A stretch of DNA of 64,000 nucleotides, taken from the NCBI RefSeq assembly GCF_000758725.1, contig NZ_CP009428.1, forward strand, positions 248,001 through 312,000, given 5' to 3'. Made by a program: the position numbers and the translations under genes. This document shows positions 1-64,000 of the stretch, piece after piece. The notes beneath the pieces were generated by a model. That model had not been told where the DNA came from, did not search any database, and saw nothing but the letters and a program-made list of their open reading frames with translations. Position 1 is the stretch's first letter. Each line of letters opens with the position of its first letter. Source of the stretch: Paenibacillus odorifer (GTDB lineage Bacteria > Bacillota > Bacilli > Paenibacillales > Paenibacillaceae).

Positions 1-1
1 T

Positions 2-940
2 GGCTTCGAAAAAGATACTCAGGACTGGACAGTAGAGCAGAATAATGCCAGTGCAACCGCGGCAGTGATCTCGACTGATGAGGCTGCTGAAGGAACTCAT
101 TCGTTAAGCTCCTTGTTCTCACTCGATTCAGGTGGAGCTTTTGAGCTCAGCAAAAATGGCAGTTTGGATCTGAGCGCGGTAGATAAATTAAGCGCACAAA
201 TTAAACTGTCGAACGGAACAGCGGATGCACGTTTGTATATTAAGACGGGATCGACCTGGTCTTGGGCTGACAGTGGAGCTGTGAAAGTAGATTCGAGCGG
301 ATTTACTACGGTTTCGCTCAACTTGGCAGGTATTGCTGATCTTAATAGTGTAAAAGCCATAGGTATCAAGCTCGAGGGATTCAGTGGCACGGGAACTTCT
401 ACGCTGTATCTGGATGATGTTCGGACCCTGAAGAATGGTACCGCACCTGAAGCTGTCGTCTATGGCTTCGAGGACAATACACTGCAAGGCTTCAGCATCA
501 ATGTGGATGAAAATAATAAATATAATACAGCACTGGCCCAGAATCTATCGGTGAGCAATGCTGTGTATGCTGAGGGAACTCATTCGATGCAAGCGGACTT
601 AACATTAAATGGAGGGCAGTTCCAGCTGCGTCGTATGGTGGTTACCAATTTAGCGAATGCATCAACAATTACGCTTAAAATCAAGGTTGTACCTATTGAT
701 GCAAGCGATGTTAGCGGTGTAATGGCTCAGCTGTTCACCCAAAGTGGCTCAAGCTGGGGAACATGGACTGCTTCTACGGCTGCACCAGTAGATACCAATG
801 GATTTACTACAATAACATTGGATATCAGCAAGGTAGCGGATCGTAATTTGACCCAAGCGATTGGCGTTCAAGTCATGACCACAGCAACCGATCCGGTGGG
901 TAGTGCTACCGTATATGTGGACGAAATCACGATTAAATAG
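2..940 (+). CDS. C-terminal part of a secreted protein with two carbohydrate-binding-like modules (5' end outside window)
   Basis: The reading frame is open from base 2, so the gene begins before the window; a GTG at 65 is internal and has no ribosome binding site. The visible 312 residues form two related units of about 150 residues. Each opens with a YGFE/GFEK-type phrase, then EGTHS, a stretch of beta-strand-like sequence, a GFTT(V/I)(S/T)L segment and a closing (L/V)Y(L/V)D(D/E)(V/I). This layout is typical of jelly-roll carbohydrate-binding modules at the C-termini of Paenibacillus mannanases and other glycoside hydrolases (CBM27-like). No catalytic domain is visible, so the enzyme class cannot be stated. 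No sorting motif or S-layer domain follows. Assignment to a binding-module fold is inferred from pattern, not alignment. Confidence 0.7.
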   Translation, partial: GFEKDTQDWTVEQNNASATAAVISTDEAAEGTHSLSSLFSLDSGGAFELSKNGSLDLSAVDKLSAQIKLSNGTADARLYIKTGSTWSWADSGAVKVDSSGFTTVSLNLAGIADLNSVKAIGIKLEGFSGTGTSTLYLDDVRTLKNGTAPEAVVYGFEDNTLQGFSINVDENNKYNTALAQNLSVSNAVYAEGTHSMQADLTLNGGQFQLRRMVVTNLANASTITLKIKVVPIDASDVSGVMAQLFTQSGSSWGTWTASTAAPVDTNGFTTITLDISKVADRNLTQAIGVQVMTTATDPVGSATVYVDEITIK

Positions 941-947
941 AAAGTAG

Positions 948-996
948 TAAAGCCGGAAGCGAACATTTTACGATGTTCACTTCCGGCTTATTTATT
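948..996 (+). terminator. Rho-independent terminator, probably bidirectional
   Basis: A 17-bp stem with one G-U mismatch (arms 950-966 and 973-989, loop TTTACG) is followed by TTATTTATTT. It lies 9 bases after the stop of the binding-module gene and faces the convergent SDR gene. Confidence 0.85.
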
Positions 997-1043
997 TAGC
1001 ATCAAATTTATTCATTTTAAGGTCTACGAGAATCTGCTTGAAA

Positions 1044-1799
1044 TTAACGAAGCTTAATAGATCCGCCATCTACCATGATAGTCTGGCCCGTAATATAATC
1101 GGAATCTTCACTCGCTAGGAATACCGCAACACGCCCGATATCACTTTCCAGTTCACCCAATCTTCTCAAAGGAATTTTTGAAATCATGTTTTGGTAATAC
1201 TCAGGGTTTGCTTCTGCCCATTCAATCATACCAGGGGAATTAGCAATTGGAGCAATGATGTTTACGTTGATTCCAAATGGACCAAATTCATTAGCGGCTA
1301 CCCGGGTAATTCCACGGATGGCTTCTTTTGCAGCAGCATATGTTCCTTGATTGGTGTCACCGTTGAGACCGGCGCCCGATGCAAAGTTAATAATTTTACC
1401 TTGAGTTTCTTTTAAATAGGGTAGTGCTGCTTGCATGAAATAGAAGGTTGGATAGAAGCCTGTATCAAAAGATAAATCGAAATCAGCCTGTGTAGTTTCT
1501 TCGATAGATTTCATTCTGGATGCGTGGGCATTGTTTACTAAAATATCTATTTTTCCGAATTTATCAGCTACTTGTTTAACAAGGTGAGCTATTTTATCGT
1601 GTTCCTTGAGGTTCGCTTGAATAAAGATAGATTCAGGTTGATATTCTTGTAATTCTTTAATTGTTTCTTTGCCGGTTTCTTCATTGAGGTCAATAATAGC
1701 TACCTTAGCGCCTTCTTTAACAAAAGCCAGGGCCATCCCTTTACCAATGCCGCCTGCTCCACCAGTAATAATAGCTACTTTTCCTGCAAGTCTGCTCAT
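1044..1799 (-). CDS. SDR-family NAD(P)-dependent oxidoreductase
   Basis: This 251-residue classical short-chain dehydrogenase/reductase is close in layout to glucose 1-dehydrogenases and 3-oxoacyl-ACP reductases. The cofactor motif TGGAGGIG is at residues 12-19. NNAH at 89-92 replaces the usual NNAG. The catalytic Ser141, Tyr154 and Lys158 (YAAAK) are all present, and the family's VDGG near the C-terminus is at about 244-247. A good AAAGGAG site precedes the ATG. Asp37 at the end of the second strand suggests NAD preference, by family rule. The substrate cannot be read from sequence. It is a single-gene unit convergent with the binding-module gene. Confidence 0.88.
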   Translation of the reverse strand: MSRLAGKVAIITGGAGGIGKGMALAFVKEGAKVAIIDLNEETGKETIKELQEYQPESIFIQANLKEHDKIAHLVKQVADKFGKIDILVNNAHASRMKSIEETTQADFDLSFDTGFYPTFYFMQAALPYLKETQGKIINFASGAGLNGDTNQGTYAAAKEAIRGITRVAANEFGPFGINVNIIAPIANSPGMIEWAEANPEYYQNMISKIPLRRLGELESDIGRVAVFLASEDSDYITGQTIMVDGGSIKLR

Positions 1800-2024
1800 G
1801 TTGTGATCTCCTTTTTGTGAAAAAATGTAGTATCTAACTCTTATTCGAGGTAAGGTGTAATTGTTACTTCGACTATATATTACCCAAAATAGTAGCTATA
1901 TTTACCATGAAGTAGAAACGGCATCATTTCCCAAGATGAATATAGAGGGGGATGATGAATGTTTCAGCAGCTGATGAGGCCTATTCCGGCTCTTATGTAG
2001 ATGTTGAGCGATTGAATTAAGCGG

Positions 2025-2073
2025 CGCACCAAGTGATGAGCAATTGATGATTCATGTGTCGCACCAAGTGATG
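2025..2073. repeat. Pair of 14-bp direct repeats
   Basis: CGCACCAAGTGATG occurs at 2025-2038 and 2060-2073, 35 bp apart, in the non-coding stretch 1800-2605. A shorter CAAGTGATGC follows. I see no gene here: the only nearby reading frame, about 22 codons from 1953, has nothing to support it. Confidence 0.6.
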
Positions 2074-2106
2074 CTGCAAGTGATGCAATAAGTGAAATAT
2101 TTATAG

Positions 2107-2299
2107 AGTAATTAGGGAATTTCTCCCTGAAATTCAGAGATTTCTGTTCATCAGACTTATAATTAGGGAAAACTTACCTGATTTTCGGCCGATTTAGTAA
2201 CTAATTAAGAAATCCCCCTAATTATTAGGGAGGAATTCCCTGATTTCGTTCATTTAGAGCGAATACCGGCTATTTTCAGGGAGTTTTTCCCTAATTAGT
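2107..2299. repeat. Array of four 51-bp units with an AGGGA-N5-TCCCT hairpin core (locus 1)
   Basis: Cores start at 2114, 2165, 2227 and 2278. The steps are 51, 62 (51 plus 11) and 51 bp. Three cores read AGGGA-N5-TCCCT and the second (2165) is degenerate. Flanking T/A bases extend the stem. Between cores the sequence is partly conserved, with GATTT and TTTAG-type phrases. The same core at the same spacing recurs at 39547-39775. No reading frame in it looks like a gene. Confidence 0.85.
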
Positions 2300-2342
2300 T
2301 TAAACCCTACCGCAAGCCGTACGAAAATCACACCTAGCAAGT

Positions 2343-2525
2343 CGCCCACCGGCCACTGCCTACGCCCACCGGCCACTGCCTACGCCCACCGGCCACTGCC
2401 TACGCCCACCGGCCACTGCCTACGCCCACCGCCTACACCCACCGCCTACACCCACGCCTACGCCCACCGCCTACGCTCACCGCCGCTCACCGCCCCACCG
2501 CCTATCGCCCACCGCCCAACCGCCC
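2343..2525. repeat. Four perfect 20-bp tandem repeats passing into a C-rich degenerate tract
   Basis: CGCCCACCGGCCACTGCCTA is repeated exactly at 2343-2362, 2363-2382, 2383-2402 and 2403-2422. Shorter CGCCCACCGCCTA-like units continue to about 2525. The plus strand is C-rich and the minus strand correspondingly G-rich. It begins about 50 bp after the last core of the 51-bp array. Perfect tandem copies suggest a length-variable locus. Confidence 0.9.
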
Positions 2526-2605
2526 AACCCAATATCATAGAACACTACGCGTGGTGTCATATGGCACAGTAAAATCCATTACTTTTCTTTTCAATTCCAT
2601 TCCAT

Positions 2606-2658
2606 AAAAAAGAAGCTGCCCCCAAGTAGAGTTCACTACTTTTGAGACAGCCTCTTAC
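2606..2658 (-). terminator. Terminator of the two-component operon
   Basis: On the minus strand, just after the kinase stop, an imperfect 18-19-bp stem (GAGGCTGTCTCAAAAGTAG-type arm, loop TGAACT) ends in TTTTTT. Confidence 0.85.
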
Positions 2659-2664
2659 GAATAA

Positions 2665-4017
2665 TTATAAAGGAAACCCCATCGAGATTACCGCACCGCC
2701 ATTTCTTCGGTTGCCTGCGCTGATCTGACCTCCACAACGCTCGATGATTGCGCGGGAAATAGCCAGTCCAAGTCCGGATTCTCCGTCTTTTCCTTTTACA
2801 AACCGATGGAAGAGATAGGGGAGCAGATCGTCCGAAATTCCAGGACCATCGTCACTTACGGATAACAGGGACCGGCCCTCCTTGACCGAAACATGGATAT
2901 AGATATGTTGGTTAGCGTAACGTGTGGCATTCGATACTACATTAAGAAGCGCCTGTAGCAGCTTATCCCTATCCGCGCGGATCGTAAGAGAATCTTGATG
3001 ATCGTGGGAGATATGGAGGGTTAATTCTTTTTTCATCAATAGAGGGTTCATTCTTTCGATGGTTTCTGTCAGTAGATCTTTTAAACAAATTTCCGTAGGC
3101 TTGAATATATCTTCCTCGCTGTCCAGCTTCGCAAGTAAAGTCATTTCGGACACGAGCTTCTTCAAGCGGCTGCTTTCGCTCATGATAATGTCTAGCCCTT
3201 TTACTACATTCTCACCTTCAAAAACACCATCCTTAATCCCTTCAGCGTAGCCGGAAATGGACATTAAGGGGGTTTTTAATTCATGAGACGCATTCTGGAA
3301 AAATTGTTTCTGCACATGGTTGAAACGATTTAATTCATCTGCCATGTCATATACCGATTGAGCGACGGATCCAAGCTCTCCACCAGCTTTAATTAATTTA
3401 ACATCTGAGAAGCGGCGTTCTTTGACTTTGCGGAGTTCTTGTTGCAGCCTCATTAGAGGTTGAATCAGCTTCTTGGTGATAAATAGGCCAAATAGGAACA
3501 TAAATGCTCCCGCTGCACTGAAAACGATCAGCAGTCTTCTGAGCAAAGCTTGTTCAATAGCAGTGACTGTGCTCATAGGGGTTAGTAGAGTTAGCGTGCC
3601 TATAGGTGTAGCCTTCACTTCAGTAATATACCGTGTATCTGTTCCATTCCAAATGTTCTGGAGCTCAGTGGCTTGGCCTGTGACACTCTTGGCATCGTAG
3701 TTTATTGCAATTGAACTCATCTCTGATGATGTGGACAAGACTTTTCCTGTCTCATCGCTAAGAATGGCTTCGACGCCTGGAGTGCTTAGAGAAGGTATGG
3801 TCACGGGCAGAGCTTCCAGCTGAGTGCCAATCTCCCCGATGTATTTACTTTCTTCAGTCAATGTAGCTGACATCGCCGCACCAATGGTTCTTAAATCCTC
3901 TTTTTGTGTTCCGACAAAATGGTTGAGCAGTACAAAATGGATCACGACAGCAGTAATAGATAGTAGCAATACCAATGCAATACTAAAGGCTAAATTAATC
4001 TGATGTGCTAGTTTCAT
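2665..4017 (-). CDS. Two-component sensor histidine kinase (HisKA/HATPase, HAMP)
   Basis: This membrane sensor kinase pairs with the OmpR regulator encoded just upstream. The frame stays open to an ATG at 4035, but the Shine-Dalgarno GGGGTGAG lies inside that extension and sits correctly before the ATG at 4017, so I use 4017 (450 residues). Numbered on the longer form: transmembrane helix about 14-36, extracytoplasmic sensor about 37-160, second helix about 167-187, then HAMP. The phospho-accepting His251 is in HELKTPL, the N box around 365-372, G1 is DDGPGI at 405-410 and G2 is GESGLGLAI at about 428-436. All motifs are intact. The start overlaps the regulator stop by 23 bp, implying translational coupling. 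The signal is unknown; the adjacent exported-protein gene is a possible target. Confidence 0.93.
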   Translation of the reverse strand: MKLAHQINLAFSIALVLLLSITAVVIHFVLLNHFVGTQKEDLRTIGAAMSATLTEESKYIGEIGTQLEALPVTIPSLSTPGVEAILSDETGKVLSTSSEMSSIAINYDAKSVTGQATELQNIWNGTDTRYITEVKATPIGTLTLLTPMSTVTAIEQALLRRLLIVFSAAGAFMFLFGLFITKKLIQPLMRLQQELRKVKERRFSDVKLIKAGGELGSVAQSVYDMADELNRFNHVQKQFFQNASHELKTPLMSISGYAEGIKDGVFEGENVVKGLDIIMSESSRLKKLVSEMTLLAKLDSEEDIFKPTEICLKDLLTETIERMNPLLMKKELTLHISHDHQDSLTIRADRDKLLQALLNVVSNATRYANQHIYIHVSVKEGRSLLSVSDDGPGISDDLLPYLFHRFVKGKDGESGLGLAISRAIIERCGGQISAGNRRNGGAVISMGFPL

Positions 4018-4732
4018 TCGTATGCTCACCCCCATCTGTTCTCATGCGGTATCCGTGCCCCCATACTGCCTCAATGGGCAAATGCTCCAGTTTTTTGCGC
4101 ATCCGTTTAATTAGATGATCCACGGCGCGATCACTTCCAAAATAATCGTCTCCCCACACATAGCTCAGCAGCTCATCTCTTGTAAATGCCCGGTTAGGGG
4201 CATCCGCGAATACTTTTAGCATGGTGAATTCCTTGCTGGTCAAGTCCACCTCTTCACCACACCAGAATACACGTCTTTCTTCCGGCAATAGTAGAAGCTG
4301 GTCGATTTCAAGACGGGTGGAAGTGGCCTGACTGTGCAACTTTTCGGCCTGATTACTCAGTTTGTACCAGCGTTGAAGCTGCCGTTTGATCCGGGCGACT
4401 AACTCACGAGGACTGAACGGCTTGACTAGATAATCGTCACTGCCAAGCTCCAATCCTAATATTTTATCCACTTCATTATCTCTTGCGGAGATCATAATAA
4501 TCGGTACTTCGGCTTCGTTACGAATCCTTTTACAGAACTCATAACCATCCATGCCGGGGAGCATAACATCAAGTACCCACATATCCGGGGGGCTTGTCTG
4601 CCACAAGGTCCATGCTTCCTCAGCGCTGCCAAGGCCGATGGTGTGGTAATTTTCTTTTTGTAAATAAGCTTCAACAAGATTGCGTATATGTTCATCATCG
4701 TCGACTACGGCAATGAGGTATGGATTATTCAT
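3995..4732 (-). CDS. OmpR/PhoB-family response regulator
   Basis: This 245-residue transcription regulator has an N-terminal receiver domain and a C-terminal winged helix. The acidic pocket is D11-D13, the phosphorylated aspartate is Asp55 (VLDVMLPG) and the conserved lysine is Lys104 (YLVKPF). The winged helix covers about 140-235, with the usual LTSKEF and RAVDHLIKRMRKKL phrases. GGAGGT lies 8 bases before the ATG. It is the first gene of the operon with the kinase and is divergent from the small exported-protein gene at 4893. Confidence 0.95.
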   Translation of the reverse strand: MNNPYLIAVVDDDEHIRNLVEAYLQKENYHTIGLGSAEEAWTLWQTSPPDMWVLDVMLPGMDGYEFCKRIRNEAEVPIIMISARDNEVDKILGLELGSDDYLVKPFSPRELVARIKRQLQRWYKLSNQAEKLHSQATSTRLEIDQLLLLPEERRVFWCGEEVDLTSKEFTMLKVFADAPNRAFTRDELLSYVWGDDYFGSDRAVDHLIKRMRKKLEHLPIEAVWGHGYRMRTDGGEHTNETSTSD

Positions 4733-4892
4733 TTCGGGTTACCTCCAAATTATTCTCCTACAAGTATATCAATCCAGAGGTGGGTAGGGGCGGCTGCCAT
4801 CGTTTTTCCACAAATTAACCAATGTTCTGCCACACCCATTTTGTAAGCTTGGTCTTGTAAGATCATTCGAATCGACGAGGAGTGTTGTATTT

Positions 4893-5540
4893 ATGAATCA
4901 ACAGATGTTATTTAAAAAGTTAGCGCTGTCCACCCTGCTAGTGTCCGCCGTTGCTGCACCGTCTGCAACGAACGCAGCAAGTGGAGCACAAGACGGAAAC
5001 ACGAAAACAACGGCCGCAGCCGTGGTTACTGCTGCCTCTAAAGGAACAATTGCCACTAAAGTAACCACTATTGATTGGGTAGATCCCCTGGAGTTGGCTA
5101 AGACCTACGCACCTAATACCCAAGAAGACTGGAAGAACACCTTGGATCAGTATTATAAGGTTGCTGGATTTAGTGTAACCGCACTTGCCGAGCTTGTGCC
5201 TGCGGAACTGGTGGAGGGAGTTCAATTATCAAAAGAAATACTATCCACCGAAGCTCTACCTGCGGGATATATTGAAGCTGGTCGTAACCTTGAAGTAGTA
5301 CCTGTAGTCGATGATATGCAGGTAGATAGCAATATCACTACTTCAATTAAAGCTGTAGATGCGACTTCAATTGCTATTTCCATTCCAGATCTTAGCGACG
5401 CGGATAAAGCTTTTTTCAAAGCTCAAGATGATCTGAATAGTGCCGTTAAATCCAAAGATGCGACTGTGATCAAGGAAGCTTTAGCTAATCTGTTGGACCA
5501 ATATAAAGAGAAGATCAAGGAGCTTGAAACAGCCAAATAA
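4893..5540 (+). CDS. Small exported protein of unknown function
   Basis: The product has 215 residues. The N-terminus has basic residues, a hydrophobic stretch (about 10-22) and a probable signal peptidase cleavage after an A-x-A-type sequence around 27-30, so it should be secreted. The mature part is Ala/Thr-rich and then acidic and helical, ending in a Lys/Glu-rich helix. I do not recognise a family. It starts 160 bp from the divergent two-component operon, and two TTGTAAG copies spaced 14 bp apart (about 4851-4871) lie upstream of its start. Regulation by that system is an inference from position only. GAGGAG lies about 11 bases before the ATG. Confidence 0.75.
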   Translation: MNQQMLFKKLALSTLLVSAVAAPSATNAASGAQDGNTKTTAAAVVTAASKGTIATKVTTIDWVDPLELAKTYAPNTQEDWKNTLDQYYKVAGFSVTALAELVPAELVEGVQLSKEILSTEALPAGYIEAGRNLEVVPVVDDMQVDSNITTSIKAVDATSIAISIPDLSDADKAFFKAQDDLNSAVKSKDATVIKEALANLLDQYKEKIKELETAK

Positions 5541-5591
5541 CGGTGATTAGCGAGGCTTGATACAGAATAGAGATACTGAAAAGGGTAAAGA

Positions 5592-5620
5592 TAAAAGACA
5601 CCTCGCGGGGTGTCTTTTTT
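5592..5620 (+). terminator. Bidirectional terminator
   Basis: Stem AAAAGACACC / GGTGTCTTTT with a six-base loop and a T-run on the plus strand. It separates the exported-protein gene from the convergent transporter gene. Confidence 0.88.
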
Positions 5621-5636
5621 GTATGCATATCAATCT

Positions 5637-6560
5637 TCACGCTTTGCCTTTGGCCCTTACTTGCTTCCGCCAGTTCACACCGATCACCCCGGCGATGATC
5701 ATCACTGTACCAGTCCAATGGTACCATTCCAGTTGCTCATTCAGCAGAAGTACACCACCGAGAATAGAGACAACTGTTGAAAGACTGCCGAAAATGCTCA
5801 CGCGTGAAGCCTCCATCCGTGATAAAGCATAGTTGGAGAGGAAGGAGGTCACGAGGGAGGAGAGTACGCCGAGATAGAGCATGGAGAATATAAATTTGGG
5901 CTCTTGAAAAGGTGTGAAATACTGATCCAAGGTTCCTGCCGAACCATGCTTAATGATCGCCAGTCCATTAAAAAATATAAATCCGAACAAAGTAATCATA
6001 TAGGTAAGTTCTTTGGGACTCCAGGTACGTGTCAGCTTCCGAGCCGCAACATTATAACCGGCAAGGGATAAAGCTGAGATTAGGATGAGCAAGACGCCCC
6101 AAAGACTAGAAGAAGAGATACTCAAACCTGGAATGGCAAAGATAAGAATAATGCCTGCAACTGAGATTAATGTAGAGATCTTTTGGAAGCTGCTCGTGTT
6201 TTCCTTCAAGAACATCGCCGCCAAAAGGATGGTGAAGATGGGCATTGTTGCCTGAATAATACCCGCTACAGCGGAGGTTGTATACAGAAGTCCATACGCT
6301 TGAAGGGTGAAATACAACGCTGGATACATTAAAGCCAGTGGGATGATCACTGCGGCCTTGGATATTCCAAACTTCACCCGCCCCCACCCTGGAAAAGTAA
6401 ATAAAGAAGCGGCAAGGAAAGATAACGTGAAGCGATGAGCTAGCGTATCAAAAGGATCCGAGACGGTTAGGGCCATTTTTACAAATATAAAGGAAAACCC
6501 GACAATAATAGCATTCAAGACAGCTGCTGCTATCGCTTTTTGAGTAGAAGATGTATTCAT
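5637..6560 (-). CDS. DMT-superfamily (EamA) transporter
   Basis: This 307-residue membrane protein has about ten hydrophobic helices arranged as two EamA repeats, typical of drug/metabolite exporters. The frame extends to an ATG at 6590, but GGAGG sits 9 bases before the ATG at 6560 (MNTSSTQ), so the shorter form is chosen. It is divergent from a MocR-type regulator with two copies of a GTACCGGT operator between them. MocR regulators often control a neighbouring transporter, so this is the likely target. The substrate is unknown; amino acids or vitamin-B6-related compounds would fit the MocR partner. Confidence 0.88.
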   Translation of the reverse strand: MNTSSTQKAIAAAVLNAIIVGFSFIFVKMALTVSDPFDTLAHRFTLSFLAASLFTFPGWGRVKFGISKAAVIIPLALMYPALYFTLQAYGLLYTTSAVAGIIQATMPIFTILLAAMFLKENTSSFQKISTLISVAGIILIFAIPGLSISSSSLWGVLLILISALSLAGYNVAARKLTRTWSPKELTYMITLFGFIFFNGLAIIKHGSAGTLDQYFTPFQEPKFIFSMLYLGVLSSLVTSFLSNYALSRMEASRVSIFGSLSTVVSILGGVLLLNEQLEWYHWTGTVMIIAGVIGVNWRKQVRAKGKA

Positions 6561-6592
6561 TAGTAAAGACCTCCAAAGTGTTGCGCGCATTT

Positions 6593-6605
6593 AGGTACCG
6601 GTCCT
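6593..6605. promoter_or_regulatory. Operator-like site 1 (GTACCGGT core)
   Basis: AGGTACCGGTCCT is a near palindrome with the same GTACCGGT core (6595-6602) as site 2. The cores are exactly 70 bp apart in the same orientation. It lies just upstream of the transporter start. Confidence 0.6.
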
Positions 6606-6662
6606 GTTCTGCTCTTTATTCTAAGGCTAGAGTAGCTGTGCTACAATGTAATTATTATTCAT

Positions 6663-6676
6663 CTGTACCGGTACAG
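6663..6676. promoter_or_regulatory. Operator-like site 2, perfect 14-bp palindrome
   Basis: CTGTACCGGTACAG is a perfect palindrome 26 bp before the regulator start, and is the probable autoregulatory site of the MocR protein. Confidence 0.65.
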
Positions 6677-6702
6677 AATAAGCTTGGAGGAAGGTGAAAG
6701 GG

Positions 6703-8043
6703 ATGTATAAGTATTCGGAGTTAATCAACGCGCTGGAATTGCAAATTGCCGAGGATACGTATCGTGAGGGAGATAAATTACCGTCTATCCGGGAGTTGTC
6801 CTTACGTTATGGATGTAGTAAAAGTACGGTTATTCGCGCGTTGCAGGATCTTCAGGACAAACATTTAATCTATGCCGCCTCAAAAAGTGGTTATTATGTC
6901 ATGAAACGAAGCGGACAGCGAAAAGACGAAGGTGCACATTGGATCGATTTTACGGTGTCTGCACCCGACCCGGATATTTTTCCGTATCTGGATTTCCAAC
7001 ATTGTATTAATAAAGCGATTGATATGTACCGCAATGACTTGTTCATCTATGGAACGCCGCAGGGGCTTCCTTCTCTTATTCGTGAAATGCAGCGCCATCT
7101 GGCTTCTTATCAGGTATTTGCCAATCCGGATCAGATTTTTATTACCTCAGGTGTGCAGCAGGCGCTTGGCGTATTGACCCGAATTCCTTTTCCGAATGGC
7201 AGGCAGCGAGTGCTGATTGAGCAGCCGGGTTACCCGTTGTTTATGGAATATCTGAAGACGTATGGCATTGAGACAGAGGGGATAAAGCGTTCGGATGCTG
7301 GGGTGGACTTGAATGAATTAGAGCGGTTATTTAAGACAGGCCAGTTCAAGTTCTTTTATACCGTCCCGCGATTTCATAATCCGCTTGGCGTCTCCTATAC
7401 CCGTCCCCAGAAGAAGGCGATTGCTCAGCTAGCAGCTAAATACGATGTATACATCGTTGAGGATGACTACATGGCGGACTTGGAGCAGGATGCAAAAGAG
7501 GATCCGATCTACGCTTATGACGATGCTTCCCATGTGATCTATTTGAAAAGCTTTTCCAAAATTATATTTCCGGGCCTGCGTGTCGGTGTCGCTGTACTGC
7601 CAGAGGTCCTGTGTGACTCTTTTAACCGATTCAAAAGACTGATGGATATAGATAGCTCTATGCTGTCTCAGGCTGCCCTGGAGTTGTATCTGAAAAGCGG
7701 AATGTTCGAGCGCCACCGAAAAAAGATGCGTTCCTGCTACGAAAAAAGATCCGCGCTGCTCCATGAATCGATTATGAGAGAGTTAGATACAGCGACAGCA
7801 CAGCATTATTCCTACCATCCAACCGGCCAGCTTGGTGTGCATACGTATCTGAAGCTTAGTGACAGCGTAAAGACAGAACAGATGATCAAACGTCTGCAAA
7901 AAAAGTTCATTCGCATCGAAATGGCGGACAGCGGGTATCTGCCCTCTTTTAATAAAGAGAAGATTCTAAAGCTCAATGTATCCAGTGTAAAAGAGCCGGA
8001 TATTCGCTCTGGCATTGAACAGGTAATGCAAGAAATACGCTGA
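6703..8043 (+). CDS. MocR-type (GntR/aminotransferase fusion) transcription regulator
   Basis: The product has 446 residues from the ATG at 6703; a GTG at 6694 lies only 3 bases from GGAGG and is less likely. Residues about 1-70 form a GntR winged helix (SIRELSLRYGCSKSTVIRAL). The rest is a fold-type-I aminotransferase domain. A Lys in SFSKIIFPGLRVG is the expected PLP-binding lysine, and TSGVQQAL and PRFHNPLG are typical of the family. MocR proteins sense PLP, GABA or amino-acid aldimines and act at paired operators. Two GTACCGGT sites lie in the divergent promoter. It probably controls the EamA transporter. No enzymatic role is implied. Confidence 0.92.
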   Translation: MYKYSELINALELQIAEDTYREGDKLPSIRELSLRYGCSKSTVIRALQDLQDKHLIYAASKSGYYVMKRSGQRKDEGAHWIDFTVSAPDPDIFPYLDFQHCINKAIDMYRNDLFIYGTPQGLPSLIREMQRHLASYQVFANPDQIFITSGVQQALGVLTRIPFPNGRQRVLIEQPGYPLFMEYLKTYGIETEGIKRSDAGVDLNELERLFKTGQFKFFYTVPRFHNPLGVSYTRPQKKAIAQLAAKYDVYIVEDDYMADLEQDAKEDPIYAYDDASHVIYLKSFSKIIFPGLRVGVAVLPEVLCDSFNRFKRLMDIDSSMLSQAALELYLKSGMFERHRKKMRSCYEKRSALLHESIMRELDTATAQHYSYHPTGQLGVHTYLKLSDSVKTEQMIKRLQKKFIRIEMADSGYLPSFNKEKILKLNVSSVKEPDIRSGIEQVMQEIR

Positions 8044-8107
8044 GAGCGCAGCAATAAATGAGTGGATAATAATGGTCGAAATGCTGGGAGTCCATTGGAG
8101 TAGAAAT

Positions 8108-8145
8108 AAAAAAGCGTTCCTCCAGTAACAGGGATCGTTTTTTGG
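8108..8145 (+). terminator. Probable terminator after the MocR gene
   Basis: AAAAAAGCG...CGTTTTTT arms enclose an imperfect TCC/GGG stem with a bulge, 65 bp past the stop and ending in TTTTTT. Weaker than others in the window. Confidence 0.55.
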
Positions 8146-8282
8146 CGTTGTGGGTCGTTGGCAAATCTGGCAGCAGTGAACTGATGGACAGCAGATCTCA
8201 TTATCGGTACAACTCGCAGTAATCTCTGGTTCTTCTATAAATATCCGAACACATTTTCTGTGCAATCTTCGGCCGAGTCATG

Positions 8283-8459
8283 CGGACCCAGATGACGTTA
8301 TTTGCTATTTTTTAGCCTTTGGAGCAGAGTTTCGGACCCCAGCGCCGCTATTCAAGTAGAAAGTGGTCATATTGAGTGGTGTTCACGCTAACAACGGCTA
8401 TGGGGTCCGATAGCACTCTAAAAGTGGGAAAAAGCCGCTTTTAAGGTCAGCTGTGTCCG
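8283..8459. repeat. Palindromic element built from four 50-bp CGGAC units
   Basis: CGGAC starts plus-strand units at 8283 and 8333. The reverse complement GTCCG ends minus-strand units at 8409 and 8459. Spacing is 50 bp on both sides, and both pairs are symmetric about base 8371. The outer units match at about 22 of their first 31 positions and the inner units at about 16 of 21. The whole can fold into one long imperfect hairpin. It occupies the otherwise empty stretch 8146-8608, where I see no gene. Confidence 0.75.
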
Positions 8460-8608
8460 ATATCGAATTGGCTAAGTGCAAATTACCAAGATGCTTTATC
8501 CATCTTTGCTTGGGTAGCGAGTATCAGCAACAAGCAAATTGAAAGCTGTCGTTCCTTTCGGTACAATCCATTCCAACATCGTATGATTCCATCAAAAAGG
8601 GTGATCAC

Positions 8609-9583
8609 TTGCGTAAAGATACCAAAACCATCGGCGAGGTGGCTAAGCTGCTGGGCACAACTATTAAAACCGTTCGTTATTATGACGATATCGATCTATT
8701 GAAACCATCCAGCCACAGCGAAGGCGGACACCGTTTATATACTCCTGAAGATATTTCCCGCCTGCGGCTGATCACAACGTTACGTTATTTGGATTTCGGC
8801 ATTGACGAGATTCGCCAAGTTATCGCTGGAGAAATCCAGCTCACTACAGCACTCAACTGGCAGATTGAAGCTTTGGAGACCCAGGTCAGTACGCTGACCA
8901 ATATGATTTCGATTCTGCGCCAAGCCCAAGAGCATGTCTCAACAGGTGATTCCATGGATTACATGAATGAGCTGGTGGACTCTTTGTCCATGAATGCTGA
9001 TAAGCGAACCCGGTTCATCTCCAGTAAAATAGAAGAAATACAGCCGCTCGGTCAATTGCCGTCCGAATGGCGGGATACCTTTTTATATTTGTTCAATAAA
9101 TATATTATGAATGAAGTCAAAGTGACAGCCGGACAAACCGTAGCTTGGAACGAACTGCAAGCACTTATGAACGATACACAGTACATGGAGGAGCTTGTCC
9201 GATTTGAGCTGCCTTTTTTCAATATGGTTAGACATCCCCGCGTTCCCGCTGCGGTTTGGATTCGAACGCTGGAGAATATCCGAATTCGGGTGGAAGCAGC
9301 CTTGCAACAAAAACTATCAGCAGACAGCGCTGTTGTACAGGCAATTGTTGAAGATTTTGTGATGATGTATGCAGGTCCAGAGCAGTTCCGCGATAAAGCC
9401 GCCTTTTTCCGCCAATATGCTCATTTGATGCAAACTGCTCCTACCGAACGGATAGAACGCTTTAATAAACTATGCTTGCTCCTCAATCCCAAATGGGATG
9501 TTATTGTGAGAGGCAACGCCTTGCTGATGGAAGGGCTAGAATGGAAGCTTGCGCAGGAGAATTCTCATTCCGCACCTTGTTGA
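8609..9583 (+). CDS. MerR-family transcription regulator with a long effector domain
   Basis: The product has 324 residues from a TTG start preceded by AAGGGTGA at good spacing. Residues about 6-75 are a MerR winged helix (TIGEVAKLLGTTIKTVRYYD and an R-L-Y-T-P phrase), followed by a coiled-coil helix about 80-115. The remaining 200 residues are helical and lack the cysteine pattern of metal-sensing MerR proteins, so a metal ligand is unlikely. It resembles MerR regulators with an unassigned C-terminal ligand domain. Its last 19 bases overlap the convergent lipase gene with no room for a terminator, so transcripts must run into each other. Confidence 0.9.
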   Translation: MRKDTKTIGEVAKLLGTTIKTVRYYDDIDLLKPSSHSEGGHRLYTPEDISRLRLITTLRYLDFGIDEIRQVIAGEIQLTTALNWQIEALETQVSTLTNMISILRQAQEHVSTGDSMDYMNELVDSLSMNADKRTRFISSKIEEIQPLGQLPSEWRDTFLYLFNKYIMNEVKVTAGQTVAWNELQALMNDTQYMEELVRFELPFFNMVRHPRVPAAVWIRTLENIRIRVEAALQQKLSADSAVVQAIVEDFVMMYAGPEQFRDKAAFFRQYAHLMQTAPTERIERFNKLCLLLNPKWDVIVRGNALLMEGLEWKLAQENSHSAPC

Positions 9584-11043
9584 AGTGTATACTTCGGATG
9601 GTCTCCCAGGTTGTTATTCAAATATTGCAAGGGCTGTCCTTTTAAATAATGGTCAAAAAAATCCAGCGTATACTCATTAATCAGCTCATGTGTTCCGCGC
9701 ACATCTACATCTTCCATCCATTCAAACAAGGGGGTAAGCAGATATAGATCTGAGAAGCTCATGTGCTTGCTGTGTTTGAAGGTCAGCCAATAGTTCCCGC
9801 CTGCAGTTACTGGCTCATACCGGGCGAATAGCTCATTATAGTAGGCTGTAATCTCTTTCCTATCCGTCCGTAGTGCGGCGATTTCAGCATCGCTGGTTTG
9901 GTCTACTCCTTTTAAGGTGTCATCGGCACTCATGAGCAGAAAAGGTTTCTTCAAGCCGTCTGCAGGAATCCGCTTTTCACCGTAAAGCACCCCATCCATA
10001 TCAATGCCTGCTTGAATTCTTTGATCCTCTATCAGCATCTGCACCGTTGTGGCTCCCCCAAAGGAATGACCGAACATGCCCATATGTTCAAGATCAATCC
10101 GGCCTGTAAACAGACCACTAGGATCGTCCGCAGATAAGGCCTCCATTTGATCCAGCACATACTTAGCATCTTCTACCCAGACTTCATTACGCCGATCCAT
10201 AAAAGAATACTTCATTTGCTCATAGCCTGTTTTTCCTTCTGAATCAAACTTCACCACAGACTTGTCTGGAAATACCGAAGCTACGCTGCTATAAGCATGT
10301 TCAATCCCTACGACAATATAGCCGTGGCTTACCAATTGCTCGACTTGAAAGGTGTTCTGATTCTTGTAGCCCATAAATCCATGCGAGAAAAGAAGCACCG
10401 GATATTTAGTTTCCGTATCTGCCAAACCGGCATTCGCAATAGCGTGGGTGTTGGCCAGTTTTAATCCTGAGAATAAAAACTCCGGCAATTGTAAAAATTC
10501 ATGCAGCCCTTCTATATACGGAGTAGGATCAGATAAATATGGCGCCGGGCTCCCTGTAGCCTCTGAACTTGCTGGATACCAGATTTGCACCATTAATTCG
10601 CGGGAGTCACCAGATGTTTCCGTGAACTTTTCTTCCCGTGCAGAATCGGTCCAATGGTAGGTGACGGTTCCTATCTTGTAAGGACCTGTGGGCTCCGCAA
10701 AAGAAAATACAGGGAACAGGAGGGGCAGAGCAATGGAAACGGTAGCATAAACCGCCCCAACTCCAGTCAGCACTAGTGTTTTCCAACGCCGTTGCGGTTT
10801 TCTTGCTGCCTTTGCTGCGGATCGGAAGAAAAGTCTTGTTCCGCCCACGATTGCCCACAGTGTGATCAGATACACTGGAATCATCGGCCACCGCAACCCT
10901 TCCACGAATGCATGGATAAGCAGTAAAGCAGTAGAAATCCCGCCGCCGATCAGCCACCCGCGCTGTGTTTTGGGCCGTCCTAAGGTTAGCCAACCCAACA
11001 ACAATACATTAAATAAGACAAGTGTGATTTCAAGTAATCTCAT
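9565..11043 (-). CDS. Membrane-anchored alpha/beta hydrolase, PAF-acetylhydrolase-like
   Basis: The product has 492 residues. The first about 110 contain four hydrophobic helices (about 3-22, 30-49, 53-73 and 88-112), a membrane anchor not found in the catalytic family itself. The catalytic region matches platelet-activating-factor acetylhydrolase type II. The nucleophile is in GHSFGG (Ser317), the acid candidate is Asp338 or Asp340 (IDMDG) and the histidine is in HSKHMSF (His424 or His427). An oxyanion-type SHGFMGYK lies around 210-217. It probably cleaves short acyl esters or oxidised lipids at the membrane. AAGGAGG lies 10 bases before the ATG. It is not linked to an operon. Confidence 0.85.
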   Translation of the reverse strand: MRLLEITLVLFNVLLLGWLTLGRPKTQRGWLIGGGISTALLLIHAFVEGLRWPMIPVYLITLWAIVGGTRLFFRSAAKAARKPQRRWKTLVLTGVGAVYATVSIALPLLFPVFSFAEPTGPYKIGTVTYHWTDSAREEKFTETSGDSRELMVQIWYPASSEATGSPAPYLSDPTPYIEGLHEFLQLPEFLFSGLKLANTHAIANAGLADTETKYPVLLFSHGFMGYKNQNTFQVEQLVSHGYIVVGIEHAYSSVASVFPDKSVVKFDSEGKTGYEQMKYSFMDRRNEVWVEDAKYVLDQMEALSADDPSGLFTGRIDLEHMGMFGHSFGGATTVQMLIEDQRIQAGIDMDGVLYGEKRIPADGLKKPFLLMSADDTLKGVDQTSDAEIAALRTDRKEITAYYNELFARYEPVTAGGNYWLTFKHSKHMSFSDLYLLTPLFEWMEDVDVRGTHELINEYTLDFFDHYLKGQPLQYLNNNLGDHPKYTLQQGAE

Positions 11044-11173
11044 AATCTATAATCCTCCTTGGTTTTCTTTTCTGGCTGCTGTACTGAATCCAAGTATAAA
11101 ACCTCCTGTTAGGGGAGAATCAATGCTCGCTGTGACTTCACTATATTTAGAGGATTATTTAAGATTTATAACA

Positions 11174-11206
11174 AGAAAAAAAAGAGACCGGGTTCGGTCT
11201 CTTTTA
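11174..11206 (-). terminator. Terminator of the GH4 sugar operon
   Basis: On the minus strand, 26 bp after the GH4 stop, the stem AAAGAGACCG / CGGTCTCTTT (loop AACC) is followed by nine T. Confidence 0.92.
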
Positions 11207-11231
11207 GTTATTTCTCGATAGGAGGTATGAA

Positions 11232-12542
11232 TTAATTCGCAAAAAAGTTCGGCAGGAACTCTTTATTAGCTTCCAGCATTTCGTCCAGCATCCGAATCGC
11301 TACGTCCACGGACGGAACAAGCGGGTGATGTGCGAGCGCCTGAAGGGCAAGGGCGCGGTCTCCGGTTACAGCGGCGTCAATCGCCAGCTGTTCATAGGTT
11401 TTGACAGCATGAATGAGTCCTTTAGCCATGGTTGGAATTTTGGTCAGTGGCAGAGGTAACGGGCCGTTTTTGGTGACCACGCAGTTCACCTCAATGCTGG
11501 CGTCATCTGGCAGGAAGTCCAATATGCCACGGTTAGCGACATTTAGGGTCTGAATGTCGTTTGATCCGTTATGAAGCGATCTCATGAGATTAACAGCTGC
11601 TTCTGAGTAAAAAGCACCGCCGCGCTGTTCCAACTGCTTCGGCTTCTCGCTTAGCTCTAGATTGCCATAAAGCTCGAAGAGCTCTTCTTCTACACGTTTA
11701 ACGACTTCAGCACGGTTAATGCCTTGTTTATGGGATTCTATCTGCTCTTCGAGCATGGCATCGGTCATATAGAAATATTTTAAATAGTATGAGGGCAGTG
11801 CATGAAGGGATTGCAGGAATTCCGGGTTCCATTCTCTTGCTGGTACGTTCTTAGCGCTGTAGCTGGTTGTATCTGCAAGCATATCGTCCAGCTTGTCTTC
11901 ACCTTCAACATCGATACGAGTAATCCAGTGCAAGTGGTTGAGGCCCACAAATTCGGCATATACACGGTCTGCTGCTACATTATATTTGGCAGAGACTTGC
12001 TTGATCAGGCCGATAGGTGCGTTGCACAGGCCAATACTTTTTACCTTAGAATATTTCAGAACGGCTTCGGTGACCATCCCAGCAGGGTTAGTGAAATTGA
12101 GCAGCCATGCGTTGGGAGCCAGTTCCTCGATATCACGGCATACATCCAGAATAACAGGGATGGTGCGCAGTGCTTTCATCATTCCCCCAGGACCTGTTGT
12201 TTCTTGGCCAATAACGCCATATTTGAGCGGAATCGACTCATCACGAGCACGGGCATCAAGCATGCCGACACGCATCTGAGTGCTGACGAAGTCGGCGCCT
12301 TCGATCGCTTTACGGCGGTCTGTTGTCAGATGAACCTCAATCGGAAGGCCGGATTTCTCCACCATACGTTTTGCCAAGTTACCTACAATATTCAGCTTGC
12401 GAAGACCAGGCTCAATATCTACAAGCCATAATTCGCGCACGGGAAGTTCTTTATAGTGAAGAATGAATCCCTCTACTAATTCTGGGGTATACGAAGAACC
12501 TCCACCGATAACTGCAATCTTTAATCCTTGGTTAGCTGCCAA
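11232..12542 (-). CDS. Glycoside hydrolase family 4, 6-phospho-beta-glucosidase type
   Basis: The product has 436 residues, the usual GH4 length. GH4 enzymes cleave 6-phospho-glycosides by an NAD- and Mn-dependent redox mechanism in the cytoplasm. The Rossmann motif GGGSSYTPEL (13-22) and TNPAG (151-155) are present, with metal-site Cys173-Asn174 (LCNAPIG) and His203 (GLNHLHW). The sequence is closest in motif to LicH/CelF. The start is TTG with AGGAGTGA upstream, 6 bp after the kinase stop, so it is the last gene of the operon. Unusually, the operon imports sugar by ABC transporter, not PTS, and supplies a kinase gene immediately upstream. Confidence 0.92.
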   Translation of the reverse strand: MAANQGLKIAVIGGGSSYTPELVEGFILHYKELPVRELWLVDIEPGLRKLNIVGNLAKRMVEKSGLPIEVHLTTDRRKAIEGADFVSTQMRVGMLDARARDESIPLKYGVIGQETTGPGGMMKALRTIPVILDVCRDIEELAPNAWLLNFTNPAGMVTEAVLKYSKVKSIGLCNAPIGLIKQVSAKYNVAADRVYAEFVGLNHLHWITRIDVEGEDKLDDMLADTTSYSAKNVPAREWNPEFLQSLHALPSYYLKYFYMTDAMLEEQIESHKQGINRAEVVKRVEEELFELYGNLELSEKPKQLEQRGGAFYSEAAVNLMRSLHNGSNDIQTLNVANRGILDFLPDDASIEVNCVVTKNGPLPLPLTKIPTMAKGLIHAVKTYEQLAIDAAVTGDRALALQALAHHPLVPSVDVAIRMLDEMLEANKEFLPNFFAN

Positions 12543-12548
12543 GATTAA

Positions 12549-13544
12549 TCACTCCTGTCTTGTAGTTTGTTTGATCGATTCATAATCCTGAAATTTCCGC
12601 ATTTTCTCATATACTTCACTACTAATGGTCAACCCATCTTGATCCATAGCTGACCATACTGCACCGACTACAGGCTCTGTGGCAAGGGTAACCACGGTTG
12701 CCTGAGGGGCTGCAGCGTGTACAGCTTTCTCGATAGGCTGGCGAATCCAACCGCGATCCCCTCGGGTTAGCAGACTTCCTGCCAGCACCACATCGAAGGT
12801 CTCCTGCTCCATGCCTAGCTTGTGAATGATAGCTGCCGCAGACTTACCTAGTTCAACCCCTTGCCGATGTAAAATCTCCAATGCTACGGCATCTCCTTCA
12901 GCTGCTGCTTCAAAGAGCAGGCGGGCAACATTTACAGGTACTTTTTTCCAATGATCGAGGAAATCGTGAAACATATGCCCAACTTCCTCATAACCTAGCA
13001 TTTTTAGCAGTAAGCCTGTTAATAGGGTGGGCTGTTCCCGGCCGTCCCAAGCTCGGATAACGGAACGAAACACCTCAATATTGAGTGCGCCACCCCCGCC
13101 AAAATCACCGTACATATAGTCAAAGCCGCCGCATTGATAATGCTCTCCCTGCAGGTTTCTGCCTGCTGAATTGGTGCCGGTGCCGCAGATGAGCGCGACA
13201 CCATAAGGGCGATTCGTTCCGGCGCGTAGACCGATCATAGTGTCACAGTTAATGGTGTATTTGGTGAATCCTATCTGGCGTATCATCGGATGGAGAATAG
13301 CATAGTCGGCCTCGCGATCAGCACCGGCAAGTCCGAGATAGGTATGCTGGATGTCTTCCAACCGGAGTCCGGCTTCAGCCAGCGCCCCGAATGTGGCCTC
13401 TTGAATACTGTTGGCGGCCTCAAGGGCGCCTGTCTGGTGGTTGCCGTTACCACTCTTGCCTTTGCCAAGAACATTGCCATGTTCATCGCTTAGCAGAGCA
13501 TAGGTTTTCGTGCCTCCCCCATCGATCCCCAAGTAGTAAGTCAA
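12549..13544 (-). CDS. BadF/BadG-type sugar kinase (N-acetylglucosamine-kinase-like)
   Basis: The product has 331 residues and an actin-like ATPase fold. The phosphate-1 motif is DGGGTKT (8-14), and GLAGADRE, CGTGTNS and GDFGGGG follow in family order. Members such as NagK and MurK phosphorylate amino sugars. It lies between LacI and GH4 in the sugar operon, so it probably phosphorylates the imported sugar or a cleavage product. If it acts on the intact disaccharide it would make the 6-phospho substrate that GH4 needs. That step is inference. Confidence 0.88.
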   Translation of the reverse strand: MTYYLGIDGGGTKTYALLSDEHGNVLGKGKSGNGNHQTGALEAANSIQEATFGALAEAGLRLEDIQHTYLGLAGADREADYAILHPMIRQIGFTKYTINCDTMIGLRAGTNRPYGVALICGTGTNSAGRNLQGEHYQCGGFDYMYGDFGGGGALNIEVFRSVIRAWDGREQPTLLTGLLLKMLGYEEVGHMFHDFLDHWKKVPVNVARLLFEAAAEGDAVALEILHRQGVELGKSAAAIIHKLGMEQETFDVVLAGSLLTRGDRGWIRQPIEKAVHAAAPQATVVTLATEPVVGAVWSAMDQDGLTISSEVYEKMRKFQDYESIKQTTRQE

Positions 13545-13574
13545 TGGTCGTCACTCCTAGTGTATAAATTTAAT

Positions 13575-14564
13575 CTACTCAGCTCCGGTAGATTCACGTA
13601 CGATAAGTTCAGGATCAATCCGCATCCCGGCCCCACGTTTCATCTTTCCAGAGATGCGTTTGAGCAGCATATCCGCGGCTGCCAGCCCGATTTTGTCCGC
13701 AGGCTGACGTATTGTTGTCAGATGTGGATGAAGCTGTGAAGCAATATAATGATCGTCATAGCCGACCACTGCCACCTCTTCGGGTACCTGAATGCCCGCT
13801 TCCATCAGGGCATTGATGACTCCAAGCGCGATATTGTCATCCCCGGCGAAGACGGCGGTGGGCAGCTTTCCTTCCTTCAGCCAACGTTTGCAGGTATCGT
13901 ATCCCATCCCAATATCGAAATCACCAGGCACGATCTCAAAGGGGGCCAGCCCTTGTTCCTGAAGCGCCTGTAGAAATCCACTGCGCCGCTCCCGCGTACT
14001 CCGGAACATTTCCTGACCGCAGAGATGAGCGATTGAAGTGTGTCCCAGCTCCAGTAGATGACGCGTAGCTGCGTATCCCCCCTTGAAGTTGTCGATCGTG
14101 ATGGAGTAGGTATCATTTTCGGGCTTCTGATTATCTATCAGCACATAAGGGATACCCCGCCGTTTTAACTCCACAATATAATTGTCCTCTTCCATCGGAG
14201 AGAGCAAAATTAAACCGTCTACACGATCCTCCTGAATTAAATAATGGCTATCATCCGATTCGATGCCTGTTGAGATGGATATGGCTAAAAAATAACCATG
14301 CATCGCTAATATTTCATTCAGCTCTTTGACCACTGCGTCAAAAAAGGAATCTTGCAGGGTAGTGACAATAATGCCGATAATTCCCGTCTTACCGCTTGCC
14401 AGACTGCGTGCCGCAGCATTAGGGCGGTAATCCAGCTCTTTAATTGCCTCCAGCACCTTTTGGCGATTATTCTCGCGTACCGATTCGGCCCCATTTAACA
14501 CCCGGGATACGGTTACAACGGATAATCCGGATTTTTTGGCTACATCAAAAATACTAACTTTCAT
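13575..14564 (-). CDS. LacI-family regulator of the GH4 sugar operon
   Basis: The product has 329 residues. The helix-turn-helix at about 3-22 (IFDVAKKSGLSVVTVSRVL) and hinge at about 47-58 are followed by a periplasmic-binding-like effector domain. GGAG lies 8 bases before the ATG. It sits inside the operon it presumably controls, between the binding-protein gene and the kinase. Its likely operators are the palindromes at 17926-17953 and 18001-18022 in front of the first permease gene. Confidence 0.93.
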   Translation of the reverse strand: MKVSIFDVAKKSGLSVVTVSRVLNGAESVRENNRQKVLEAIKELDYRPNAAARSLASGKTGIIGIIVTTLQDSFFDAVVKELNEILAMHGYFLAISISTGIESDDSHYLIQEDRVDGLILLSPMEEDNYIVELKRRGIPYVLIDNQKPENDTYSITIDNFKGGYAATRHLLELGHTSIAHLCGQEMFRSTRERRSGFLQALQEQGLAPFEIVPGDFDIGMGYDTCKRWLKEGKLPTAVFAGDDNIALGVINALMEAGIQVPEEVAVVGYDDHYIASQLHPHLTTIRQPADKIGLAAADMLLKRISGKMKRGAGMRIDPELIVRESTGAE

Positions 14565-14655
14565 CTTTAATTCTCCTCACGGCAGATTTTCCGATCCTGT
14601 TTTCTACTTTCAGTATACAGGGTTGGCAGACTGTCCGCTAAACGTATGATTTCAC

Positions 14656-14692
14656 GCAGGTATACCGTCCCTAAAGGGGGCGGTATACCTGC
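14656..14692 (-). other. Intercistronic stem-loop after the binding-protein gene
   Basis: A perfect 12-bp stem (GCAGGTATACCG / CGGTATACCTGC), extended inside by C/G pairs, starts 8 bases after the stop. No T-run follows. It more likely protects the 3' end of the upstream message than terminates transcription. Confidence 0.8.
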
Positions 14693-14699
14693 CAAACAG

Positions 14700-16085
14700 T
14701 TATCGCTGAATGATCTCTGTAACCTTCTTCTGAATCGTCGCCATCACCTCTTCAACCGTCTTATGTCCAGTTTCTACTGGCTGCAATTCATTAATGAACA
14801 TGTCATTAATTTGCGAGTAGTTGGTGATTAAGTGGTTATAGGATTCGAAGCCGTAGTTAACAGCACCCTCGTAGACATTTTTGATATCCTGTGGATCGAT
14901 ACCTTCAAAATGTTTATAGTAAGCTTCTGCAGCTTCGGTGTTGACTGGTGGGTTACCGCCACTAAGCTCAATGGATTTCTCTTGCACTTCGCTTGTGATC
15001 AGGTATTTGATCCATTCAAAAGCTTCCTTCGGATGTTTGGAGTCCTTCAAGATCAGCAGCGGATCGACATAAAGGGTGCTGCGTACCTTTTCGTTTCCTC
15101 CCCATGGTACAGCGGCTACGCCAATTTTGAAGGGGAAGTCATTTGCACCTGCAAGGTTCCATGAGCCTCCGATAGACATGCCGATTTTACCAGCAACAAA
15201 GGGATCGCCGTTCTGTCCAGCTACACTTTTGCTCCATTCGGAAGAAGGAGAGACTTTATCCTTAAAGACAAGATCAAAAAGCTTGTTGTAGGCAGCGATC
15301 ACTTCAGGGGAGTCAAAATAAGTCTCGGAAGGCACGCCGCCATTAGTCCATGTATCTTCTGAGTAAGGCTCCGCTCCAAAATATAACGGCCGCATATCGC
15401 GTTCGGACCAAGTGAAGTCTACGCCATATTGAGTTTTGGCGATATCATCGGATACAAGCGTCATTTGTTTAGCTTCGTCGACCATTTTTTCAAACGTCCA
15501 GCTCTTATCTTCATAATCGCTTGTTGGATAAGTCAGTTTGGCAGCATCAAACATGTCTTTGTTATAGAGCATTAAGGTGACATACATATTGACCGGGATG
15601 CCGTAAGTGTGATCTTTAACCTTGTAGATACCCATTAGATTCTCTGGGATACTATAATCCTCTGCCTTGAAACCATCCTCTTTCATAAGGTCGGTCATAT
15701 CGAACAACATACCCTTATTGTAGTATTCTGCGAAACCTCCATACCCCCAGTGACTTGTCACGTCGGGCGATTTGCCGCCGGCAATTAGCGTTTGCAGCTT
15801 GCTGTCGAACTGCTCATAAGGCGCTTTTTCCACTTTCACTTTAATATTCGGATGCAGCTTCTCGAAATCAGGGATTAATTTTTCGACAAATGTGCGGTCT
15901 TCTGAATCTATTGTGTAATGGGTAATTGTTACCGTTTCTGCTTTGCCTCCAGAATTAGTAGAGTCACCGTTTCCTCCAGATAGGGCGTTACCCGCCGATT
16001 TGCCGCCGCTACAGCCTGATAAGGCTAGAACAACGAGCATGGTAGCTGCAAGTAAAAGCGCAATACTTTTCCTGTTCTTGTTCAT
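14700..16085 (-). CDS. Sugar ABC transporter, solute-binding lipoprotein (family 1)
   Basis: The product has 461 residues. A lipoprotein signal ends at the lipobox LSGC with Cys25, followed by a Gly/Ser/Asn linker. The rest is a bacterial family 1 extracellular binding protein (MalE/UgpB type) with a TRP/TYP-rich central region and HPKEAFEWIKYL near residue 360. It captures the sugar outside the membrane and delivers it to the two permeases encoded upstream. No ATPase gene is in the operon, as is common in Firmicutes that share MsmX. Ligand identity is unknown; the GH4 enzyme suggests a beta-glucoside. Confidence 0.93.
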   Translation of the reverse strand: MNKNRKSIALLLAATMLVVLALSGCSGGKSAGNALSGGNGDSTNSGGKAETVTITHYTIDSEDRTFVEKLIPDFEKLHPNIKVKVEKAPYEQFDSKLQTLIAGGKSPDVTSHWGYGGFAEYYNKGMLFDMTDLMKEDGFKAEDYSIPENLMGIYKVKDHTYGIPVNMYVTLMLYNKDMFDAAKLTYPTSDYEDKSWTFEKMVDEAKQMTLVSDDIAKTQYGVDFTWSERDMRPLYFGAEPYSEDTWTNGGVPSETYFDSPEVIAAYNKLFDLVFKDKVSPSSEWSKSVAGQNGDPFVAGKIGMSIGGSWNLAGANDFPFKIGVAAVPWGGNEKVRSTLYVDPLLILKDSKHPKEAFEWIKYLITSEVQEKSIELSGGNPPVNTEAAEAYYKHFEGIDPQDIKNVYEGAVNYGFESYNHLITNYSQINDMFINELQPVETGHKTVEEVMATIQKKVTEIIQR

Positions 16086-16137
16086 TAGCTAAACCCTCCA
16101 TGATTTCAAGTATATTTGGCCGCCGGATGGCGGATTA

Positions 16138-17016
16138 TTACTTAATCCCTGTAAGTACAATCCCTTCGACGAACTGTTTCTGGGCTACAGCAAACAGCGT
16201 AACGATTGGGACCATAGCTAGAACCGAAGCAACCATTAGCAGATGCCAAGGTGGAATGCGGAACCTCGATGAGGTAAGAGAAGCCATCCCGACGGGTAGC
16301 GTGAACTTATCTGATGAGCTTAAGTAAAGCACTGGCGTAAGCAGATCATTCCAGTTGTAGATAAAAGCAAAGATAGCTACGGTCGCAAGTGCAGGTTTGG
16401 AGAGTGGGATTGCTATGGTAGCCCACATCCGTATTTCACCACAGCCATCAATGCGTCCGGCATCAAACAGCTCTTCAGGCAATGTGGAGAAGAATTGGCG
16501 CAGCAGAAAAATATTATAGGCTGAGCCGAAGAAAGCAGGCACGATCAGGGGTAAAAAGGTATCTATCCAGTTCATTTGCGAAAAGAGTACAAATTGCGGA
16601 ATCATAATGGCCGGATAGGGTAACATCATGGTGCTCAGCAGCAGGATGAACCACACCTGATTACCTGTACCTCTGAATCTGGCGAATCCATAGGCAACCA
16701 GCGCCGAAGAAATCAAGGTTCCCACAACACTAAAGCCGGCGATAATCAGACTGTTTTTATAAAGAGTACCGAACTGCAGGGTATCAAATATTTCTGTGTA
16801 ATTGCTCCACTGCCAGCTCTCCGGAAGAAAGGTGGGTGGGAACTTCAGCATCTCGCGTTTGGACTTAAGTGAAGTGGAGACCATGAAGAACAAAGGAAGC
16901 AGCATCAGAAATGTTGTAACTACTAGAGTAATAAAGCTGAAAATCTTAACAGGCTCCGCTTTCCGGCGGCGTTTTGTTCCTTTAGTCCGGGGGCTTAGCG
17001 CTCTGACTGTACTCAT
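16138..17016 (-). CDS. Sugar ABC transporter permease (MalG type)
   Basis: The product has 292 residues and six membrane helices, with the EAA loop around 195-215 (EELFDAGRIDGCG...PLSKPA) that contacts the ATPase. The N-terminus is basic and cytoplasmic. Its first four bases overlap the stop of the MalF-type permease, implying coupled translation. Confidence 0.95.
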   Translation of the reverse strand: MSTVRALSPRTKGTKRRRKAEPVKIFSFITLVVTTFLMLLPLFFMVSTSLKSKREMLKFPPTFLPESWQWSNYTEIFDTLQFGTLYKNSLIIAGFSVVGTLISSALVAYGFARFRGTGNQVWFILLLSTMMLPYPAIMIPQFVLFSQMNWIDTFLPLIVPAFFGSAYNIFLLRQFFSTLPEELFDAGRIDGCGEIRMWATIAIPLSKPALATVAIFAFIYNWNDLLTPVLYLSSSDKFTLPVGMASLTSSRFRIPPWHLLMVASVLAMVPIVTLFAVAQKQFVEGIVLTGIK

Positions 17017-17906
17017 TTGCGTCCGCCTCCTTCATAGTGAACATAACGGTTAGACAATTTCATAATTAGTGCGGTGCAGAGCATAACTACGATAAGGAGC
17101 ACCCATGCCAAGGCTGAGGAATAACCGGCACGATATTCTTTGAAAGCGCTGGTGTAGAGATTATAGACATAGAACCAGGTAGAGTAATTCGGCCCCCCTT
17201 GAGTCATGACAAAAGCTTGGGTAAAGACTTGGAAGGAATCAATCAGTCCCATAATCAGTTGGAAGAGCAGCACGGGAGAGATCATCGGTAAGGTAATGTT
17301 CAGGAAGATTCTGAAGCGCCCGGCACCGTCAAGGTTAGCGGCTTCGATCAAGCTAGCCGGTACGCCTTGCAGACCTGCGAGGAATAAAATCATTCCTGAG
17401 CCTGCTGTCCAGAAAGTCATGATGATCAAGGCATATAGTGCAGTGTCTGGGTTCATCAGCCAAGCCGGTCCATGAATGCCGAACCAGGAAAGGATGTAAT
17501 TGAAGAGCCCGATCTGCGGGTTAAAGATCCAGTACCACAGCAGGGACATGGCCACGCCGGATACCATGCTTGGAAAATACATTGCTGTTCTGAAAAAGCC
17601 GCGCAAAGGAATGGTCTGGTGGAGCAATAGCGCAAAGCCAAGACCGAGTGCAAGCTGGATAGGTACACCGATGAAGGTATATCTCAGCGTGACAACCACT
17701 GATTTCCAGAACAGGTCATTGTGAAACATCTCTGTGTAGTTAGCGAGCCCGATAAATTTAGGTGGGTGTATGATGTCATAATCAGTAAAGCTGAAGTAAA
17801 GCGATGATAAGATAGGATAAAGGGCGAATACTAGGAAGCCGATAATCCAAGGGGAAATGAACAGATACATGTAGAACGTCTGCCGCCTGTTCTCGCGATT
17901 GATCAT
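17013..17906 (-). CDS. Sugar ABC transporter permease (MalF type)
   Basis: The product has 297 residues and six membrane helices, with an EAA loop ASLIEAANLDGAG...PMISPV. It is the first gene of the operon, which then runs MalG-type permease, binding protein, LacI, kinase, GH4. Two LacI-type palindromes lie 20 and 95 bp upstream. Confidence 0.95.
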   Translation of the reverse strand: MINRENRRQTFYMYLFISPWIIGFLVFALYPILSSLYFSFTDYDIIHPPKFIGLANYTEMFHNDLFWKSVVVTLRYTFIGVPIQLALGLGFALLLHQTIPLRGFFRTAMYFPSMVSGVAMSLLWYWIFNPQIGLFNYILSWFGIHGPAWLMNPDTALYALIIMTFWTAGSGMILFLAGLQGVPASLIEAANLDGAGRFRIFLNITLPMISPVLLFQLIMGLIDSFQVFTQAFVMTQGGPNYSTWFYVYNLYTSAFKEYRAGYSSALAWVLLIVVMLCTALIMKLSNRYVHYEGGGRK

Positions 17907-17925
17907 GACACACCAACCTCTCGTT

Positions 17926-17953
17926 TTAAAAGTATAAGCGCTTTAACTTTTAA
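17926..17953. promoter_or_regulatory. 28-bp palindromic operator centred on AAGCGCTT
   Basis: The half sites TTAAAAGTATAAGC and GCTTTAACTTTTAA are complementary except at two positions. The central CG is typical of LacI-family operators. It is 20 bp before the first permease gene, in the 5' untranslated or promoter region. Confidence 0.75.
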
Positions 17954-18000
17954 TCAAACTAACACTATTAATTAGCAATAATACTAGGCGCCTAGAGATT

Positions 18001-18022
18001 AAAGTTTAACCGCTTTAACTTT
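18001..18022. promoter_or_regulatory. Second LacI-type operator
   Basis: AAAGTTTAACCGCTTTAACT continuing to TT is an imperfect palindrome sharing CGCTTTAACTTT with the 17926 site. The centres are about 72 bp apart, suitable for looping. Between them CTAGGCGCCTAG (17984-17995) is a separate perfect palindrome of unknown role. Confidence 0.65.
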
Positions 18023-18268
18023 TTGATTCGCTTTAATAAGCTTATCATAGAGGATGATCACTAAATAATCAACACTTATTTTATCTATAAAAGCGCTATC
18101 AGTCATTAAACGTAACATATATTCTGCGATTTTTGTGAAAAACGGACCTAAAACAAGATTCAAGGGATGAATGTGTTAACTATTATAACGTAATGTTATT
18201 ATTTTTTATTGATATTTCTCATGCTATGATTAGGTTTGGTCATATTTTGTTAGAAATGAGGAAACTGA

Positions 18269-19066
18269 ATGACGACTAGACCTTACTTAAAAATGATCCA
18301 GCATTCTGTTACAGCCTCAGGGATTAGCTTTGAGGAAATTACACCAAATTTCGTATATAGAGCGACAGATGGAGTGAAATCATTTGTGATGGTAGACGCT
18401 GAGATCGGACTAAACAACAGTGCTTCTACGATTATTGCCATGAGTAAATCTCTAACTTATGATGTTTTGCATAAGGCGAATATCCCAGCCGTAGAACATA
18501 TTTATTTGCCGCATCCTGACTCCAAATTTAGCAATTTGAATCCTTATCCATTGGCTGAGCGTTATTTCCAAGCGTGCAATGGGGAGGTAGTTATGAAGCA
18601 GGATAACGGGGCGCAGGGAAAGCATGTGTACAAAATCAATGAGATAGCCGATCTGCACGAAAAGCTCGATTTATTATTTTCTTTACAGCTTAATGGGGCA
18701 ATAGGTCCTTATTATGAAGCGGAGATTGAGTATAGAATTGTAACCTTTAATCATCAGGCGCGTGTATTCCTTGGCAAAAAAAGAGTTCTTTCGTGGAAGC
18801 ATAATTTGATTAACGGGGCTGTTACGATTGAGGTGAAAGATCAGGCCAAACAAGAGGCGCTGGCGGAGCTTGCCTCCCGGACCTCTAAAGCGCTGGGCCT
18901 TGATTTCTGCTCAGTAGATATCTTAGAGACAAATCAAGGCTTGATGGTGATTGAGGTTAACCATAAGGTGATGTTAGATGAATATTGCAAGCAAAATCCA
19001 AGTGAAGTACCTGGCCTCTCAGACCTTTACAGGGAAGTTATTCTTCAGCGTATGAATCAGTTATAA
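18269..19066 (+). CDS. ATP-grasp ligase, RimK/CphA-like
   Basis: The product has 265 residues. ATP-grasp signs are the nucleotide-binding VVMKQDNGAQGK around 105-117, an E-x-E-x-R phrase around 151-155 (EIEYRIV), and the metal-binding Asp and E-V-N (GLDFCSVDIL ... MVIEVN) around 212-230. This fits carboxylate-amine ligases that join an amino acid or amine to a carboxylate through an acyl phosphate. It is short, with little pre-ATP domain. GAGG lies 7 bases before the ATG. It is convergent with, and overlaps by 6 bp, a FolC-like Mur ligase. ATP-grasp and Mur-ligase units are fused in cyanophycin synthetase, so the two may work together. Product unknown. Confidence 0.85.
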   Translation: MTTRPYLKMIQHSVTASGISFEEITPNFVYRATDGVKSFVMVDAEIGLNNSASTIIAMSKSLTYDVLHKANIPAVEHIYLPHPDSKFSNLNPYPLAERYFQACNGEVVMKQDNGAQGKHVYKINEIADLHEKLDLLFSLQLNGAIGPYYEAEIEYRIVTFNHQARVFLGKKRVLSWKHNLINGAVTIEVKDQAKQEALAELASRTSKALGLDFCSVDILETNQGLMVIEVNHKVMLDEYCKQNPSEVPGLSDLYREVILQRMNQL

Positions 19067-20410
19067 GCCGATATTCAGCAGCGATTGCCCGAATAATCTT
19101 TTGGCATTTCCGATTAGAGTTTGCGTACCCACGATTACAATAATCTCCGAAGGTGATTGTTCTTTAAGATACGTAAGAGCATCCTCTAAACAAGGGAATT
19201 CGGAACTTTTTTTGAGAAAACTTTTGGCGATTAGCAGGGCATCCGTAGGGAAAATTAGATGGCTTATATCGGGTTTGGTTACGATTAGTTGATCCGAGAC
19301 TGTGCTCATGACTTCAAGGACCCCTGTGTAATCTTTATCCTTAGGGACACCGATGATGGATGTGACGGTACGGCTGCGCTCAGGATTCACTAATTGAATA
19401 AGTTCAGCCAGATAGCTTGCAGAATCTCTATGAATAGCTCCGTCAATAATCGTCAGTGGATCATGATAGATAACTTCACAACGCCCCGGCCATTGTAATT
19501 GTTCAAAACAGTGATGTACGATCTCCTGATCAAGGGGTCCCCCTGTAATCTCTTCACAAAGTGACACTGCACTGGCAGCATTGACCGCTTGAAACTGTCC
19601 CAATAGCGGGAGGGTCAAGGATGGATAAATGGCTTGCTTCGTCCGGACATCAAAAGTAGTCCCGATAGAAGTGGTTGTGATAGATTCAGCTAAAAACTGT
19701 TCTTCATAATATTGCACAGGGTTGGAGGAGAGGTTGTCCTTCATGATCGCAAGAACTCCCGATTTCTGTTTGCTAACATAGACATTTGTTGTGTTGTTTT
19801 TGACAATCCCCAGCTTATGCAGTGTAATGCTGTTCAGATCAGGTCCCAAATGGGCTACATGCTCTTCCATAATTGGGGTAATGACAGCCCAGTCATTGCT
19901 CAGGACATTGGTGTCATCAAACCTTCCCCCTCTACCGCATTCAATCACATTGATATCTGTACCCTTCTCCTTAAAGTACAAAGCCGCAATAGCCAAAGCA
20001 ACCCCAACCGGACCTTGATATTCGTCAGCAGCAAGCTGCTCCTCAATCTGGTGGAAGCCCCCGCGAATTACATTACCTAATCGTACAAAGTCTTCGGTGG
20101 CTATTGCCTGCCCATTGACCCGGATTCTTTCGTTGAAATCCACCAGGTGAGGGGAGGTGAATAACCCCACTTTATATCCCAAGTGACTTAACAGAGAGGA
20201 GATAAATCTAGAGGTGGAGCCTTTACCTTTACTGCCTGTGACCAGTATGTATTTTTGATTACGATCCGGACTTCCAACTGCATCCAGTAATACTCTGGTT
20301 AACTCCGGTTTTCTAACTTCTTCATCCAAAGTTTGTGTAATGTTGTTAATGGCTCTTAGATAAGAGCTGTAGATCATATCTTCAACTTGGGATTGTGAAG
20401 TGAATTCCAC
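19061..20410 (-). CDS. FolC/Mur-ligase-family amide ligase
   Basis: The product has 449 residues from a GTG start with GGAGGG 6 bases upstream. The P-loop is GSKGKGST (59-66), followed by TSPHLVDFNERIRV (85-98). GRGGRFDDTNVL and HKLGI correspond to folylpolyglutamate synthase GLGGRLDATN and the carbamylated-lysine region. WPGRCEV and IDGAIHRDSA correspond to the FolC C-terminal WPGR and DGAHNPDA. FolC adds glutamate to folate by gamma links. The altered GSKGKGST and IDGAIHRD suggest a paralogue with another substrate. The neighbours (hydrolase, membrane protein, ATP-grasp) are not folate genes, so I infer a peptide- or polyamide-forming role. Confidence 0.85.
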   Translation of the reverse strand: MEFTSQSQVEDMIYSSYLRAINNITQTLDEEVRKPELTRVLLDAVGSPDRNQKYILVTGSKGKGSTSRFISSLLSHLGYKVGLFTSPHLVDFNERIRVNGQAIATEDFVRLGNVIRGGFHQIEEQLAADEYQGPVGVALAIAALYFKEKGTDINVIECGRGGRFDDTNVLSNDWAVITPIMEEHVAHLGPDLNSITLHKLGIVKNNTTNVYVSKQKSGVLAIMKDNLSSNPVQYYEEQFLAESITTTSIGTTFDVRTKQAIYPSLTLPLLGQFQAVNAASAVSLCEEITGGPLDQEIVHHCFEQLQWPGRCEVIYHDPLTIIDGAIHRDSASYLAELIQLVNPERSRTVTSIIGVPKDKDYTGVLEVMSTVSDQLIVTKPDISHLIFPTDALLIAKSFLKKSSEFPCLEDALTYLKEQSPSEIIVIVGTQTLIGNAKRLFGQSLLNIGL

Positions 20411-20424
20411 GGAAATCCCTCCAT

Positions 20425-21546
20425 TTAATTAATTTTGGCGCGTTCCTCAGATAGTGTTGTGTAGATGATAATCGGAAGTAACACAAGAGAAATGATGACG
20501 GTCAGAGCGATGCTCCAGTTCAAATCTTTATATAGCTGTACTATGGTGAACAACAAAGCGATAACAGGTAAGACCAGTTTGTTTAAGTGCTTTAGGAATA
20601 AGGAGTACATACTTCTTTTTACGGTAACTGATGTGCCGATGCTTGGAATTTCTAACTCGTTACGCGATAAGGCGGTGATTCCGATAAATAAGTGGCTGTC
20701 GATAAATTTAAGCTGCTCATTATCCGCATGAAGCTTGACCGACTGGGCAATATGCTCCGTATCGATGTCTAAGATGGGGATGGTGATTTGTTTTGAATTA
20801 TAGGAGATCACGATCTGATCTGTTTCTTCCATGCCTAGCAGTTTTCTAACATTCGGATGAATTCTGCATAAATTCTGGTGCTCATCAAAAGGGTAAGGAT
20901 GGCCCACTCTGAGGGTGAGCTCTCTTTTGCCAATAAAAAAGTTCCCTAATGCACTTAAGGGCCGTCGGATCAGTTGATTGATAAGTTTATGTATACCTGG
21001 CTTGGGTTGGGAACGCGTCCTAGCGCGAGTAATGATTAATGGGTCATGCCCCTCGGAATGGGTTTCAAGCAATAACATGATGTATCTGTTGAAGTAAAGG
21101 GTATTTGGTTTGGCTGTGCTATCTTCTCGTAAAGTTAGGTTTACCCGGAAGCCGTTTGTGGGATTGATTAGTTCCACTTGATTCGTATATTTACGGACGA
21201 GTGCTGGACAGGCTTTTACATAGGGTTTGGCAATCTCGTCCACTTTAGGAATTCCCCGAAGAACTGTGTCGTATTCTGGCTTCGTTATAGTTAATCCTGT
21301 AGTGAGGCAGTCCCCAAGCTTGTCCTTTGCCCGCTTGGATAATTGGATTGAACCTCTTGGCACCTCATCTGCCGATAAAATTAAACAGCTGACTTTCACA
21401 CCATTCTCTGCTGTAAGATCAACGAAGATATGCTGGACTAAACCTAATTCCTTTAACTCTTCAGAGTTCATTGTGATTTCTTCACGAGGTTGAAGGCTTT
21501 GTTTGTCTAGAATAGTAAAGGTTTGCTCGATAATAATGTCAGACAC
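20425..21546 (-). CDS. Membrane-anchored protein of unknown function in the ligase cluster
   Basis: The frame is open to 21639, but the upstream part overlaps the hydrolase gene by 101 bp. A GTG at 21546, overlapping the hydrolase stop by 8 bp, is the more likely start (373 residues). An ATG slightly downstream (MNSEEL) is also possible. The soluble part contains two related blocks: one around SIQLSKRAKDKLGD, the other around RIHPNVRKLLGMEETDQIVI, with a feel of double-psi beta-barrel domains. Two hydrophobic helices near the C-terminus anchor it to the membrane with a short tail. I do not recognise a named family. It is cotranscribed between the hydrolase and the Mur ligase. Confidence 0.7.
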   Translation of the reverse strand: MSDIIIEQTFTILDKQSLQPREEITMNSEELKELGLVQHIFVDLTAENGVKVSCLILSADEVPRGSIQLSKRAKDKLGDCLTTGLTITKPEYDTVLRGIPKVDEIAKPYVKACPALVRKYTNQVELINPTNGFRVNLTLREDSTAKPNTLYFNRYIMLLLETHSEGHDPLIITRARTRSQPKPGIHKLINQLIRRPLSALGNFFIGKRELTLRVGHPYPFDEHQNLCRIHPNVRKLLGMEETDQIVISYNSKQITIPILDIDTEHIAQSVKLHADNEQLKFIDSHLFIGITALSRNELEIPSIGTSVTVKRSMYSLFLKHLNKLVLPVIALLFTIVQLYKDLNWSIALTVIISLVLLPIIIYTTLSEERAKIN

Positions 21547-22189
21547 CGCCCAATAGTTTAATGATTTGTTCAAGGGAATGAATGGTTTTTTGGAATAAAT
21601 CAAACGCATTCGGGTTACGATAATTTCGATTAATTTCAATTTGAATACTTTGAACTAACAATTCTTTAGCGCAATATGAAGTAATCGTTCCAGGATGGGA
21701 TGCGGAAAATGTATGATTTTGTCGAACTTTGGTAATACCATTATTGTTAAAGATGCCTACGACGTCATTTAAATTATTTTCTCGTATAGAGGTTCCGTAC
21801 AGAGTCCCTAGATCAATATCAAACTCCCGAAGTTTGGAAGCCCCGTGCAGATCGATCACAAACTGAATGCGATGTTCTTTGACAAGCGCTCGTAGCGCAG
21901 CCTTATATTCTCCGCCTAAGATGTAATTTGGGTCTTCTTTGGAGAAGCTCTTTGAATAAATACAGTAGCAATTAGTGAGCTTTTGTAACAAGAGGGCAAG
22001 GGAGCCTGTATACATGTCAGCTGGTTTTACAGCATGTTCTCGAAAATGGTTAATGGCATGTGGAGCTGAGACAAGTACAGGAAGGGAGCCTTCTACAATC
22101 GAGTAGGAGGGATCTACCCCGATATCGCCAAAATAATTATTATTGGAGAATTGTAGCTCATACTGTTCGATCAGAGATAAAATATGCAA
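21539..22189 (-). CDS. N-formylglutamate-amidohydrolase-like hydrolase
   Basis: The product has 216 residues. The metal-site phrases of the FGase family are visible: SAPHAINHFR (about 41-50), IDLHGAS (about 112-118) and a late QIEINRNYR (about 183-191), which corresponds to the family's QLE-x-x-R-x-YR. The family cleaves N-acyl-glutamate-type amides using zinc. The start is TTG immediately after AGGTGA, poor spacing, but a stop codon just upstream rules out a longer form. It is the first gene of the three-gene minus-strand operon. It probably trims or degrades the product of the ligases downstream; this is inference. Confidence 0.75.
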   Translation of the reverse strand: MHILSLIEQYELQFSNNNYFGDIGVDPSYSIVEGSLPVLVSAPHAINHFREHAVKPADMYTGSLALLLQKLTNCYCIYSKSFSKEDPNYILGGEYKAALRALVKEHRIQFVIDLHGASKLREFDIDLGTLYGTSIRENNLNDVVGIFNNNGITKVRQNHTFSASHPGTITSYCAKELLVQSIQIEINRNYRNPNAFDLFQKTIHSLEQIIKLLGGV

Positions 22190-22335
22190 TCACCTATTCA
22201 TAGTTATTTAATGGGTCGTTAACCATTAGTATGTCCTAAGCATTCACCATTCATGAATAAGGATGAATCTATTATAACGCTTGCAAGGTTTGCCGTGGGC
22301 AGTTTTTCCATAAAATGATTCTAAAAGATTAGCTA

Positions 22336-22364
22336 TTGAAAAGTTCAAAATGGTGTGCTAATAT
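22336..22364 (+). promoter_or_regulatory. SigA promoter of the second sugar transporter operon
   Basis: TTGAAA (22336-22341) and TAATAT (22359-22364) are separated by 17 bp. The expected start at about 22371 falls on an operator-like site. Confidence 0.75.
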
Positions 22365-22369
22365 TTCAA

Positions 22370-22384
22370 TTGAAAACGTTACCG
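22370..22384 (+). promoter_or_regulatory. CcpA cre or LacI operator 1
   Basis: TTGAAAACGTTACCG fits the cre consensus (WTGNAANCGNWNNCW) except at the last base and overlaps the transcription start. It is followed by a tandem 12-bp repeat, ACCGATAAGGAT, at 22381-22404. Confidence 0.6.
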
Positions 22385-22436
22385 ATAAGGATACCGATAA
22401 GGATACCAAAAAGTAGGCTGGGGATTACTTAAGCAA

Positions 22437-22451
22437 ATGAAAACGCTGACA
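22437..22451 (+). promoter_or_regulatory. CcpA cre site 2, full consensus match
   Basis: ATGAAAACGCTGACA matches the cre consensus at every position, about 65 bp downstream of the predicted start. A roadblock-type catabolite repression site is likely. It could also be bound by the operon's own LacI-family regulator. Confidence 0.7.
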
Positions 22452-22522
22452 TAATTTTCACTGAGAGCATCGGAACGTCTTCATGCGAAGTAATCTAATA
22501 AAAAGTACGAGGGGGAAGAAGA

Positions 22523-23905
22523 ATGAAGAATATCAAAAAATATTTAGGGCTCATGTTAGTAATGTCTATGGTTGTTGTCTTAGCGGCAGGATGTGGGAAT
22601 AAAGAAAATAATTCTGCATCCAATGATGGAAACGCTACATCTGGTAAAAAAGGGTCAGTTTATTTCTTGAACTTCAAACCTGAGATTGCAGAAATATATG
22701 AAAAGATCGCTAAGGATTACGAAGCAGAAACAGGAGTTAAGGTAAAAGTCGTAACGGCTGCTGCGGGTACTTACGAAACTAAATTGAAATCCGAAATCTC
22801 CAAGTCTGAAGCGCCAACTATTTTCCAAATTAACGGACCTGTTGGTTTTCAATCCTGGAAAGATTACACCTTGGATTTGAAAGATACTAAGCTTTACAGC
22901 TATCTGTCCGACAAAAGCTTGGCTGTAACTGAAGGTGAAGGCGTGTATGGTATCCCTTACGTAGTTGAAGGATACGGCATCATCTACAACGACGCAATTA
23001 TGAAGAAATACTTCGCTTTGGCTGATAAAGCGGTATCGATCTCCACCACAACTGAGATCAATAACTTCGATACTTTGAAGGCAGTAGTAGAAGATATGAC
23101 GGCTAAAAAAGACCAACTGGGCATTAAAGGTGTATTCGCCTCCACTTCCCTCGCTGCTGGCGAGCAATGGAGATGGCAGACTCACCTTGCAAACTTGCCG
23201 CTGTACTATGAATTCAAAGACAATACTGAGTTTGACAACACCGTTCTTGCGGGTCTAGCTTCTAAAGAAGTTGAATTCAAATACAACGATAAATTTAAAA
23301 ATATTTTCGATCTGTACATCAAGAACTCTGTAACTAAAGAATCCTTGCTGGGTAGTAAATCCGTAGCTGACTCCATGGCTGAATTTGCACTAGGTAACGC
23401 AGCAATGGTTCAAAACGGTAACTGGGCTTGGTCACAAATCAACGATGTTGACGGTAACGTAGTTAAAGCTGAAGAAATCAAATTCTTGCCTGTTTACACC
23501 GGTATGGAAGGCGAAGAAAAACAAGGTCTGGCTGTAGGTACAGAAAACTATTTCGCAATCAACAGCAAAGTATCTGCTGAGAACCAACAAGCTTCTATCG
23601 CTTTCTTGGAATGGTTGTTCTCCAGTGAAAAAGGTAAAGCTTATGTAACTAACGATCTAGGTTTCATCGCTCCATTCAATACCTTTGAAGACAGCGAAAA
23701 ACCAGCAGATCCACTTGCTAAAGAAGTATCTGCTTGGATGGAAAAAGATCTTACTTCTGTAGCTTGGACATTCGCAGCATTCCCAAGTGAAGAATTCAAA
23801 AACGTCTTTGGTGATGCCCTCTTGCAATACGCTCAAGGAAACAAAACTTGGGATGAAGTTGTAACCATCTTCAAGGACACTTGGAAGGCTGAAAAAGCAA
23901 AATAA
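22523..23905 (+). CDS. Sugar ABC transporter, solute-binding lipoprotein (family 1)
   Basis: The product has 460 residues with a lipoprotein signal and lipobox LAAGC (Cys24). The body is a family 1 extracellular solute-binding protein, with EKIAKDYEAETGVKV near the start of the mature domain and a SEKGKAYV phrase late. Codon use is strongly biased and regular, unlike the following permeases, which suggests high expression. It is the first gene of the operon under a SigA promoter with cre sites, and a stem-loop follows it. The ligand is unknown. No sugar-degrading enzyme is encoded nearby. Confidence 0.93.
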   Translation: MKNIKKYLGLMLVMSMVVVLAAGCGNKENNSASNDGNATSGKKGSVYFLNFKPEIAEIYEKIAKDYEAETGVKVKVVTAAAGTYETKLKSEISKSEAPTIFQINGPVGFQSWKDYTLDLKDTKLYSYLSDKSLAVTEGEGVYGIPYVVEGYGIIYNDAIMKKYFALADKAVSISTTTEINNFDTLKAVVEDMTAKKDQLGIKGVFASTSLAAGEQWRWQTHLANLPLYYEFKDNTEFDNTVLAGLASKEVEFKYNDKFKNIFDLYIKNSVTKESLLGSKSVADSMAEFALGNAAMVQNGNWAWSQINDVDGNVVKAEEIKFLPVYTGMEGEEKQGLAVGTENYFAINSKVSAENQQASIAFLEWLFSSEKGKAYVTNDLGFIAPFNTFEDSEKPADPLAKEVSAWMEKDLTSVAWTFAAFPSEEFKNVFGDALLQYAQGNKTWDEVVTIFKDTWKAEKAK

Positions 23906-23956
23906 TAAATGCATGGAAAGATGCTTGAATAACTCTCAGTTGTCATACAGATAAAA

Positions 23957-23999
23957 GCTTAGTGCCACTGGGCTCCCTCGGGATTCAGTGGCACTAAGC
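23957..23999 (+). other. Intercistronic stem-loop after the binding-protein gene
   Basis: A perfect 14-bp stem (arms 23957-23970 and 23986-23999) has no T-run after it. It lies between the binding-protein and permease genes, as in the other sugar operon, and should stabilise the abundant upstream message or limit read-through. Confidence 0.8.
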
Positions 24000-24061
24000 A
24001 ACAATTTGAGTGGATCTTGCTACGTTTCATCATTTTCCATACTGAGATAGGAGAAGACTCC

Positions 24062-24904
24062 ATGGAAAAATCGATAAAAAAATATTTTGCTCTTTTTGCA
24101 TTACCGACCATAATAGCCTTTGGAATTGCATTTGTGATCCCTTTTCTTTTGGGTATATATTTGTCTTTTACAGAGTTTACTACAGTCAATGATGCAACAT
24201 GGATAGGGTTTGGCAATTACGCTAAAGCTTTTTCGAATCAAGAGTTTCTAAATGCATTAGGTTTTACCGTTAAATTCACAGTTTTATCTGTTCTTACTAT
24301 TAATGTGTTCGCCTTCATCTTGGCGATGTTGTTAACTAGAAAGCTAAAAGGTACCAACGTATTTAGAACGATCTTCTTTATGCCTAACTTGATAGGCGGT
24401 ATCGTATTAGGATACATCTGGCAGTTGATTTTTAATGGGATTTTGTACAAATTTGGTGTCACTTTGACCTCTGATGCAACGTACGGATTTTGGGGACTAA
24501 TCGTTCTTATGAATTGGCAATTGATAGGGTACATGATGATTATCTATGTTGCAGGTATTCAGAATGTTCCTAAAGATATAGTAGAAGCCGCAAGAATTGA
24601 TGGAGCTTCACGTTCTAAGATTTTGCGTAATGTGACTATTCCACTCGTAATGCCGTCCATTACTATTTGTTTATTCTTAACCTTATCCAATTCATTTAAA
24701 TTGTTTGACCAGAACTTAGCATTAACCGCTGGTGCTCCGTCTAAGCAGACCTCCATGTTAGCACTGGACATCTACAATACATTCTACGGAAAATCAGGAT
24801 GGGAAGGTGTCGGTCAAGCGAAAGCCGTCGTATTCTTTGCTTTAGTAGCCTTAATCGCCTTAATACAACTTGTCATTACTAGAAGAAAGGAGGTTGAGAA
24901 CTAA
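24062..24904 (+). CDS. Sugar ABC transporter permease (MalF type)
   Basis: The frame opens at 24017, but GGAG 8 bases before the ATG at 24062 marks the start (280 residues). It has six membrane helices and an EAA loop DIVEAARIDGASRSK...PLVMPS. The stop TAATG overlaps the next permease start by one base. Confidence 0.94.
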   Translation: MEKSIKKYFALFALPTIIAFGIAFVIPFLLGIYLSFTEFTTVNDATWIGFGNYAKAFSNQEFLNALGFTVKFTVLSVLTINVFAFILAMLLTRKLKGTNVFRTIFFMPNLIGGIVLGYIWQLIFNGILYKFGVTLTSDATYGFWGLIVLMNWQLIGYMMIIYVAGIQNVPKDIVEAARIDGASRSKILRNVTIPLVMPSITICLFLTLSNSFKLFDQNLALTAGAPSKQTSMLALDIYNTFYGKSGWEGVGQAKAVVFFALVALIALIQLVITRRKEVEN

Positions 24905-25737
24905 TGCAAAAGACTAGAGCAAAAGATTATTCCATATTCACCATTTTGTTGGTCTTGGCCATTGCGTTCTTATCTCCTATTTTTATTGTTCTGATGAACT
25001 CCTTCAAGGGTAAGTTCTACATTAGTGATACGCCGTTCTTATTCCCTAATGAGACTACATTTGTTGGTTTAAAGAACTATACTAGTGGTGTAGCAAAGAT
25101 TGATTTTTTCAGTGCCTTCGGAATGTCCTTGTTTATCACGGTATGCTCGGTGGCTGTGATCGTGTTATTTACTTCCATGACTGCATGGTACATTACCCGG
25201 GTGAAGTCCAAATTCACAGGTATGATGTATTATGCGTTTGTATTCTCGATGATCGTGCCTTTCCAAATGGTTATGTTCACAATGACTAAGACTGCAAACG
25301 TGCTGCATCTCGACAATCCGATTGGGATTATCTTAATCTATTTAGGGTTTGGATCAGGGCTGTCTGTGTTTATGTTTAGCGGATTTGTGAAGTCTATCCC
25401 GCTTGAAGTTGAAGAAGCGGTAATGATTGATGGCTGTAATCCACCTCAGGCCTTCTTTAAAGTGGTATTGCCCATCCTGAAACCTATTGCTGTAACTGTA
25501 GCTATCCTTAATGTAATGTGGGTATGGAACGACTTCCTATTGCCAGACCTGCTGATTGGTACAGAATATAAAACGATTCCTATTGCGATCCAGTACCTAA
25601 AAGGTGGATACGGATCGATTGACATGGGAGCTATGATGGCGATGCTGGTCTTAGCTATTGTGCCAATCATCATTTTCTACCTGACTTGTCAAAAGTACAT
25701 CATCGAAGGTGTCGTTGCAGGTGCGGTTAAGGGTTAA
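24904..25737 (+). CDS. Sugar ABC transporter permease (MalG type)
   Basis: The product has 277 residues and six membrane helices, with an EAA loop LEVEEAVMIDGCNPPQ...PILKPI. AAAGGAGG lies within the end of the preceding gene. It is the last gene of the transporter unit, and no ATPase is encoded. Confidence 0.94.
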   Translation: MQKTRAKDYSIFTILLVLAIAFLSPIFIVLMNSFKGKFYISDTPFLFPNETTFVGLKNYTSGVAKIDFFSAFGMSLFITVCSVAVIVLFTSMTAWYITRVKSKFTGMMYYAFVFSMIVPFQMVMFTMTKTANVLHLDNPIGIILIYLGFGSGLSVFMFSGFVKSIPLEVEEAVMIDGCNPPQAFFKVVLPILKPIAVTVAILNVMWVWNDFLLPDLLIGTEYKTIPIAIQYLKGGYGSIDMGAMMAMLVLAIVPIIIFYLTCQKYIIEGVVAGAVKG

Positions 25738-25774
25738 GCTTGATCTACCTCGTTAAATAAATTAATATTCATGT

Positions 25775-25838
25775 AAGAAGCGAGTAGGGTGTTTTTCTTG
25801 ATGGGTGACCATCAGGAATCCCCTGCTTTCTTATTTTG
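25775..25838 (+). terminator. Possible branched terminator of the transporter operon
   Basis: Arms AAGAAGC and GCTTTCTT enclose an inner hairpin GATGG-GTGA-CCATC and end in TTATTTT. Pairing is interrupted, so this is tentative. Confidence 0.4.
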
Positions 25839-25901
25839 ACTATGAAGTTGAATAAGGATTAAGGAGTTTGATAGATACTAACAAGTAAAGGATAGATAGA
25901 A

Positions 25902-26933
25902 ATGGAGAGACTGACTATTATAGACATCGCCAAATTATGCGGTGTTGGCGTGACTACTGTATCAAGGGCTATTAACAATCATCCGGATATTAATGAAGAA
26001 ACAAAAGCGATGGTTATGAGGGTTATCAAAGAAAATCATTATGTTCCGAACAACAGTGCAAGAAATTTAAAACGTTCTGATTCGAAAACGATTGCAGTAT
26101 TGATTAAAGGGATATCCAATCCATTTTTTAGCCCGATGATCAAAGTGTTCGAAAAAGAGATTCAACGCAAGAAATACTCCTTCATCCTACAACGAGTTGA
26201 TGAGAATCAAGATGAGATCGAAGTGGCGATTGAGCTGGAGAAAGAAAAACGGTTGAAGGGAATTGTCTTCTTAGGGGGGTTATTCTCACACTCTCAAGAG
26301 AAATTACAGCAATTAACGGTTCCATTTGTCCTTAGTACGATTGGGATGACGGAAGAGTTTGATTTGAGCGACTATTCCTCTGTATCTGTAGATGACTTTA
26401 ATGAGAGTTATAAAATTGTCGACTATCTATGTAATCTAGGGCATGAGAAAATCGCGGTCATTACTGCACCAGAAGAAGATGTAAGTATCGGTAAGTTGAG
26501 ATATGAAGGGTATAAAAAGGCTTTAGCTGATCATGGAATCGCTTATAATGAACGGCTAGTGCGGCGGATGAAAGAAGATATCGACAGTTACAGTATGGAA
26601 AATGGGTATGCGGTTACAAAAGAATTGCTAGAGTTAGGAGAAGAGTTCACCGCTATTTTCACCTTATCAGATAGTATGGCTATCGGCGCCTGTAAGGCGA
26701 TATTTGAAGCGGGCAAGCGAGTCCCGGAAGATTACTCGGTTGCTGGTTATGACGGATTGGATATTTCCTTCTATTATAATCCTTCTATTACTACCATCAA
26801 ACAGCCGGTAGTAGAGATTGCGGAAGCGACGATTAAGATTCTCTTTGATCTCATCAATAAGAAGGTTAATCATGCGCATCAGATTTTCCCGGCAGAATTA
26901 ATAGTTAGAGAATCTACGAGGTCTTTATTGTAG
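25902..26933 (+). CDS. LacI-family regulator of the second sugar transporter
   Basis: The product has 343 residues. The helix-turn-helix at about 5-24 (IIDIAKLCGVGVTTVSRAI) is followed by a hinge and a sugar-binding-like effector domain ending in a typical ELIVRES. The Shine-Dalgarno is weak. It lies directly after the transporter on the same strand and probably acts on the ACG-centred sites at 22370 and 22437, which would then compete with CcpA. Confidence 0.92.
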   Translation: MERLTIIDIAKLCGVGVTTVSRAINNHPDINEETKAMVMRVIKENHYVPNNSARNLKRSDSKTIAVLIKGISNPFFSPMIKVFEKEIQRKKYSFILQRVDENQDEIEVAIELEKEKRLKGIVFLGGLFSHSQEKLQQLTVPFVLSTIGMTEEFDLSDYSSVSVDDFNESYKIVDYLCNLGHEKIAVITAPEEDVSIGKLRYEGYKKALADHGIAYNERLVRRMKEDIDSYSMENGYAVTKELLELGEEFTAIFTLSDSMAIGACKAIFEAGKRVPEDYSVAGYDGLDISFYYNPSITTIKQPVVEIAEATIKILFDLINKKVNHAHQIFPAELIVRESTRSLL

Positions 26934-26982
26934 TTTCAACAAGTGAGTATGTTTAAGTTTATTTACGAATCGGGGTGGGGAG

Positions 26983-27297
26983 ATAGAACCGCAAGAGATT
27001 AAACCTAACGATATCAACAGCATCACACGGTTTCTCACCGCATTTGGTGATCCTACTCGGATTCGGATTGTTACGTTATTAGGGAATAAAGGTCGGCTGA
27101 ATGTTGGGGAAATTGCAGGTGAATTCGAAATAAGCAGGCCAGCGATTTCACATCATCTCAAAATCCTACGGGATGCCCGCATTGTTGACCATAAAAAGAG
27201 AGGCCAGGAAGTTTATTACTGGCTGGCGCGTGAACGGCTAGCAACAAACTTTAGGGCGCTTGCTGATTTGGCAACGTCGTTTAATCATGGGGACTAA
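26983..27297 (+). CDS. ArsR-family winged-helix regulator without a canonical start codon
   Basis: An uninterrupted frame of 104 codons from an ATA at 26983 reads as a complete ArsR-type domain. It has FGDPTRIRIVTLLG (about 21-34), the recognition helix SRPAISHHLKILRDARIV (51-68) and the wing KKRGQEVYYW (71-80). No ATG, GTG or TTG exists in frame between the upstream stop (26944) and the helix-turn-helix. A purine-rich GGGGTGGGGAG lies directly before the ATA. Either it starts at ATA or ATT, or a lost base has removed a GTG start: one extra G in the G4 run after GT at 26975-26976 would restore one. No metal-binding cysteines are seen. Short gene-finding passes would miss it. Confidence 0.65.
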   Translation: MEPQEIKPNDINSITRFLTAFGDPTRIRIVTLLGNKGRLNVGEIAGEFEISRPAISHHLKILRDARIVDHKKRGQEVYYWLARERLATNFRALADLATSFNHGD

Positions 27298-27327
27298 GCC
27301 ATCTCAAGGGAATGGTTCAGTCCCATT

Positions 27328-27558
27328 TTAGGATAACCAGGCATTTACCATATCCGAGACGGGTTTATAGATAAATATCATCCATCCCAGTGGGTTAGAG
27401 AACGAAATATGTAACGCATTAATAAGACTGAAGAAAGTTCCCAGCAACAGAAGAAATGAGAAAATCCACATCTCCTTGATTAATTTTTTCCTCCACATCA
27501 GGGGAACTTCAATGGCTGCTATAATGGCTACAACTATGAGAATCACTACTATACCCAA
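27328..27558 (-). CDS. Small two-helix membrane protein, likely germinant-receptor D-type subunit
   Basis: The product has 76 residues from a TTG start with GGAGG 9 bases upstream. Two hydrophobic helices (about 2-20 and 30-50) are separated by a basic loop. The size, topology and position behind a gerA-type gene on the same strand match the small D subunits of spore germinant receptors. The identification rests on this, not on residue motifs. Confidence 0.6.
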   Translation of the reverse strand: MGIVVILIVVAIIAAIEVPLMWRKKLIKEMWIFSFLLLLGTFFSLINALHISFSNPLGWMIFIYKPVSDMVNAWLS

Positions 27559-27765
27559 TATTCACAACCTCCCAAACCATCTAGTTTCGTGATATTAAGT
27601 CTTTGCTCAGTGCTCTTCTGAACATTACTGCGCTTAACAAAACCAAGTGTAGTAATAGGTTAACACTCGATACTCAAAGATTCCACCTACAGATATGCGC
27701 CTTGCGATGTTATACATGGTTTTGTTCACTCCAATTTATCACTTCATAGGTCAAGGTTTCAGGGG

Positions 27766-29358
27766 CTATTCCTCTGTGAGATCTCCCGGTTTTTCCGGTG
27801 GTGTGCTCTTTTCCCGAACGATATTTTTTTTATTGATTAGCTTAGGGCGGGTAAAAATAGCCCAATGCGGCATTCGGAAAAAGGTGTCCTTTTGATCGGC
27901 GAGATTATAGGGAGCAAACGGGCTCAAATAAGGAACGCCAAAGGAACGTAAGCTGCACATGTGAAGAACTATCGCAATAACCCCGATGATGATTCCGAAC
28001 AAACCAAAAGATGCAGCAAGGAACATCATCGGGAAACGGAGCATTCTGATGGTCAGGGCAAGATCGAAGGATGGCAGCACAAAGCTGGAGATAGCAGTAA
28101 TAGCGACGACAATAAGCATGGCAGCAGAAACAATGCCGGCATCAACTGCCGCAGTCCCAATCACCAGGGTGCCTACAATGGATACAGATTGGGCTATGGT
28201 TTGAGGCATTCGTACACTCGCTTCCCTTATAATCTCGAAGGCAAGCTCCATTAAGAGTGCTTCAATAAATGCTGGAAGCGGTACGCCCTCCCGTTGTGCA
28301 GCTAGACTGATCAGCAGGGTTGTGGGCAGCATCTCCTGATGAAAGGTAGTAATAGCTACATACAAAGATGGGGCTAGTAGTGAAATGAAAATACTGAAGT
28401 ATCTAAGCATCCGTACTAAGGTGCTGACATCGGCACGTTGATAATAATCTTCCGCTGTCTGCATGAAGGAAACGAATAAGGTAGGCACCGTCATTACTAT
28501 AGGAGTCCCATCTACTAATATGGCTACTTTTCCTTCCATAAGAGCAGCAGCTATAACGTCAGGACGTTCCGTATGATGGATGGTTGGAAATGGGGTATAG
28601 GTTTCATCCTCGATTAATTCTTCGATATAGCCACTTTCCAGGATACCGTCAATGTCGATCCGATCTAAACGTGAGTGTACTTCTTGCAGAATCTCATCAC
28701 TAACAATGCCATTGATGTACATGAGGGCTACGTCTGTCTGTGTTACACGTCCAATTTGCTGTGTTTCTAACCAAAGATTGGGGTCTTTTATTTTCCGCCG
28801 GATTAATGCGGTATTCGTGCGTAAGCTTTCTGTGAAGGCTTCCTTTGGTCCACGAATCACCGTTTCAGTGGCACTTTCCGTTACGCCACGGTCTTTCCAG
28901 TCACGCATGCCTATGGTGAACCCTTTGGTATATCCATTGAGTAAGAGGATCACATCTCCGGATAATAGAGAGGTGAATAAAGAATTGAACTCCGTCGCAT
29001 CTTTAATATCCCCTACAGTGAGCATGTGATCTTTTAATAATTGATAGTTGGCTGTTTGTGTATCAAGACTTGGATCTGGAAGTTCTAAGATTAGTGATTC
29101 CAGAATGAAATCCTGAATAGCTTTACTATCCGCCAATCCATCTGTATAGAAAATAGCTGCTTTAATCTGGTGTTTGGAACCAATAAAGAATTCTCTAATC
29201 ACAAGATCTGTACTATTGCCGAGTGTTGTTTTTATATATTGAATATTATCTTGAAGTTTTTCTTTAATAGGTTCCTTAGGTAATTCTTTAGTGGGGTTGG
29301 GGTGCCCTAATGAAGGGTTCTTAAAAACTTTTGTTATTGTTCTGTTCAGAAATCCCAT
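27766..29358 (-). CDS. GerA-family spore germination protein (A subunit)
   Basis: The product has 530 residues. An N-terminal hydrophilic part (about 1-300), with the family's IREFFIGSKHQIKAAIFYTDGL and PFPTIHHTERPD phrases, precedes about five to six membrane helices (about 300-480). The C-terminal tail is Lys/Pro-rich. GerAA-type subunits sit in the inner spore membrane and take part in nutrient sensing. No B or C subunit gene adjoins it, only a small two-helix gene, so it is an orphan or partial receptor locus. The start carries AGAGGG-type spacing upstream. Confidence 0.92.
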   Translation of the reverse strand: MGFLNRTITKVFKNPSLGHPNPTKELPKEPIKEKLQDNIQYIKTTLGNSTDLVIREFFIGSKHQIKAAIFYTDGLADSKAIQDFILESLILELPDPSLDTQTANYQLLKDHMLTVGDIKDATEFNSLFTSLLSGDVILLLNGYTKGFTIGMRDWKDRGVTESATETVIRGPKEAFTESLRTNTALIRRKIKDPNLWLETQQIGRVTQTDVALMYINGIVSDEILQEVHSRLDRIDIDGILESGYIEELIEDETYTPFPTIHHTERPDVIAAALMEGKVAILVDGTPIVMTVPTLFVSFMQTAEDYYQRADVSTLVRMLRYFSIFISLLAPSLYVAITTFHQEMLPTTLLISLAAQREGVPLPAFIEALLMELAFEIIREASVRMPQTIAQSVSIVGTLVIGTAAVDAGIVSAAMLIVVAITAISSFVLPSFDLALTIRMLRFPMMFLAASFGLFGIIIGVIAIVLHMCSLRSFGVPYLSPFAPYNLADQKDTFFRMPHWAIFTRPKLINKKNIVREKSTPPEKPGDLTEE

Positions 29359-29450
29359 AGTTGTTATCCCTCTTCCGCTGGTGCTGTAAATATAGCTATT
29401 ACCATAATGAGGTGGGATTATTCTGAACCATAGATGGGTTCATACACACC

Positions 29451-29479
29451 AAAAAAGCCGCAGAGAGATTCTCTGCAGC
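29451..29479 (-). terminator. Terminator of udk
   Basis: Stem GCAGAGA / TCTCTGC with a GAT-type loop and outer GC pairs is followed on the minus strand by TTTTTT, 26 bases after the udk stop. Confidence 0.9.
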
Positions 29480-29504
29480 TAGCTAGAAGCGCTTAATTAA
29501 GACT

Positions 29505-30140
29505 TTAAGACGTCCAATCGTTATATAAATGCTTCTCCGTTAGGATGGACAACAACTGAATACCAACCTCATTATGGCCACCTTCAGGGATGATCAGGTC
29601 AGCGTATTTTTTGGATGGTTCGATAAACGCTTCATGCATAGGTTTAACTGTACTCAAATATTGATGATGGATCGACTGGATGCTCCGTCCACGTTCTTCA
29701 ATATCTCTAAGGACCCGGCGGAGAATACGCACATCAGGATCGGCATCCACGAATACCTTGATGTCGAGCATTTCACGGAGATTCTCGTCAGAAAGGACGT
29801 GGAGTCCCTCAATGATTACAATATTGTTTGGCTTCAGTTCTACCGTCTCTGTAGTGGAGCGGGCATGGACTGTAAAGTCATACACGGGAGCGAATGCGGT
29901 CTGTTCTTCACGCAGAGATTTAAGATGCTCAATGAGCAGCTCGTTATCGAAAGCGAAAGGATGATCGTAATTAATGGATTCACGTTCAGCAAAGCTGAGA
30001 TGTGAGTGATCCTTATAGTAGTTATCTTGAGATATGAAAGTTACCTTTCCCGTTCCAAGACGGTCAATGACGGAGCGGGCTACGGTTGTTTTTCCCGAGC
30101 CGGTGCCGCCGGCGATACCAATAATGAGCATGTGATTCAA
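29505..30140 (-). CDS. udk: Uridine kinase
   Basis: The product has 211 residues. It phosphorylates uridine and cytidine for pyrimidine salvage. The P-loop GGTGSGKTT is at about 11-19, with ISQDNYYKD (substrate region), YDHPFAFD and DADPDVRILRRVLRDIEERGRS in family order. The TTG start lies 4 bases from GGGAGG; the ATG four codons in is an alternative. It is a single gene with its own terminator. Confidence 0.95.
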   Translation of the reverse strand: MNHMLIIGIAGGTGSGKTTVARSVIDRLGTGKVTFISQDNYYKDHSHLSFAERESINYDHPFAFDNELLIEHLKSLREEQTAFAPVYDFTVHARSTTETVELKPNNIVIIEGLHVLSDENLREMLDIKVFVDADPDVRILRRVLRDIEERGRSIQSIHHQYLSTVKPMHEAFIEPSKKYADLIIPEGGHNEVGIQLLSILTEKHLYNDWTS

Positions 30141-30288
30141 TAACCCTCCCTAAGATTGCCGTTGCAATTCCAATATTGTAGCACAGCGCTCATGTTTTTT
30201 CACCTTAGATCGGGTAAAATTAAGATGGGATTTTTGGAAATTCGTCTATATTAGGGACAAGGCAAATCCGGAAGGGGTTATTCAACGA

Positions 30289-31389
30289 ATGAACGGAAAA
30301 AAATCAGTACAAGAGGCTTTTAATGAAACGGCCTATCGAATCGCAGGGAATGGGAATAGAGATGTGCAAGTGTTGAAGGAAGCCTTGGCAGCCGTAGAGA
30401 ACAGTATGGCATCTGATATCTATGGAACGGGCGAAGTGATTGAAGATTTCCAGACGAAAATGGCGAATATCCTGGGCAAAGAAACCGCAGTTTTCTTTCC
30501 GAGCGGAACGATGGCGCAGCAAATCGCTTTAAGAATCTGGTGCGATGAAAAAGAGGTGAAAAAAGTAGCCTATCATCCCTTATGCCACTTGGAGATTCAT
30601 GAGCAGGATGGCATGAAGGAATTACATCATATTGAGCCTATCTTGCTTGCGGATAAGGACCGATTAATCACTTTGGAGGATGTGGCGAATCTAAAGGACG
30701 ATATCGCTTGTCTGTTGCTGGAATTACCCCAGCGCGAGATTGGTGGTCAGCTGCCAGAGTACACGGAGCTTGAAGCTATTTCTGCTCATTGCCGTGCACG
30801 CGGCATTAAATTGCATTTGGATGGGGCGAGATTATTTGAGATTCTTCCGTATTACGGGAAGTCAGCAGCTGAAATCTCTGCACTCTTTGATAGTGTGTAT
30901 ATATCCTTTTATAAAGGAATTGGAGGAATCGCCGGGGCAATTCTTGCAGGCAGCGAAGACTTTACGAAGCAATCAAAGATATGGAAACGGCGGCATGGTG
31001 GAGACTTAATCAGCTTATATCCGTACATCATTTCTTCTGATTATTATTTCCGGCAAAGAGAGGGCAGGATGCAGCAGTATTATGAAGGCGCGAAGGAGCT
31101 TGCTGCTTGGGTTAATCAATGTCACGACGTAACCACTCTGCCCGCTCAACCTGTCTCCAATATGTTTCACATGCATTTTCACATGTCTAAGGAACAAATT
31201 GAACCGATTCTGTCAGCGGTGTATGAGGCGACAGGAATCGGTTTAAGCGCGGGAATAAGAGCTACCGGGGAACATACTTCTTATTGTGAGATCAGCATTG
31301 GAGACAAGTATGCCGACATCCCAAAAGAAAAGCTTAGAGAGTTTTTTCTGCTGCTCGATAAGCTAATGAGCGAATCATCTGCCGAGTAA
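30289..31389 (+). CDS. Low-specificity threonine aldolase family PLP enzyme
   Basis: The product has 366 residues and a fold-type-I PLP enzyme of the beta-eliminating-lyase/threonine-aldolase group. The PLP lysine is Lys209 (SFYKGIGG). IYGTGEV, PSGTMAQQIAL and HLDGARLFE match the expected cofactor and substrate phrases. It would cleave threonine or allo-threonine to glycine and acetaldehyde. Its 3' end overlaps the convergent glycosyltransferase gene by 15 bp. Confidence 0.87.
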   Translation: MNGKKSVQEAFNETAYRIAGNGNRDVQVLKEALAAVENSMASDIYGTGEVIEDFQTKMANILGKETAVFFPSGTMAQQIALRIWCDEKEVKKVAYHPLCHLEIHEQDGMKELHHIEPILLADKDRLITLEDVANLKDDIACLLLELPQREIGGQLPEYTELEAISAHCRARGIKLHLDGARLFEILPYYGKSAAEISALFDSVYISFYKGIGGIAGAILAGSEDFTKQSKIWKRRHGGDLISLYPYIISSDYYFRQREGRMQQYYEGAKELAAWVNQCHDVTTLPAQPVSNMFHMHFHMSKEQIEPILSAVYEATGIGLSAGIRATGEHTSYCEISIGDKYADIPKEKLREFFLLLDKLMSESSAE

Positions 31390-32691
31390 CGTACGGAGTA
31401 AGGAGATTCGTAATAATTGTTTTTTAATAAGCTTCATGCGAAACTCATTTTTTAATTGATTGTAGATCAGCGGGCAATGGTTAAGCGCCCAATGGTACAT
31501 GAATTTAAAGTCTGTAGCATCTTTTGCAGAATTTAATAAATAGTATGAGATCGTATCGTAAGCATTATGGTTGAACCATTCCGTCATTTCCTGTGCGTTA
31601 TATCCATATTTCTGCACGGCCATATTCTTAATGAGTTTCTTTTCTTCCAGATTCTCAATTAAGAATCCCTGGCTCAGATTAAAGGTGATATTATTCCCGT
31701 GTATTCTGTACACGCCGGCAATCACATCAATGAAGCCCGCATCACCTACCAGCAGGGAACGCAAATAGATGGAAGCATCGTTGACCATATTCATATCTAG
31801 GATATCCATAGCCATTAAGGCCTCTCGTTTAAAGACAGTAGTTAAAGTAGAGGCGGGTTTTGGATATCCTTTTTTCTCAAAATTCATGAAATAATCGCGT
31901 TTCTTAATAATGCTGCTAAGCTGCAGATTGGAGATTTTTAGTTGTTTGGCTTTGGAATACTCCAGGAACACATTCGCAGCTACAAATGAAATTTCGGGAT
32001 GAAGGAGATGGAAGCGGACCGCTTTACTGAAATAATTCATGTCGATCAGATAATCATCATCATCGAGAAAAAGAACATATTCCCCATCACCATGTGCAGC
32101 GAAAGCTTTTCGGCGATTATTTCCAGGTCCGCTATTGGTAGCATTGCGCATGTAAATGACCCGTGGCTCCGCCCCAAAGTGTTGCTGCATTAACTCTTCC
32201 GTGCCATCTGTAGAACAATCATCAATCACTGTAATCTCTTTATTGGGATAGTCCTGCATTAAGATACTTTGGATCGCTTGGTATAGGAATGCTTTTCTAT
32301 TATAGGTAGTGATAATGACACTGATCTTGGGGGAATCGGCTAAGGACTGGACCGTTGGATAGGAAATTTCCGTATCCGAAATGCGGCTTTCCATTTTAAC
32401 CAACCCCTGAATTAAACCTGCGATATCGCTGGCAACAATGCTGAATTGTTCAGATAAATAGAATTTCAAGGTATCCTCTGAAGCCCTCCCCGTGAGATAA
32501 GCATGAATAACCTCAGATAAGGTTTCCAGATAAGGTTTGATTTGTACATTTTGTTCTTGATCTATGATCTGGCGGCATCTTTGCAATAGTTCTGTATCAT
32601 CTATTTGGATGGTGGGTGAATGGTTTATTTCATCATTTAGGTCATTTAAAAAGACGTAACAGGCTTGCTGCAAAACCTCGCTATGATCCAT
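31375..32691 (-). CDS. Family 2 glycosyltransferase of the surface-glycan operon
   Basis: The product has 438 residues from the ATG at 32691, which has AGGAGG at correct spacing; the frame extends to 32727. An N-terminal helical domain (about 1-120) precedes a GT-A domain with VIITTYNR, a DDCSTDGT nucleotide-sugar site and a DDDD metal-binding cluster. A C-terminal helical extension follows. It is the last gene of a four-gene operon and probably adds a sugar to a lipid-linked repeat unit. Specificity is unknown. Confidence 0.9.
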   Translation of the reverse strand: MDHSEVLQQACYVFLNDLNDEINHSPTIQIDDTELLQRCRQIIDQEQNVQIKPYLETLSEVIHAYLTGRASEDTLKFYLSEQFSIVASDIAGLIQGLVKMESRISDTEISYPTVQSLADSPKISVIITTYNRKAFLYQAIQSILMQDYPNKEITVIDDCSTDGTEELMQQHFGAEPRVIYMRNATNSGPGNNRRKAFAAHGDGEYVLFLDDDDYLIDMNYFSKAVRFHLLHPEISFVAANVFLEYSKAKQLKISNLQLSSIIKKRDYFMNFEKKGYPKPASTLTTVFKREALMAMDILDMNMVNDASIYLRSLLVGDAGFIDVIAGVYRIHGNNITFNLSQGFLIENLEEKKLIKNMAVQKYGYNAQEMTEWFNHNAYDTISYYLLNSAKDATDFKFMYHWALNHCPLIYNQLKNEFRMKLIKKQLLRISLLRTLLGR

Positions 32692-32710
32692 TTCCAGTCC
32701 TCCTGTTGTG

Positions 32711-34258
32711 TTATTTGGATAAACCACTTACCTCAGGCTGAGCGTTAATTTTATTTTTGAGTTTATATCGATACTTTTTGAGATGTTCCCATGTATAGAG
32801 GAAGACTTCCCGTTCCATTAAAGAGCCGATTACGAAATATACAGGCAAGATCACAAATCCTAGAAGTACACCCCAGATCATAAGCCCCAGATAGGAATGG
32901 ATCGGGATGTCGATGGCGGTGGTGATTAGAATAATGCCTACAAAAACTACTGCATTCGTGAGCCATCTTCTAAAAGTGACCCAAGGACTGCGGTCCAGTA
33001 AATGTTTGCTGGCATAGATTACAATATCTATGGAGCGGTATAAGAGGGCAGCTATCGTTCCCATTAGTACACCGTAAATTCCCATGAAGATTACGAAGAC
33101 AATAGAAGCCACCAGATTAATGGCGGATTCCAGAATGGAACGGTTTTGTGTTTTTTTGAAATGTCCAGCGATGGTAATCACATTATTGGAAGACGTTCTG
33201 GCATTGGTTAATAATTTGATGACTACGAACAGGATCGGCAGCCACATATCAATGTAATTCACGTCGTTTACCCCAGCCGTATACAATTTCATAAAGGGTA
33301 AAATCAAAATGTAAGCCACCGTTAGAATCGAGAAGATAAGCCCCATGAAATACACTTCGTAAGCATCATAAAATTTAATAAATGCTTCTTTGCTCTCATG
33401 GTAGCTTTGCCCGAGGGCAGCCTTCACACTTCCGTTTATGGTCTGGACGATATTATCCACGATCGTAAAAATCATATTGTACATAACATAGATACTGACG
33501 ATTTTTAGATTCGTAAAGATGGTTAATATGAGTACGTCCGTATTTCTAAACACCAAGTAGGAGATTTCATGGACTAATACGGAATTCTTTTGACCAATGG
33601 CTTCATAGTCTGGTTTGAGATTCAGGTTGATCCACTTGTAATTCTTATTCATATAAATATAGAAAGCGATAATTTGAAGTAAGGTTAAGATAAAATAGGA
33701 AGCTTGAACGGCAATAATGTCCACACCTTGCAGTAATAACAGAATCCGGATCAGGCTGTTCATAATATTAGCCACAGTGACAATAGAAGTCTCTACATAG
33801 CTTTTTCCCTCCGCAGCGAGCAGGACCTTGAATTTTCCCTGAAAATAATAATTGATCGCTCCGCCCATCCCTGTAAGCAAAATAATGACCATAATCGATA
33901 ATTTATCGATCTCAGAAGAGATCACCAGCGGGTACACGATGGCGAGTAGCAGTACGGCGAAGAAATAGTAAATGCCTGTTTTTTTATAATAGCTGGAGGT
34001 GGCAGCCAGAATAGAGTTAATATTGTTTTTATTATTCGAAGCTACCGGCTTATAAAGCGCTTGGATCGAGGCCGCTCCAACACCTGCTTCCAGCAGCGCC
34101 AAATAACTAATAATCTGCACAATCGAAGCGATCAACCCATTGGCCTCAGAGCCATAGTTGACCATTATCAGTCTGGGTATAAAAAAACCGAGGATGATCG
34201 TGATGAGTTGACTTCCCAGTCCAAAGGATAAGTTAAGAATGCTCCGTTTGGCTTTCAT
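32711..34258 (-). CDS. Polysaccharide flippase (Wzx/MATE-like)
   Basis: The product has 515 residues and about 12-14 hydrophobic helices, typical of the polysaccharide transport family. The N-terminal SILNLSFGLGSQLITIILGFFIPRLI matches flippase starts. It would move a lipid-linked oligosaccharide across the membrane. Its start overlaps the pyruvyl transferase stop by 26 bp, with GGGGG upstream. Confidence 0.9.
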   Translation of the reverse strand: MKAKRSILNLSFGLGSQLITIILGFFIPRLIMVNYGSEANGLIASIVQIISYLALLEAGVGAASIQALYKPVASNNKNNINSILAATSSYYKKTGIYYFFAVLLLAIVYPLVISSEIDKLSIMVIILLTGMGGAINYYFQGKFKVLLAAEGKSYVETSIVTVANIMNSLIRILLLLQGVDIIAVQASYFILTLLQIIAFYIYMNKNYKWINLNLKPDYEAIGQKNSVLVHEISYLVFRNTDVLILTIFTNLKIVSIYVMYNMIFTIVDNIVQTINGSVKAALGQSYHESKEAFIKFYDAYEVYFMGLIFSILTVAYILILPFMKLYTAGVNDVNYIDMWLPILFVVIKLLTNARTSSNNVITIAGHFKKTQNRSILESAINLVASIVFVIFMGIYGVLMGTIAALLYRSIDIVIYASKHLLDRSPWVTFRRWLTNAVVFVGIILITTAIDIPIHSYLGLMIWGVLLGFVILPVYFVIGSLMEREVFLYTWEHLKKYRYKLKNKINAQPEVSGLSK

Positions 34259-35360
34259 AACGAATCCCCCTTTCGTAAAGCGATAAATACGTATCTAGGT
34301 GCTCGAAATGCCTTTCGGCTTGTTTTGCTTGCAGTGTGACATCCATAGAGCAGGTGATCATACTTTCAAAAATCTGTGCAGGCTGGACCTGTTCCAGCGT
34401 ATTGAAATCGGCATACAGACCTGTGAACCCAACATCTTTCATTACATTGATCATTTTTTTGCTGTAGGCTACGGGGAATACCGGTTTATTAAATACCCAG
34501 CCCAGAATCATTGCATGGAATCTTGAAGCCACAATAGATCTGGCATTAGCTAACACGGACAATACTTCTTCCATGTTCGTTTTATATAAATGCACTTGCA
34601 TAGCATCCTTGTAGGAGGGACCGATAAGGCGCTGAATCTCTTCAATTGCCAGTTGATCGCCTTCGTGTTCGCAAAATGACATGAAATGAACCGCGTAACC
34701 TTTTTCAATGAAATAAATTGCGAGTTCTTTCATTTTTTCATAATAGAGGTTGTCAAAACCGTTCAGACCTTTCGCAGAAGGTTTAATAACGGATAAGACG
34801 ATGTAATCCTCCGGTTCGTTTGGAATATCTGGCGGGTCTAGCTGAAAAATAATATCTGGGGCTAAGCGGACATTATCCAGATCCTTAAATAAATCATAAG
34901 AGTACTGTTCTCTGAAACATATATCTGTATAATCCTTGAAAATCCGCTTGTGCTCATCATAGTATTCTTGATTTGTAAAAGGGCCAAAATTAGATCCTAA
35001 CAGATAGTAAGGCTTATTTTGATTACGAATGACTTCTGCATTCTTGAAATGCTCTGCCCAGTGGTCTGCCTCCATGAAAATCGAGCCGCCGATATGAACG
35101 ACGCCATCTGAGTGATCTGCCAGATATTTGTGAGCCACATTATGTATCTTTAGCTTCCTGCAAATATAGCCAATGCCTCTTAGAAGAAGGGAATCGGAAG
35201 GATACACTTTGAGGTTAGGGAGCTCTTTGAAACATTGTTTATAGAGGCGTGGTGCGCAAATTCTGAATCTGGTATCCGGATATCTTTCGCATAGCACCTT
35301 AATGAATAGATCATCACCCAGATTAAATTCGGTATAGGCGTATATCAGCATCTTTTTCAT
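34233..35360 (-). CDS. Polysaccharide pyruvyl transferase family protein
   Basis: The product has 375 residues. Family phrases are the N-terminal NLGDDLF, HIGGSIFMEADHW, the GSNFGPF block, FREQYSYDLF and late SRFHAMILGW with KPVFPVAYSKK. Such enzymes add pyruvyl ketals to cell-wall or exopolysaccharides. In Bacillales CsaB this lets S-layer proteins bind the wall. The start overlaps the preceding GT2 stop (ATGA), giving coupled translation. Target glycan unknown. Confidence 0.9.
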   Translation of the reverse strand: MKKMLIYAYTEFNLGDDLFIKVLCERYPDTRFRICAPRLYKQCFKELPNLKVYPSDSLLLRGIGYICRKLKIHNVAHKYLADHSDGVVHIGGSIFMEADHWAEHFKNAEVIRNQNKPYYLLGSNFGPFTNQEYYDEHKRIFKDYTDICFREQYSYDLFKDLDNVRLAPDIIFQLDPPDIPNEPEDYIVLSVIKPSAKGLNGFDNLYYEKMKELAIYFIEKGYAVHFMSFCEHEGDQLAIEEIQRLIGPSYKDAMQVHLYKTNMEEVLSVLANARSIVASRFHAMILGWVFNKPVFPVAYSKKMINVMKDVGFTGLYADFNTLEQVQPAQIFESMITCSMDVTLQAKQAERHFEHLDTYLSLYERGIRYESQTEHS

Positions 35361-36415
35361 ATTCTAGATTCCTTTCGGGTTCCGTTCCCTTTAAGTAGGT
35401 TGCGCTTGAACCTGGATAAGCTTCTCTCCACAGAGATGAATCTGTGATATAGAAGCGGGGAGATTAAAAATGTTCTGATATAAAGGGTTAATCTGCGATT
35501 ATCTCCTCTATAACGTCTTATGAGTTCATCCATTTCTTGATTGAGCTTGGGATAGGTATGGTTGATGTCACGAAGTAATTCCTGAATGCTTACCCCTTCC
35601 GTACCATTTAGACAGGTTTTGAGGTTGAAAAAGTAGTTCTCAATCAGCTCCCGGTTCATTAACAATGGGGAGATCGTATCTAGTTCAGCAAAGGGATAGG
35701 TTTTGAAATATTCATCCACCCTTTTAAAAGCATCCACTACATCAAATTTATTCACGTTATAGCTGTTGGAGATGGAGGAGTTTCTCTGTAAATAAAATGA
35801 TAGTATATCCGGGATTGAGATGACTCTGGCCGCTCTGGACAAGGCTTTGTAGATGAACTCTTGATCCTCTCCATTCACACAGCGTTCTGTATAACCTAGC
35901 TCGTGGAGAAGTAGGAATTCTCGCTTATAAGCGATACTCCCTGTCCATATTCGCAAGCTCTTGTTCACGAAAATCCGCGCCAGTGCTTCACTTCCCGTCA
36001 CGTCGCTGAAATCAGAGGTACAGCTCAATAGAGTTTCTCTGCCTTCGGAGACATGATTATAACCCCAGCAAATAATCTCGGGTTGTTCATCTTGGGTATA
36101 AGACTGAAGGGTTGAGACCAAGTCTGCGGAGACATAATCGTCTCCATCTACAAAAAGAACATAATTACCTGTGGCTTCAGCTAAACCCCTATTTCTAGCC
36201 GCGCTTACTCCATGATTCTCCGTTCGAATGACTTTACAGAAAAGGCCGGGATTACGCGAAAGAATCTTTTCTATAACGTTGTAAGTGTTATCCGTAGAAC
36301 CATCATCTACGATGATGACCTCGAAATGCGGATCGCTTTGGTCAAGGAGTGAATTGAACATAGGGGTTATATACTGCTCTATATTGTATACCGGGATCAC
36401 AAGGCTTAGATTCAT
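35357..36415 (-). CDS. Family 2 glycosyltransferase
   Basis: The product has 352 residues. A GT-A fold begins SLVIPVYNIEQYI, with VDDGSTDNT (36-44) and the VDGDDYVS metal and acceptor region (about 89-96). It is the first gene of the glycan operon with AAAGGAG before the ATG. It is probably the transferase that starts or extends the repeat unit. Confidence 0.92.
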   Translation of the reverse strand: MNLSLVIPVYNIEQYITPMFNSLLDQSDPHFEVIIVDDGSTDNTYNVIEKILSRNPGLFCKVIRTENHGVSAARNRGLAEATGNYVLFVDGDDYVSADLVSTLQSYTQDEQPEIICWGYNHVSEGRETLLSCTSDFSDVTGSEALARIFVNKSLRIWTGSIAYKREFLLLHELGYTERCVNGEDQEFIYKALSRAARVISIPDILSFYLQRNSSISNSYNVNKFDVVDAFKRVDEYFKTYPFAELDTISPLLMNRELIENYFFNLKTCLNGTEGVSIQELLRDINHTYPKLNQEMDELIRRYRGDNRRLTLYIRTFLISPLLYHRFISVERSLSRFKRNLLKGNGTRKESRI

Positions 36416-36635
36416 GGGCTCGCTCCTTTCCTGTGTAAAACGGGATGATAAGCTATCTTAAGCTTACCCCTCGTATGAAAAGATTGTATATACTACTTTA
36501 GTTTACTTATTGCTGGCTCTACTCGTTGTAGCATCATGTGAATAATAATTATTACAATATGTAAAATGAAAATATTATGGTTTGGTTTAACATAGATAGA
36601 AAGCCAACAAAACGTTCGAAGCGGAGGGATCTGGG

Positions 36636-37862
36636 ATGCAGCTGCAAAAAATATTCGTGAACGGTGAGAGACTGAAGAATACAATCGAGGCATTTGCCGA
36701 TTATGGGCGTACAGATAAAAATGGCGTGACCCGATTATCGCTGACCGAAGAGGATATTAAAGTTCGGGAGTATTTTCGTGCCTGTTGTGAAGAGCTCGGA
36801 ATGTCTGTGAAGATGGATGATATGGGGACGATGTATGCCACATTGGCAGGCGAAACTTCCGGGCCTCCGATTGTGATTGGCTCGCATATGGATACTGTGA
36901 AAAAAGGGGGCAGATTCGATGGCGTCCTAGGGGTTATCGCGGGTCTAGAGGTTGTGCGGACGCTTGTAGATCACGGGATTAAGCCGAAGGTTCCGGTGAC
37001 GATTATGAATTTTACGAATGAAGAGGGGGCACGTTTTGAGCCATCGATGATGGCCTCTGGTGTGCTATCCGGAAAGTTTGATAAAAGTGTTATGTTGAAC
37101 AAAAAGGATCCAGCGGGCATTAGCTTTGGTGAAGCGCTGGAGAAGAGTGGATATAAGGGAGAAATGAGCAATCGTATCACCGAAGCCACCGCTTATTTGG
37201 AGCTTCATATCGAGCAAGGACCTGTTCTTGAAAAAGAGGAGCTGGCGATTGGGCTGGTTAACTGTGTAGTTGGTATGGCCTGTTACGAGATTGAGGTGAC
37301 GGGAGAATCTGATCATGCGGGCACAACCCCCATGGCGATGCGCAAAGATGCTTTGTTTGCTGCCACAGACCTGATTATTGAGCTGCGGAGCAAGCTGGGG
37401 GCGCTCGATTCCGAGCTTGTGTATACCATGGGCAGAATGAATGTGCTTCCTAATATCCATACCGTCATTCCCAATAAAGTGATTTTCACCATTGAAGCCA
37501 GACATAAAGATATGGAGATTGTGCGTGAAGTGGAAGCCATTATTAACGGTTTGCCAGAGCAACTGCTGGATTGTGAAGTAAGCAAAACTAAGCTTTGGGG
37601 CCGAGATACGGTGTGGTTTGATCAGAATGTGTGTGATTTGGTGGAGCAAGCGGCTCAAACCTTAGGTTATTCCAGTCGAAAGATCGCAAGTGGTGCAGGG
37701 CATGATGCACAGTTCGTAGCCAGCTTTCTGCCATCCGCAATGGTGTTCGTGCCTAGCGTGAATGGTAAAAGCCATTGTGAAGAGGAACTAACCTCTTATG
37801 AAGACTGCGAAAAAGGGGTAAATGTAGTGTTAGAAACAGTGATGTTGTTATTATCAAGATAG
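36636..37862 (+). CDS. M20-family amidase, N-carbamoyl-L-amino-acid hydrolase/allantoate amidohydrolase type
   Basis: The product has 408 residues and is a dinuclear metal enzyme. Ligand motifs are GSHMDTV (His and Asp), NEEGARF (Glu), HIEQGP (His) and SHCEEE near the end. The dimerisation or lid domain is about 205-320. The family hydrolyses N-carbamoyl amino acids or ureido acids such as allantoate, releasing ammonia and CO2. GGAGGG lies 8 bases before the ATG. No purine-catabolism genes adjoin, so an amino-acid-side role is as likely. It is a single gene with a terminator. Confidence 0.9.
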   Translation: MQLQKIFVNGERLKNTIEAFADYGRTDKNGVTRLSLTEEDIKVREYFRACCEELGMSVKMDDMGTMYATLAGETSGPPIVIGSHMDTVKKGGRFDGVLGVIAGLEVVRTLVDHGIKPKVPVTIMNFTNEEGARFEPSMMASGVLSGKFDKSVMLNKKDPAGISFGEALEKSGYKGEMSNRITEATAYLELHIEQGPVLEKEELAIGLVNCVVGMACYEIEVTGESDHAGTTPMAMRKDALFAATDLIIELRSKLGALDSELVYTMGRMNVLPNIHTVIPNKVIFTIEARHKDMEIVREVEAIINGLPEQLLDCEVSKTKLWGRDTVWFDQNVCDLVEQAAQTLGYSSRKIASGAGHDAQFVASFLPSAMVFVPSVNGKSHCEEELTSYEDCEKGVNVVLETVMLLLSR

Positions 37863-37925
37863 TCCATGTAACTTAATATAACATTATGCGATATGGTAGT
37901 CGCTTTAATTTCATACAAAATCGTC

Positions 37926-37956
37926 AAAAAGGCACTCTATAGGGTGTCTTTTTTTA
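37926..37956 (+). terminator. Terminator of the M20 amidase gene
   Basis: AAAAAGGCACTC / GGGTGTCTTTTT stem with two wobble pairs and a T7 run. Confidence 0.88.
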
Positions 37957-38140
37957 TGAGATAATAAAGATGGTTGTGTTGAGTACCAAAGTGGTTAAAG
38001 ATTAATGGGCAGTTAAGTCAGATCCTTTGTGTAAAAACACAATCATGGTAGATAATATTTTAATTTTTTAACAAAATGGGAATGCTAATCATATGTTATC
38101 ATTCTTTACATAAGGGATCTACATTAGATGGGAGAGATGA

Positions 38141-39277
38141 ATGATGATTATCGGAGTACCTAAAGAAATTAAAAACAATGAAAATCGTGTTGCCATAACC
38201 CCTGCGGGTGTAGTTAGTTTAATTACTGAAGGTCATCAAGTGCTCGTAGAAGCTGGAGCCGGTGTTGGCAGCGGATTTCCTAACGAAGAGTATGTCTCTG
38301 CCGGAGCACAACTGATTGAGGATGCAGCAAAAGTCTGGAGCTCCGCTGAAATGGTGATGAAGGTAAAAGAACCATTGGCAACGGAGTACCCCTATTTCCG
38401 TCCAGGCCTTATTCTATTTACGTATCTTCATCTTGCTCCAGAGCCTGCCTTGGCTGCTGCGCTTAAAGACAAAGGTGTCTTTGCGATCGGATATGAGACG
38501 GTTGTTCATGGACGCACCTTGCCGCTGTTAACACCGATGAGCGAAGTAGCTGGCCGGATGTCCGTCCAATTGGGAGCGCAGTTCCTGCAAAAGAACTACG
38601 GCGGACAAGGTATTCTTCTTTCCGGTGTTCCTGGCGTTAGCCGAGGTAAAGTGAGTATTATTGGCGGCGGTGTAGTAGGTACTAATGCAGCTAAAATGGC
38701 TATTGGCTTAGGTGCAGATGTTACGATAGTTGACCTCAGTGCGGAGAGACTACGTCAATTAGATGACATTTTTGGAGCACAGATCAATACGTTGATCTCT
38801 AACCCTTATAATATTGCCAAAGCAGTGGCTGAAGCGGATCTGCTGGTAGGTGCCGTGTTAATTCCGGGTGCCAAAGCACCGAAGCTGGTTACTGAAGAAA
38901 TGGTTAAGACTATGAAGCCGGGATCAGTGATCGTTGACGTGGCCATTGACCAAGGTGGCATTGTAGAAACCATCGACAGAGTGACGACACATGATAATCC
39001 CGTGTTTGTGAAACACGGCGTGCTGCATTATTCCGTGGCTAATATGCCGGGCGCTGTTCCTAAGACCTCAACTATTGCCTTAACAAATGTTACAGTTCCA
39101 TATGCCCTGCAAATTGCCAATAAAGGTGTGATCAAGGCGATTCAGGATAATGACGGCCTAAGAAGCGGCGTGAATGTAGCCAATGGCAGAATCACCTGCC
39201 AAGCTGTTGCCGAAGCGTTGGGTGAGACACCTTATTCGGTTGAGCAAGCCATGGAGCAGACATTCACATTGATCTAA
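38141..39277 (+). CDS. ald: Alanine dehydrogenase
   Basis: The product has 378 residues. It interconverts L-alanine and pyruvate with NAD, used in spore formers for alanine catabolism and sporulation. [13 protein letters not shown] opens the protein. The catalytic lysine lies in MKVKEPL (Lys76) and the histidine in YLHLAP (His97). The NAD fold [13 protein letters not shown] is around 174-186. Two adjacent ATGs are possible starts. Using the second (38144) brings the key residues to 75 and 96 as in Bacillus enzymes. A 15-bp stem terminator follows. Confidence 0.97.
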
Positions 39278-39304
39278 AATAAACACGTTCCATAATGGAA
39301 TGAG

Positions 39305-39342
39305 CCAAACAGCAAGCTCTCTGCGGGGAGCTTGCTGTTTGG
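39305..39342 (+). terminator. Stem-loop terminator of ald
   Basis: A perfect 15-bp stem (CCAAACAGCAAGCTC and complement) with an 8-base loop is followed by GCGTTTCTT, a weak T-run. Confidence 0.8.
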
Positions 39343-39546
39343 CGTTTCTTGCGGAGGAGATCGGGTGGAAGTTTGTCAGTACGGTGTTAAAGTAAATAGA
39401 TTGCGTTTCAGTGTGATTAGATACATTAGATATTTGCTCGTGTGGTGTGATGGTGGATAGATTACGTAGTGAAGTTGGCTAGATCAAGCTAATTTTGATT
39501 AGCTTTTTGCTTCTGCGACGGTGAAAGCTTTGATGAAAGATGTTTT

Positions 39547-39775
39547 AGGGAAATTCTCCCTAAAAAAACGAAAAAATAGCTTTAAAATGCTGTTATTAGG
39601 GAATTCCTCCCTAAAAAACGAGGAATACGCCTGTTTATACGCAAAACGGAAGAAAATCAGGGAGGATTTCCCCAATTATGATCGTGTGATGCTTAAAGTG
39701 CAGAATATTAGGGAGGATTTCCCTAATTATGATCGTGTGATGATTAAAACACAGAATTTCCGGGCGCTGTTCCCT
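39547..39775. repeat. Array of five 51-bp units with an AGGGA-N5-TCCCT core (locus 2)
   Basis: Cores begin at 39547, 39598, 39659, 39710 and 39761. The steps are 51, 61 (51 plus 10), 51 and 51. The core repeats AGGGA-N5-TCCCT as at 2114-2292; the last copy is degenerate (CGGGC...TCCCT). Two units share a longer phrase, so an accidental 89-codon frame shows a repeated IREDFPNYDRVM. That frame is not a credible gene. Confidence 0.87.
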
Positions 39776-39817
39776 AAAAACCATCTATAACATTCGGTAA
39801 ACACCAACAACTATTAA

Positions 39818-39913
39818 ACCTTCCCAAACACCCCGACAATACTCCCCACCAAACATCCCACACCACCCCCAACAAAACCCCCACCAAACATCCCCGTCCC
39901 AAACACCTTCCTC
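39818..39913. repeat. C-rich, nearly G-free tract after the repeat array
   Basis: The plus strand is almost only C and A, with CCCCACCAAACATCCC present twice (39844-39859 and 39879-39894). The minus strand carries G3-G5 runs with loops of 6-9 bases, so it could form a G-quadruplex. Apart from this and the array, 39343-40039 holds nothing I recognise. Confidence 0.7.
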
Positions 39914-40039
39914 AACTAGCCGATCTCGTCCCTCACCTAAACCAGCTATTTATCTTATAGTCAGTTAGGGGGATGCATACTATAATGAAATCACTCTAGA
40001 GTACAGGATTTGGTTATTCTTCAGGTGGGAGTGAAGCTA

Positions 40040-41302
40040 GTGAAAGATAAAGATCCATTATTTGATCGTTTTTTCGACAGTATGGAATCATTGGCAGATG
40101 CGATAAGTGAATCGCTACAGTCTCAAGTTACCATCGAGGACAGCAATCATCATGTGATTGGCTACAGCTCGCATGAATTTGAGAGTGACTCCGCGCGGAT
40201 TTCAACGATTATCGGGAAGCGTGTACCTAACGCTGTGATTATTGGCTTGCGCAAAAAAGGGATTATGCAGCAGCTGGAGAGCGCGGCACATCCCATTCGA
40301 ATTCCTGCGGTGCTGGAGGTGGGACTTGGCCCCCGGCTGGCCATTTGTATTAAACATCAGAAGGAAATTCTCGGGTACATATGGGTAGTAGATACAGGCA
40401 ACCTGGTAGAAGGGCATGCCGAAAATATCGTTGAGAAAGCGGCAGGTATCGTAGGTCGTTATTTACTTAAGCAGCGAGGCTGGAAAACGAAGCAGGACAA
40501 AACGCATGAGGATTTTTTCTGGAAGCTGATTACCTCCCACTACGACAACGAAGCAAATATTAAAAAGGATGCGGAATTTTGGTCCATTCTTTTGCCGGAA
40601 AAATATTATATTAGCGTGTTTGAGAGTGACAAGGTAATCGATGATCATTTAATACTCCGGTTTCGGCAGGTTATGGCTTCTTATTCTGGCCTGCAATTAT
40701 TATTTCTGACGGCTGAGCACAATCGGCTGATTATTTTGTTTTCCTTCAGCTTTGTGATCGAGGGGGCGGGTGGATTATCTTCATTCCTGCATAAAACAAT
40801 GGAGGATATGTATAAGAGTGAAGGCTGCACACTGGCTGCTGGCTGTAGTCTCGATTACACTGAATATATGTCCGCGGCTATTGCCTATTGGGAAGCGGTA
40901 TCCATTGTGGAGATCAAAAAGCTGCTGCCTTTTCATGGGCGGGAGCTGCTATTGTACGAGGAGATTGGATTTTGGGCATATATACCGGCTATTATGGAGC
41001 AAAAGCGCAGTCGAATTCGTAAAAGCCCGTTGCTATATCCGCTAAAAGAACATGATCGCGAGCATAAAAGTGATTTTCTCAAAACCATCGCTGTCTATTT
41101 ATCATTAAGCGGCAATTTAAAGGAATCCGCGGCTTTTTTACATATACACACTAATACATTGCTTTATAGATTAAACCGAATCGCAGAGATTACGGGCAAA
41201 AGCTTGAAGGATACGGGTTATCGGACTTCTATTTTCCTCGATATTTTGACGGAAGAAACACGGCAGCTTAACCAATGGTTTGTCGATGCCTGGGAATCAT
41301 GA
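40040..41302 (+). CDS. PucR/CdaR-family transcription regulator
   Basis: The frame opens with TTG at 40010, but GGGAG 8 bases before GTG at 40040 fits better (420 residues). The N-terminal part is an effector-type domain (about 10-170). The C-terminal helix-turn-helix (about 370-410) has SGNLKESAAFLHIHTNTLLYRLNRI. Family members respond to purine breakdown, sugar diacids or nitrogen status. Target genes are not clear. The M20 amidase and ald lie upstream, separated by a repeat spacer; tgl follows. Confidence 0.9.
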   Translation: MKDKDPLFDRFFDSMESLADAISESLQSQVTIEDSNHHVIGYSSHEFESDSARISTIIGKRVPNAVIIGLRKKGIMQQLESAAHPIRIPAVLEVGLGPRLAICIKHQKEILGYIWVVDTGNLVEGHAENIVEKAAGIVGRYLLKQRGWKTKQDKTHEDFFWKLITSHYDNEANIKKDAEFWSILLPEKYYISVFESDKVIDDHLILRFRQVMASYSGLQLLFLTAEHNRLIILFSFSFVIEGAGGLSSFLHKTMEDMYKSEGCTLAAGCSLDYTEYMSAAIAYWEAVSIVEIKKLLPFHGRELLLYEEIGFWAYIPAIMEQKRSRIRKSPLLYPLKEHDREHKSDFLKTIAVYLSLSGNLKESAAFLHIHTNTLLYRLNRIAEITGKSLKDTGYRTSIFLDILTEETRQLNQWFVDAWES

Positions 41303-41377
41303 GAATTAAGCACCAACCCGGTGACGAACACGTACAATAACCTATATTTAGAACCTATAACATTGGAGGGACTAAGC

Positions 41378-42106
41378 ATGGTGAAGGAAGTTCGTTCACC
41401 CGATGCCCTTGACTTTGAGCGCAAAATGAGAGAAAGCATCGTGGAATCGGCTGAAGCTTTAAATGAAAGTGGAGTGGATTTTGCAACATTTGATGATTCC
41501 CGCTGTAATCCGCTGTTTTGGACACGTACAGAGATTGGTGGACTTCAGCTGAACGCTGGCGTGGAACCCACAGTGGGGATTAAAGATATTTTTCGGAATG
41601 GACATTTATATGCCTTCGAATGTGCGACAGCCATGGTTATTGTTTTGTATAGGGCGACAATTGAAGCTATAGGTGAAGGAGCCTTTAATAAGTATTTTAA
41701 GGACTTGTTCTTATGGGACTGGAATTATGACGAGAATTTACGCTTAATCACAAACTACAACAAGGACCACACGCAGCTGGGAGACGTTGTATATTTCAAG
41801 AATCCCGATCATGCTCCGAGCAAGCCAGAATGGCAGGGCGAGAATGCAATTAAGCTTGAAAATGATCTGTTCTACGGCCATGGCATAGGGATTACTACTG
41901 GAGAGATCATCATAGACTCTCTGAATCAGGAAAGAGTATATGGGAGTGATATCTCGGCCTATTTAACGGATGAATCGGTGCATCCAGACTTTAATTACTT
42001 ACAGCGGTTATCTGCAGGAACGGTTTTACCGGCAGCCAACAATAGAAGCTTCCGATACACTGTATGTTCAAGAATAGGGTCTAGAAACTATATTTATAAG
42101 ATCTAG
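41378..42106 (+). CDS. tgl: Protein-glutamine gamma-glutamyltransferase (spore transglutaminase)
   Basis: The product has 242 residues from the ATG with GGAGGG upstream; the frame opens earlier at 41321. FECATAMVIVLY carries the catalytic Cys82 with Glu81, and WQGEN carries the second key Glu155, as in Bacillus subtilis Tgl. Tgl forms glutamyl-lysine isopeptide links in the spore coat. Compared with the B. subtilis enzyme the N-terminal region before the Cys is about 30 residues shorter. Both the FATFDDSR and GHGIGI regions are kept. Confidence 0.92.
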   Translation: MVKEVRSPDALDFERKMRESIVESAEALNESGVDFATFDDSRCNPLFWTRTEIGGLQLNAGVEPTVGIKDIFRNGHLYAFECATAMVIVLYRATIEAIGEGAFNKYFKDLFLWDWNYDENLRLITNYNKDHTQLGDVVYFKNPDHAPSKPEWQGENAIKLENDLFYGHGIGITTGEIIIDSLNQERVYGSDISAYLTDESVHPDFNYLQRLSAGTVLPAANNRSFRYTVCSRIGSRNYIYKI

Positions 42107-42186
42107 CGTCTGCCTATTGTATACTTACTGAGCAATGCAAAGAGAGGGCACTTTTGTATTGTTCATTTTTTTATTCACAAAAGAAA

Positions 42187-42231
42187 GGGATAGAGCTTCA
42201 GATAACTCTGAAAACTCTATCCCTCTTTTTT
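42187..42231. terminator. Terminator between tgl and hflX
   Basis: GGGATAGAG and CTCTATCCC arms (42187-42195 and 42215-42223) are followed by TCTTTTTT on the plus strand. It also lies after the convergent hflX stop. Confidence 0.88.
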
Positions 42232-42262
42232 AATTAAGGACTACCACGTCGTTTCTAATTTG

Positions 42263-43528
42263 TTATAGCTCAATAAAATCGTTGCGGAATTTCTCGAAAT
42301 CAGATTTTCTGCATTCCAGCTCAAGGCGTGTGCCTGTTTCTTCATAGCTAGTAGATTGAACATGGGCATGTTCGTTGAAATATGAGACTACATTACCCCG
42401 ATCAAATGGAACCAGAATCTCACACTGGACATAGTCCGTAAAAACATGGCTGCGGATCAGAGCGGTAAGTTCAGCCATTCCACTATTTTGCTTGGCGGAA
42501 AGGTAGACATTGTCACCTTCAATTTGCGGGTAAGGCAAATCAGTCAGATCAGCCTTATTATAGGCATAGATCGTTGGAATCTGGTCAGCGCCGAGTGCTT
42601 TAAGCGTCTCATCCGTAACCGCCATATGCTGTTGATGCTGCGGATCGGAAATATCGACTACGTGAATCAATAAGTCCGCTTCGGTAACCTCTTCAAGAGT
42701 GGAGCGGAACGCTTTGACCAGATGATGGGGAAGCTGGCTGACGAATCCGACAGTATCTGTTAATAAAAAGGTTTTGTGATCAGGCAGCTCAATGCTGCGA
42801 ACCGATGTCTCTAGTGTAGCGAACAGCATATCCTTGGCGAATACTTGTTTATTGGAACCTGGATGGTAAGTCTCTACCATGACATTCATTAAGCTGGACT
42901 TTCCGGTGTTCGTATAGCCTACAAGGCAGACGACGGGAACTTCATTTTTATGCCGTTGTTTCCGCTGGATTTGACGTCTTGCTACTTGTTGCTGCAGTTC
43001 AACCTGTAAAGCAGTGATCCGCTCTTCAATTCTTCTGCGGTCCAGCTCTAGCTTGGTTTCACCCGCACCTCTGTTTTTAAGTCCAGCTCCGCCACCTTGT
43101 CTGCCCAGCGACTCACGAAGACCTGTGAGGCGCGGCAGCATATATTGCAGCTTGGCTACTTCAACTTGCAACTGTGCTTCCTTGGTCTTCGCTCTTTCCG
43201 CAAAAATATTCAAGATCAGAATGGTCCGGTCAATGACCTGACGGTCCAGTGCGGACTCCAAATTGCGGATCTGTGAAGGTGACAGTTCGTCGTTAAAAAT
43301 AACAATAGGAGCATCGTGTGCTTCTAAAAGTGCCGATAATTCCTCGATTTTACCTGTCCCGATATAATGGGAGGGGTTAATTCGACTTGCCTTTTGACTA
43401 AGCTCTCCTACGACTTCAAGGTCACAGGCAGCTGCCAGATTGCTCAGCTCTTCCATCGAATAGGCGAAATTCGTTTCGTTCTGAAGCTGGACACCGACTA
43501 TAATTGCTTTTTCTCGTATTTGTTCCAT
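42263..43528 (-). CDS. hflX: GTPase HflX
   Basis: HflX binds and splits stalled or hibernating 70S ribosomes under stress. The glycine-rich linker GRQGGGAGLKNRGAGE (about 147-162) and GTPase motifs G1 GYTNTGKSS (208-216), G3 DTVGF and G4 NKAD are all present. The frame opens at an ATG at 43540 that directly abuts GGAGG. The next ATG (43528, MEQIREK) has workable spacing and is preferred (421 residues). A hairpin with a T-run lies 37-63 bp upstream, so expression may involve attenuation. Confidence 0.95.
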   Translation of the reverse strand: MEQIREKAIIVGVQLQNETNFAYSMEELSNLAAACDLEVVGELSQKASRINPSHYIGTGKIEELSALLEAHDAPIVIFNDELSPSQIRNLESALDRQVIDRTILILNIFAERAKTKEAQLQVEVAKLQYMLPRLTGLRESLGRQGGGAGLKNRGAGETKLELDRRRIEERITALQVELQQQVARRQIQRKQRHKNEVPVVCLVGYTNTGKSSLMNVMVETYHPGSNKQVFAKDMLFATLETSVRSIELPDHKTFLLTDTVGFVSQLPHHLVKAFRSTLEEVTEADLLIHVVDISDPQHQQHMAVTDETLKALGADQIPTIYAYNKADLTDLPYPQIEGDNVYLSAKQNSGMAELTALIRSHVFTDYVQCEILVPFDRGNVVSYFNEHAHVQSTSYEETGTRLELECRKSDFEKFRNDFIEL

Positions 43529-43564
43529 ATATTTATTCATCCTCCAATAGTAAATAATAAACGC

Positions 43565-43880
43565 AAAAAAACACAGGCAATCTGCCTGTGCTTACGGTTC
43601 GTTAGAGGACGTCAGAGTTAGGGCCTTCCATAGGTAGAATGAATTAAACAACAGTCCAGTCGCAGGGAAGAGGCACTTTGATCCCTTGCGAGCAGCAGTT
43701 GGCTAATCGGCTTCTATGGATGTTCAATTCTTAAAGGAATGGAGGTGAAGAGAATCCTCCCTACACGCTGTTGTTAAATTATCGGGTTACCTTTAAAAAT
43801 GGGTAGACCAATCCTGAGTCCTCTGCACATGGGCAGAGCTTTAGCGCTATTCAATTAGCCGCGCAAAGTTCTAACTCGGA
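43565..43880 (-). ncRNA. Candidate structured RNA or leader ending in a terminator before hflX
   Basis: On the minus strand an 8-bp perfect hairpin (CACAGGCA / TGCCTGTG, 43572-43590) is followed by seven T. Upstream, GAGTTAG/CTAACTC can close a 263-base domain (43615-43621 with 43871-43877). A 13-base arm at 43642-43654 pairs with 43768-43780 with one mismatch. Local hairpins sit at 43662-43689, 43741-43760 and 43821-43838. I do not recognise a T-box, 6S or known riboswitch signature. It could be a free small RNA or an hflX attenuator. No protein gene is visible in 43541-44055. Confidence 0.45.
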
Positions 43881-44055
43881 TAAAGTCTATCACACGTAAC
43901 CCTCCGTTCATAAAAAGTTAAGTCGAGTTTACCACATTCGTTATTTAGTGGCAAATCTCTATTTAGGCTCTGGAACATCTCTTGTATTTTAATTACATCC
44001 AATAATTCTAAACAATGTTTACATATCATATATGAATTGATATATAGGAGGTGTG

Positions 44056-44856
44056 ATGACATTGCCTGTTCTGTCCACAAACACCATTATTAATTTACCT
44101 GTCGACGGTACTCGGCCAATAGATCAAGTAGTGATCAAAGTTGTTAACAATGGATCGGCTGGCGCGTTTTGTTATATTACGGGCTTATCCAATAGTGTCA
44201 GTCCCCAGGCCATTTTTGTTGAAGAGTTATTTGAGCTGCAATATCAGGAGACCTTAAGCAAGACCTATGTCATGGTAGAGGATTTATTCCAATTTAATTT
44301 TGTATATTCGCAGGAGCAGATGAAGATTCAGGTTTTTCTTGTTGATGTGGACGGTGTATGGACCGCCGTTGATCTTGAAGTGTTTCAAGTGAGCCGGATA
44401 ACTTCGGAAATACGTGATAACGTGTCCGTTACATCGACTGACTTCGCAGCAATCAGCTTTATGAGGCGTCCCGGCTTTGCTATTCCACAAGGTCTTGCGG
44501 CTGAGATTCGACCGGCGGCTTTAGATGTTATGTCCAAAAGACCAGTGCGCTATATGATCCTTGCAGGCGGGACACTTGATGGGACCTTCGAGAATTATCC
44601 TACACCGACTACGAATATTCCTGCCACGGACACGGCACTGCTAGTGAACTATACCTGCACTACGGTCACGGGTGGAAAAGTTATTATGCAAGGTACAGGA
44701 TCAGGGATTTCTGGTGCGTATGCGAATCTGGCGGTCAATTTGCTTAATGAGCGACTCTCATACGAGTTCCATGATGAACCTGTCACATTGGTGGTAAACT
44801 CCCTCTCGGGCGGGGATGATCTCGCAGTCACCTTTAAAATGTCCGAGCAATGGTAA
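44056..44856 (+). CDS. Protein of unknown function
   Basis: The product has 266 residues from the ATG after GGAGG; a GTG one codon earlier is too close. It has no signal peptide, no membrane helix and no motif I know. The first half is beta-rich with many Val and Ile; the second half has a Thr/Pro-rich segment (YPTPTTNIPATD) around 185-200. The pattern suggests a beta-sandwich structural or surface-layer-like protein, but this is only an impression. It stands alone, with a strong terminator after it. Confidence 0.6.
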   Translation: MTLPVLSTNTIINLPVDGTRPIDQVVIKVVNNGSAGAFCYITGLSNSVSPQAIFVEELFELQYQETLSKTYVMVEDLFQFNFVYSQEQMKIQVFLVDVDGVWTAVDLEVFQVSRITSEIRDNVSVTSTDFAAISFMRRPGFAIPQGLAAEIRPAALDVMSKRPVRYMILAGGTLDGTFENYPTPTTNIPATDTALLVNYTCTTVTGGKVIMQGTGSGISGAYANLAVNLLNERLSYEFHDEPVTLVVNSLSGGDDLAVTFKMSEQW

Positions 44857-44868
44857 TTATTCTTGTGA

Positions 44869-44904
44869 AAAAGGAACATTCGCATCTACGCGAATGTTCC
44901 TTTT
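44869..44904. terminator. Bidirectional terminator
   Basis: A perfect 15-bp stem (AAAAGGAACATTCGC and complement, loop ATCTAC) with A and T runs on both sides. It sits between the unknown protein gene and the convergent SNF2 gene. Confidence 0.92.
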
Positions 44905-44905
44905 G

Positions 44906-47900
44906 CTAGTCATTTAAGTCTCTACGCAAGGTAAAGAGATCTTTCAGAGCCTCAGTGGACAGCTCGGTAATCCAGCCTTCTGAGCTGGAGATCACATTGT
45001 CGCTGAGCTGCTGCTTATTCTCCAGCATTTCATCAATCCGTTCTTCGAGTGTACCCAGGGCGATGAACTTATGCACCTGGACATCACGAGTCTGGCCCAT
45101 GCGGTAAGCGCGGTCAGTTGCCTGATTCTCCACCGCTGGATTCCACCAGCGGTCGAAGTGGAATACGTGATTAGCTGCAGTTAAGTTAAGGCCAACACCC
45201 CCAGCTTTGAGTGAAAGGATGAATACATTCGGCTGATCAGACGGCGGTGCGTCTGGGCGTGTAGACCCATCTTCCGCAGCAGGGGCTGGTGTCTGAAACC
45301 GCTCGATCATACGGTCGCGCGCCTGTTTGGAGGTGCTTCCGTTCAAATAAAGGACAGGTTCGCTCAGCTCCTGCTGGAGAACCGCCTGAAGCATTTTTCC
45401 CATACCCACATATTGAGTAAAAATCAGGCAGCGCTCGTCTTCCGCGCGCAGCTCCTTGACCATATCCAGCAGTCTTTCGAGTTTGGAGGAACGGTTAATA
45501 AGAAAGCTGGTATCCAGCTTGTTGTCCGTATCCAGTTCAGGGATAGCCTCTTTTGTTACAAGCATCGGGTGATCGCATAGCTGCTTAAGCCCGGTCAGAG
45601 CTCCAAGAATTGCCCCTTTGCGCTCAATGCCTTCCAGCTTCTTCATCCGTTCCAAGAGTCCGTTTACGGTCTGATCGTAAAGCGCTGCTTGCTCGGCAGT
45701 CAGATGAACATAGGTTTTCATTTCGTTTTTATCAGGTAGATCGAGCTGTATATTAGGGTCTTTTTTCTTGCGGCGCAGCATGAAAGGTTTCACTAGATTT
45801 TGTAGGTCCGCTGTACGTTTCGCGTCGTGTTCCTTCTCAATAGCATTCGTGAATCGGTCATTAAAAGACTTGGCGCTGCCCAGATAACCTGGGGTTATAA
45901 AATCATAAATGGACCACAGCTCGGATAATCTGTTCTCTATAGGCGTCCCTGTTAAGGCAACCCGGTGTAGTGCTGGAAAACTACGTACAGCAGCGGATTG
46001 TTTGGTTTGGGCATTTTTAATATTTTGAGCTTCATCCAGGCAGATCGTCGCCCAAGTGAATTCCTTCAACAGCTCCTGGTCAAGCGCGGCAGTCGCATAA
46101 GAGGTGAGTACCACATCGGCTTGCGAAGCTGCGCCATAGAAGAATCCTGCGTCCAGACGGCGGCTTCCGTAATGAAGCATAACATTCAACGAAGGCGCGA
46201 AGCGTTGCAGCTCCTTCTGCCAATTGCCTAACACGGAGGTCGGGCAGATGATCAATGAAGGCCAACCTGGTGGGTCGGTCTGCCGCCGGGCTGAGCTTGC
46301 ATCCGTGTTCTCTTGGATGTGTAGCAGATAGGCGATGAGCTGTACTGTTTTGCCTAGTCCCATATCATCGGCTAGGCAGGCCCCCAGCCCAAAGCGGCGC
46401 AGAAAGGTCAGCCAAGCGAATCCTTCATGCTGATAGGTGCGCAGCTCCGCCTTAAGGCTTGCAGGTACGGGCGGCTTAGGCCATTCTGAGCGCTGGCCCA
46501 GCTGACCGATAAGGCTGTTCAAATGCTCGTTCAGCTCTACCTCCAGACGCAGACGCGCGGCATCCTCTTGCAGCTGCTCTTCCGTAGCTTCAGCGTCTGC
46601 CTCTTCACCTGCTCCTAGCAAATGGAGCTGAAGCACGTCTTGGAAGGACAAGCCTTGCGACTTGTCCATTCCCGCCATGGCTCTTTGGATCTGCGCCAGC
46701 AGAGCCGGATCGAGTGAGACCCATTTGCCCTTGAAGCGGACGAGCCGCTCCCCTCTTGCGACCAGCTCGGCAAATTCGGCTTCAGTGAGATCCGCGTCGC
46801 CGATGGAGATGCGCCAATCGAAATCGATGATCGAATCGAGACCGAACAGCGACTCACCGCCGCTGCGTTTGTCTTCGCCGGAGCTGATCTTTGCGCGCAG
46901 GCGCGGCTTTTTCCGGCTGGCGGCTTCCCACCACGCTGGCAGCAGCACTTGCCAGCCTGCTTCCAGCAGCCGCTGGCTCTCGGCCGTCAAGAACCGCCAA
47001 GCGATGGCATCGCTGAGCGGTTCGGCCAGCACATCGCCGCCCGCCGCGAAGCGCTCGGGCGGCAGACTGCCGCGGAGGCGCTCCAGCCATCCCGCGGCCC
47101 GTTCATGCACGTGAGCCGACCACGCGGCCGGCCACAAGCCGTACGGCTCGCCGTTATCGGCGAGCCTGATGGGAACAAGCGCGGATTCATCGCGCTTGTC
47201 CTGAAGGATCAGCTGCAGCCGCCAATAGGATTCATCCTCATCGGGCTCCAGCAGCTGTAGAGCGGGCCGGAAAGGCGCGGTGTCCGCCTTCCAGCCAATG
47301 GCGATAAGCCACGCGGCGGTATCCATGCCCGCTGCAAGTGCTCCGCTTCTATCGAAGAGAAGCGGGAATTCGCTGCGGAGGTCGCCAGCCGCGGCCTCCG
47401 TGCTGTAATAGCGCTGCGATACGGCGGCAGAGAACGCCGCACGTAATCCGCGGCTAAATTCGCTGCCGCCATTTAGCGCCTCAAGGGCTCCCTTAGCAGT
47501 GTCACTGTCCACTGCCACCTGCGCAAGAGCCCCTTCGTCCCAAGTCCATTGCAGCCTCCCGGCGCGGTAGGCTGAGATGTCGGGAATATACTGTTTGTGC
47601 TCCAGACATATTGCCAAAAGTGGCGCCAGTTCTGTGAGCTGGGCGGCATCGCCCTCCCAGCTCCATTCGATATGCGCAAGAAGCTTCTGCTCGGCAAAGA
47701 AGGGGATGACCTGCTCAGCAGGAAGAATCACTAGCTCCACGCCTTCGCCAGCTGGCTGCACGGTTAACTCCGTACCATAAAAAGACGCTTCATGCCAGGC
47801 GAAAAGCCGCTGCTTAAGCTGCAAGCCCGGCACGAGATCTTCGCGCTCATTCATTCCAAATATTAAAGCATCGCCATACTGGCTTAATGCAAGCCGGATG

Positions 47901-47926
47901 GTCAGCGTGCGTAAATGCATGTTCAT
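44906..47926 (-). CDS. SNF2-family helicase/ATPase (YwqA-like)
   Basis: The product has 1006 residues. The N-terminal about 480 residues form the bacterial SNF2-associated region. The two RecA-like domains follow: Walker A DDMGLGKTVQ (about 518-527), DEAQ (about 629-632), LTGTPIENRLSELWSI, and C-terminal LSLKAGGVGLNL and DRAYRMGQTRDVQVHKF. It is a nucleic-acid translocase. In Bacillus the YwqA/YwqB pair has the same composition. Its start overlaps the SWIM-protein stop by 4 bp. The part encoded by about 46600-47600 is much richer in G+C than the helicase part. Confidence 0.95.
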   Translation of the reverse strand: MNMHLRTLTIRLALSQYGDALIFGMNEREDLVPGLQLKQRLFAWHEASFYGTELTVQPAGEGVELVILPAEQVIPFFAEQKLLAHIEWSWEGDAAQLTELAPLLAICLEHKQYIPDISAYRAGRLQWTWDEGALAQVAVDSDTAKGALEALNGGSEFSRGLRAAFSAAVSQRYYSTEAAAGDLRSEFPLLFDRSGALAAGMDTAAWLIAIGWKADTAPFRPALQLLEPDEDESYWRLQLILQDKRDESALVPIRLADNGEPYGLWPAAWSAHVHERAAGWLERLRGSLPPERFAAGGDVLAEPLSDAIAWRFLTAESQRLLEAGWQVLLPAWWEAASRKKPRLRAKISSGEDKRSGGESLFGLDSIIDFDWRISIGDADLTEAEFAELVARGERLVRFKGKWVSLDPALLAQIQRAMAGMDKSQGLSFQDVLQLHLLGAGEEADAEATEEQLQEDAARLRLEVELNEHLNSLIGQLGQRSEWPKPPVPASLKAELRTYQHEGFAWLTFLRRFGLGACLADDMGLGKTVQLIAYLLHIQENTDASSARRQTDPPGWPSLIICPTSVLGNWQKELQRFAPSLNVMLHYGSRRLDAGFFYGAASQADVVLTSYATAALDQELLKEFTWATICLDEAQNIKNAQTKQSAAVRSFPALHRVALTGTPIENRLSELWSIYDFITPGYLGSAKSFNDRFTNAIEKEHDAKRTADLQNLVKPFMLRRKKKDPNIQLDLPDKNEMKTYVHLTAEQAALYDQTVNGLLERMKKLEGIERKGAILGALTGLKQLCDHPMLVTKEAIPELDTDNKLDTSFLINRSSKLERLLDMVKELRAEDERCLIFTQYVGMGKMLQAVLQQELSEPVLYLNGSTSKQARDRMIERFQTPAPAAEDGSTRPDAPPSDQPNVFILSLKAGGVGLNLTAANHVFHFDRWWNPAVENQATDRAYRMGQTRDVQVHKFIALGTLEERIDEMLENKQQLSDNVISSSEGWITELSTEALKDLFTLRRDLND

Positions 47927-49569
47927 GGTATTAGCTTTCCTTTCCGAAGCTCCTCTTGCAGCGCACGGAGCCTGCTATGCCTAATGGCGAAGGCAGTGAG
48001 GAACTCTTCCCAGCGTTCTTCTTGTTTCAGCTTTTTATACAGCTTGGATAATCGTTTCAATAATTTCACAGCCGCTTTGTAGCTATGTCTGTTCTTATCC
48101 AGCACAAATCTTTCGGCGGCCTGATGGTAAAAGGGCAGCAGAACCTCAGGCGCATTCTTTTCCACCGGTTGGAGGTCTTTGACACGAAATTCGGAGGGCT
48201 GTTTACCGATGGACAGCTGATAATCCATCCAGGTCTGCCATTTCTCATAGGTGATTAGCTTCTCTTCATAGACTTCGCCAGAGATAGGTAACATGGTGGC
48301 TAGTGTATCCCACATTTGCGGCTCAGCTTCAGGCAGGTGACGAACAGCTTCTTCCCAACTGGTTGAATAGCTATTGAGATTATAGAGTCTGCTGCTCAGC
48401 AGTGGACCGATTTGAGCAAGCCAACCCACCAAACGGGACCAGTCCCCTGCATCCAGCAGCGGAGAGGTGAAGCTTATGAGCTCATCGGGATGGAGACCCG
48501 GGCGCTCGGCCGCTTTATTCAATAAGTCCCAAGCCTTCTGGTCATCCATCAGATAGTAATACATACGGCTCTGAGCTAACAGCCACGCATGTTGTGAAAG
48601 GGAAGCACCTAATTCACCCTCTGCTTGCTGCAGCTGTTCGATTTCATTCAGGTAAAGCTTAGTTCCACCTATATTCGGATAAATCCAGTTTCTCCACAGC
48701 AGATCATAGCTAAGAGAAAAAGAGGGTTGATCCCGTGAGCGATCCCGCGACTCCGTCAACATCTCGCGCCGCAGATAAGATAAAGTATCGATGACATACG
48801 GCCATAGATCCTGCTCTTGCTCGGGAGATAGCGGGAGTGTCTTTTTTAATAGACCTGTGATTACTTCCTGTAGCTCTGAGACCGCTACCTGTGTGTAATA
48901 ACCAAGAGAAGGGGCGTAAGCGGCCTGACCGACGGATTGCGCAGAAGGCTTAGCAAGCTTTTCCAAAAGGAAAAGATGAGCATGCAGAGTGAACAGCTTC
49001 TCCGTTTCCGGAAGCATTTTCGGTTTGAATTTATTGATTGCAGACAAGGCCCGACTCACATATTCAGGATTTCGGGTGGTATGGGCTAAAGGGGAGACAC
49101 AGAATTCAAAATACTCCCGCCACTCCGTGATTTTTCCGCCAGCAATGCGGTTGGCCATCTCTTTCATTTGCTGCTGACGAGTTGCATCGGCTCCAATAGA
49201 GGCATTTGTTGCTGTGCTTGATATTTTGGGCAAAAAGGATGCAGCTTTAGCGTTGGCCAGAACCTGTACAGATCTATTCTGTTGTTCGGCATAATTCAGC
49301 AGCACAGCAGCCATATGTTTGCAATGACCTGATACTGGACAATTACAATGACAATTGGTGAAGCCGTCGAGATCAATGGTGACGCGGTAATCCTCTCTAC
49401 CTTCAACTAGAGCGTTAATCTTACGAGGCTCCGTCATGGTAAACGGCTGCACTCGATTTTGTTTATAATATTGGAACCCTCGCTTGAGGGTAAGATCATC
49501 GAAATAATAGGCGACATTTTGGATGAGCTTACTCCACTGCGTATCATCCATAGCATAGGTTGGTTGCAT
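47923..49569 (-). CDS. SWIM zinc-finger protein (YwqB-like)
   Basis: The product has 548 residues. The SWIM finger C-x-C...C-x-H is at Cys75, Cys77, Cys83 and His85 (CHCNCPVSGHCKH). The remaining about 450 residues are helical with no other motif I know. SWIM fingers bind nucleic acid or protein. Translational coupling with the SNF2 gene (ATGA) suggests the two act as a complex, probably in DNA repair or recombination. Confidence 0.92.
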   Translation of the reverse strand: MQPTYAMDDTQWSKLIQNVAYYFDDLTLKRGFQYYKQNRVQPFTMTEPRKINALVEGREDYRVTIDLDGFTNCHCNCPVSGHCKHMAAVLLNYAEQQNRSVQVLANAKAASFLPKISSTATNASIGADATRQQQMKEMANRIAGGKITEWREYFEFCVSPLAHTTRNPEYVSRALSAINKFKPKMLPETEKLFTLHAHLFLLEKLAKPSAQSVGQAAYAPSLGYYTQVAVSELQEVITGLLKKTLPLSPEQEQDLWPYVIDTLSYLRREMLTESRDRSRDQPSFSLSYDLLWRNWIYPNIGGTKLYLNEIEQLQQAEGELGASLSQHAWLLAQSRMYYYLMDDQKAWDLLNKAAERPGLHPDELISFTSPLLDAGDWSRLVGWLAQIGPLLSSRLYNLNSYSTSWEEAVRHLPEAEPQMWDTLATMLPISGEVYEEKLITYEKWQTWMDYQLSIGKQPSEFRVKDLQPVEKNAPEVLLPFYHQAAERFVLDKNRHSYKAAVKLLKRLSKLYKKLKQEERWEEFLTAFAIRHSRLRALQEELRKGKLIP

Positions 49570-49795
49570 ACAATTGGTCTCCTGTAACGAAAATGGTCTT
49601 TATTTGTCTTTCATTATATCACTTCTGCAGGCTTCATCTTTAAATCGTTAAATTTTGATAGCTCGTAAGGAAACTCCGTTTAAAAGCTGGCGTGGAGATG
49701 ATTAGAAGCTAATGGCTTGTATTGAACGGAAGGTCTGAACATATAATAATCGTACTGCAAGTTGGGTCATGATTATATAGGTGTCATTTACGAAA

Positions 49796-49823
49796 GATCA
49801 AACAAAGGTCAAAATTGGTCAAA
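49796..49823 (+). promoter_or_regulatory. Upstream CtsR-type operator (three heptamers)
   Basis: GATCAAA, GGTCAAA and GGTCAAA lie in tandem. The last two have the CtsR 3-bp spacing, the first a 4-bp spacing. It is about 80 bp upstream of the -35 box. The remainder of 49570-49795 shows no gene or clear signal. Confidence 0.7.
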
Positions 49824-49901
49824 TAAATAAAAAGAACTAATTTTCTCGTGTGAAATCAGTTAATTCGCCTGAATTTGAGCGATAATCGGCTTAAATCGGT
49901 T

Positions 49902-49930
49902 TTGTTATTCCTCAGTTAGGGGACTATAAT
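49902..49930 (+). promoter_or_regulatory. SigA promoter of hsp20
   Basis: TTGTTA (49902-49907) and TATAAT (49925-49930) with a 17-bp spacer. Confidence 0.8.
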
Positions 49931-49939
49931 AAGGTCATA

Positions 49940-49956
49940 GGTCAAATAAAGTCAAA
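49940..49956 (+). promoter_or_regulatory. CtsR operator overlapping the hsp20 start site
   Basis: GGTCAAA-TAA-AGTCAAA matches the CtsR consensus (A/GGTCAAANANA/GGTCAAA) exactly and covers the expected transcription start. Confidence 0.85.
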
Positions 49957-49978
49957 GTCAATGAGAGGAGAATGGATA

Positions 49979-50452
49979 ATGTTTGATATGGTTCCTTTTG
50001 GTAAACGTAGAGATGATGCTTTTGGTATGCTGGCTAAGTCTTTGAATGATGTTTTTAATGATGATTTTTTTGCACCGATTAAGAGTTCCACGATGTCCTT
50101 CAGAACAGATATTCATGAGAGTGAGCAGGCTTACCTGATTGAAGCTGAACTTCCTGGTTTGAAAAAAGAAGAAATCGACATTGATTATGCCAGTCCTTAT
50201 TTGACGATAAAAGCGGTACGTAAGGAAGAAAATGCCGAGGAGAACAATGAACATCAGATTTTACGCAGAGAACGCCGATATGGTGAATATGTGCGCAGAT
50301 TCTATGTTCAAGATATTGCAGAGGAAGAAATTCGCGCGTCTTTGAAAGATGGAGTGCTGAAGCTGGAAGTTCCCAAACGGCAAAAAATGCAAGGTAAACG
50401 CATCGAGATTCAAGACGGAGATTCTAATTCTACCGGTTCGCAGTCTGAATAA
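49979..50452 (+). CDS. Hsp20/alpha-crystallin small heat-shock protein
   Basis: The product has 157 residues; AGGAG 8 bases before the ATG at 49979 decides the start over an ATG at 49961. The alpha-crystallin domain covers about 38-140, with YLIEAELPGLKKEEIDIDY and the signature LKDGVLKLEVPK (about 123-134). It holds unfolding proteins for refolding. Two CtsR sites place it in the CtsR heat-shock regulon, together with the DnaJ-like and ClpB genes downstream in function. Confidence 0.95.
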   Translation: MFDMVPFGKRRDDAFGMLAKSLNDVFNDDFFAPIKSSTMSFRTDIHESEQAYLIEAELPGLKKEEIDIDYASPYLTIKAVRKEENAEENNEHQILRRERRYGEYVRRFYVQDIAEEEIRASLKDGVLKLEVPKRQKMQGKRIEIQDGDSNSTGSQSE

Positions 50453-50627
50453 GCATAAATTAAGCGGAATGGACTTCCGCTCAGCCTTTTAGAGATGGCA
50501 GCGAGCTTTTAACATAGTGTTATGAATAGAAGGCGCATTGTAGTGGAGGATTCCGGCTATGGTGCGTCTTTTCTCGGAGTGCAATGGTGGTCGGTATGAG
50601 ATTAGGGATGGAAAGGAGGAAGCGCGA

Positions 50628-51626
50628 GTGGCTAGTAAAAGCTATTATGATGCTTTGGGCGTGAGCAAAAAAGCTACTAAACAAGAAATTAAAAAGGCTT
50701 ATCAGAAGCTTGCCAAGAAGTGGCATCCCGATGTTAACAAAGCCCCTGAGGCTGAGGCGAAATTCAAAGAAGCAGCTGAAGCTTATGAAGTACTTGGTAA
50801 TGAGGATAAACGGAAACTCTATGATGAAGAGCTGCTTTATGGAGCTCAACGTGGCAGAGCTAGTGGAGGGGCGGCGAGTGGAGCCTCTTCTTGGGATTCA
50901 AGATTTGGTGGAAGTGGAAGCTGGAACGGTGGGACTTATTCAACGGGAGGTTCTGGTATTTCGGAGGAAGATTTATTCGGGATGTTTTTTGGAAATCGGG
51001 GCTCGGCGGATCGGGCTGGCTTTGATTTTTTCTCGGGAAGTGGAACGGGGCGTGCGAATGGCAATCCGTGGGGCGAGGCCCGCAGTACTATGCAGGCGCA
51101 GCTGGATATTACCTTGGAGCAGGCTTATAAGGGCGCCACTGTAAGAGTACAGGTCAGCGACAAAACGGTGGATGTGAACATTCCGCCCAGATCCCATGAG
51201 GGTACAATTATTAAAATCGCGGGAAACACTCCGGGTGGCGATGTGCTGCTGGCACTTCATATTCTTCCTCATGATATTTATGAGATTCGCGATGGTGACT
51301 TATATGGCATGGTTGAAATTGCTCCTTGGCAAGCGGTATTGGGCGGAGAAGTGAAGGTTCCATTACCGGGTGGCGGCGCCGTCAAATTGAAGATTCCAGC
51401 AGGAATTCAGAGCGGTAAAACGCTACGCATCCCCGGCAAGGGCTTAAAACGTGAGAATGGTGCGAACGGCGATATTTTATTTGGTATTGAGATTGTTATC
51501 CCTGAACCCACCAGCGAAGCGGAGAAAAATCTGTACCGAAAGCTGGCAGACTCCAGCCCTTTCGAAGCCAGAGCTAAACGTCAAAACACTGGCACCCAGC
51601 GGCAAAAGGCGAAAGTGGGTAATTAA
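50628..51626 (+). CDS. DnaJ/CbpA-like co-chaperone without zinc finger
   Basis: The start is GTG at 50628, 8 bases after AAGGAGG; the frame opens earlier at 50559 (332 residues used). The J domain spans 3-70 with HPD at 33-35. A Gly/Ser-rich linker spans about 80-150, then the two-part substrate-binding domain to about 300. The CxxCxGxG zinc repeats of full DnaJ are absent, so it is type II (CbpA-like). It would deliver substrates to DnaK. It follows hsp20 on the same strand after 175 bp, and clpB lies beyond a repeat array. Confidence 0.93.
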
Positions 51627-51788
51627 TAGATAGGTAGAAGAGGTAGAGGTGAGGTGATTTCACCCGTTTGTGATCAACTCTGGTTGGTGAATAAGGTGAT
51701 TTGAATGCTAGTTGCAGAACAGTAACTTATTTAGCCACTAACTATAAAAGAACTTTTCGCTCAAACGGTGAAAGTCGGCACTATGGTG

Positions 51789-52994
51789 GGAAAAGAGAGT
51801 CAAAAGTGTACTAGAAAGCGCTAGATGAGGCTCGTTGGTCGAAAAGAAAGGCAAAAGTGCCTTAGAAAGTGCCGAATGGGGCTCGATGTGCGAAAAGAGA
51901 AGCAAAAGTGCCTTAGAAAGCGCTGAATTAGGCTCGTTGTTCGAAAAGAAAGTCAAAAGTGCCTTTAGAATGTGACGAATGGGGCTCGTTGGGCGAAAAG
52001 AGAGGCAAAAGTGCCTTAGAGTACGTCGAATGGGGCTCGATGTGCGAAAAGAACGGTAAAGATCCCGTAGAATGAGAGCAAACCAGCCAGTTACTCGAAA
52101 AGAACGGTAAAAATCCCGTAGAATGAGAGCAAAACTGCTAGTTACTCGAAAAGAACGGTAAAAGTCCCGTAGAACGAGCGTAAACCAGCTAGTTACTCGA
52201 AAAGAACGGTAAAAATCCCGTAGAATGAGCACAAACCAGCCAGTTACTCGAAAAGAACGGTAAAAGTCCCGTAGAATGAGCGCAAATCGGCTAGTTACTC
52301 GAAAAGAACGGTAAAAATCCCGTAGAATGAGAGCAAACCAGCCAGTTACTCGAAAAGAGCGGTATAAATCCCGTAGAATGAGCACAAAACGGTCAGTTAC
52401 TCGAAAAGAGCGGTAAAAATCCCGCAGAATGAGAGCAAACCAGCTAGTTACTCGAAAAGAGCGGCAAAAATCCCGTAGATTGAGCACAAAACGGCTAGTT
52501 ACTCGAAAAGAGCGGTAAAAATCCCGTAGATTGAGCACAAAACGGCTAGTTACTCGAAAAGAGCGGTAAAAATCCCGCAGAATGAGAGCAAATCAGCTAG
52601 TTACTCGAAAAGAGCGGTAAAAATCCCGCTGATTGAGCGTAAACCAGCCAGTTACTCGAAAAGAGCGGCAAAAATCCCCCAGATTGAGCACAAACCAGCC
52701 AGTTACTCGAAAAGAGCGGTAAAAATCTCGCAGAATGAGAGCAAACCAGCTAGTTACTCGAAAAGAACGGTATAAATCCCGTAGAACGAGCGTAAACCAG
52801 CTAGTTACTCGAAAAGAGCGGTAAAAATCCCGCTGATTGAGCGTAAACCAGCCAGTTACTCGAAAGGAACGGTAAAAGTCCCGTAGAACGAGCGTAAACC
52901 AGCTAGTTACTCGAAAAGAGCGGTAAAAATCCCGCTGATTGAGCGTAAACCAGCCAGTTACTCGAAATAAGCGGGATAAATCCCGCTAAATTAA
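51789..52994. repeat. Array of about 24 tandem 51-bp units between the DnaJ-like gene and clpB
   Basis: CGAAAAG starts units every 51 bp from 51789 to 52963, with a single 52-bp step at 51942-51994. Five A-type units (to 52044) have an AAGGC...GCCTT-type inverted core. Nineteen B-type units have a core (A/G)CGGTAAAAATCCCG(T/C). The outer core pair varies together: A with T in eight units, G with C in most others, G with T in three, and never A with C. The last unit has a nearly perfect AGCGGGAT hairpin. Because 51 is a multiple of 3, one minus-strand frame stays open as a false 17-residue repeat protein. Confidence 0.93.
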
Positions 52995-53002
52995 CCTATC
53001 CC

Positions 53003-53029
53003 CGGCCAAAAAGGCCGATTTAATATAAT
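53003..53029 (+). promoter_or_regulatory. Hairpin and -10 box before clpB
   Basis: CGGCC-AAAAA-GGCCG (53003-53017) lies just upstream of TATAAT (53024-53029). No good -35 hexamer at 16-18 bp and no CtsR heptamers are seen, so control of clpB here is unclear. Confidence 0.4.
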
Positions 53030-53057
53030 CACTCTTAAATAGAAAGGTGAGAGAGCT

Positions 53058-55700
53058 ATGGATTTCAATAAATTAACTCAAAAGCTGCAGGAAGCAGTGG
53101 CTGCGGCGCAGTCGCTGGCATCAGACAGCGGTCATCAGGAGATCGATAATCTCCATCTGTTAAAAGCGTTGCTTCAGCAGCAAGAAGGATTGCTGCCAAG
53201 ATTGCTGCAAAAGATGAATATCCCTGTGGCTGAGCTGATGCGCAGCACGGATGAATTGCTTCAACGCAAGCCGAGCATCAGCGGGTCAGGAGCAAGCACG
53301 GTACGGCGTTACGCCTCGCAATCGCTGATTCATCTGCTGGAGCAGGCGGAGAAGGAAGCGGCGAAGATGCAGGATGAGTTTGTTTCTGTGGAGCATGCTG
53401 TGCTGGCCATGGTGTCAGATTCGAGCGGGGAGAATCGTGAGCTAAGGGATCTTTTTGTCCGCCGTGGGCTGACCCGTGAGAAGCTGATGTCGGTGCTTGC
53501 TGAGATTCGTGGACATCAGCGGGTAACCAGCCGGGAGCCAGAAGCTACTTATGAGGTGCTGGAGAAATACGGCCGTGATCTTGTAGCTGAGGTTCGCGCG
53601 GGCAAGATTGATCCAGTCATTGGTCGTGATGGCGAGATCCGCCGAGTAATCCGGATTTTGTCCCGTAAAACGAAAAATAACCCTGTGCTGATCGGTGAAC
53701 CAGGTGTAGGGAAAACAGCCATTGTGGAAGGCTTGGCACACCGGATTGTACGCAAAGACGTACCGGAGGGTCTGAAGGATAAGACGATTTTTTCACTGGA
53801 TATGAGTTCACTTGTGGCAGGCGCGAAGTTTCGTGGTGAATTCGAAGAACGCCTGCAGGCGGTATTGAGAGAGGTTCGCGAAAGCAACGGCCGCATTATT
53901 CTTTTTATTGATGAGCTGCATACGATTGTGGGCGCAGGTAAAACCGAAGGCTCGATGGATGCGGGCAATATGCTGAAGCCGATGTTGGCCCGGGGTGAGC
54001 TGCATTGTATCGGTGCCACAACGCTCGATGAATATCGCAAATATATAGAGAAGGACCCTGCGCTGGAACGCCGTTTCCAACAGGTGCTCGTGAGCGAACC
54101 CGATGTAGAGGATACGATCTCCATTTTGCGTGGTCTGAAGGAGCGGTTTGAAGTCCACCACGGGGTCAAAATCCATGACAGCGCCCTGGTAGCCGCAGGG
54201 GTATTGTCCAATCGTTATATTACGGATCGATTTTTACCGGATAAGGCGATTGACCTAGTGGACGAGGCTTGCGCCATGATCCGCACAGAGATAGACTCCA
54301 TGCCGGGTGAGATGGATGAAGTGACCCGCCGCCTGATGCAGATGGAGATTGAAGAAGCGGCGCTTAAAAAAGAAACTGATGACGCCAGCAAACGCCGACT
54401 CGAAATATTGCAGCGCGAGCTCGCTGACCTGAAGGAGAAGCAGCTAGGGATGACGGCGCGCTGGGAGAAAGAGAAGTCGGCCATCCAAGGGATTCGCGAC
54501 CTCAAAAAACGGCTGGAGCAAGTACGTAAGGATCTGGTCGATGCACAGGAGGAATATGATCTTAATAAGTCAGCCGAACTGAGCTACGGCATTATTCCTG
54601 ATCTGGAGCGTCAGTTGAAAGCAGCGGAAGAAGCGGCACAGCAGGATCAGGATACAAGATTGCTACGTGAGGCTGTTACTGAAGAGGAAATCGCAGATAT
54701 TGTCTCCCGCTGGACCGGCGTTCCGGTTAGCCGACTGGTAGAAGGCGAACGGGATAAGCTGCTGCGTCTGGAGGATACGCTGCATGAACGGGTAGTGGGC
54801 CAAGACGAAGCCGTCAGCTTGGTGGCCGATGCGGTGCTTCGGGCAAGAGCAGGAATCAAAGATCCGAATCGCCCGATTGGTTCATTCCTGTTCCTTGGCC
54901 CGACGGGTGTAGGGAAGACTGAGCTGGCTAAGTCGCTTGCGGTATCTCTTTTTGACCGCGAAGATGGCATGATCCGTATAGATATGTCGGAGTATATGGA
55001 AAAGCATAGTGTCTCCCGTCTCGTCGGCGCACCTCCAGGATATGTTGGATATGAGGAAGGCGGGCAGCTCACGGAAGCTGTGCGGCGTCAGCCTTATACT
55101 GTAGTGCTGCTCGATGAAGTGGAGAAGGCGCATCCCGATGTGTTTAACATTCTGCTGCAGCTGCTTGATGATGGACGGCTGACTGATTCACAAGGCCGAA
55201 TGGTTGACTTCAAGAATACAATCATCATTATGACTTCCAATATCGGTTCACCTCATCTGATTCAAGGCACCGATGAAAAAGGTCAGCTCACGGAAGCTGC
55301 CAAGGATAGAGTGATGAAGGAACTGAGTGGTCATTTCCGTCCAGAGTTCCTGAACCGGGTGGATGACATTGTAATGTTCAAGCCGCTGACACTGGGTGAG
55401 ATCGAGAAAATTGTGGACAAACTGGTGGATGGATTGCGTCTACGTCTGGCAGAACGGGAGATCGGGCTGGTATTAACTGAATCGGCGGTGCGTTTTATCG
55501 CTAAGGAAGGTTTTGATCCTGTGTATGGGGCAAGACCGTTGAAAAGATTCATCCAGCGCAGCTTGGAGACACGTGTGGCACGTGCGATTATTGCTGGTGA
55601 AGCCGCAGAGGGATCAGTTATTCAGGTGGATGAATCCGGCAACGAGCTGACGGTAAGCATTCTGAAGCCAGAAGTCGATGGGCCACAGAGTTCTGAATAA
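53058..55700 (+). CDS. clpB: ATP-dependent disaggregase ClpB
   Basis: The product has 880 residues. ClpB is a hexameric AAA+ unfoldase that rescues aggregates with DnaK. The N-domain is about 1-150. The first AAA+ domain has Walker A GEPGVGKT at 213-220 and LFIDELHT. The middle coiled-coil (about 420-540) is present, which separates it from ClpC and ClpA. The second AAA+ domain has GPTGVGKT at about 613-620 and the [13 protein letters not shown] Walker B. The length is close to the normal 860-870. The Shine-Dalgarno is AAAGGTGAGAG. It is preceded by the 51-bp array and followed by a terminator. Confidence 0.97.
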
Positions 55701-55746
55701 AAAAAGCGTCCACAAAACCGTAACGGCTTTGTGGACGTCCTTTTTA
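55700..55746 (+). terminator. Bidirectional terminator after clpB
   Basis: An imperfect stem of GCGTCCACAAA-type arms around a TAA loop has A-run and T-run flanks. The convergent glycosyltransferase gene ends 10 bases further on. Confidence 0.88.
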
Positions 55747-55755
55747 TGGTAAGCC

Positions 55756-57333
55756 TCACTCCACCCAAGGGATTAGATGAGGCTGTTCATCCAAGATGGA
55801 CATATATTGCTCTTTCCAGCCGTATTTGCCGTCGGGGTCGAGGAGCATATAACGCAGATATTTTTCGAGCCGGAACTCGGCTTTGGACCAACCGAGATGC
55901 TTGAGCCGCAGGTTGCTTAGCTGATGAGACAGCTCGAAGATATTTTCCGGGAATCGCCCACAGTGCTGTGGGGATTCATTCCATACATAGTTGAAGTCTT
56001 CTTTATAGCGAAGCAAAAAAGGGCGGTAGTTCAGATGAGAGCGCCAGTAGGTATCCTCCCTGTAATGGTTCGCGTTCCATAAATCGTAAAGGCGGAAGCA
56101 GAACAGATCGACCCCATCTGCATACAGCAAGGTATCTATATTTTCCGCAAAGCTGGCTTCAAAGATCTCATCCGCGTCCAGACTCAGAATCCACTCGGGA
56201 TTTGTCTTTAGGACTTCCTCCCACTGCTGTTTTCGCAGCTCAATTTCATTGCTGAACTTGGATTCGGTATTATGCACGAGATGAACGGGAATGCCGTCAA
56301 GTGCTTCCAGACAGACAGCTGCTGTATTGTCGGTGCTGCCGTCATCAATAATGACAGCCTCATCGATATATTTGCGGTGTTCCTCCAGAACCTGTTGCAG
56401 GAAGCGCCCGCTTTCATTTTTTACAACCATGGTAAGGGTTAGCTTGGGGCGCTTTTTGGTTATAGGAGCAGCTGCAGCCTCATTGGAATTTTCCTCGATG
56501 GGTGTGGGTGCCGATTCAGCTTTTACCCCTGTTGTTTCTCTGATGAAATCTTCAACCTTGTTCAAATCACTATCTCTGTACAAATGAAGGGCAGGATAAT
56601 GGGTGTCAACAAATAGCGGAATGCCAAGGGCCGCGGCACGAATGCAGAAATGGCGATCCTCGCCCCAGTATGAAATGTTCCGGATCTGATTGTAGCTTAC
56701 CCCGGCTTTTAACGCATGCTGGCTAATCAATGTACAAGCGCCGAGACCCCCCACTTCATAGATTCCAGGATTGCGGAGTTTGGCTATGAATTCATGAAAT
56801 CTGCGGTTGATCTCCTCGGGTTGCAGTTTTTCGCCGGGAAGTATCTCCCACTGATTGTATTCGTCATGCATCCAGACCTGCGGCTGAAACATGGTATCTG
56901 GCTGCCACTGTGTCCAAAATACTTCTGAAATAATATCTTTGTTCGTCCCTATTAAATGTCTTAGCGTATCTGGGTGGAGGATGAGGTCAGAGTCGATCAG
57001 GAAGAGGTAGTCATAGTTCAGGGTTTGCGCTCGGTTAATCATGAGGTTTTTGAAGTTGGCGACTTTCCAGACTAAATCAGAATTCCAAAAGTGGGTCGTA
57101 TCATTGCGAATGTACGCATCGTGAAAGCCGGAGCTTTGAATAAAAATATGCTCACCCTTGCTTTTGAATTCCTGGAGCAACCGGCTGGACGCTTCATCAT
57201 CATTGTCATCAATCAGATGGAAATCCAGTTCGATTTGCTCGATATTCAGGCGCAGCAGGGAATTCAGAAATTCTCGCAACACATTGGGCTTTTGATGGAT
57301 CGGGCTGCCGATTAATACGCGTGTCTTATTCAT
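55756..57333 (-). CDS. Two-domain family 2 glycosyltransferase
   Basis: The product has 525 residues. The first part (about 1-265) reads as a GT-A-like domain with LIDDNDDEAS and LIDSDLILHP. After a short Pro/Glu-rich linker (about 275-300), a second GT2 domain begins at LTLTMVVKNES with IIDDGSTDNT and LSLDADEIFE. GGAGG lies 5 bases before the ATG. Two transferase sites in one chain suggest it adds two sugars or modifies protein and glycan alternately. No glycan genes adjoin. Confidence 0.88.
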   Translation of the reverse strand: MNKTRVLIGSPIHQKPNVLREFLNSLLRLNIEQIELDFHLIDDNDDEASSRLLQEFKSKGEHIFIQSSGFHDAYIRNDTTHFWNSDLVWKVANFKNLMINRAQTLNYDYLFLIDSDLILHPDTLRHLIGTNKDIISEVFWTQWQPDTMFQPQVWMHDEYNQWEILPGEKLQPEEINRRFHEFIAKLRNPGIYEVGGLGACTLISQHALKAGVSYNQIRNISYWGEDRHFCIRAAALGIPLFVDTHYPALHLYRDSDLNKVEDFIRETTGVKAESAPTPIEENSNEAAAAPITKKRPKLTLTMVVKNESGRFLQQVLEEHRKYIDEAVIIDDGSTDNTAAVCLEALDGIPVHLVHNTESKFSNEIELRKQQWEEVLKTNPEWILSLDADEIFEASFAENIDTLLYADGVDLFCFRLYDLWNANHYREDTYWRSHLNYRPFLLRYKEDFNYVWNESPQHCGRFPENIFELSHQLSNLRLKHLGWSKAEFRLEKYLRYMLLDPDGKYGWKEQYMSILDEQPHLIPWVE

Positions 57334-57764
57334 TGCGGCCTCCTTGGGGGACTCTCCCTTTCTTCCGAGAGGTATAGGTATGTTCTCAATATATTTACAG
57401 TTAGATAGTAATAATCCTTATTTCGCAAAGTTCTTATAGTAAATGAGAAATGAGAGTTGGATAAATTGAACTTTTTAGATATATTAATTTTTATGGATCT
57501 GCTGTACAATTACCGGATAATTAGATAAGAATGCCAGCCAGATGAGCACAGGAATGAGACTATGGATAAATCACCACAAAAAGCTCAGTAGTTAATCGAT
57601 CTGTTACTGGCCATGAATCCTCGTGCGGATGTGTTCTGGTATGATGCAAAGGTAAATACCGACCTCTGCTGGATGGGGATGTTGAGGAAATATACGTACC
57701 GGAAGAGACAGCGAAGACTGAAGCTCATATTGGTGGCTGAACAGAGTTTAGGAGAGTAGTCACG

Positions 57765-57928
57765 ATGAAGCTGGTCCATCAAGGTTTTTATAACGGTCTG
57801 ACTTTCCAACGTGTGGTTCGTGGATTTATTGTCCAAGGGGGTATTGCGACCCTTGGCATACTGTATTCGGAAGAGTCATTTCAGGTATGGACCATGTGGA
57901 TACTTTAAAGCGTGGGGATGAGTCATGA
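57765..57928 (+). pseudogene. Decayed cyclophilin (PpiB-type peptidyl-prolyl isomerase) fragment
   Basis: An ATG at 57765 opens a frame reading KLVHQGFYNGLTFQRVVRGF then IVQGG, the middle of a cyclophilin. After a shift to another frame, TVFGRVISGMDHVDTLKRGD, the family's C-terminal phrase, runs to a stop at 57926-57928. The catalytic core between them (DPTGTG to about SQFFI) and the N-terminus are missing. It has therefore lost an internal segment and its frame. The rest of 57334-58055 shows only short broken frames. One (57600-57730, VEEIYVPEETAKTEAHIGG) may be another remnant I cannot name. Confidence 0.75.
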
Positions 57929-58055
57929 AAAAGGTCGGAATTTTCAGTTCCCTCAATATTACATTAATGTGAAATGCTATCCATTGTAATTCCTAGTATC
58001 CCGATATACAATATAAAAAACAAACAAAGACAATATAGACACGGGGGAGAAACTT

Positions 58056-59672
58056 ATGCGTAAAGGATTATCTGGAGTTATTACTTTGGTTTTGTTAACA
58101 TTTTTGATTAGCGCGTGCTCCGGGGGAAATAACGCCGCTTCCACAAATACAAATCAGACGCCTACGGCTACTGAAGGATCGACAGCAAGCACTGAACCAA
58201 AAGATGGTGGCAACTTAATTATTGGGGTCGCTGCAGATCCTGTCATTCTAAATCCGAACTATGCTGGTGATCGTGTCAGTCTGACGATTGACCAAGCGCT
58301 CTACGCGCCATTGTTCCAAGTGAATAACGGAGAGAAGACCTTCTACTTGGCAGACAGCCTGACACTTTCCGAAGATAACCTGACTTATACATTGAAACTG
58401 AAAAGTGGACTAACTTGGCATGACGGAGAAAAGCTTACAGCTGACGATGTCGTGTTCACGATTGATAGCATCCTCGATGAGAAGCAAAACAGCATGTTGA
58501 GAGCGAACTTATTCATCGGTGATAAACCCGTTAAGGCGGTTAAGGTGGATGATCTGACTGTAGAGTTCAAGCTTCCGCAGGTCAGCCCAGCTTTTGAAGC
58601 TACACTAGTGCAAGTATTTCCGATTCCAAAGCATATTTTTGAGAATGAGACGGATCTAGAGAAAAGCACCAAGAATGCTGCTCCGGTTGGATCTGGCCCA
58701 TTTAAATTTAAAGAATACAAAGCAGGCGAATATGTTACGCTCGAGAGATTTGATAACTACTTTGGCGGCAAACCACATCTTGATTCTATAACGTACCGGA
58801 TTGCTAAAGATACGAATGCTGCGAATCTCGCACTTCAGAATGGTGAGATCAACATTAAGTATCTAGATCCACAGGATGTTGGAACGATTGAGGCTTCGAA
58901 CAATTTCGAAATCCTGCCTTATAGTGAAGGCCGATTGTCCTACCTGTTGTTCAATGCAAACAGTGATAGAGGTGCTCTTGCTAAAAAAGAAGTTCGTCAA
59001 GCCTTGTCTCTAGCCCTAAATCGTGATGAAATCATTCAGGCTGCTTATACCTCTAACGAGTATGCAGACCCGGCGAAGTCCTTTTTGACTCCGGATGCAT
59101 TGTTCTATACTAATGACGTACCTTCTTTTGATAATGATGTAGAAAAAGCCAAAGAGCTTCTGCAATCGGCAGGGGTTAGCGATCTGAAATTGAGATTGAT
59201 TGTATCGAGCGGTAATAAAGCTCAGGAAGCCATTTCACTATACGTGCAGCAAAAGCTAAAGGCCATTGGCGCTGAAGTTGAACTGCAAAATATGGATGCC
59301 TCGGCATATGGTCAGAAATTCAGTGATATGAATTCAACAGATTTTGAACTTGCGATTGCAGGCTATATTATGGGTTACGATCCTGATGCTTACAGAATTT
59401 TGTATACATCTACTGCAGACTCTAACTACTCGCATTATAATAATGCTGAAGTCGATAAGTTGTTCAATGATGGTGCAGGAGAAGCAGATGTGACTAAACG
59501 TGGTGAGATCTATAAGAAGATCCAAGAGATCATTGCTGACGATGCACCGATTTATCCAATTGCTAATACTAAGACTATTGTAGCTGTCTCCAAGAACTAC
59601 GGCGGTCTAGAAGAAGCAGTCTTGAAGCCTGTCGTTATTTTTGAAGATTTATCGAAAATCTACCTTAAATAA
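58056..59672 (+). CDS. Oligopeptide ABC transporter, solute-binding lipoprotein (family 5)
   Basis: The product has 538 residues. The lipobox is LISAC (Cys21), with an Asn/Thr-rich linker. The rest is an SBP_bac_5 protein (DppA/AppA type) with LILNPNYAGD-like early sequence, LTWHDGEKLTADDVVFT and VGSGPFKF. It binds peptides or nickel-like ligands outside the cell. It is the first gene of a five-gene operon with permeases and two ATPases. A stem-loop with a T-run follows it. Confidence 0.93.
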   Translation: MRKGLSGVITLVLLTFLISACSGGNNAASTNTNQTPTATEGSTASTEPKDGGNLIIGVAADPVILNPNYAGDRVSLTIDQALYAPLFQVNNGEKTFYLADSLTLSEDNLTYTLKLKSGLTWHDGEKLTADDVVFTIDSILDEKQNSMLRANLFIGDKPVKAVKVDDLTVEFKLPQVSPAFEATLVQVFPIPKHIFENETDLEKSTKNAAPVGSGPFKFKEYKAGEYVTLERFDNYFGGKPHLDSITYRIAKDTNAANLALQNGEINIKYLDPQDVGTIEASNNFEILPYSEGRLSYLLFNANSDRGALAKKEVRQALSLALNRDEIIQAAYTSNEYADPAKSFLTPDALFYTNDVPSFDNDVEKAKELLQSAGVSDLKLRLIVSSGNKAQEAISLYVQQKLKAIGAEVELQNMDASAYGQKFSDMNSTDFELAIAGYIMGYDPDAYRILYTSTADSNYSHYNNAEVDKLFNDGAGEADVTKRGEIYKKIQEIIADDAPIYPIANTKTIVAVSKNYGGLEEAVLKPVVIFEDLSKIYLK

Positions 59673-59680
59673 GAACGGGA

Positions 59681-59713
59681 AAAAATAAGCTGGTCAATCC
59701 AGCTTATTTTTTT
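59681..59713 (+). terminator. Terminator-like hairpin between binding protein and permease
   Basis: A perfect 13-bp stem (AAAAATAAGCTGG and complement, loop TCAAT) is followed by TTTTT. Partial termination here would give excess binding-protein message over the transporter genes. Confidence 0.85.
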
Positions 59714-59741
59714 ACCGATATAGAACTGGGAGAATATACGT

Positions 59742-60692
59742 ATGAGACAACTTATCGTCCGAAGATTACTGCAAACCCTGCCGATGCTGTTTTTTGTCTC
59801 GGTTGTGTGCTTTGCGATGATTAAGCTGGCTCCGGGGGATCCGGTACTATCCTTCGTTACGCCGAATATGCACGCGGATGATATTGAGCGCATCCGGCAT
59901 AACCTTGGGCTGGATAAGCCAGCCTACATTCAATATTTTATATGGATCAAAGAAGTACTGCAGGGCAATTTCGGTTATTCCCTTGTGAATCATCAGCCTG
60001 TATTGGAGCAAATTCTAGAACGTTTACCTGCAACAGCAGGTTTGATGGGCAGTGCAATCGGCTTAGCCGTTCTGTTGGCGATCCCGATGGGGCTGCTTGC
60101 TGGAGCTAACCGGAACCGCTGGGTGGATAAACTAATTAACTTTTTATCCTATATCGGAATTTCAGTACCTTTATTTTGGCTGGCCATATTACTTATGTAC
60201 TTATTTGCAATTAAGCTGCACCTGCTGCCTATTATGGGGATGCGAACCATTGGTGTGGAATCAGCGGTTGATGTATTGAAGCATGGTATTCTGCCTTGCG
60301 CCGTATTGGCTTTTGGATTTCTGGCCGGTTACGTACGATACATCCGCTCTAGTACGATTGGACAGCTAAAAGAAGAGTATGTGCAGATTCAATATGCTTT
60401 TGGATCCAGCAAGACAACGATTCTGTTCCGTCACGTGCTTAAGCATGTACTGTTGCCAGTAATTACATTGCTCGGGATGTCGATGGGTGATCTGGTGGCG
60501 GGTGCAATTGTAACGGAGACGGTATTTTCATGGCCGGGTATTGGCTCTTTAGGAATGACTGCGGTTAAAGGGATGGATTATCCCGTAATTATGGGAATAA
60601 CTTTGTTCTCTTCTTTAATGCTGATTATCGGCAATCTGGTCGCGGATATTCTATATAGCTTCGTGGACCCACGAATTAAATTAACGAGGTGA
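59742..60692 (+). CDS. Oligopeptide ABC transporter permease (DppB/AppB type)
   Basis: The product has 316 residues and six membrane helices. It starts RRLLQTLPMLFFVSVVCFAMIKLAPGDP as the family does, and its EAA-type loop is around 210-225. The next gene starts 4 bases after its stop. Confidence 0.94.
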   Translation: MRQLIVRRLLQTLPMLFFVSVVCFAMIKLAPGDPVLSFVTPNMHADDIERIRHNLGLDKPAYIQYFIWIKEVLQGNFGYSLVNHQPVLEQILERLPATAGLMGSAIGLAVLLAIPMGLLAGANRNRWVDKLINFLSYIGISVPLFWLAILLMYLFAIKLHLLPIMGMRTIGVESAVDVLKHGILPCAVLAFGFLAGYVRYIRSSTIGQLKEEYVQIQYAFGSSKTTILFRHVLKHVLLPVITLLGMSMGDLVAGAIVTETVFSWPGIGSLGMTAVKGMDYPVIMGITLFSSLMLIIGNLVADILYSFVDPRIKLTR

Positions 60693-60696
60693 CCTC

Positions 60697-61542
60697 ATGA
60701 ATCGCAGTAAATGGAAAAGTGTTGGAGATGAGCTATTTACGAATAAATTGGGTGTCGCAGCCCTCATTACTTTAATCGTCTTCACACTAGGCTCTATATT
60801 TGCTTTTTTGTCCGGACATGATCCGAATGCAATGGATGTTTTGGCACGTTTGAAAGCGCCCGGAGCGGATCATTGGTTTGGTACGGATGATTACGGCCGG
60901 GACTATTTTGCCCGAGCTTTGTATGGTGGCCGGGTATCTTTGCTAGTTGGTTTTGCTTCAATGATCATTGCCACGGGTATAGGTGTGACGGTGGGCGTAA
61001 TCAGTGGATATTTTGGCGGATGGATTGATAATCTATTGATGCGGATGCTTGATGTAGTGATGTCCATTCCATCTTTCCTTGTGCTGCTGCTGCTCAGCGT
61101 ATTTCTGAAGCCGAGTGTAGGAAACATCATTTTAATTATTGCTCTATTAATGTGGATGAACATTGCCCGTGTGATTCGTGCGGAGACGATGACGATTAAA
61201 GAACGGGAATATGTACTATATGCAAAAGCTTCCGGCCAGAGCAACTTCGGAATTATCTGGCGTCATATTCTTCCGGGGCTAGTACCTGTTGTGATTGTAG
61301 GTGCGACGAATAATATCGCTTCCGCGATTATGATGGAGTCGTCCCTAAGCTTCCTTGGGTTCGGGGTACAACCTCCGAATGCCACTTGGGGCAGTATGCT
61401 TAACAATGCACAGGGATATATCGCTCAGGCACCTTATTTGGCATTGTTCCCGGGGTTATTGATACTATTAACGGTTCTGAGCTTTAATGTTCTGGGCGAT
61501 ATTTTGCGGGTTGGCTTTGAACCGAAGCTGATCCGAAGATAG
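60697..61542 (+). CDS. Oligopeptide ABC transporter permease (DppC/AppC type)
   Basis: The product has 281 residues. The family's HWFGTDDYGRDYFARALYGGRVSLLVG block (about 55-80), six membrane helices and the C-terminal GDILRVGFEPKL are present. GAGGTGA lies at the end of the previous gene. Confidence 0.94.
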   Translation: MNRSKWKSVGDELFTNKLGVAALITLIVFTLGSIFAFLSGHDPNAMDVLARLKAPGADHWFGTDDYGRDYFARALYGGRVSLLVGFASMIIATGIGVTVGVISGYFGGWIDNLLMRMLDVVMSIPSFLVLLLLSVFLKPSVGNIILIIALLMWMNIARVIRAETMTIKEREYVLYAKASGQSNFGIIWRHILPGLVPVVIVGATNNIASAIMMESSLSFLGFGVQPPNATWGSMLNNAQGYIAQAPYLALFPGLLILLTVLSFNVLGDILRVGFEPKLIRR

Positions 61543-61557
61543 GAGTGTGAAGACATC

Positions 61558-62577
61558 ATGACGGAACGGCTATTGTCTGTTGAGAATTTGAAGGTTTCCT
61601 TCCAAACTCGAGATGGGGAGAATCAGGCAGTTCGTGGCGTTAGCTTTCATATAGATGCTGGAGAAACGGTAGGGATTGTTGGTGAATCCGGAAGCGGGAA
61701 AAGTGTAACTGCGAAGGCGATTATGTCGTTGATTACACCTCCGGGTAAAATTATCGCTGGAAATATTAATTTTCGTGGTGAGAATTTATCTAACCTTTCG
61801 GAAAAAGAGTGGAGAAAACTACGCGGCAACCGCATAGCGATGGTGTTTCAGGATCCCATGACTTCTCTTAATCCTGTGAAAAAAATCGGCCAGCAGCTTA
61901 CGGAGGTCATCCGGCGGCATCGCGGCTTAAATAAGGAAGAAGCGCTCAAAGAAGCAGCAAGTATCCTGCGGCAGGTGGGTATAAATAATCCTGAGCAGCG
62001 GCTGCAGCAGTATCCGCATGAATTCAGCGGCGGGATGCGGCAGCGGGTCATGATCGCCATGGCTCTTTCCTGCCAGCCAGAGCTATTGATTGCGGATGAG
62101 CCGACAACTGCGCTTGATGTAACGATACAGGCCCAAATTCTTGATCTTTTTAAAGAGCTAAAAAATAATACCAGTACAGCTATAGCACTGATCACCCATG
62201 ATTTGGGTGTGGTGGCTCAGGTATGTACACGGGTTATCGTAATGTATGGTGGACTAGTGATGGAGGAAGGTACGGTGGAGGATATTTTTTACCGCCCACA
62301 GCATCCTTACACGAAAGGTCTGCTTCGCTCGATCCCGAAACGTGACGGCAAATCGCGTGAACGTCTAATTCCAATCGAAGGCACACCTCCGGATTTGTTG
62401 AATCCTCCTTCTGGCTGTCCCTTTATGGAGCGTTGCCCTAATGCTTTTGCCCGTTGCAGCGAACGTCCTCCGGTAATCGAATTATCGCCCGGTCACCGTT
62501 CGATGTGCTGGTTAGCAGATGGTGTGCAGGAGACTTCAGCCGTAGCTGGCGTTGAAGGGAGCGGTTCGGTTGAGTGA
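61558..62577 (+). CDS. Oligopeptide ABC transporter ATPase (DppD/OppD type)
   Basis: The product has 339 residues. Walker A is GESGSGKSVTAK (about 40-51), the signature FSGGMRQRV (about 156-164), Walker B LLIADEPTTALD and the switch histidine is in ALITHDLG. The C-terminal oligopeptide-transporter domain with a four-Cys cluster (CPFMERCPNAFARC and C about 30 residues later) may carry an iron-sulfur or metal site as in relatives. GGAGTG lies upstream. Confidence 0.94.
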   Translation: MTERLLSVENLKVSFQTRDGENQAVRGVSFHIDAGETVGIVGESGSGKSVTAKAIMSLITPPGKIIAGNINFRGENLSNLSEKEWRKLRGNRIAMVFQDPMTSLNPVKKIGQQLTEVIRRHRGLNKEEALKEAASILRQVGINNPEQRLQQYPHEFSGGMRQRVMIAMALSCQPELLIADEPTTALDVTIQAQILDLFKELKNNTSTAIALITHDLGVVAQVCTRVIVMYGGLVMEEGTVEDIFYRPQHPYTKGLLRSIPKRDGKSRERLIPIEGTPPDLLNPPSGCPFMERCPNAFARCSERPPVIELSPGHRSMCWLADGVQETSAVAGVEGSGSVE

Positions 62578-63487
62578 CAATAAGATTCTAGTGGACGTAA
62601 ATAATCTCAAAAAACATTTCTCCAAAGGCAAGGATATGTGGGGACGCGATACATCGGTGCTTAAGGCAGTAGATGGCGTAAGCTTTCAGATTCGTCAGGG
62701 AGAGACCTTTGGGCTGGTTGGAGAGTCAGGAAGCGGCAAGTCCACGGTTGGACGCTGCTTGCTGCGCTTATATGATTACACAGACGGTGAAGTGTCTTTT
62801 GACGGGCAGCCGCTGAGCAAGCTTGGAGAGAAGCAGTTAAAACCTTTTCGCAGACGCATTCAGTCGATCTTCCAAGATCCCTATTCTTCACTTAATCCAA
62901 GCTTAAATGTGCTTGATCTGATCAGTGAGCCTATGAAAATCCACGGCATCCACGAAGGTGAAGAACGCAAAGAAGCTGTTGCGGCATTGCTGGAAAAGGT
63001 AGGTTTAAAAAGAGAACATCTCTACCGCTTCCCGCATGAATTCAGCGGTGGACAACGCCAGCGGATTTCGATTGCCAGAGCATTGTCCGTAAGACCTGAG
63101 TTTGTCGTGTGTGATGAGCCGATCTCAGCGCTGGACGTGTCTGTCCAGGCCCAGGTAGTGAACATGCTGGAGGATTTGCAGTCCGAATTTGGCTTGACCT
63201 ATCTCTTTGTCGCACATGATCTGTCGATGGTACGGCATATTTCTGACCGGATCGGCGTGATGTATGGCGGTCGACTAGTAGAGGTAGCCGAAAGTGATGA
63301 GCTGTACGATAATCCTATTCATCCTTATACAAAGGCGCTGCTGTCTTCCATCTTGGAGACGGATCCCCGGCGGGCCAATCAGAGAATTATTTTAGACGGA
63401 TACTCGCAAGAGTACGGCAGAGCTGAGACTTCTACACTACAGGAAGTAAGCCCGGGCCATTATGTTGCTTATGATTTTACGGTATGA
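62570..63487 (+). CDS. Oligopeptide ABC transporter ATPase (DppF/OppF type)
   Basis: The frame opens at TTG 62552, but GGGAG 10 bases before the TTG at 62570 gives a better start (305 residues), overlapping the DppD-type stop by 8 bp. Walker A is GESGSGKST, signature FSGGQRQRI, Walker B FVVCDEPISALD and VAHDLSMV switch. The short C-terminus lacks the Cys-rich tail usual for this subunit; only SPGHYVAYDF remains. Confidence 0.94.
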   Translation: MSDNKILVDVNNLKKHFSKGKDMWGRDTSVLKAVDGVSFQIRQGETFGLVGESGSGKSTVGRCLLRLYDYTDGEVSFDGQPLSKLGEKQLKPFRRRIQSIFQDPYSSLNPSLNVLDLISEPMKIHGIHEGEERKEAVAALLEKVGLKREHLYRFPHEFSGGQRQRISIARALSVRPEFVVCDEPISALDVSVQAQVVNMLEDLQSEFGLTYLFVAHDLSMVRHISDRIGVMYGGRLVEVAESDELYDNPIHPYTKALLSSILETDPRRANQRIILDGYSQEYGRAETSTLQEVSPGHYVAYDFTV

Positions 63488-63520
63488 TTAGACTCTATAT
63501 ATAGATTGGGAGGGATCAGA

Positions 63521-63970
63521 ATGTCAGAGAACTTAAACCGGGTAAAGTTATCCCAGTGGGATGCGTTATTGGTGGAATCACTCCGCTCCTTGGGGTGGTC
63601 TGATGAGGATATTCTTCGTAAAGTGGCAGAGGGCGATTTGCCCGTTGACGAGAGCGAATACCAATTTGATTATAAGCAGCTGACCGCGTTGCAGTCAGAG
63701 CAGCCGGAGTTGTTCGGGCAAGCGGTGAAGACAGGCTATCAGATCAAATACAATACGATTCGTGGGATTCGCAGCTGGATATGGGTAGCTCTGGGCAAAG
63801 AAGCGGCTCTGGAGCTTGAGGAAGGTAAGGAAGCCGCTGAGGTGGCTTTAACCTTGGCTGAGAAGGAACGTTTGGCCTCTGTGTTGTCCTTCGGTTGGCA
63901 GATCGAGAGCGATACGAAGGCAGCGGATGGAGATACAGCTGTCTACCGGATTGCGCCCATTGGACGATAA
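63521..63970 (+). CDS. Small protein of unknown function after the peptide transporter
   Basis: The start is ATG at 63521 with GGGAGGG at good spacing; the frame extends to 63506. The 149 residues are acidic and helical, with a Trp-rich SQWDALLVESLRSLGWSDEDIL near the start and GIRSWIWVALG in the middle. I recognise no family. It is 34 bp after the ATPase gene on the same strand, so it is probably the last gene of the operon. Confidence 0.7.
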   Translation: MSENLNRVKLSQWDALLVESLRSLGWSDEDILRKVAEGDLPVDESEYQFDYKQLTALQSEQPELFGQAVKTGYQIKYNTIRGIRSWIWVALGKEAALELEEGKEAAEVALTLAEKERLASVLSFGWQIESDTKAADGDTAVYRIAPIGR

Positions 63971-64000
63971 GCTGAATAGCTACAGTAAAAAACGATTGTT

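Follow-up and report, generated by a model that had tools for sequence, protein, structure and literature searches.

Two ligases that form amide bonds by different folds, a hydrolase with an amidohydrolase fold and a candidate membrane protein are encoded side by side in Paenibacillus odorifer, which raises the question of what the ligases build, on which acceptor, and what a hydrolase is doing next to them. The locus lies in the window, i.e. the whole stretch of 64,000 nucleotides that was analysed, and comprises the following features.

ATPg, 18269..19066, plus strand: RimK-like ATP-grasp carboxylate-amine ligase, 265 amino acids
ATPg/FolCL 3'-end overlap, 19061..19066, no strand: 6 bp shared by the convergent genes (ORF coordinates)
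FolCL, 19061..20410, minus strand: FolC-type Mur ligase paralogue, 449 amino acids, GTG start
DPB, 20425..21546, minus strand: about 373 amino acids, predicted CDC48-N-like double-psi barrels, then a hydrophobic, helical stretch at the C-terminus
FGL, 21539..22189, minus strand: 216 amino acids, N-formylglutamate-amidohydrolase/poly-gamma-glutamate-hydrolase fold, TTG start

The four-gene cassette and its distribution

The open reading frames and family matches above cut-off (DPB excepted) bear out the original prediction of four adjacent genes with two different amide-bond-forming ligases and an amidohydrolase-fold hydrolase, and the tail-to-tail overlap agrees with its description of the ligase genes as separate and convergent. 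The mechanical ORF of DPB starts at a TTG at 21639; we set the start at the GTG at 21546 because the homologue in a more distant genus-mate (G553) has a GTG start there too. All four genes are under purifying selection, with dN/dS values of 0.09-0.13 against two genus-mates (ATPg 0.09-0.11, FolCL 0.10-0.13, DPB 0.09); against G553, dS is saturated for three of the four genes. A scan for promoters and terminators gave counts not above those of shuffles.

The cassette is accessory, being found in nine of the 100 genus genomes searched (window genome included), and wherever DPB occurs in the genus (9/9) all four genes are adjacent and in the same order. Separation of the genes in relatives, named with the original prediction as a condition that would refute it, is therefore not what these genomes show. 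The G553 cassette occupies another genomic site, at 54-66% identity. ATPg and FolCL are convergent in 15/15 genomes that have both, even when up to 24 kb apart. The set also comes apart: six genomes of genus g13 carry ATPg/FolCL with no DPB in the genome and no FGL nearby, and eight of the nine ATPg genomes of that genus lack DPB; in another genus (G101) FGL and DPB stand together with ATPg, without FolCL; in G133 and G629 ATPg occurs with FolCL and DPB missing and no FGL nearby; and 13 genomes of the phylum have FGL with none of the other three nearby. Among the FGL loci outside the family ATPg, FolCL or DPB was found in 0/13, one of them (L058) being cut by a contig end. Since the two ligases and the hydrolase with its membrane partner are also found separately, the cassette resembles a pair of modules more than a single obligate pathway.

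In four g13 genomes the convergent pair is interrupted by further genes, which look like insertions and were not counted as members of the unit. G640 has PA14/phosphoesterase, SLH and GH92 genes there, G637 and G631 carry homologues of these, and G630 has a GH92 homologue plus a type I restriction system. A link to the Ter system was rejected as well: TerD/vWA and AIM24 genes adjoin FolCL in G631, yet TerD is absent from 7/11 ATPg genomes searched.

FolCL, its housekeeping relative and its neighbours

FolC is the only name that the curated models searched give to FolCL (TIGR01499, 239.5 bits against a curated cut-off of 162.65). The protein also matches Pfam Mur_ligase_M (42.6 bits, cut-off 24) and Mur_ligase_C (29.5, cut-off 28.4), lies far under the cut-offs of the MurC/D/E/F models, and reaches 31.1 bits with the cyanophycin synthetase model (TIGR02068, cut-off 850) and 13.3 with PgsB (cut-off 222.7). 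That it is the housekeeping enzyme is ruled out, in line with the original prediction, by the presence of folC at another site next to murC and valS (about G000:C1:5452500-5453800), by the identity of about 30% between the two proteins, and by their phylogeny. Here 29 FolCL rows split from 22 FolC rows with support 100/100 and in 100% of 200 bootstrap trees, the root being for drawing only and some rows having an odd composition. An ordinary-type FolC coexists with FolCL in the window genome and in eight other tested family genomes that have FolCL.

K63, E157, H184, K199, R310 and D323 are identical in 29/29 FolCL and 22/22 FolC rows, and we take the first four to be the P-loop lysine, the Mg-binding glutamate and histidine, and the carbamylated lysine. 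The two groups part at position 326, presumably equivalent to His316 of Lactobacillus casei FPGS in the DGAHN motif, which is histidine in 22/22 FolC rows but isoleucine in 26/29 and valine in 3/29 FolCL rows (Ile326 in the window protein, by its own numbering), and at R160, which is present in all 29 FolCL rows and in 0/22 FolC rows. The segment SP(H)L..ERI, which we assume to be the acceptor-holding part in FolC, is largely kept (S86 26/29; P87, E94 and R95 each 29/29). These row counts uphold the earlier remark that GSKGKGST and IDGAIHRD in this protein depart from FolC, and do so consistently. Because the catalytic residues are kept and the DGAHN histidine is replaced by Ile or Val, the acceptor side of FolCL is probably FolC-like, and the difference would lie in the amino acid that is added or in how it is linked.

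Strong FolCL matches occur in 44/361 genomes of the class outside the family, and in genomes with a second match FolCL coexists with a FolC-type gene. A phage origin was rejected: phrog_16655 (236.6 bits) leads to 25 phage records which are ordinary FolC as far as seen, the 15 records listed being 26-33% identical and two of them annotated as folC. Also set aside were 'Mur ligase' matches on a Curtobacterium plasmid (33.5%), whose annotation shows three short genes there and no neighbours that match, and Lactobacillus reuteri FolC2, which belongs to another family, COG1478 (PMC5061717).

The original prediction noted that no folate genes adjoin, which holds within the window and fails in relatives. 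A purU-type gene (PF00551 plus ACT) directly follows ATPg in G133 and G629 and closes the ATPg-FGL-DPB row in G101, while in G804 FolCL is flanked by a folC-like gene and by purU, the latter about 34 bp away. The G101, G133 and G629 cases represent one related locus (G101 and G133 also share the MFS gene that lies opposite purU), so that the number of independent purU events is about two. In G960 a RimK-RimK-FolCL row in one direction lies between valS and folC. A FolC gene was found within 3.4-3.5 kb in 14/17 RimK-like loci examined; 13 of these 14 neighbourhoods come from a single family (f3) with a RimK pair between valS and folC, an arrangement that may be old synteny.

Among 20 FolCL loci outside the family a RimK-like gene occurs in G960 only and purU in G804 only. 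With no RimK-like partner in the other 19, FolCL is not dependent on ATPg. In five of these 20 loci, all of them among the seven loci of one family (f182), FolCL has one or two genes for penicillin-binding proteins next to it in the same direction, which suggests a cell-wall role of FolCL there; searches with two of the f182 penicillin-binding proteins matched nothing in the other 15 loci.

The partner ligase, the hydrolase and the membrane protein

ATPg exceeds the Pfam RimK cut-off (PF08443, 34.5 bits against 21) and stays under that of TIGR00768 (56.4 against 143.4). The match to the RimK-family model begins at its position 76, so that the N-terminal part is shorter or diverged. Its profile matches in the PDB are RimK and alpha-L-glutamate ligases (best E 5e-8); with the cyanophycin synthetase model it scores 28.5 bits against a cut-off of 850. 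K110, E154, R156, W176, K177, H178, N179, D217, E229 and N231 are invariant in 9/9 ATPg rows (alignment A5), and the conserved segments VMKQDNGAQG, EYR, SWKHN and DIL..VIEVN presumably are the ATP- and Mg-binding segments of ATP-grasp ligases. In six genomes an aminoglycoside-adenylyltransferase-like domain is fused to ATPg or precedes it. A plasmid search returned two weak matches for ATPg and no match for FGL.

FGL passes the FGase cut-off (PF05013, 33.3 bits against 28.9), as does its G553 homologue (38.1); the G101 homologue reaches only 24.4. With the poly-gamma-glutamate hydrolase family PF05908 the window protein has no match at E up to 1 and the G553 homologue scores 16.1 bits (cut-off 22). 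A sequence-profile search of solved structures returned nothing at E up to 1, and of 100 pattern matches to the FGL profile on viral contigs 0 were confirmed. The AlphaFold2 model (pLDDT 93.4, pTM 0.92) superposes on 2odf_C with Z 16.7 and rmsd 3.3 over 187 aligned residues, followed by 2q7s_A (Z 16.5), 3a9l_A (15.4), 21dc (15.3) and 5onj_A (15.2); the best matches are N-formylglutamate and poly-gamma-glutamate hydrolases, the latter at Z 15.2-15.4. H44, D86, D113, H115 and E185 are invariant or nearly so in 19 FGL rows.

DPB exceeds the cut-off of no Pfam family, and its weak matches are to double-psi barrels (Molydop_binding 19.5 bits; CDC48_N 16.3, cut-off 35.1). The AlphaFold2 model is only fair (mean pLDDT 61), and with that qualification its fold is predicted to be that of CDC48/p97-type double-psi barrels: Foldseek finds 7dg9 (E 1.2e-5), residues 208-313 superpose on 7di0_A (VIA-align Z 11.9, rmsd 2.2, 87 residues), the N domains of p97 and NSF match at Z about 11 over ranges from residue 91, and a sequence-profile search matches the designed barrel 7dvf_A (E 4.5e-4), alignment A7 being further evidence. 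The C-terminus is hydrophobic (19-residue hydropathy 2.45 near residue 345) and likely forms a membrane anchor, so the earlier picture of a membrane protein with two beta-barrel-like blocks finds backing in both model and hydropathy. A DPB match in phylum genome G255 (E 2.6e-4, two internal stops) was dropped as chance. A Halobacterium plasmid holds a weak DPB match (E 4e-6, 23.6%) with no matching annotated neighbours.

What the cassette may build

Starting from the gene order, families, folds, conserved motifs, separate FolCL clade and co-inheritance as established, we infer the acceptor, the amino acid and its linkage, the metal use and direction of FGL and the role of DPB. Our leading reading, held tentatively, is that FolCL and ATPg build, and FGL trims, an amino-acid tail, most likely glutamyl, on a small carboxylate acceptor, most likely folate or a folate-like one-carbon cofactor. 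FolCL would bind ATP at its GSKGKGST loop, make an acyl phosphate on the terminal carboxylate of the acceptor as FolC does, and then link an amino acid to the activated acceptor. ATPg would put a further residue on the free carboxylate in the manner of MptN, CofF and MyfB, the first two of which attach alpha-glutamate to cofactors of the gamma-glutamyl type. FGL would be the counter-enzyme, a metal-dependent amidohydrolase that takes residues off the tail, and DPB may keep FGL, and perhaps the tailed molecule too, on the cytoplasmic side of the membrane.

The FolCL clade with its kept residues, the ATPg/FolCL convergence, the RimK/FolC and purU neighbours, the FGL fold and the precedent of tail lengthening by ATP-grasp enzymes argue for this tail. 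FolCL loci without a RimK-like gene, the f182 penicillin-binding proteins, the f3 synteny and ATPg without FolCL in G133 and G629 argue against it, which leaves it a possible rather than a secure assignment. The aminoglycoside-adenylyltransferase-like domain at ATPg is not explained by a folate tail.

A free small peptide or polyamide, as originally predicted, would be the joint product of FolCL and ATPg working one after the other like the two halves of cyanophycin synthetase; DPB would keep it close to the membrane and FGL would cut it. Both fold types are indeed fused in that enzyme, whose model both proteins match weakly, the FGL fold includes poly-gamma-glutamate hydrolases, and the cassette has an accessory distribution. 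FolCL, however, resembles FolC far more closely than cyanophycin synthetase or PgsB (239.5 against 31.1 and 13.3 bits), the four-gene unit has no exporter, and FolC-type and one-carbon genes adjoin FolCL relatives; we regard this product as rather unlikely. Of the proposed small-molecule pathway the conserved unit and its non-housekeeping ligase are supported and a free peptide or polyamide is not, and the unit looks like two modules.

Modification of a muropeptide or other wall precursor by the two ligases, with FGL as a wall-peptide amidase and DPB as the anchor of the complex, is less probable still. It would accommodate the f182 gene order, the relation of the FGL fold to amidases and carboxypeptidases and the apparent membrane anchoring of DPB, but FolCL is of FolC type and scores far under the MurC/D/E/F cut-offs, the two f182 penicillin-binding queries matched nothing in the other 15 outside loci, and the unit contains no known wall gene.

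Protein tagging is improbable: ATPg would add residues to a protein C-terminus like RimK, FolCL branch or extend them, FGL remove them and DPB recruit the target to the membrane. RimK and alpha-L-glutamate ligases are the nearest solved structures to ATPg, and DPB shares its predicted fold with the N domains of p97 and NSF, which bind partners; yet ATPg falls under the RimK-family cut-off, most g13 genomes with ATPg lack DPB, and we know of no Mur-type ligase that acts on proteins. We give equally little credence to chance adjacency of two unrelated modules, ATPg/FolCL and FGL/DPB, without a common pathway: the g13 genomes with the ligase pair alone, the FGL/DPB pair without FolCL in G101 and the 13 solitary FGL genomes would fit, but not the constant order in all nine DPB genus genomes, its recurrence at a different site in the diverged G553 or the company that FGL and DPB keep with ATPg in a second genus. 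Least probable is self-protection or drug modification, in which an antifolate or some other drug with a carboxylate would either receive amino acids from the ligases or be hydrolysed by FGL: the adenylyltransferase-like domain in six genomes and the patchy accessory distribution speak for it, and against it stand 0 matches for all four proteins among the PADLOC defence models at E up to 0.01 and the lack of a drug-biosynthesis or transporter gene in the unit.

A bolder and distinctly speculative extension is that FolCL founds a FolC-derived ligase family giving a folate-like cofactor a tail that is either non-standard, i.e. other than gamma-glutamate, or linked in another way, with ATPg and the valS/folC RimK pairs as alpha-linking partners, possibly makers of alpha-linked folate tails, and FGL/DPB as a membrane-held trimming module, together a bacterial pathway of folate-tail remodelling. 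A considerable minority of the class carries the FolCL clade, whose motif has changed on the side of the amino acid. Should its tail on folate or another cofactor be a different one, the label of folate biosynthesis is wrong for these genes, and bacterial one-carbon cofactor chemistry would be richer than assumed. RimK-like genes flanked by valS and folC are obvious candidates for linkages of the kind described in E. coli (PMC1971073), and a cassette with partner ligase, candidate trimming enzyme and membrane protein makes the hypothesis directly testable. Literature searches within the library consulted returned no paper combining ATP-grasp, Mur ligase and N-formylglutamate amidohydrolase, none combining FolC, RimK and PurU or Paenibacillus, folylpolyglutamate and ATP-grasp, and no title describing the four-gene cassette.

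Several known systems offer partial parallels. In cyanophycin synthetase (CphA) an ATP-grasp and a Mur-ligase domain cooperate, as ATPg and FolCL might; CphA, however, is a single chain, whereas the genes here are separate and convergent, one partner is of FolC type and the similarity is much weaker (28.5 and 31.1 bits). ATPg has a core above the Pfam RimK cut-off and sub-threshold matches to the MptN, CofF and LysX models, but stays under those curated NCBIfam cut-offs and adjoins FolCL. In methylofuran biosynthesis the polyglutamate tail of the one-carbon coenzyme is extended by the ATP-grasp enzymes MyfA and MyfB, which have been compared with RimK and MptN, MyfB acting on the methylofuran tail (PMC8141765). 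Unlike the pair described here both are ATP-grasp enzymes, and the word FolC is absent from the main text of that paper. The FGL model has the fold and the conserved His/Asp/His/Glu positions of N-formylglutamate amidohydrolase, PghP, YndL and the phage PM1 enzyme, but is only 12-20% identical to these structures and sits in a ligase cassette. FolCL itself is homologous to FolC (TIGR01499) over its full length, with the P-loop lysine, Mg-binding Glu/His and catalytic lysine at the same positions, and differs in having DGA(I/V) instead of DGAH, a GSKGKG P-loop where 19/22 FolC rows have an asparagine at that place, and E-x-G-R-G instead of E-x-G-L/V/M-G.

Layout and distribution of the four-gene unit

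The window (G000:C1:248001-312000) belongs to a 6.8 Mb genome on one contig, in which four adjacent genes are, by our reading of the open frames, probably flanked on both sides by sugar-type ABC transporter operons:

18269-19066, plus strand: ATPg, 265 aa, RimK-like ATP-grasp ligase (PF08443, 34.5 bits, cut-off 21)
19061-20410, minus strand: FolCL, 449 aa, FolC-type Mur ligase (TIGR01499 FolC, 239.5 bits, cut-off 162.65)
20425 to about 21546, minus strand: DPB, probably membrane-anchored, predicted double-psi-barrel protein (no family above cut-off)
21539-22189, minus strand: FGL, 216 aa, FGase-fold protein (PF05013, 33.3 bits, cut-off 28.9)

ATPg stays under the NCBIfam RimK-family cut-off (56.4 versus 143.4 bits). 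FGL and DPB overlap by 8 bp if DPB starts at its GTG, 14 bases separate the DPB end from FolCL, and the convergent genes FolCL and ATPg share 6 bp at their 3' ends. Compared with two genus-mates, all four genes have a dN/dS of 0.09-0.13; against another genus genome, G553, dS is saturated for three genes and is 3.9 for FolCL. DPB occurs in 9 of 100 genus and 4 of 148 family genomes (the window's own included in both counts), and in all nine genus genomes the four genes are adjacent and in the same order. The original prediction of a four-gene cluster was correct, and it now has firmer support than its author was able to give. The same genes are present in two records labelled Paenibacillus sp., not added to the counts because G574/G578 are already in. 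In G553 the unit (54-66% identity) occupies another site, adjoining what we read as uridine-kinase-like and aldolase-like genes. In the window's genome a run of TerD genes is found some 100 kb away from the cluster (G000:C1:370724-373218); in G553 the distance is about 120 kb. The sole DPB match among the other 397 phylum genomes was weak, had two internal stops and was dropped.

ATPg is also found in 9 of 37 genomes of a second genus, g13, and only one of these nine has DPB. That genome, G101, has an ATPg-FGL-DPB row followed by a purU-type gene, and in G133 and G629 purU directly follows ATPg. FolCL was not found in these three of the 18 ATPg genomes; in all 15 genomes of the two genera that have both, ATPg and FolCL are convergent. 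From the separate occurrence of ATPg/FolCL and FGL/DPB in g13 it follows that the unit looks like two modules, which meet in the window's genus.

The confident FGL model (pLDDT 93.4) has its best structural matches in two N-formylglutamate amidohydrolases, at Z 16.7 and 16.5, followed by three poly-gamma-glutamate hydrolases at Z 15.4, 15.3 and 15.2, the next structures scoring 13.5 and below; FGL could be of either kind, the scores being too close to pick one. For DPB the model is of no more than fair quality (pLDDT 61), and the barrels predicted in it resemble double-psi barrels of the CDC48 type (87 residues aligned to 7di0_A, Z 11.9). A sequence-only profile search points the same way, with E 4.5e-4 to the designed barrel 7dvf_A, and a hydrophobic C-terminus follows the barrels. 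Of the 298 other phylum genomes, 13 have FGL relatives (L051-L063; 22-35% identical in the 12 aligned), with the other three partners absent from the stretches fetched around them. A DPB-like hypothetical haloarchaeal protein is encoded on a Halobacterium plasmid (L240 4725-5807; query residues 106-338, 23.6%, E 4e-6).

A FolC-type ligase clade

The most interesting element of the cassette is the FolCL clade itself. Six proteins of the window genome have a Mur-ligase middle domain, and its ordinary folC, about 30% identical to FolCL, sits between murC and valS. In a tree of 51 rows, assigned beforehand to FolCL or FolC by best match and rooted for drawing only, 29 FolCL rows lie on one side of a branch and all 22 FolC rows apart (support 100/100, 100% of 200 bootstrap trees), with long branches in five FolC rows and unusual composition in eight rows, the window FolCL among them. 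Separate locus, identity and tree rule out FolCL as the housekeeping FolC, as originally predicted.

All 51 rows share K63, E157, H184, K199, R310 and D323 (window FolCL numbering). Position 326 is I in 26 and V in 3 FolCL rows, and H in 22/22 FolC rows; an R occupies position 160 in 29/29 versus 0/22; P-loop position 61 is K in every FolCL row, and the FolC rows have N (19 rows), K (2) or C (1) there. The FolC histidine (His316 in L. casei FPGS) handles the incoming glutamate. Set against the shared residues, its replacement suggests that FolCL would keep the acceptor-activating chemistry and have a changed amino-acid side.

The FolCL profile matches all 398 class genomes, since FolC itself is a relative, and reaches E 1e-70 or better, a threshold below which the boundary is not sharp, in 44 of the 361 class genomes that belong to other families. 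Among the matches listed, at least seven of the 44 have a second, FolC-level match (G675, G869, G893, G925, G942, G950, G982), and G708 (79% complete) has one match only. All 20 loci fetched from the 44 fall in the FolCL clade, those of G960 and G804 with a folC-type gene inside. In G960 two RimK-like genes and FolCL run in one direction, divergent from folC, beside valS; in G804 (L212 5948-9551) a divergent folC-like gene, on a very long tree branch (3.05), overlaps FolCL, and purU is convergent to both. Penicillin-binding proteins adjoin FolCL, in the same direction, in five of seven loci of family f182; they flank it on both sides in L217-L219 (L217 span 4700-10366) and on a single side in L220 and L224. 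L217 also has SpoVR-like and MFS genes near FolCL. None of the partner genes tested was found in the remaining 13 of the 20 loci.

Neighbours of the ATP-grasp genes

Six g13 genomes have an aminoglycoside-adenylyltransferase-like domain upstream of ATPg, in a single open frame with it in G125, G644, G631 and G640 and out of frame with it in G630 and G637. The two Pfam-tested, G125 and G644, match PF10706 (aminoglycoside-2''-adenylyltransferase-like) at 31 and 29.5 bits (cut-off 21), and G631 and G640 have sequence homologous to this N-terminal domain. FolCL is on the same contig in all six: G125 and G644 have it adjoining ATPg, and in the other four the two are 11 to 24 kb apart. The domain pairing with an ATP-grasp (L066 6720-8204, G125) is unusual. 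The interval between FolCL and a GH92 gene in G631 contains TerD/vWA-TerF-like and AIM24 genes (L147 4467-6542).

Among class matches to the ATPg profile, RimK-like genes (26 weak matches) rank next behind the ATPg orthologues. Among the best 17 of these (L083-L099; the nine weakest left out), 14 have a FolC gene in the 3.4-3.5 kb stretch covered (13 in f3, one in f175), and L090, L096 and L099 have none there. Of these loci, eight were covered at larger size: all eight contain the RimK pair, six contain folC, and five have the pair between valS and folC; in L238, the locus of L090, folC is about 3 kb away. Loci with valS and folC on either side of the pair are L232, L233, L235, L238, L239 and L214, from families f3, f175 and f191. 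This association is a real neighbourhood and may be old synteny.

Possible product

Our preferred reading, held tentatively, is a tail-building and tail-trimming cassette: the ligases would build a tail on an acceptor, most likely folate-like, and the tail would then be trimmed. We infer which acceptor, amino acid and linkage are used and what FGL and DPB do. Three observations speak against a straightforward folate account: the wall-related context in f182, the large number of FolCL loci without partners, and the adenylyltransferase-like domain ahead of ATPg. The originally proposed product, a small peptide or polyamide held near the membrane and trimmed, is a serious rival, if a less probable one; the original interpretation as a whole is supported in part, with a folate-like acceptor preferred.

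Among known systems that serve as precedents, MptN and CofF attach alpha-glutamate to gamma-glutamyl cofactors, and ATPg matches their models at sub-threshold level. FPGS lengthens a tail by attaching glutamates to its end (PMC10861534), and alpha-linked residues are mentioned for the folate tails of E. coli (PMC1971073). The polyglutamate tail of methylofuran is lengthened by the ATP-grasp enzymes MyfA and MyfB (PMC8141765).
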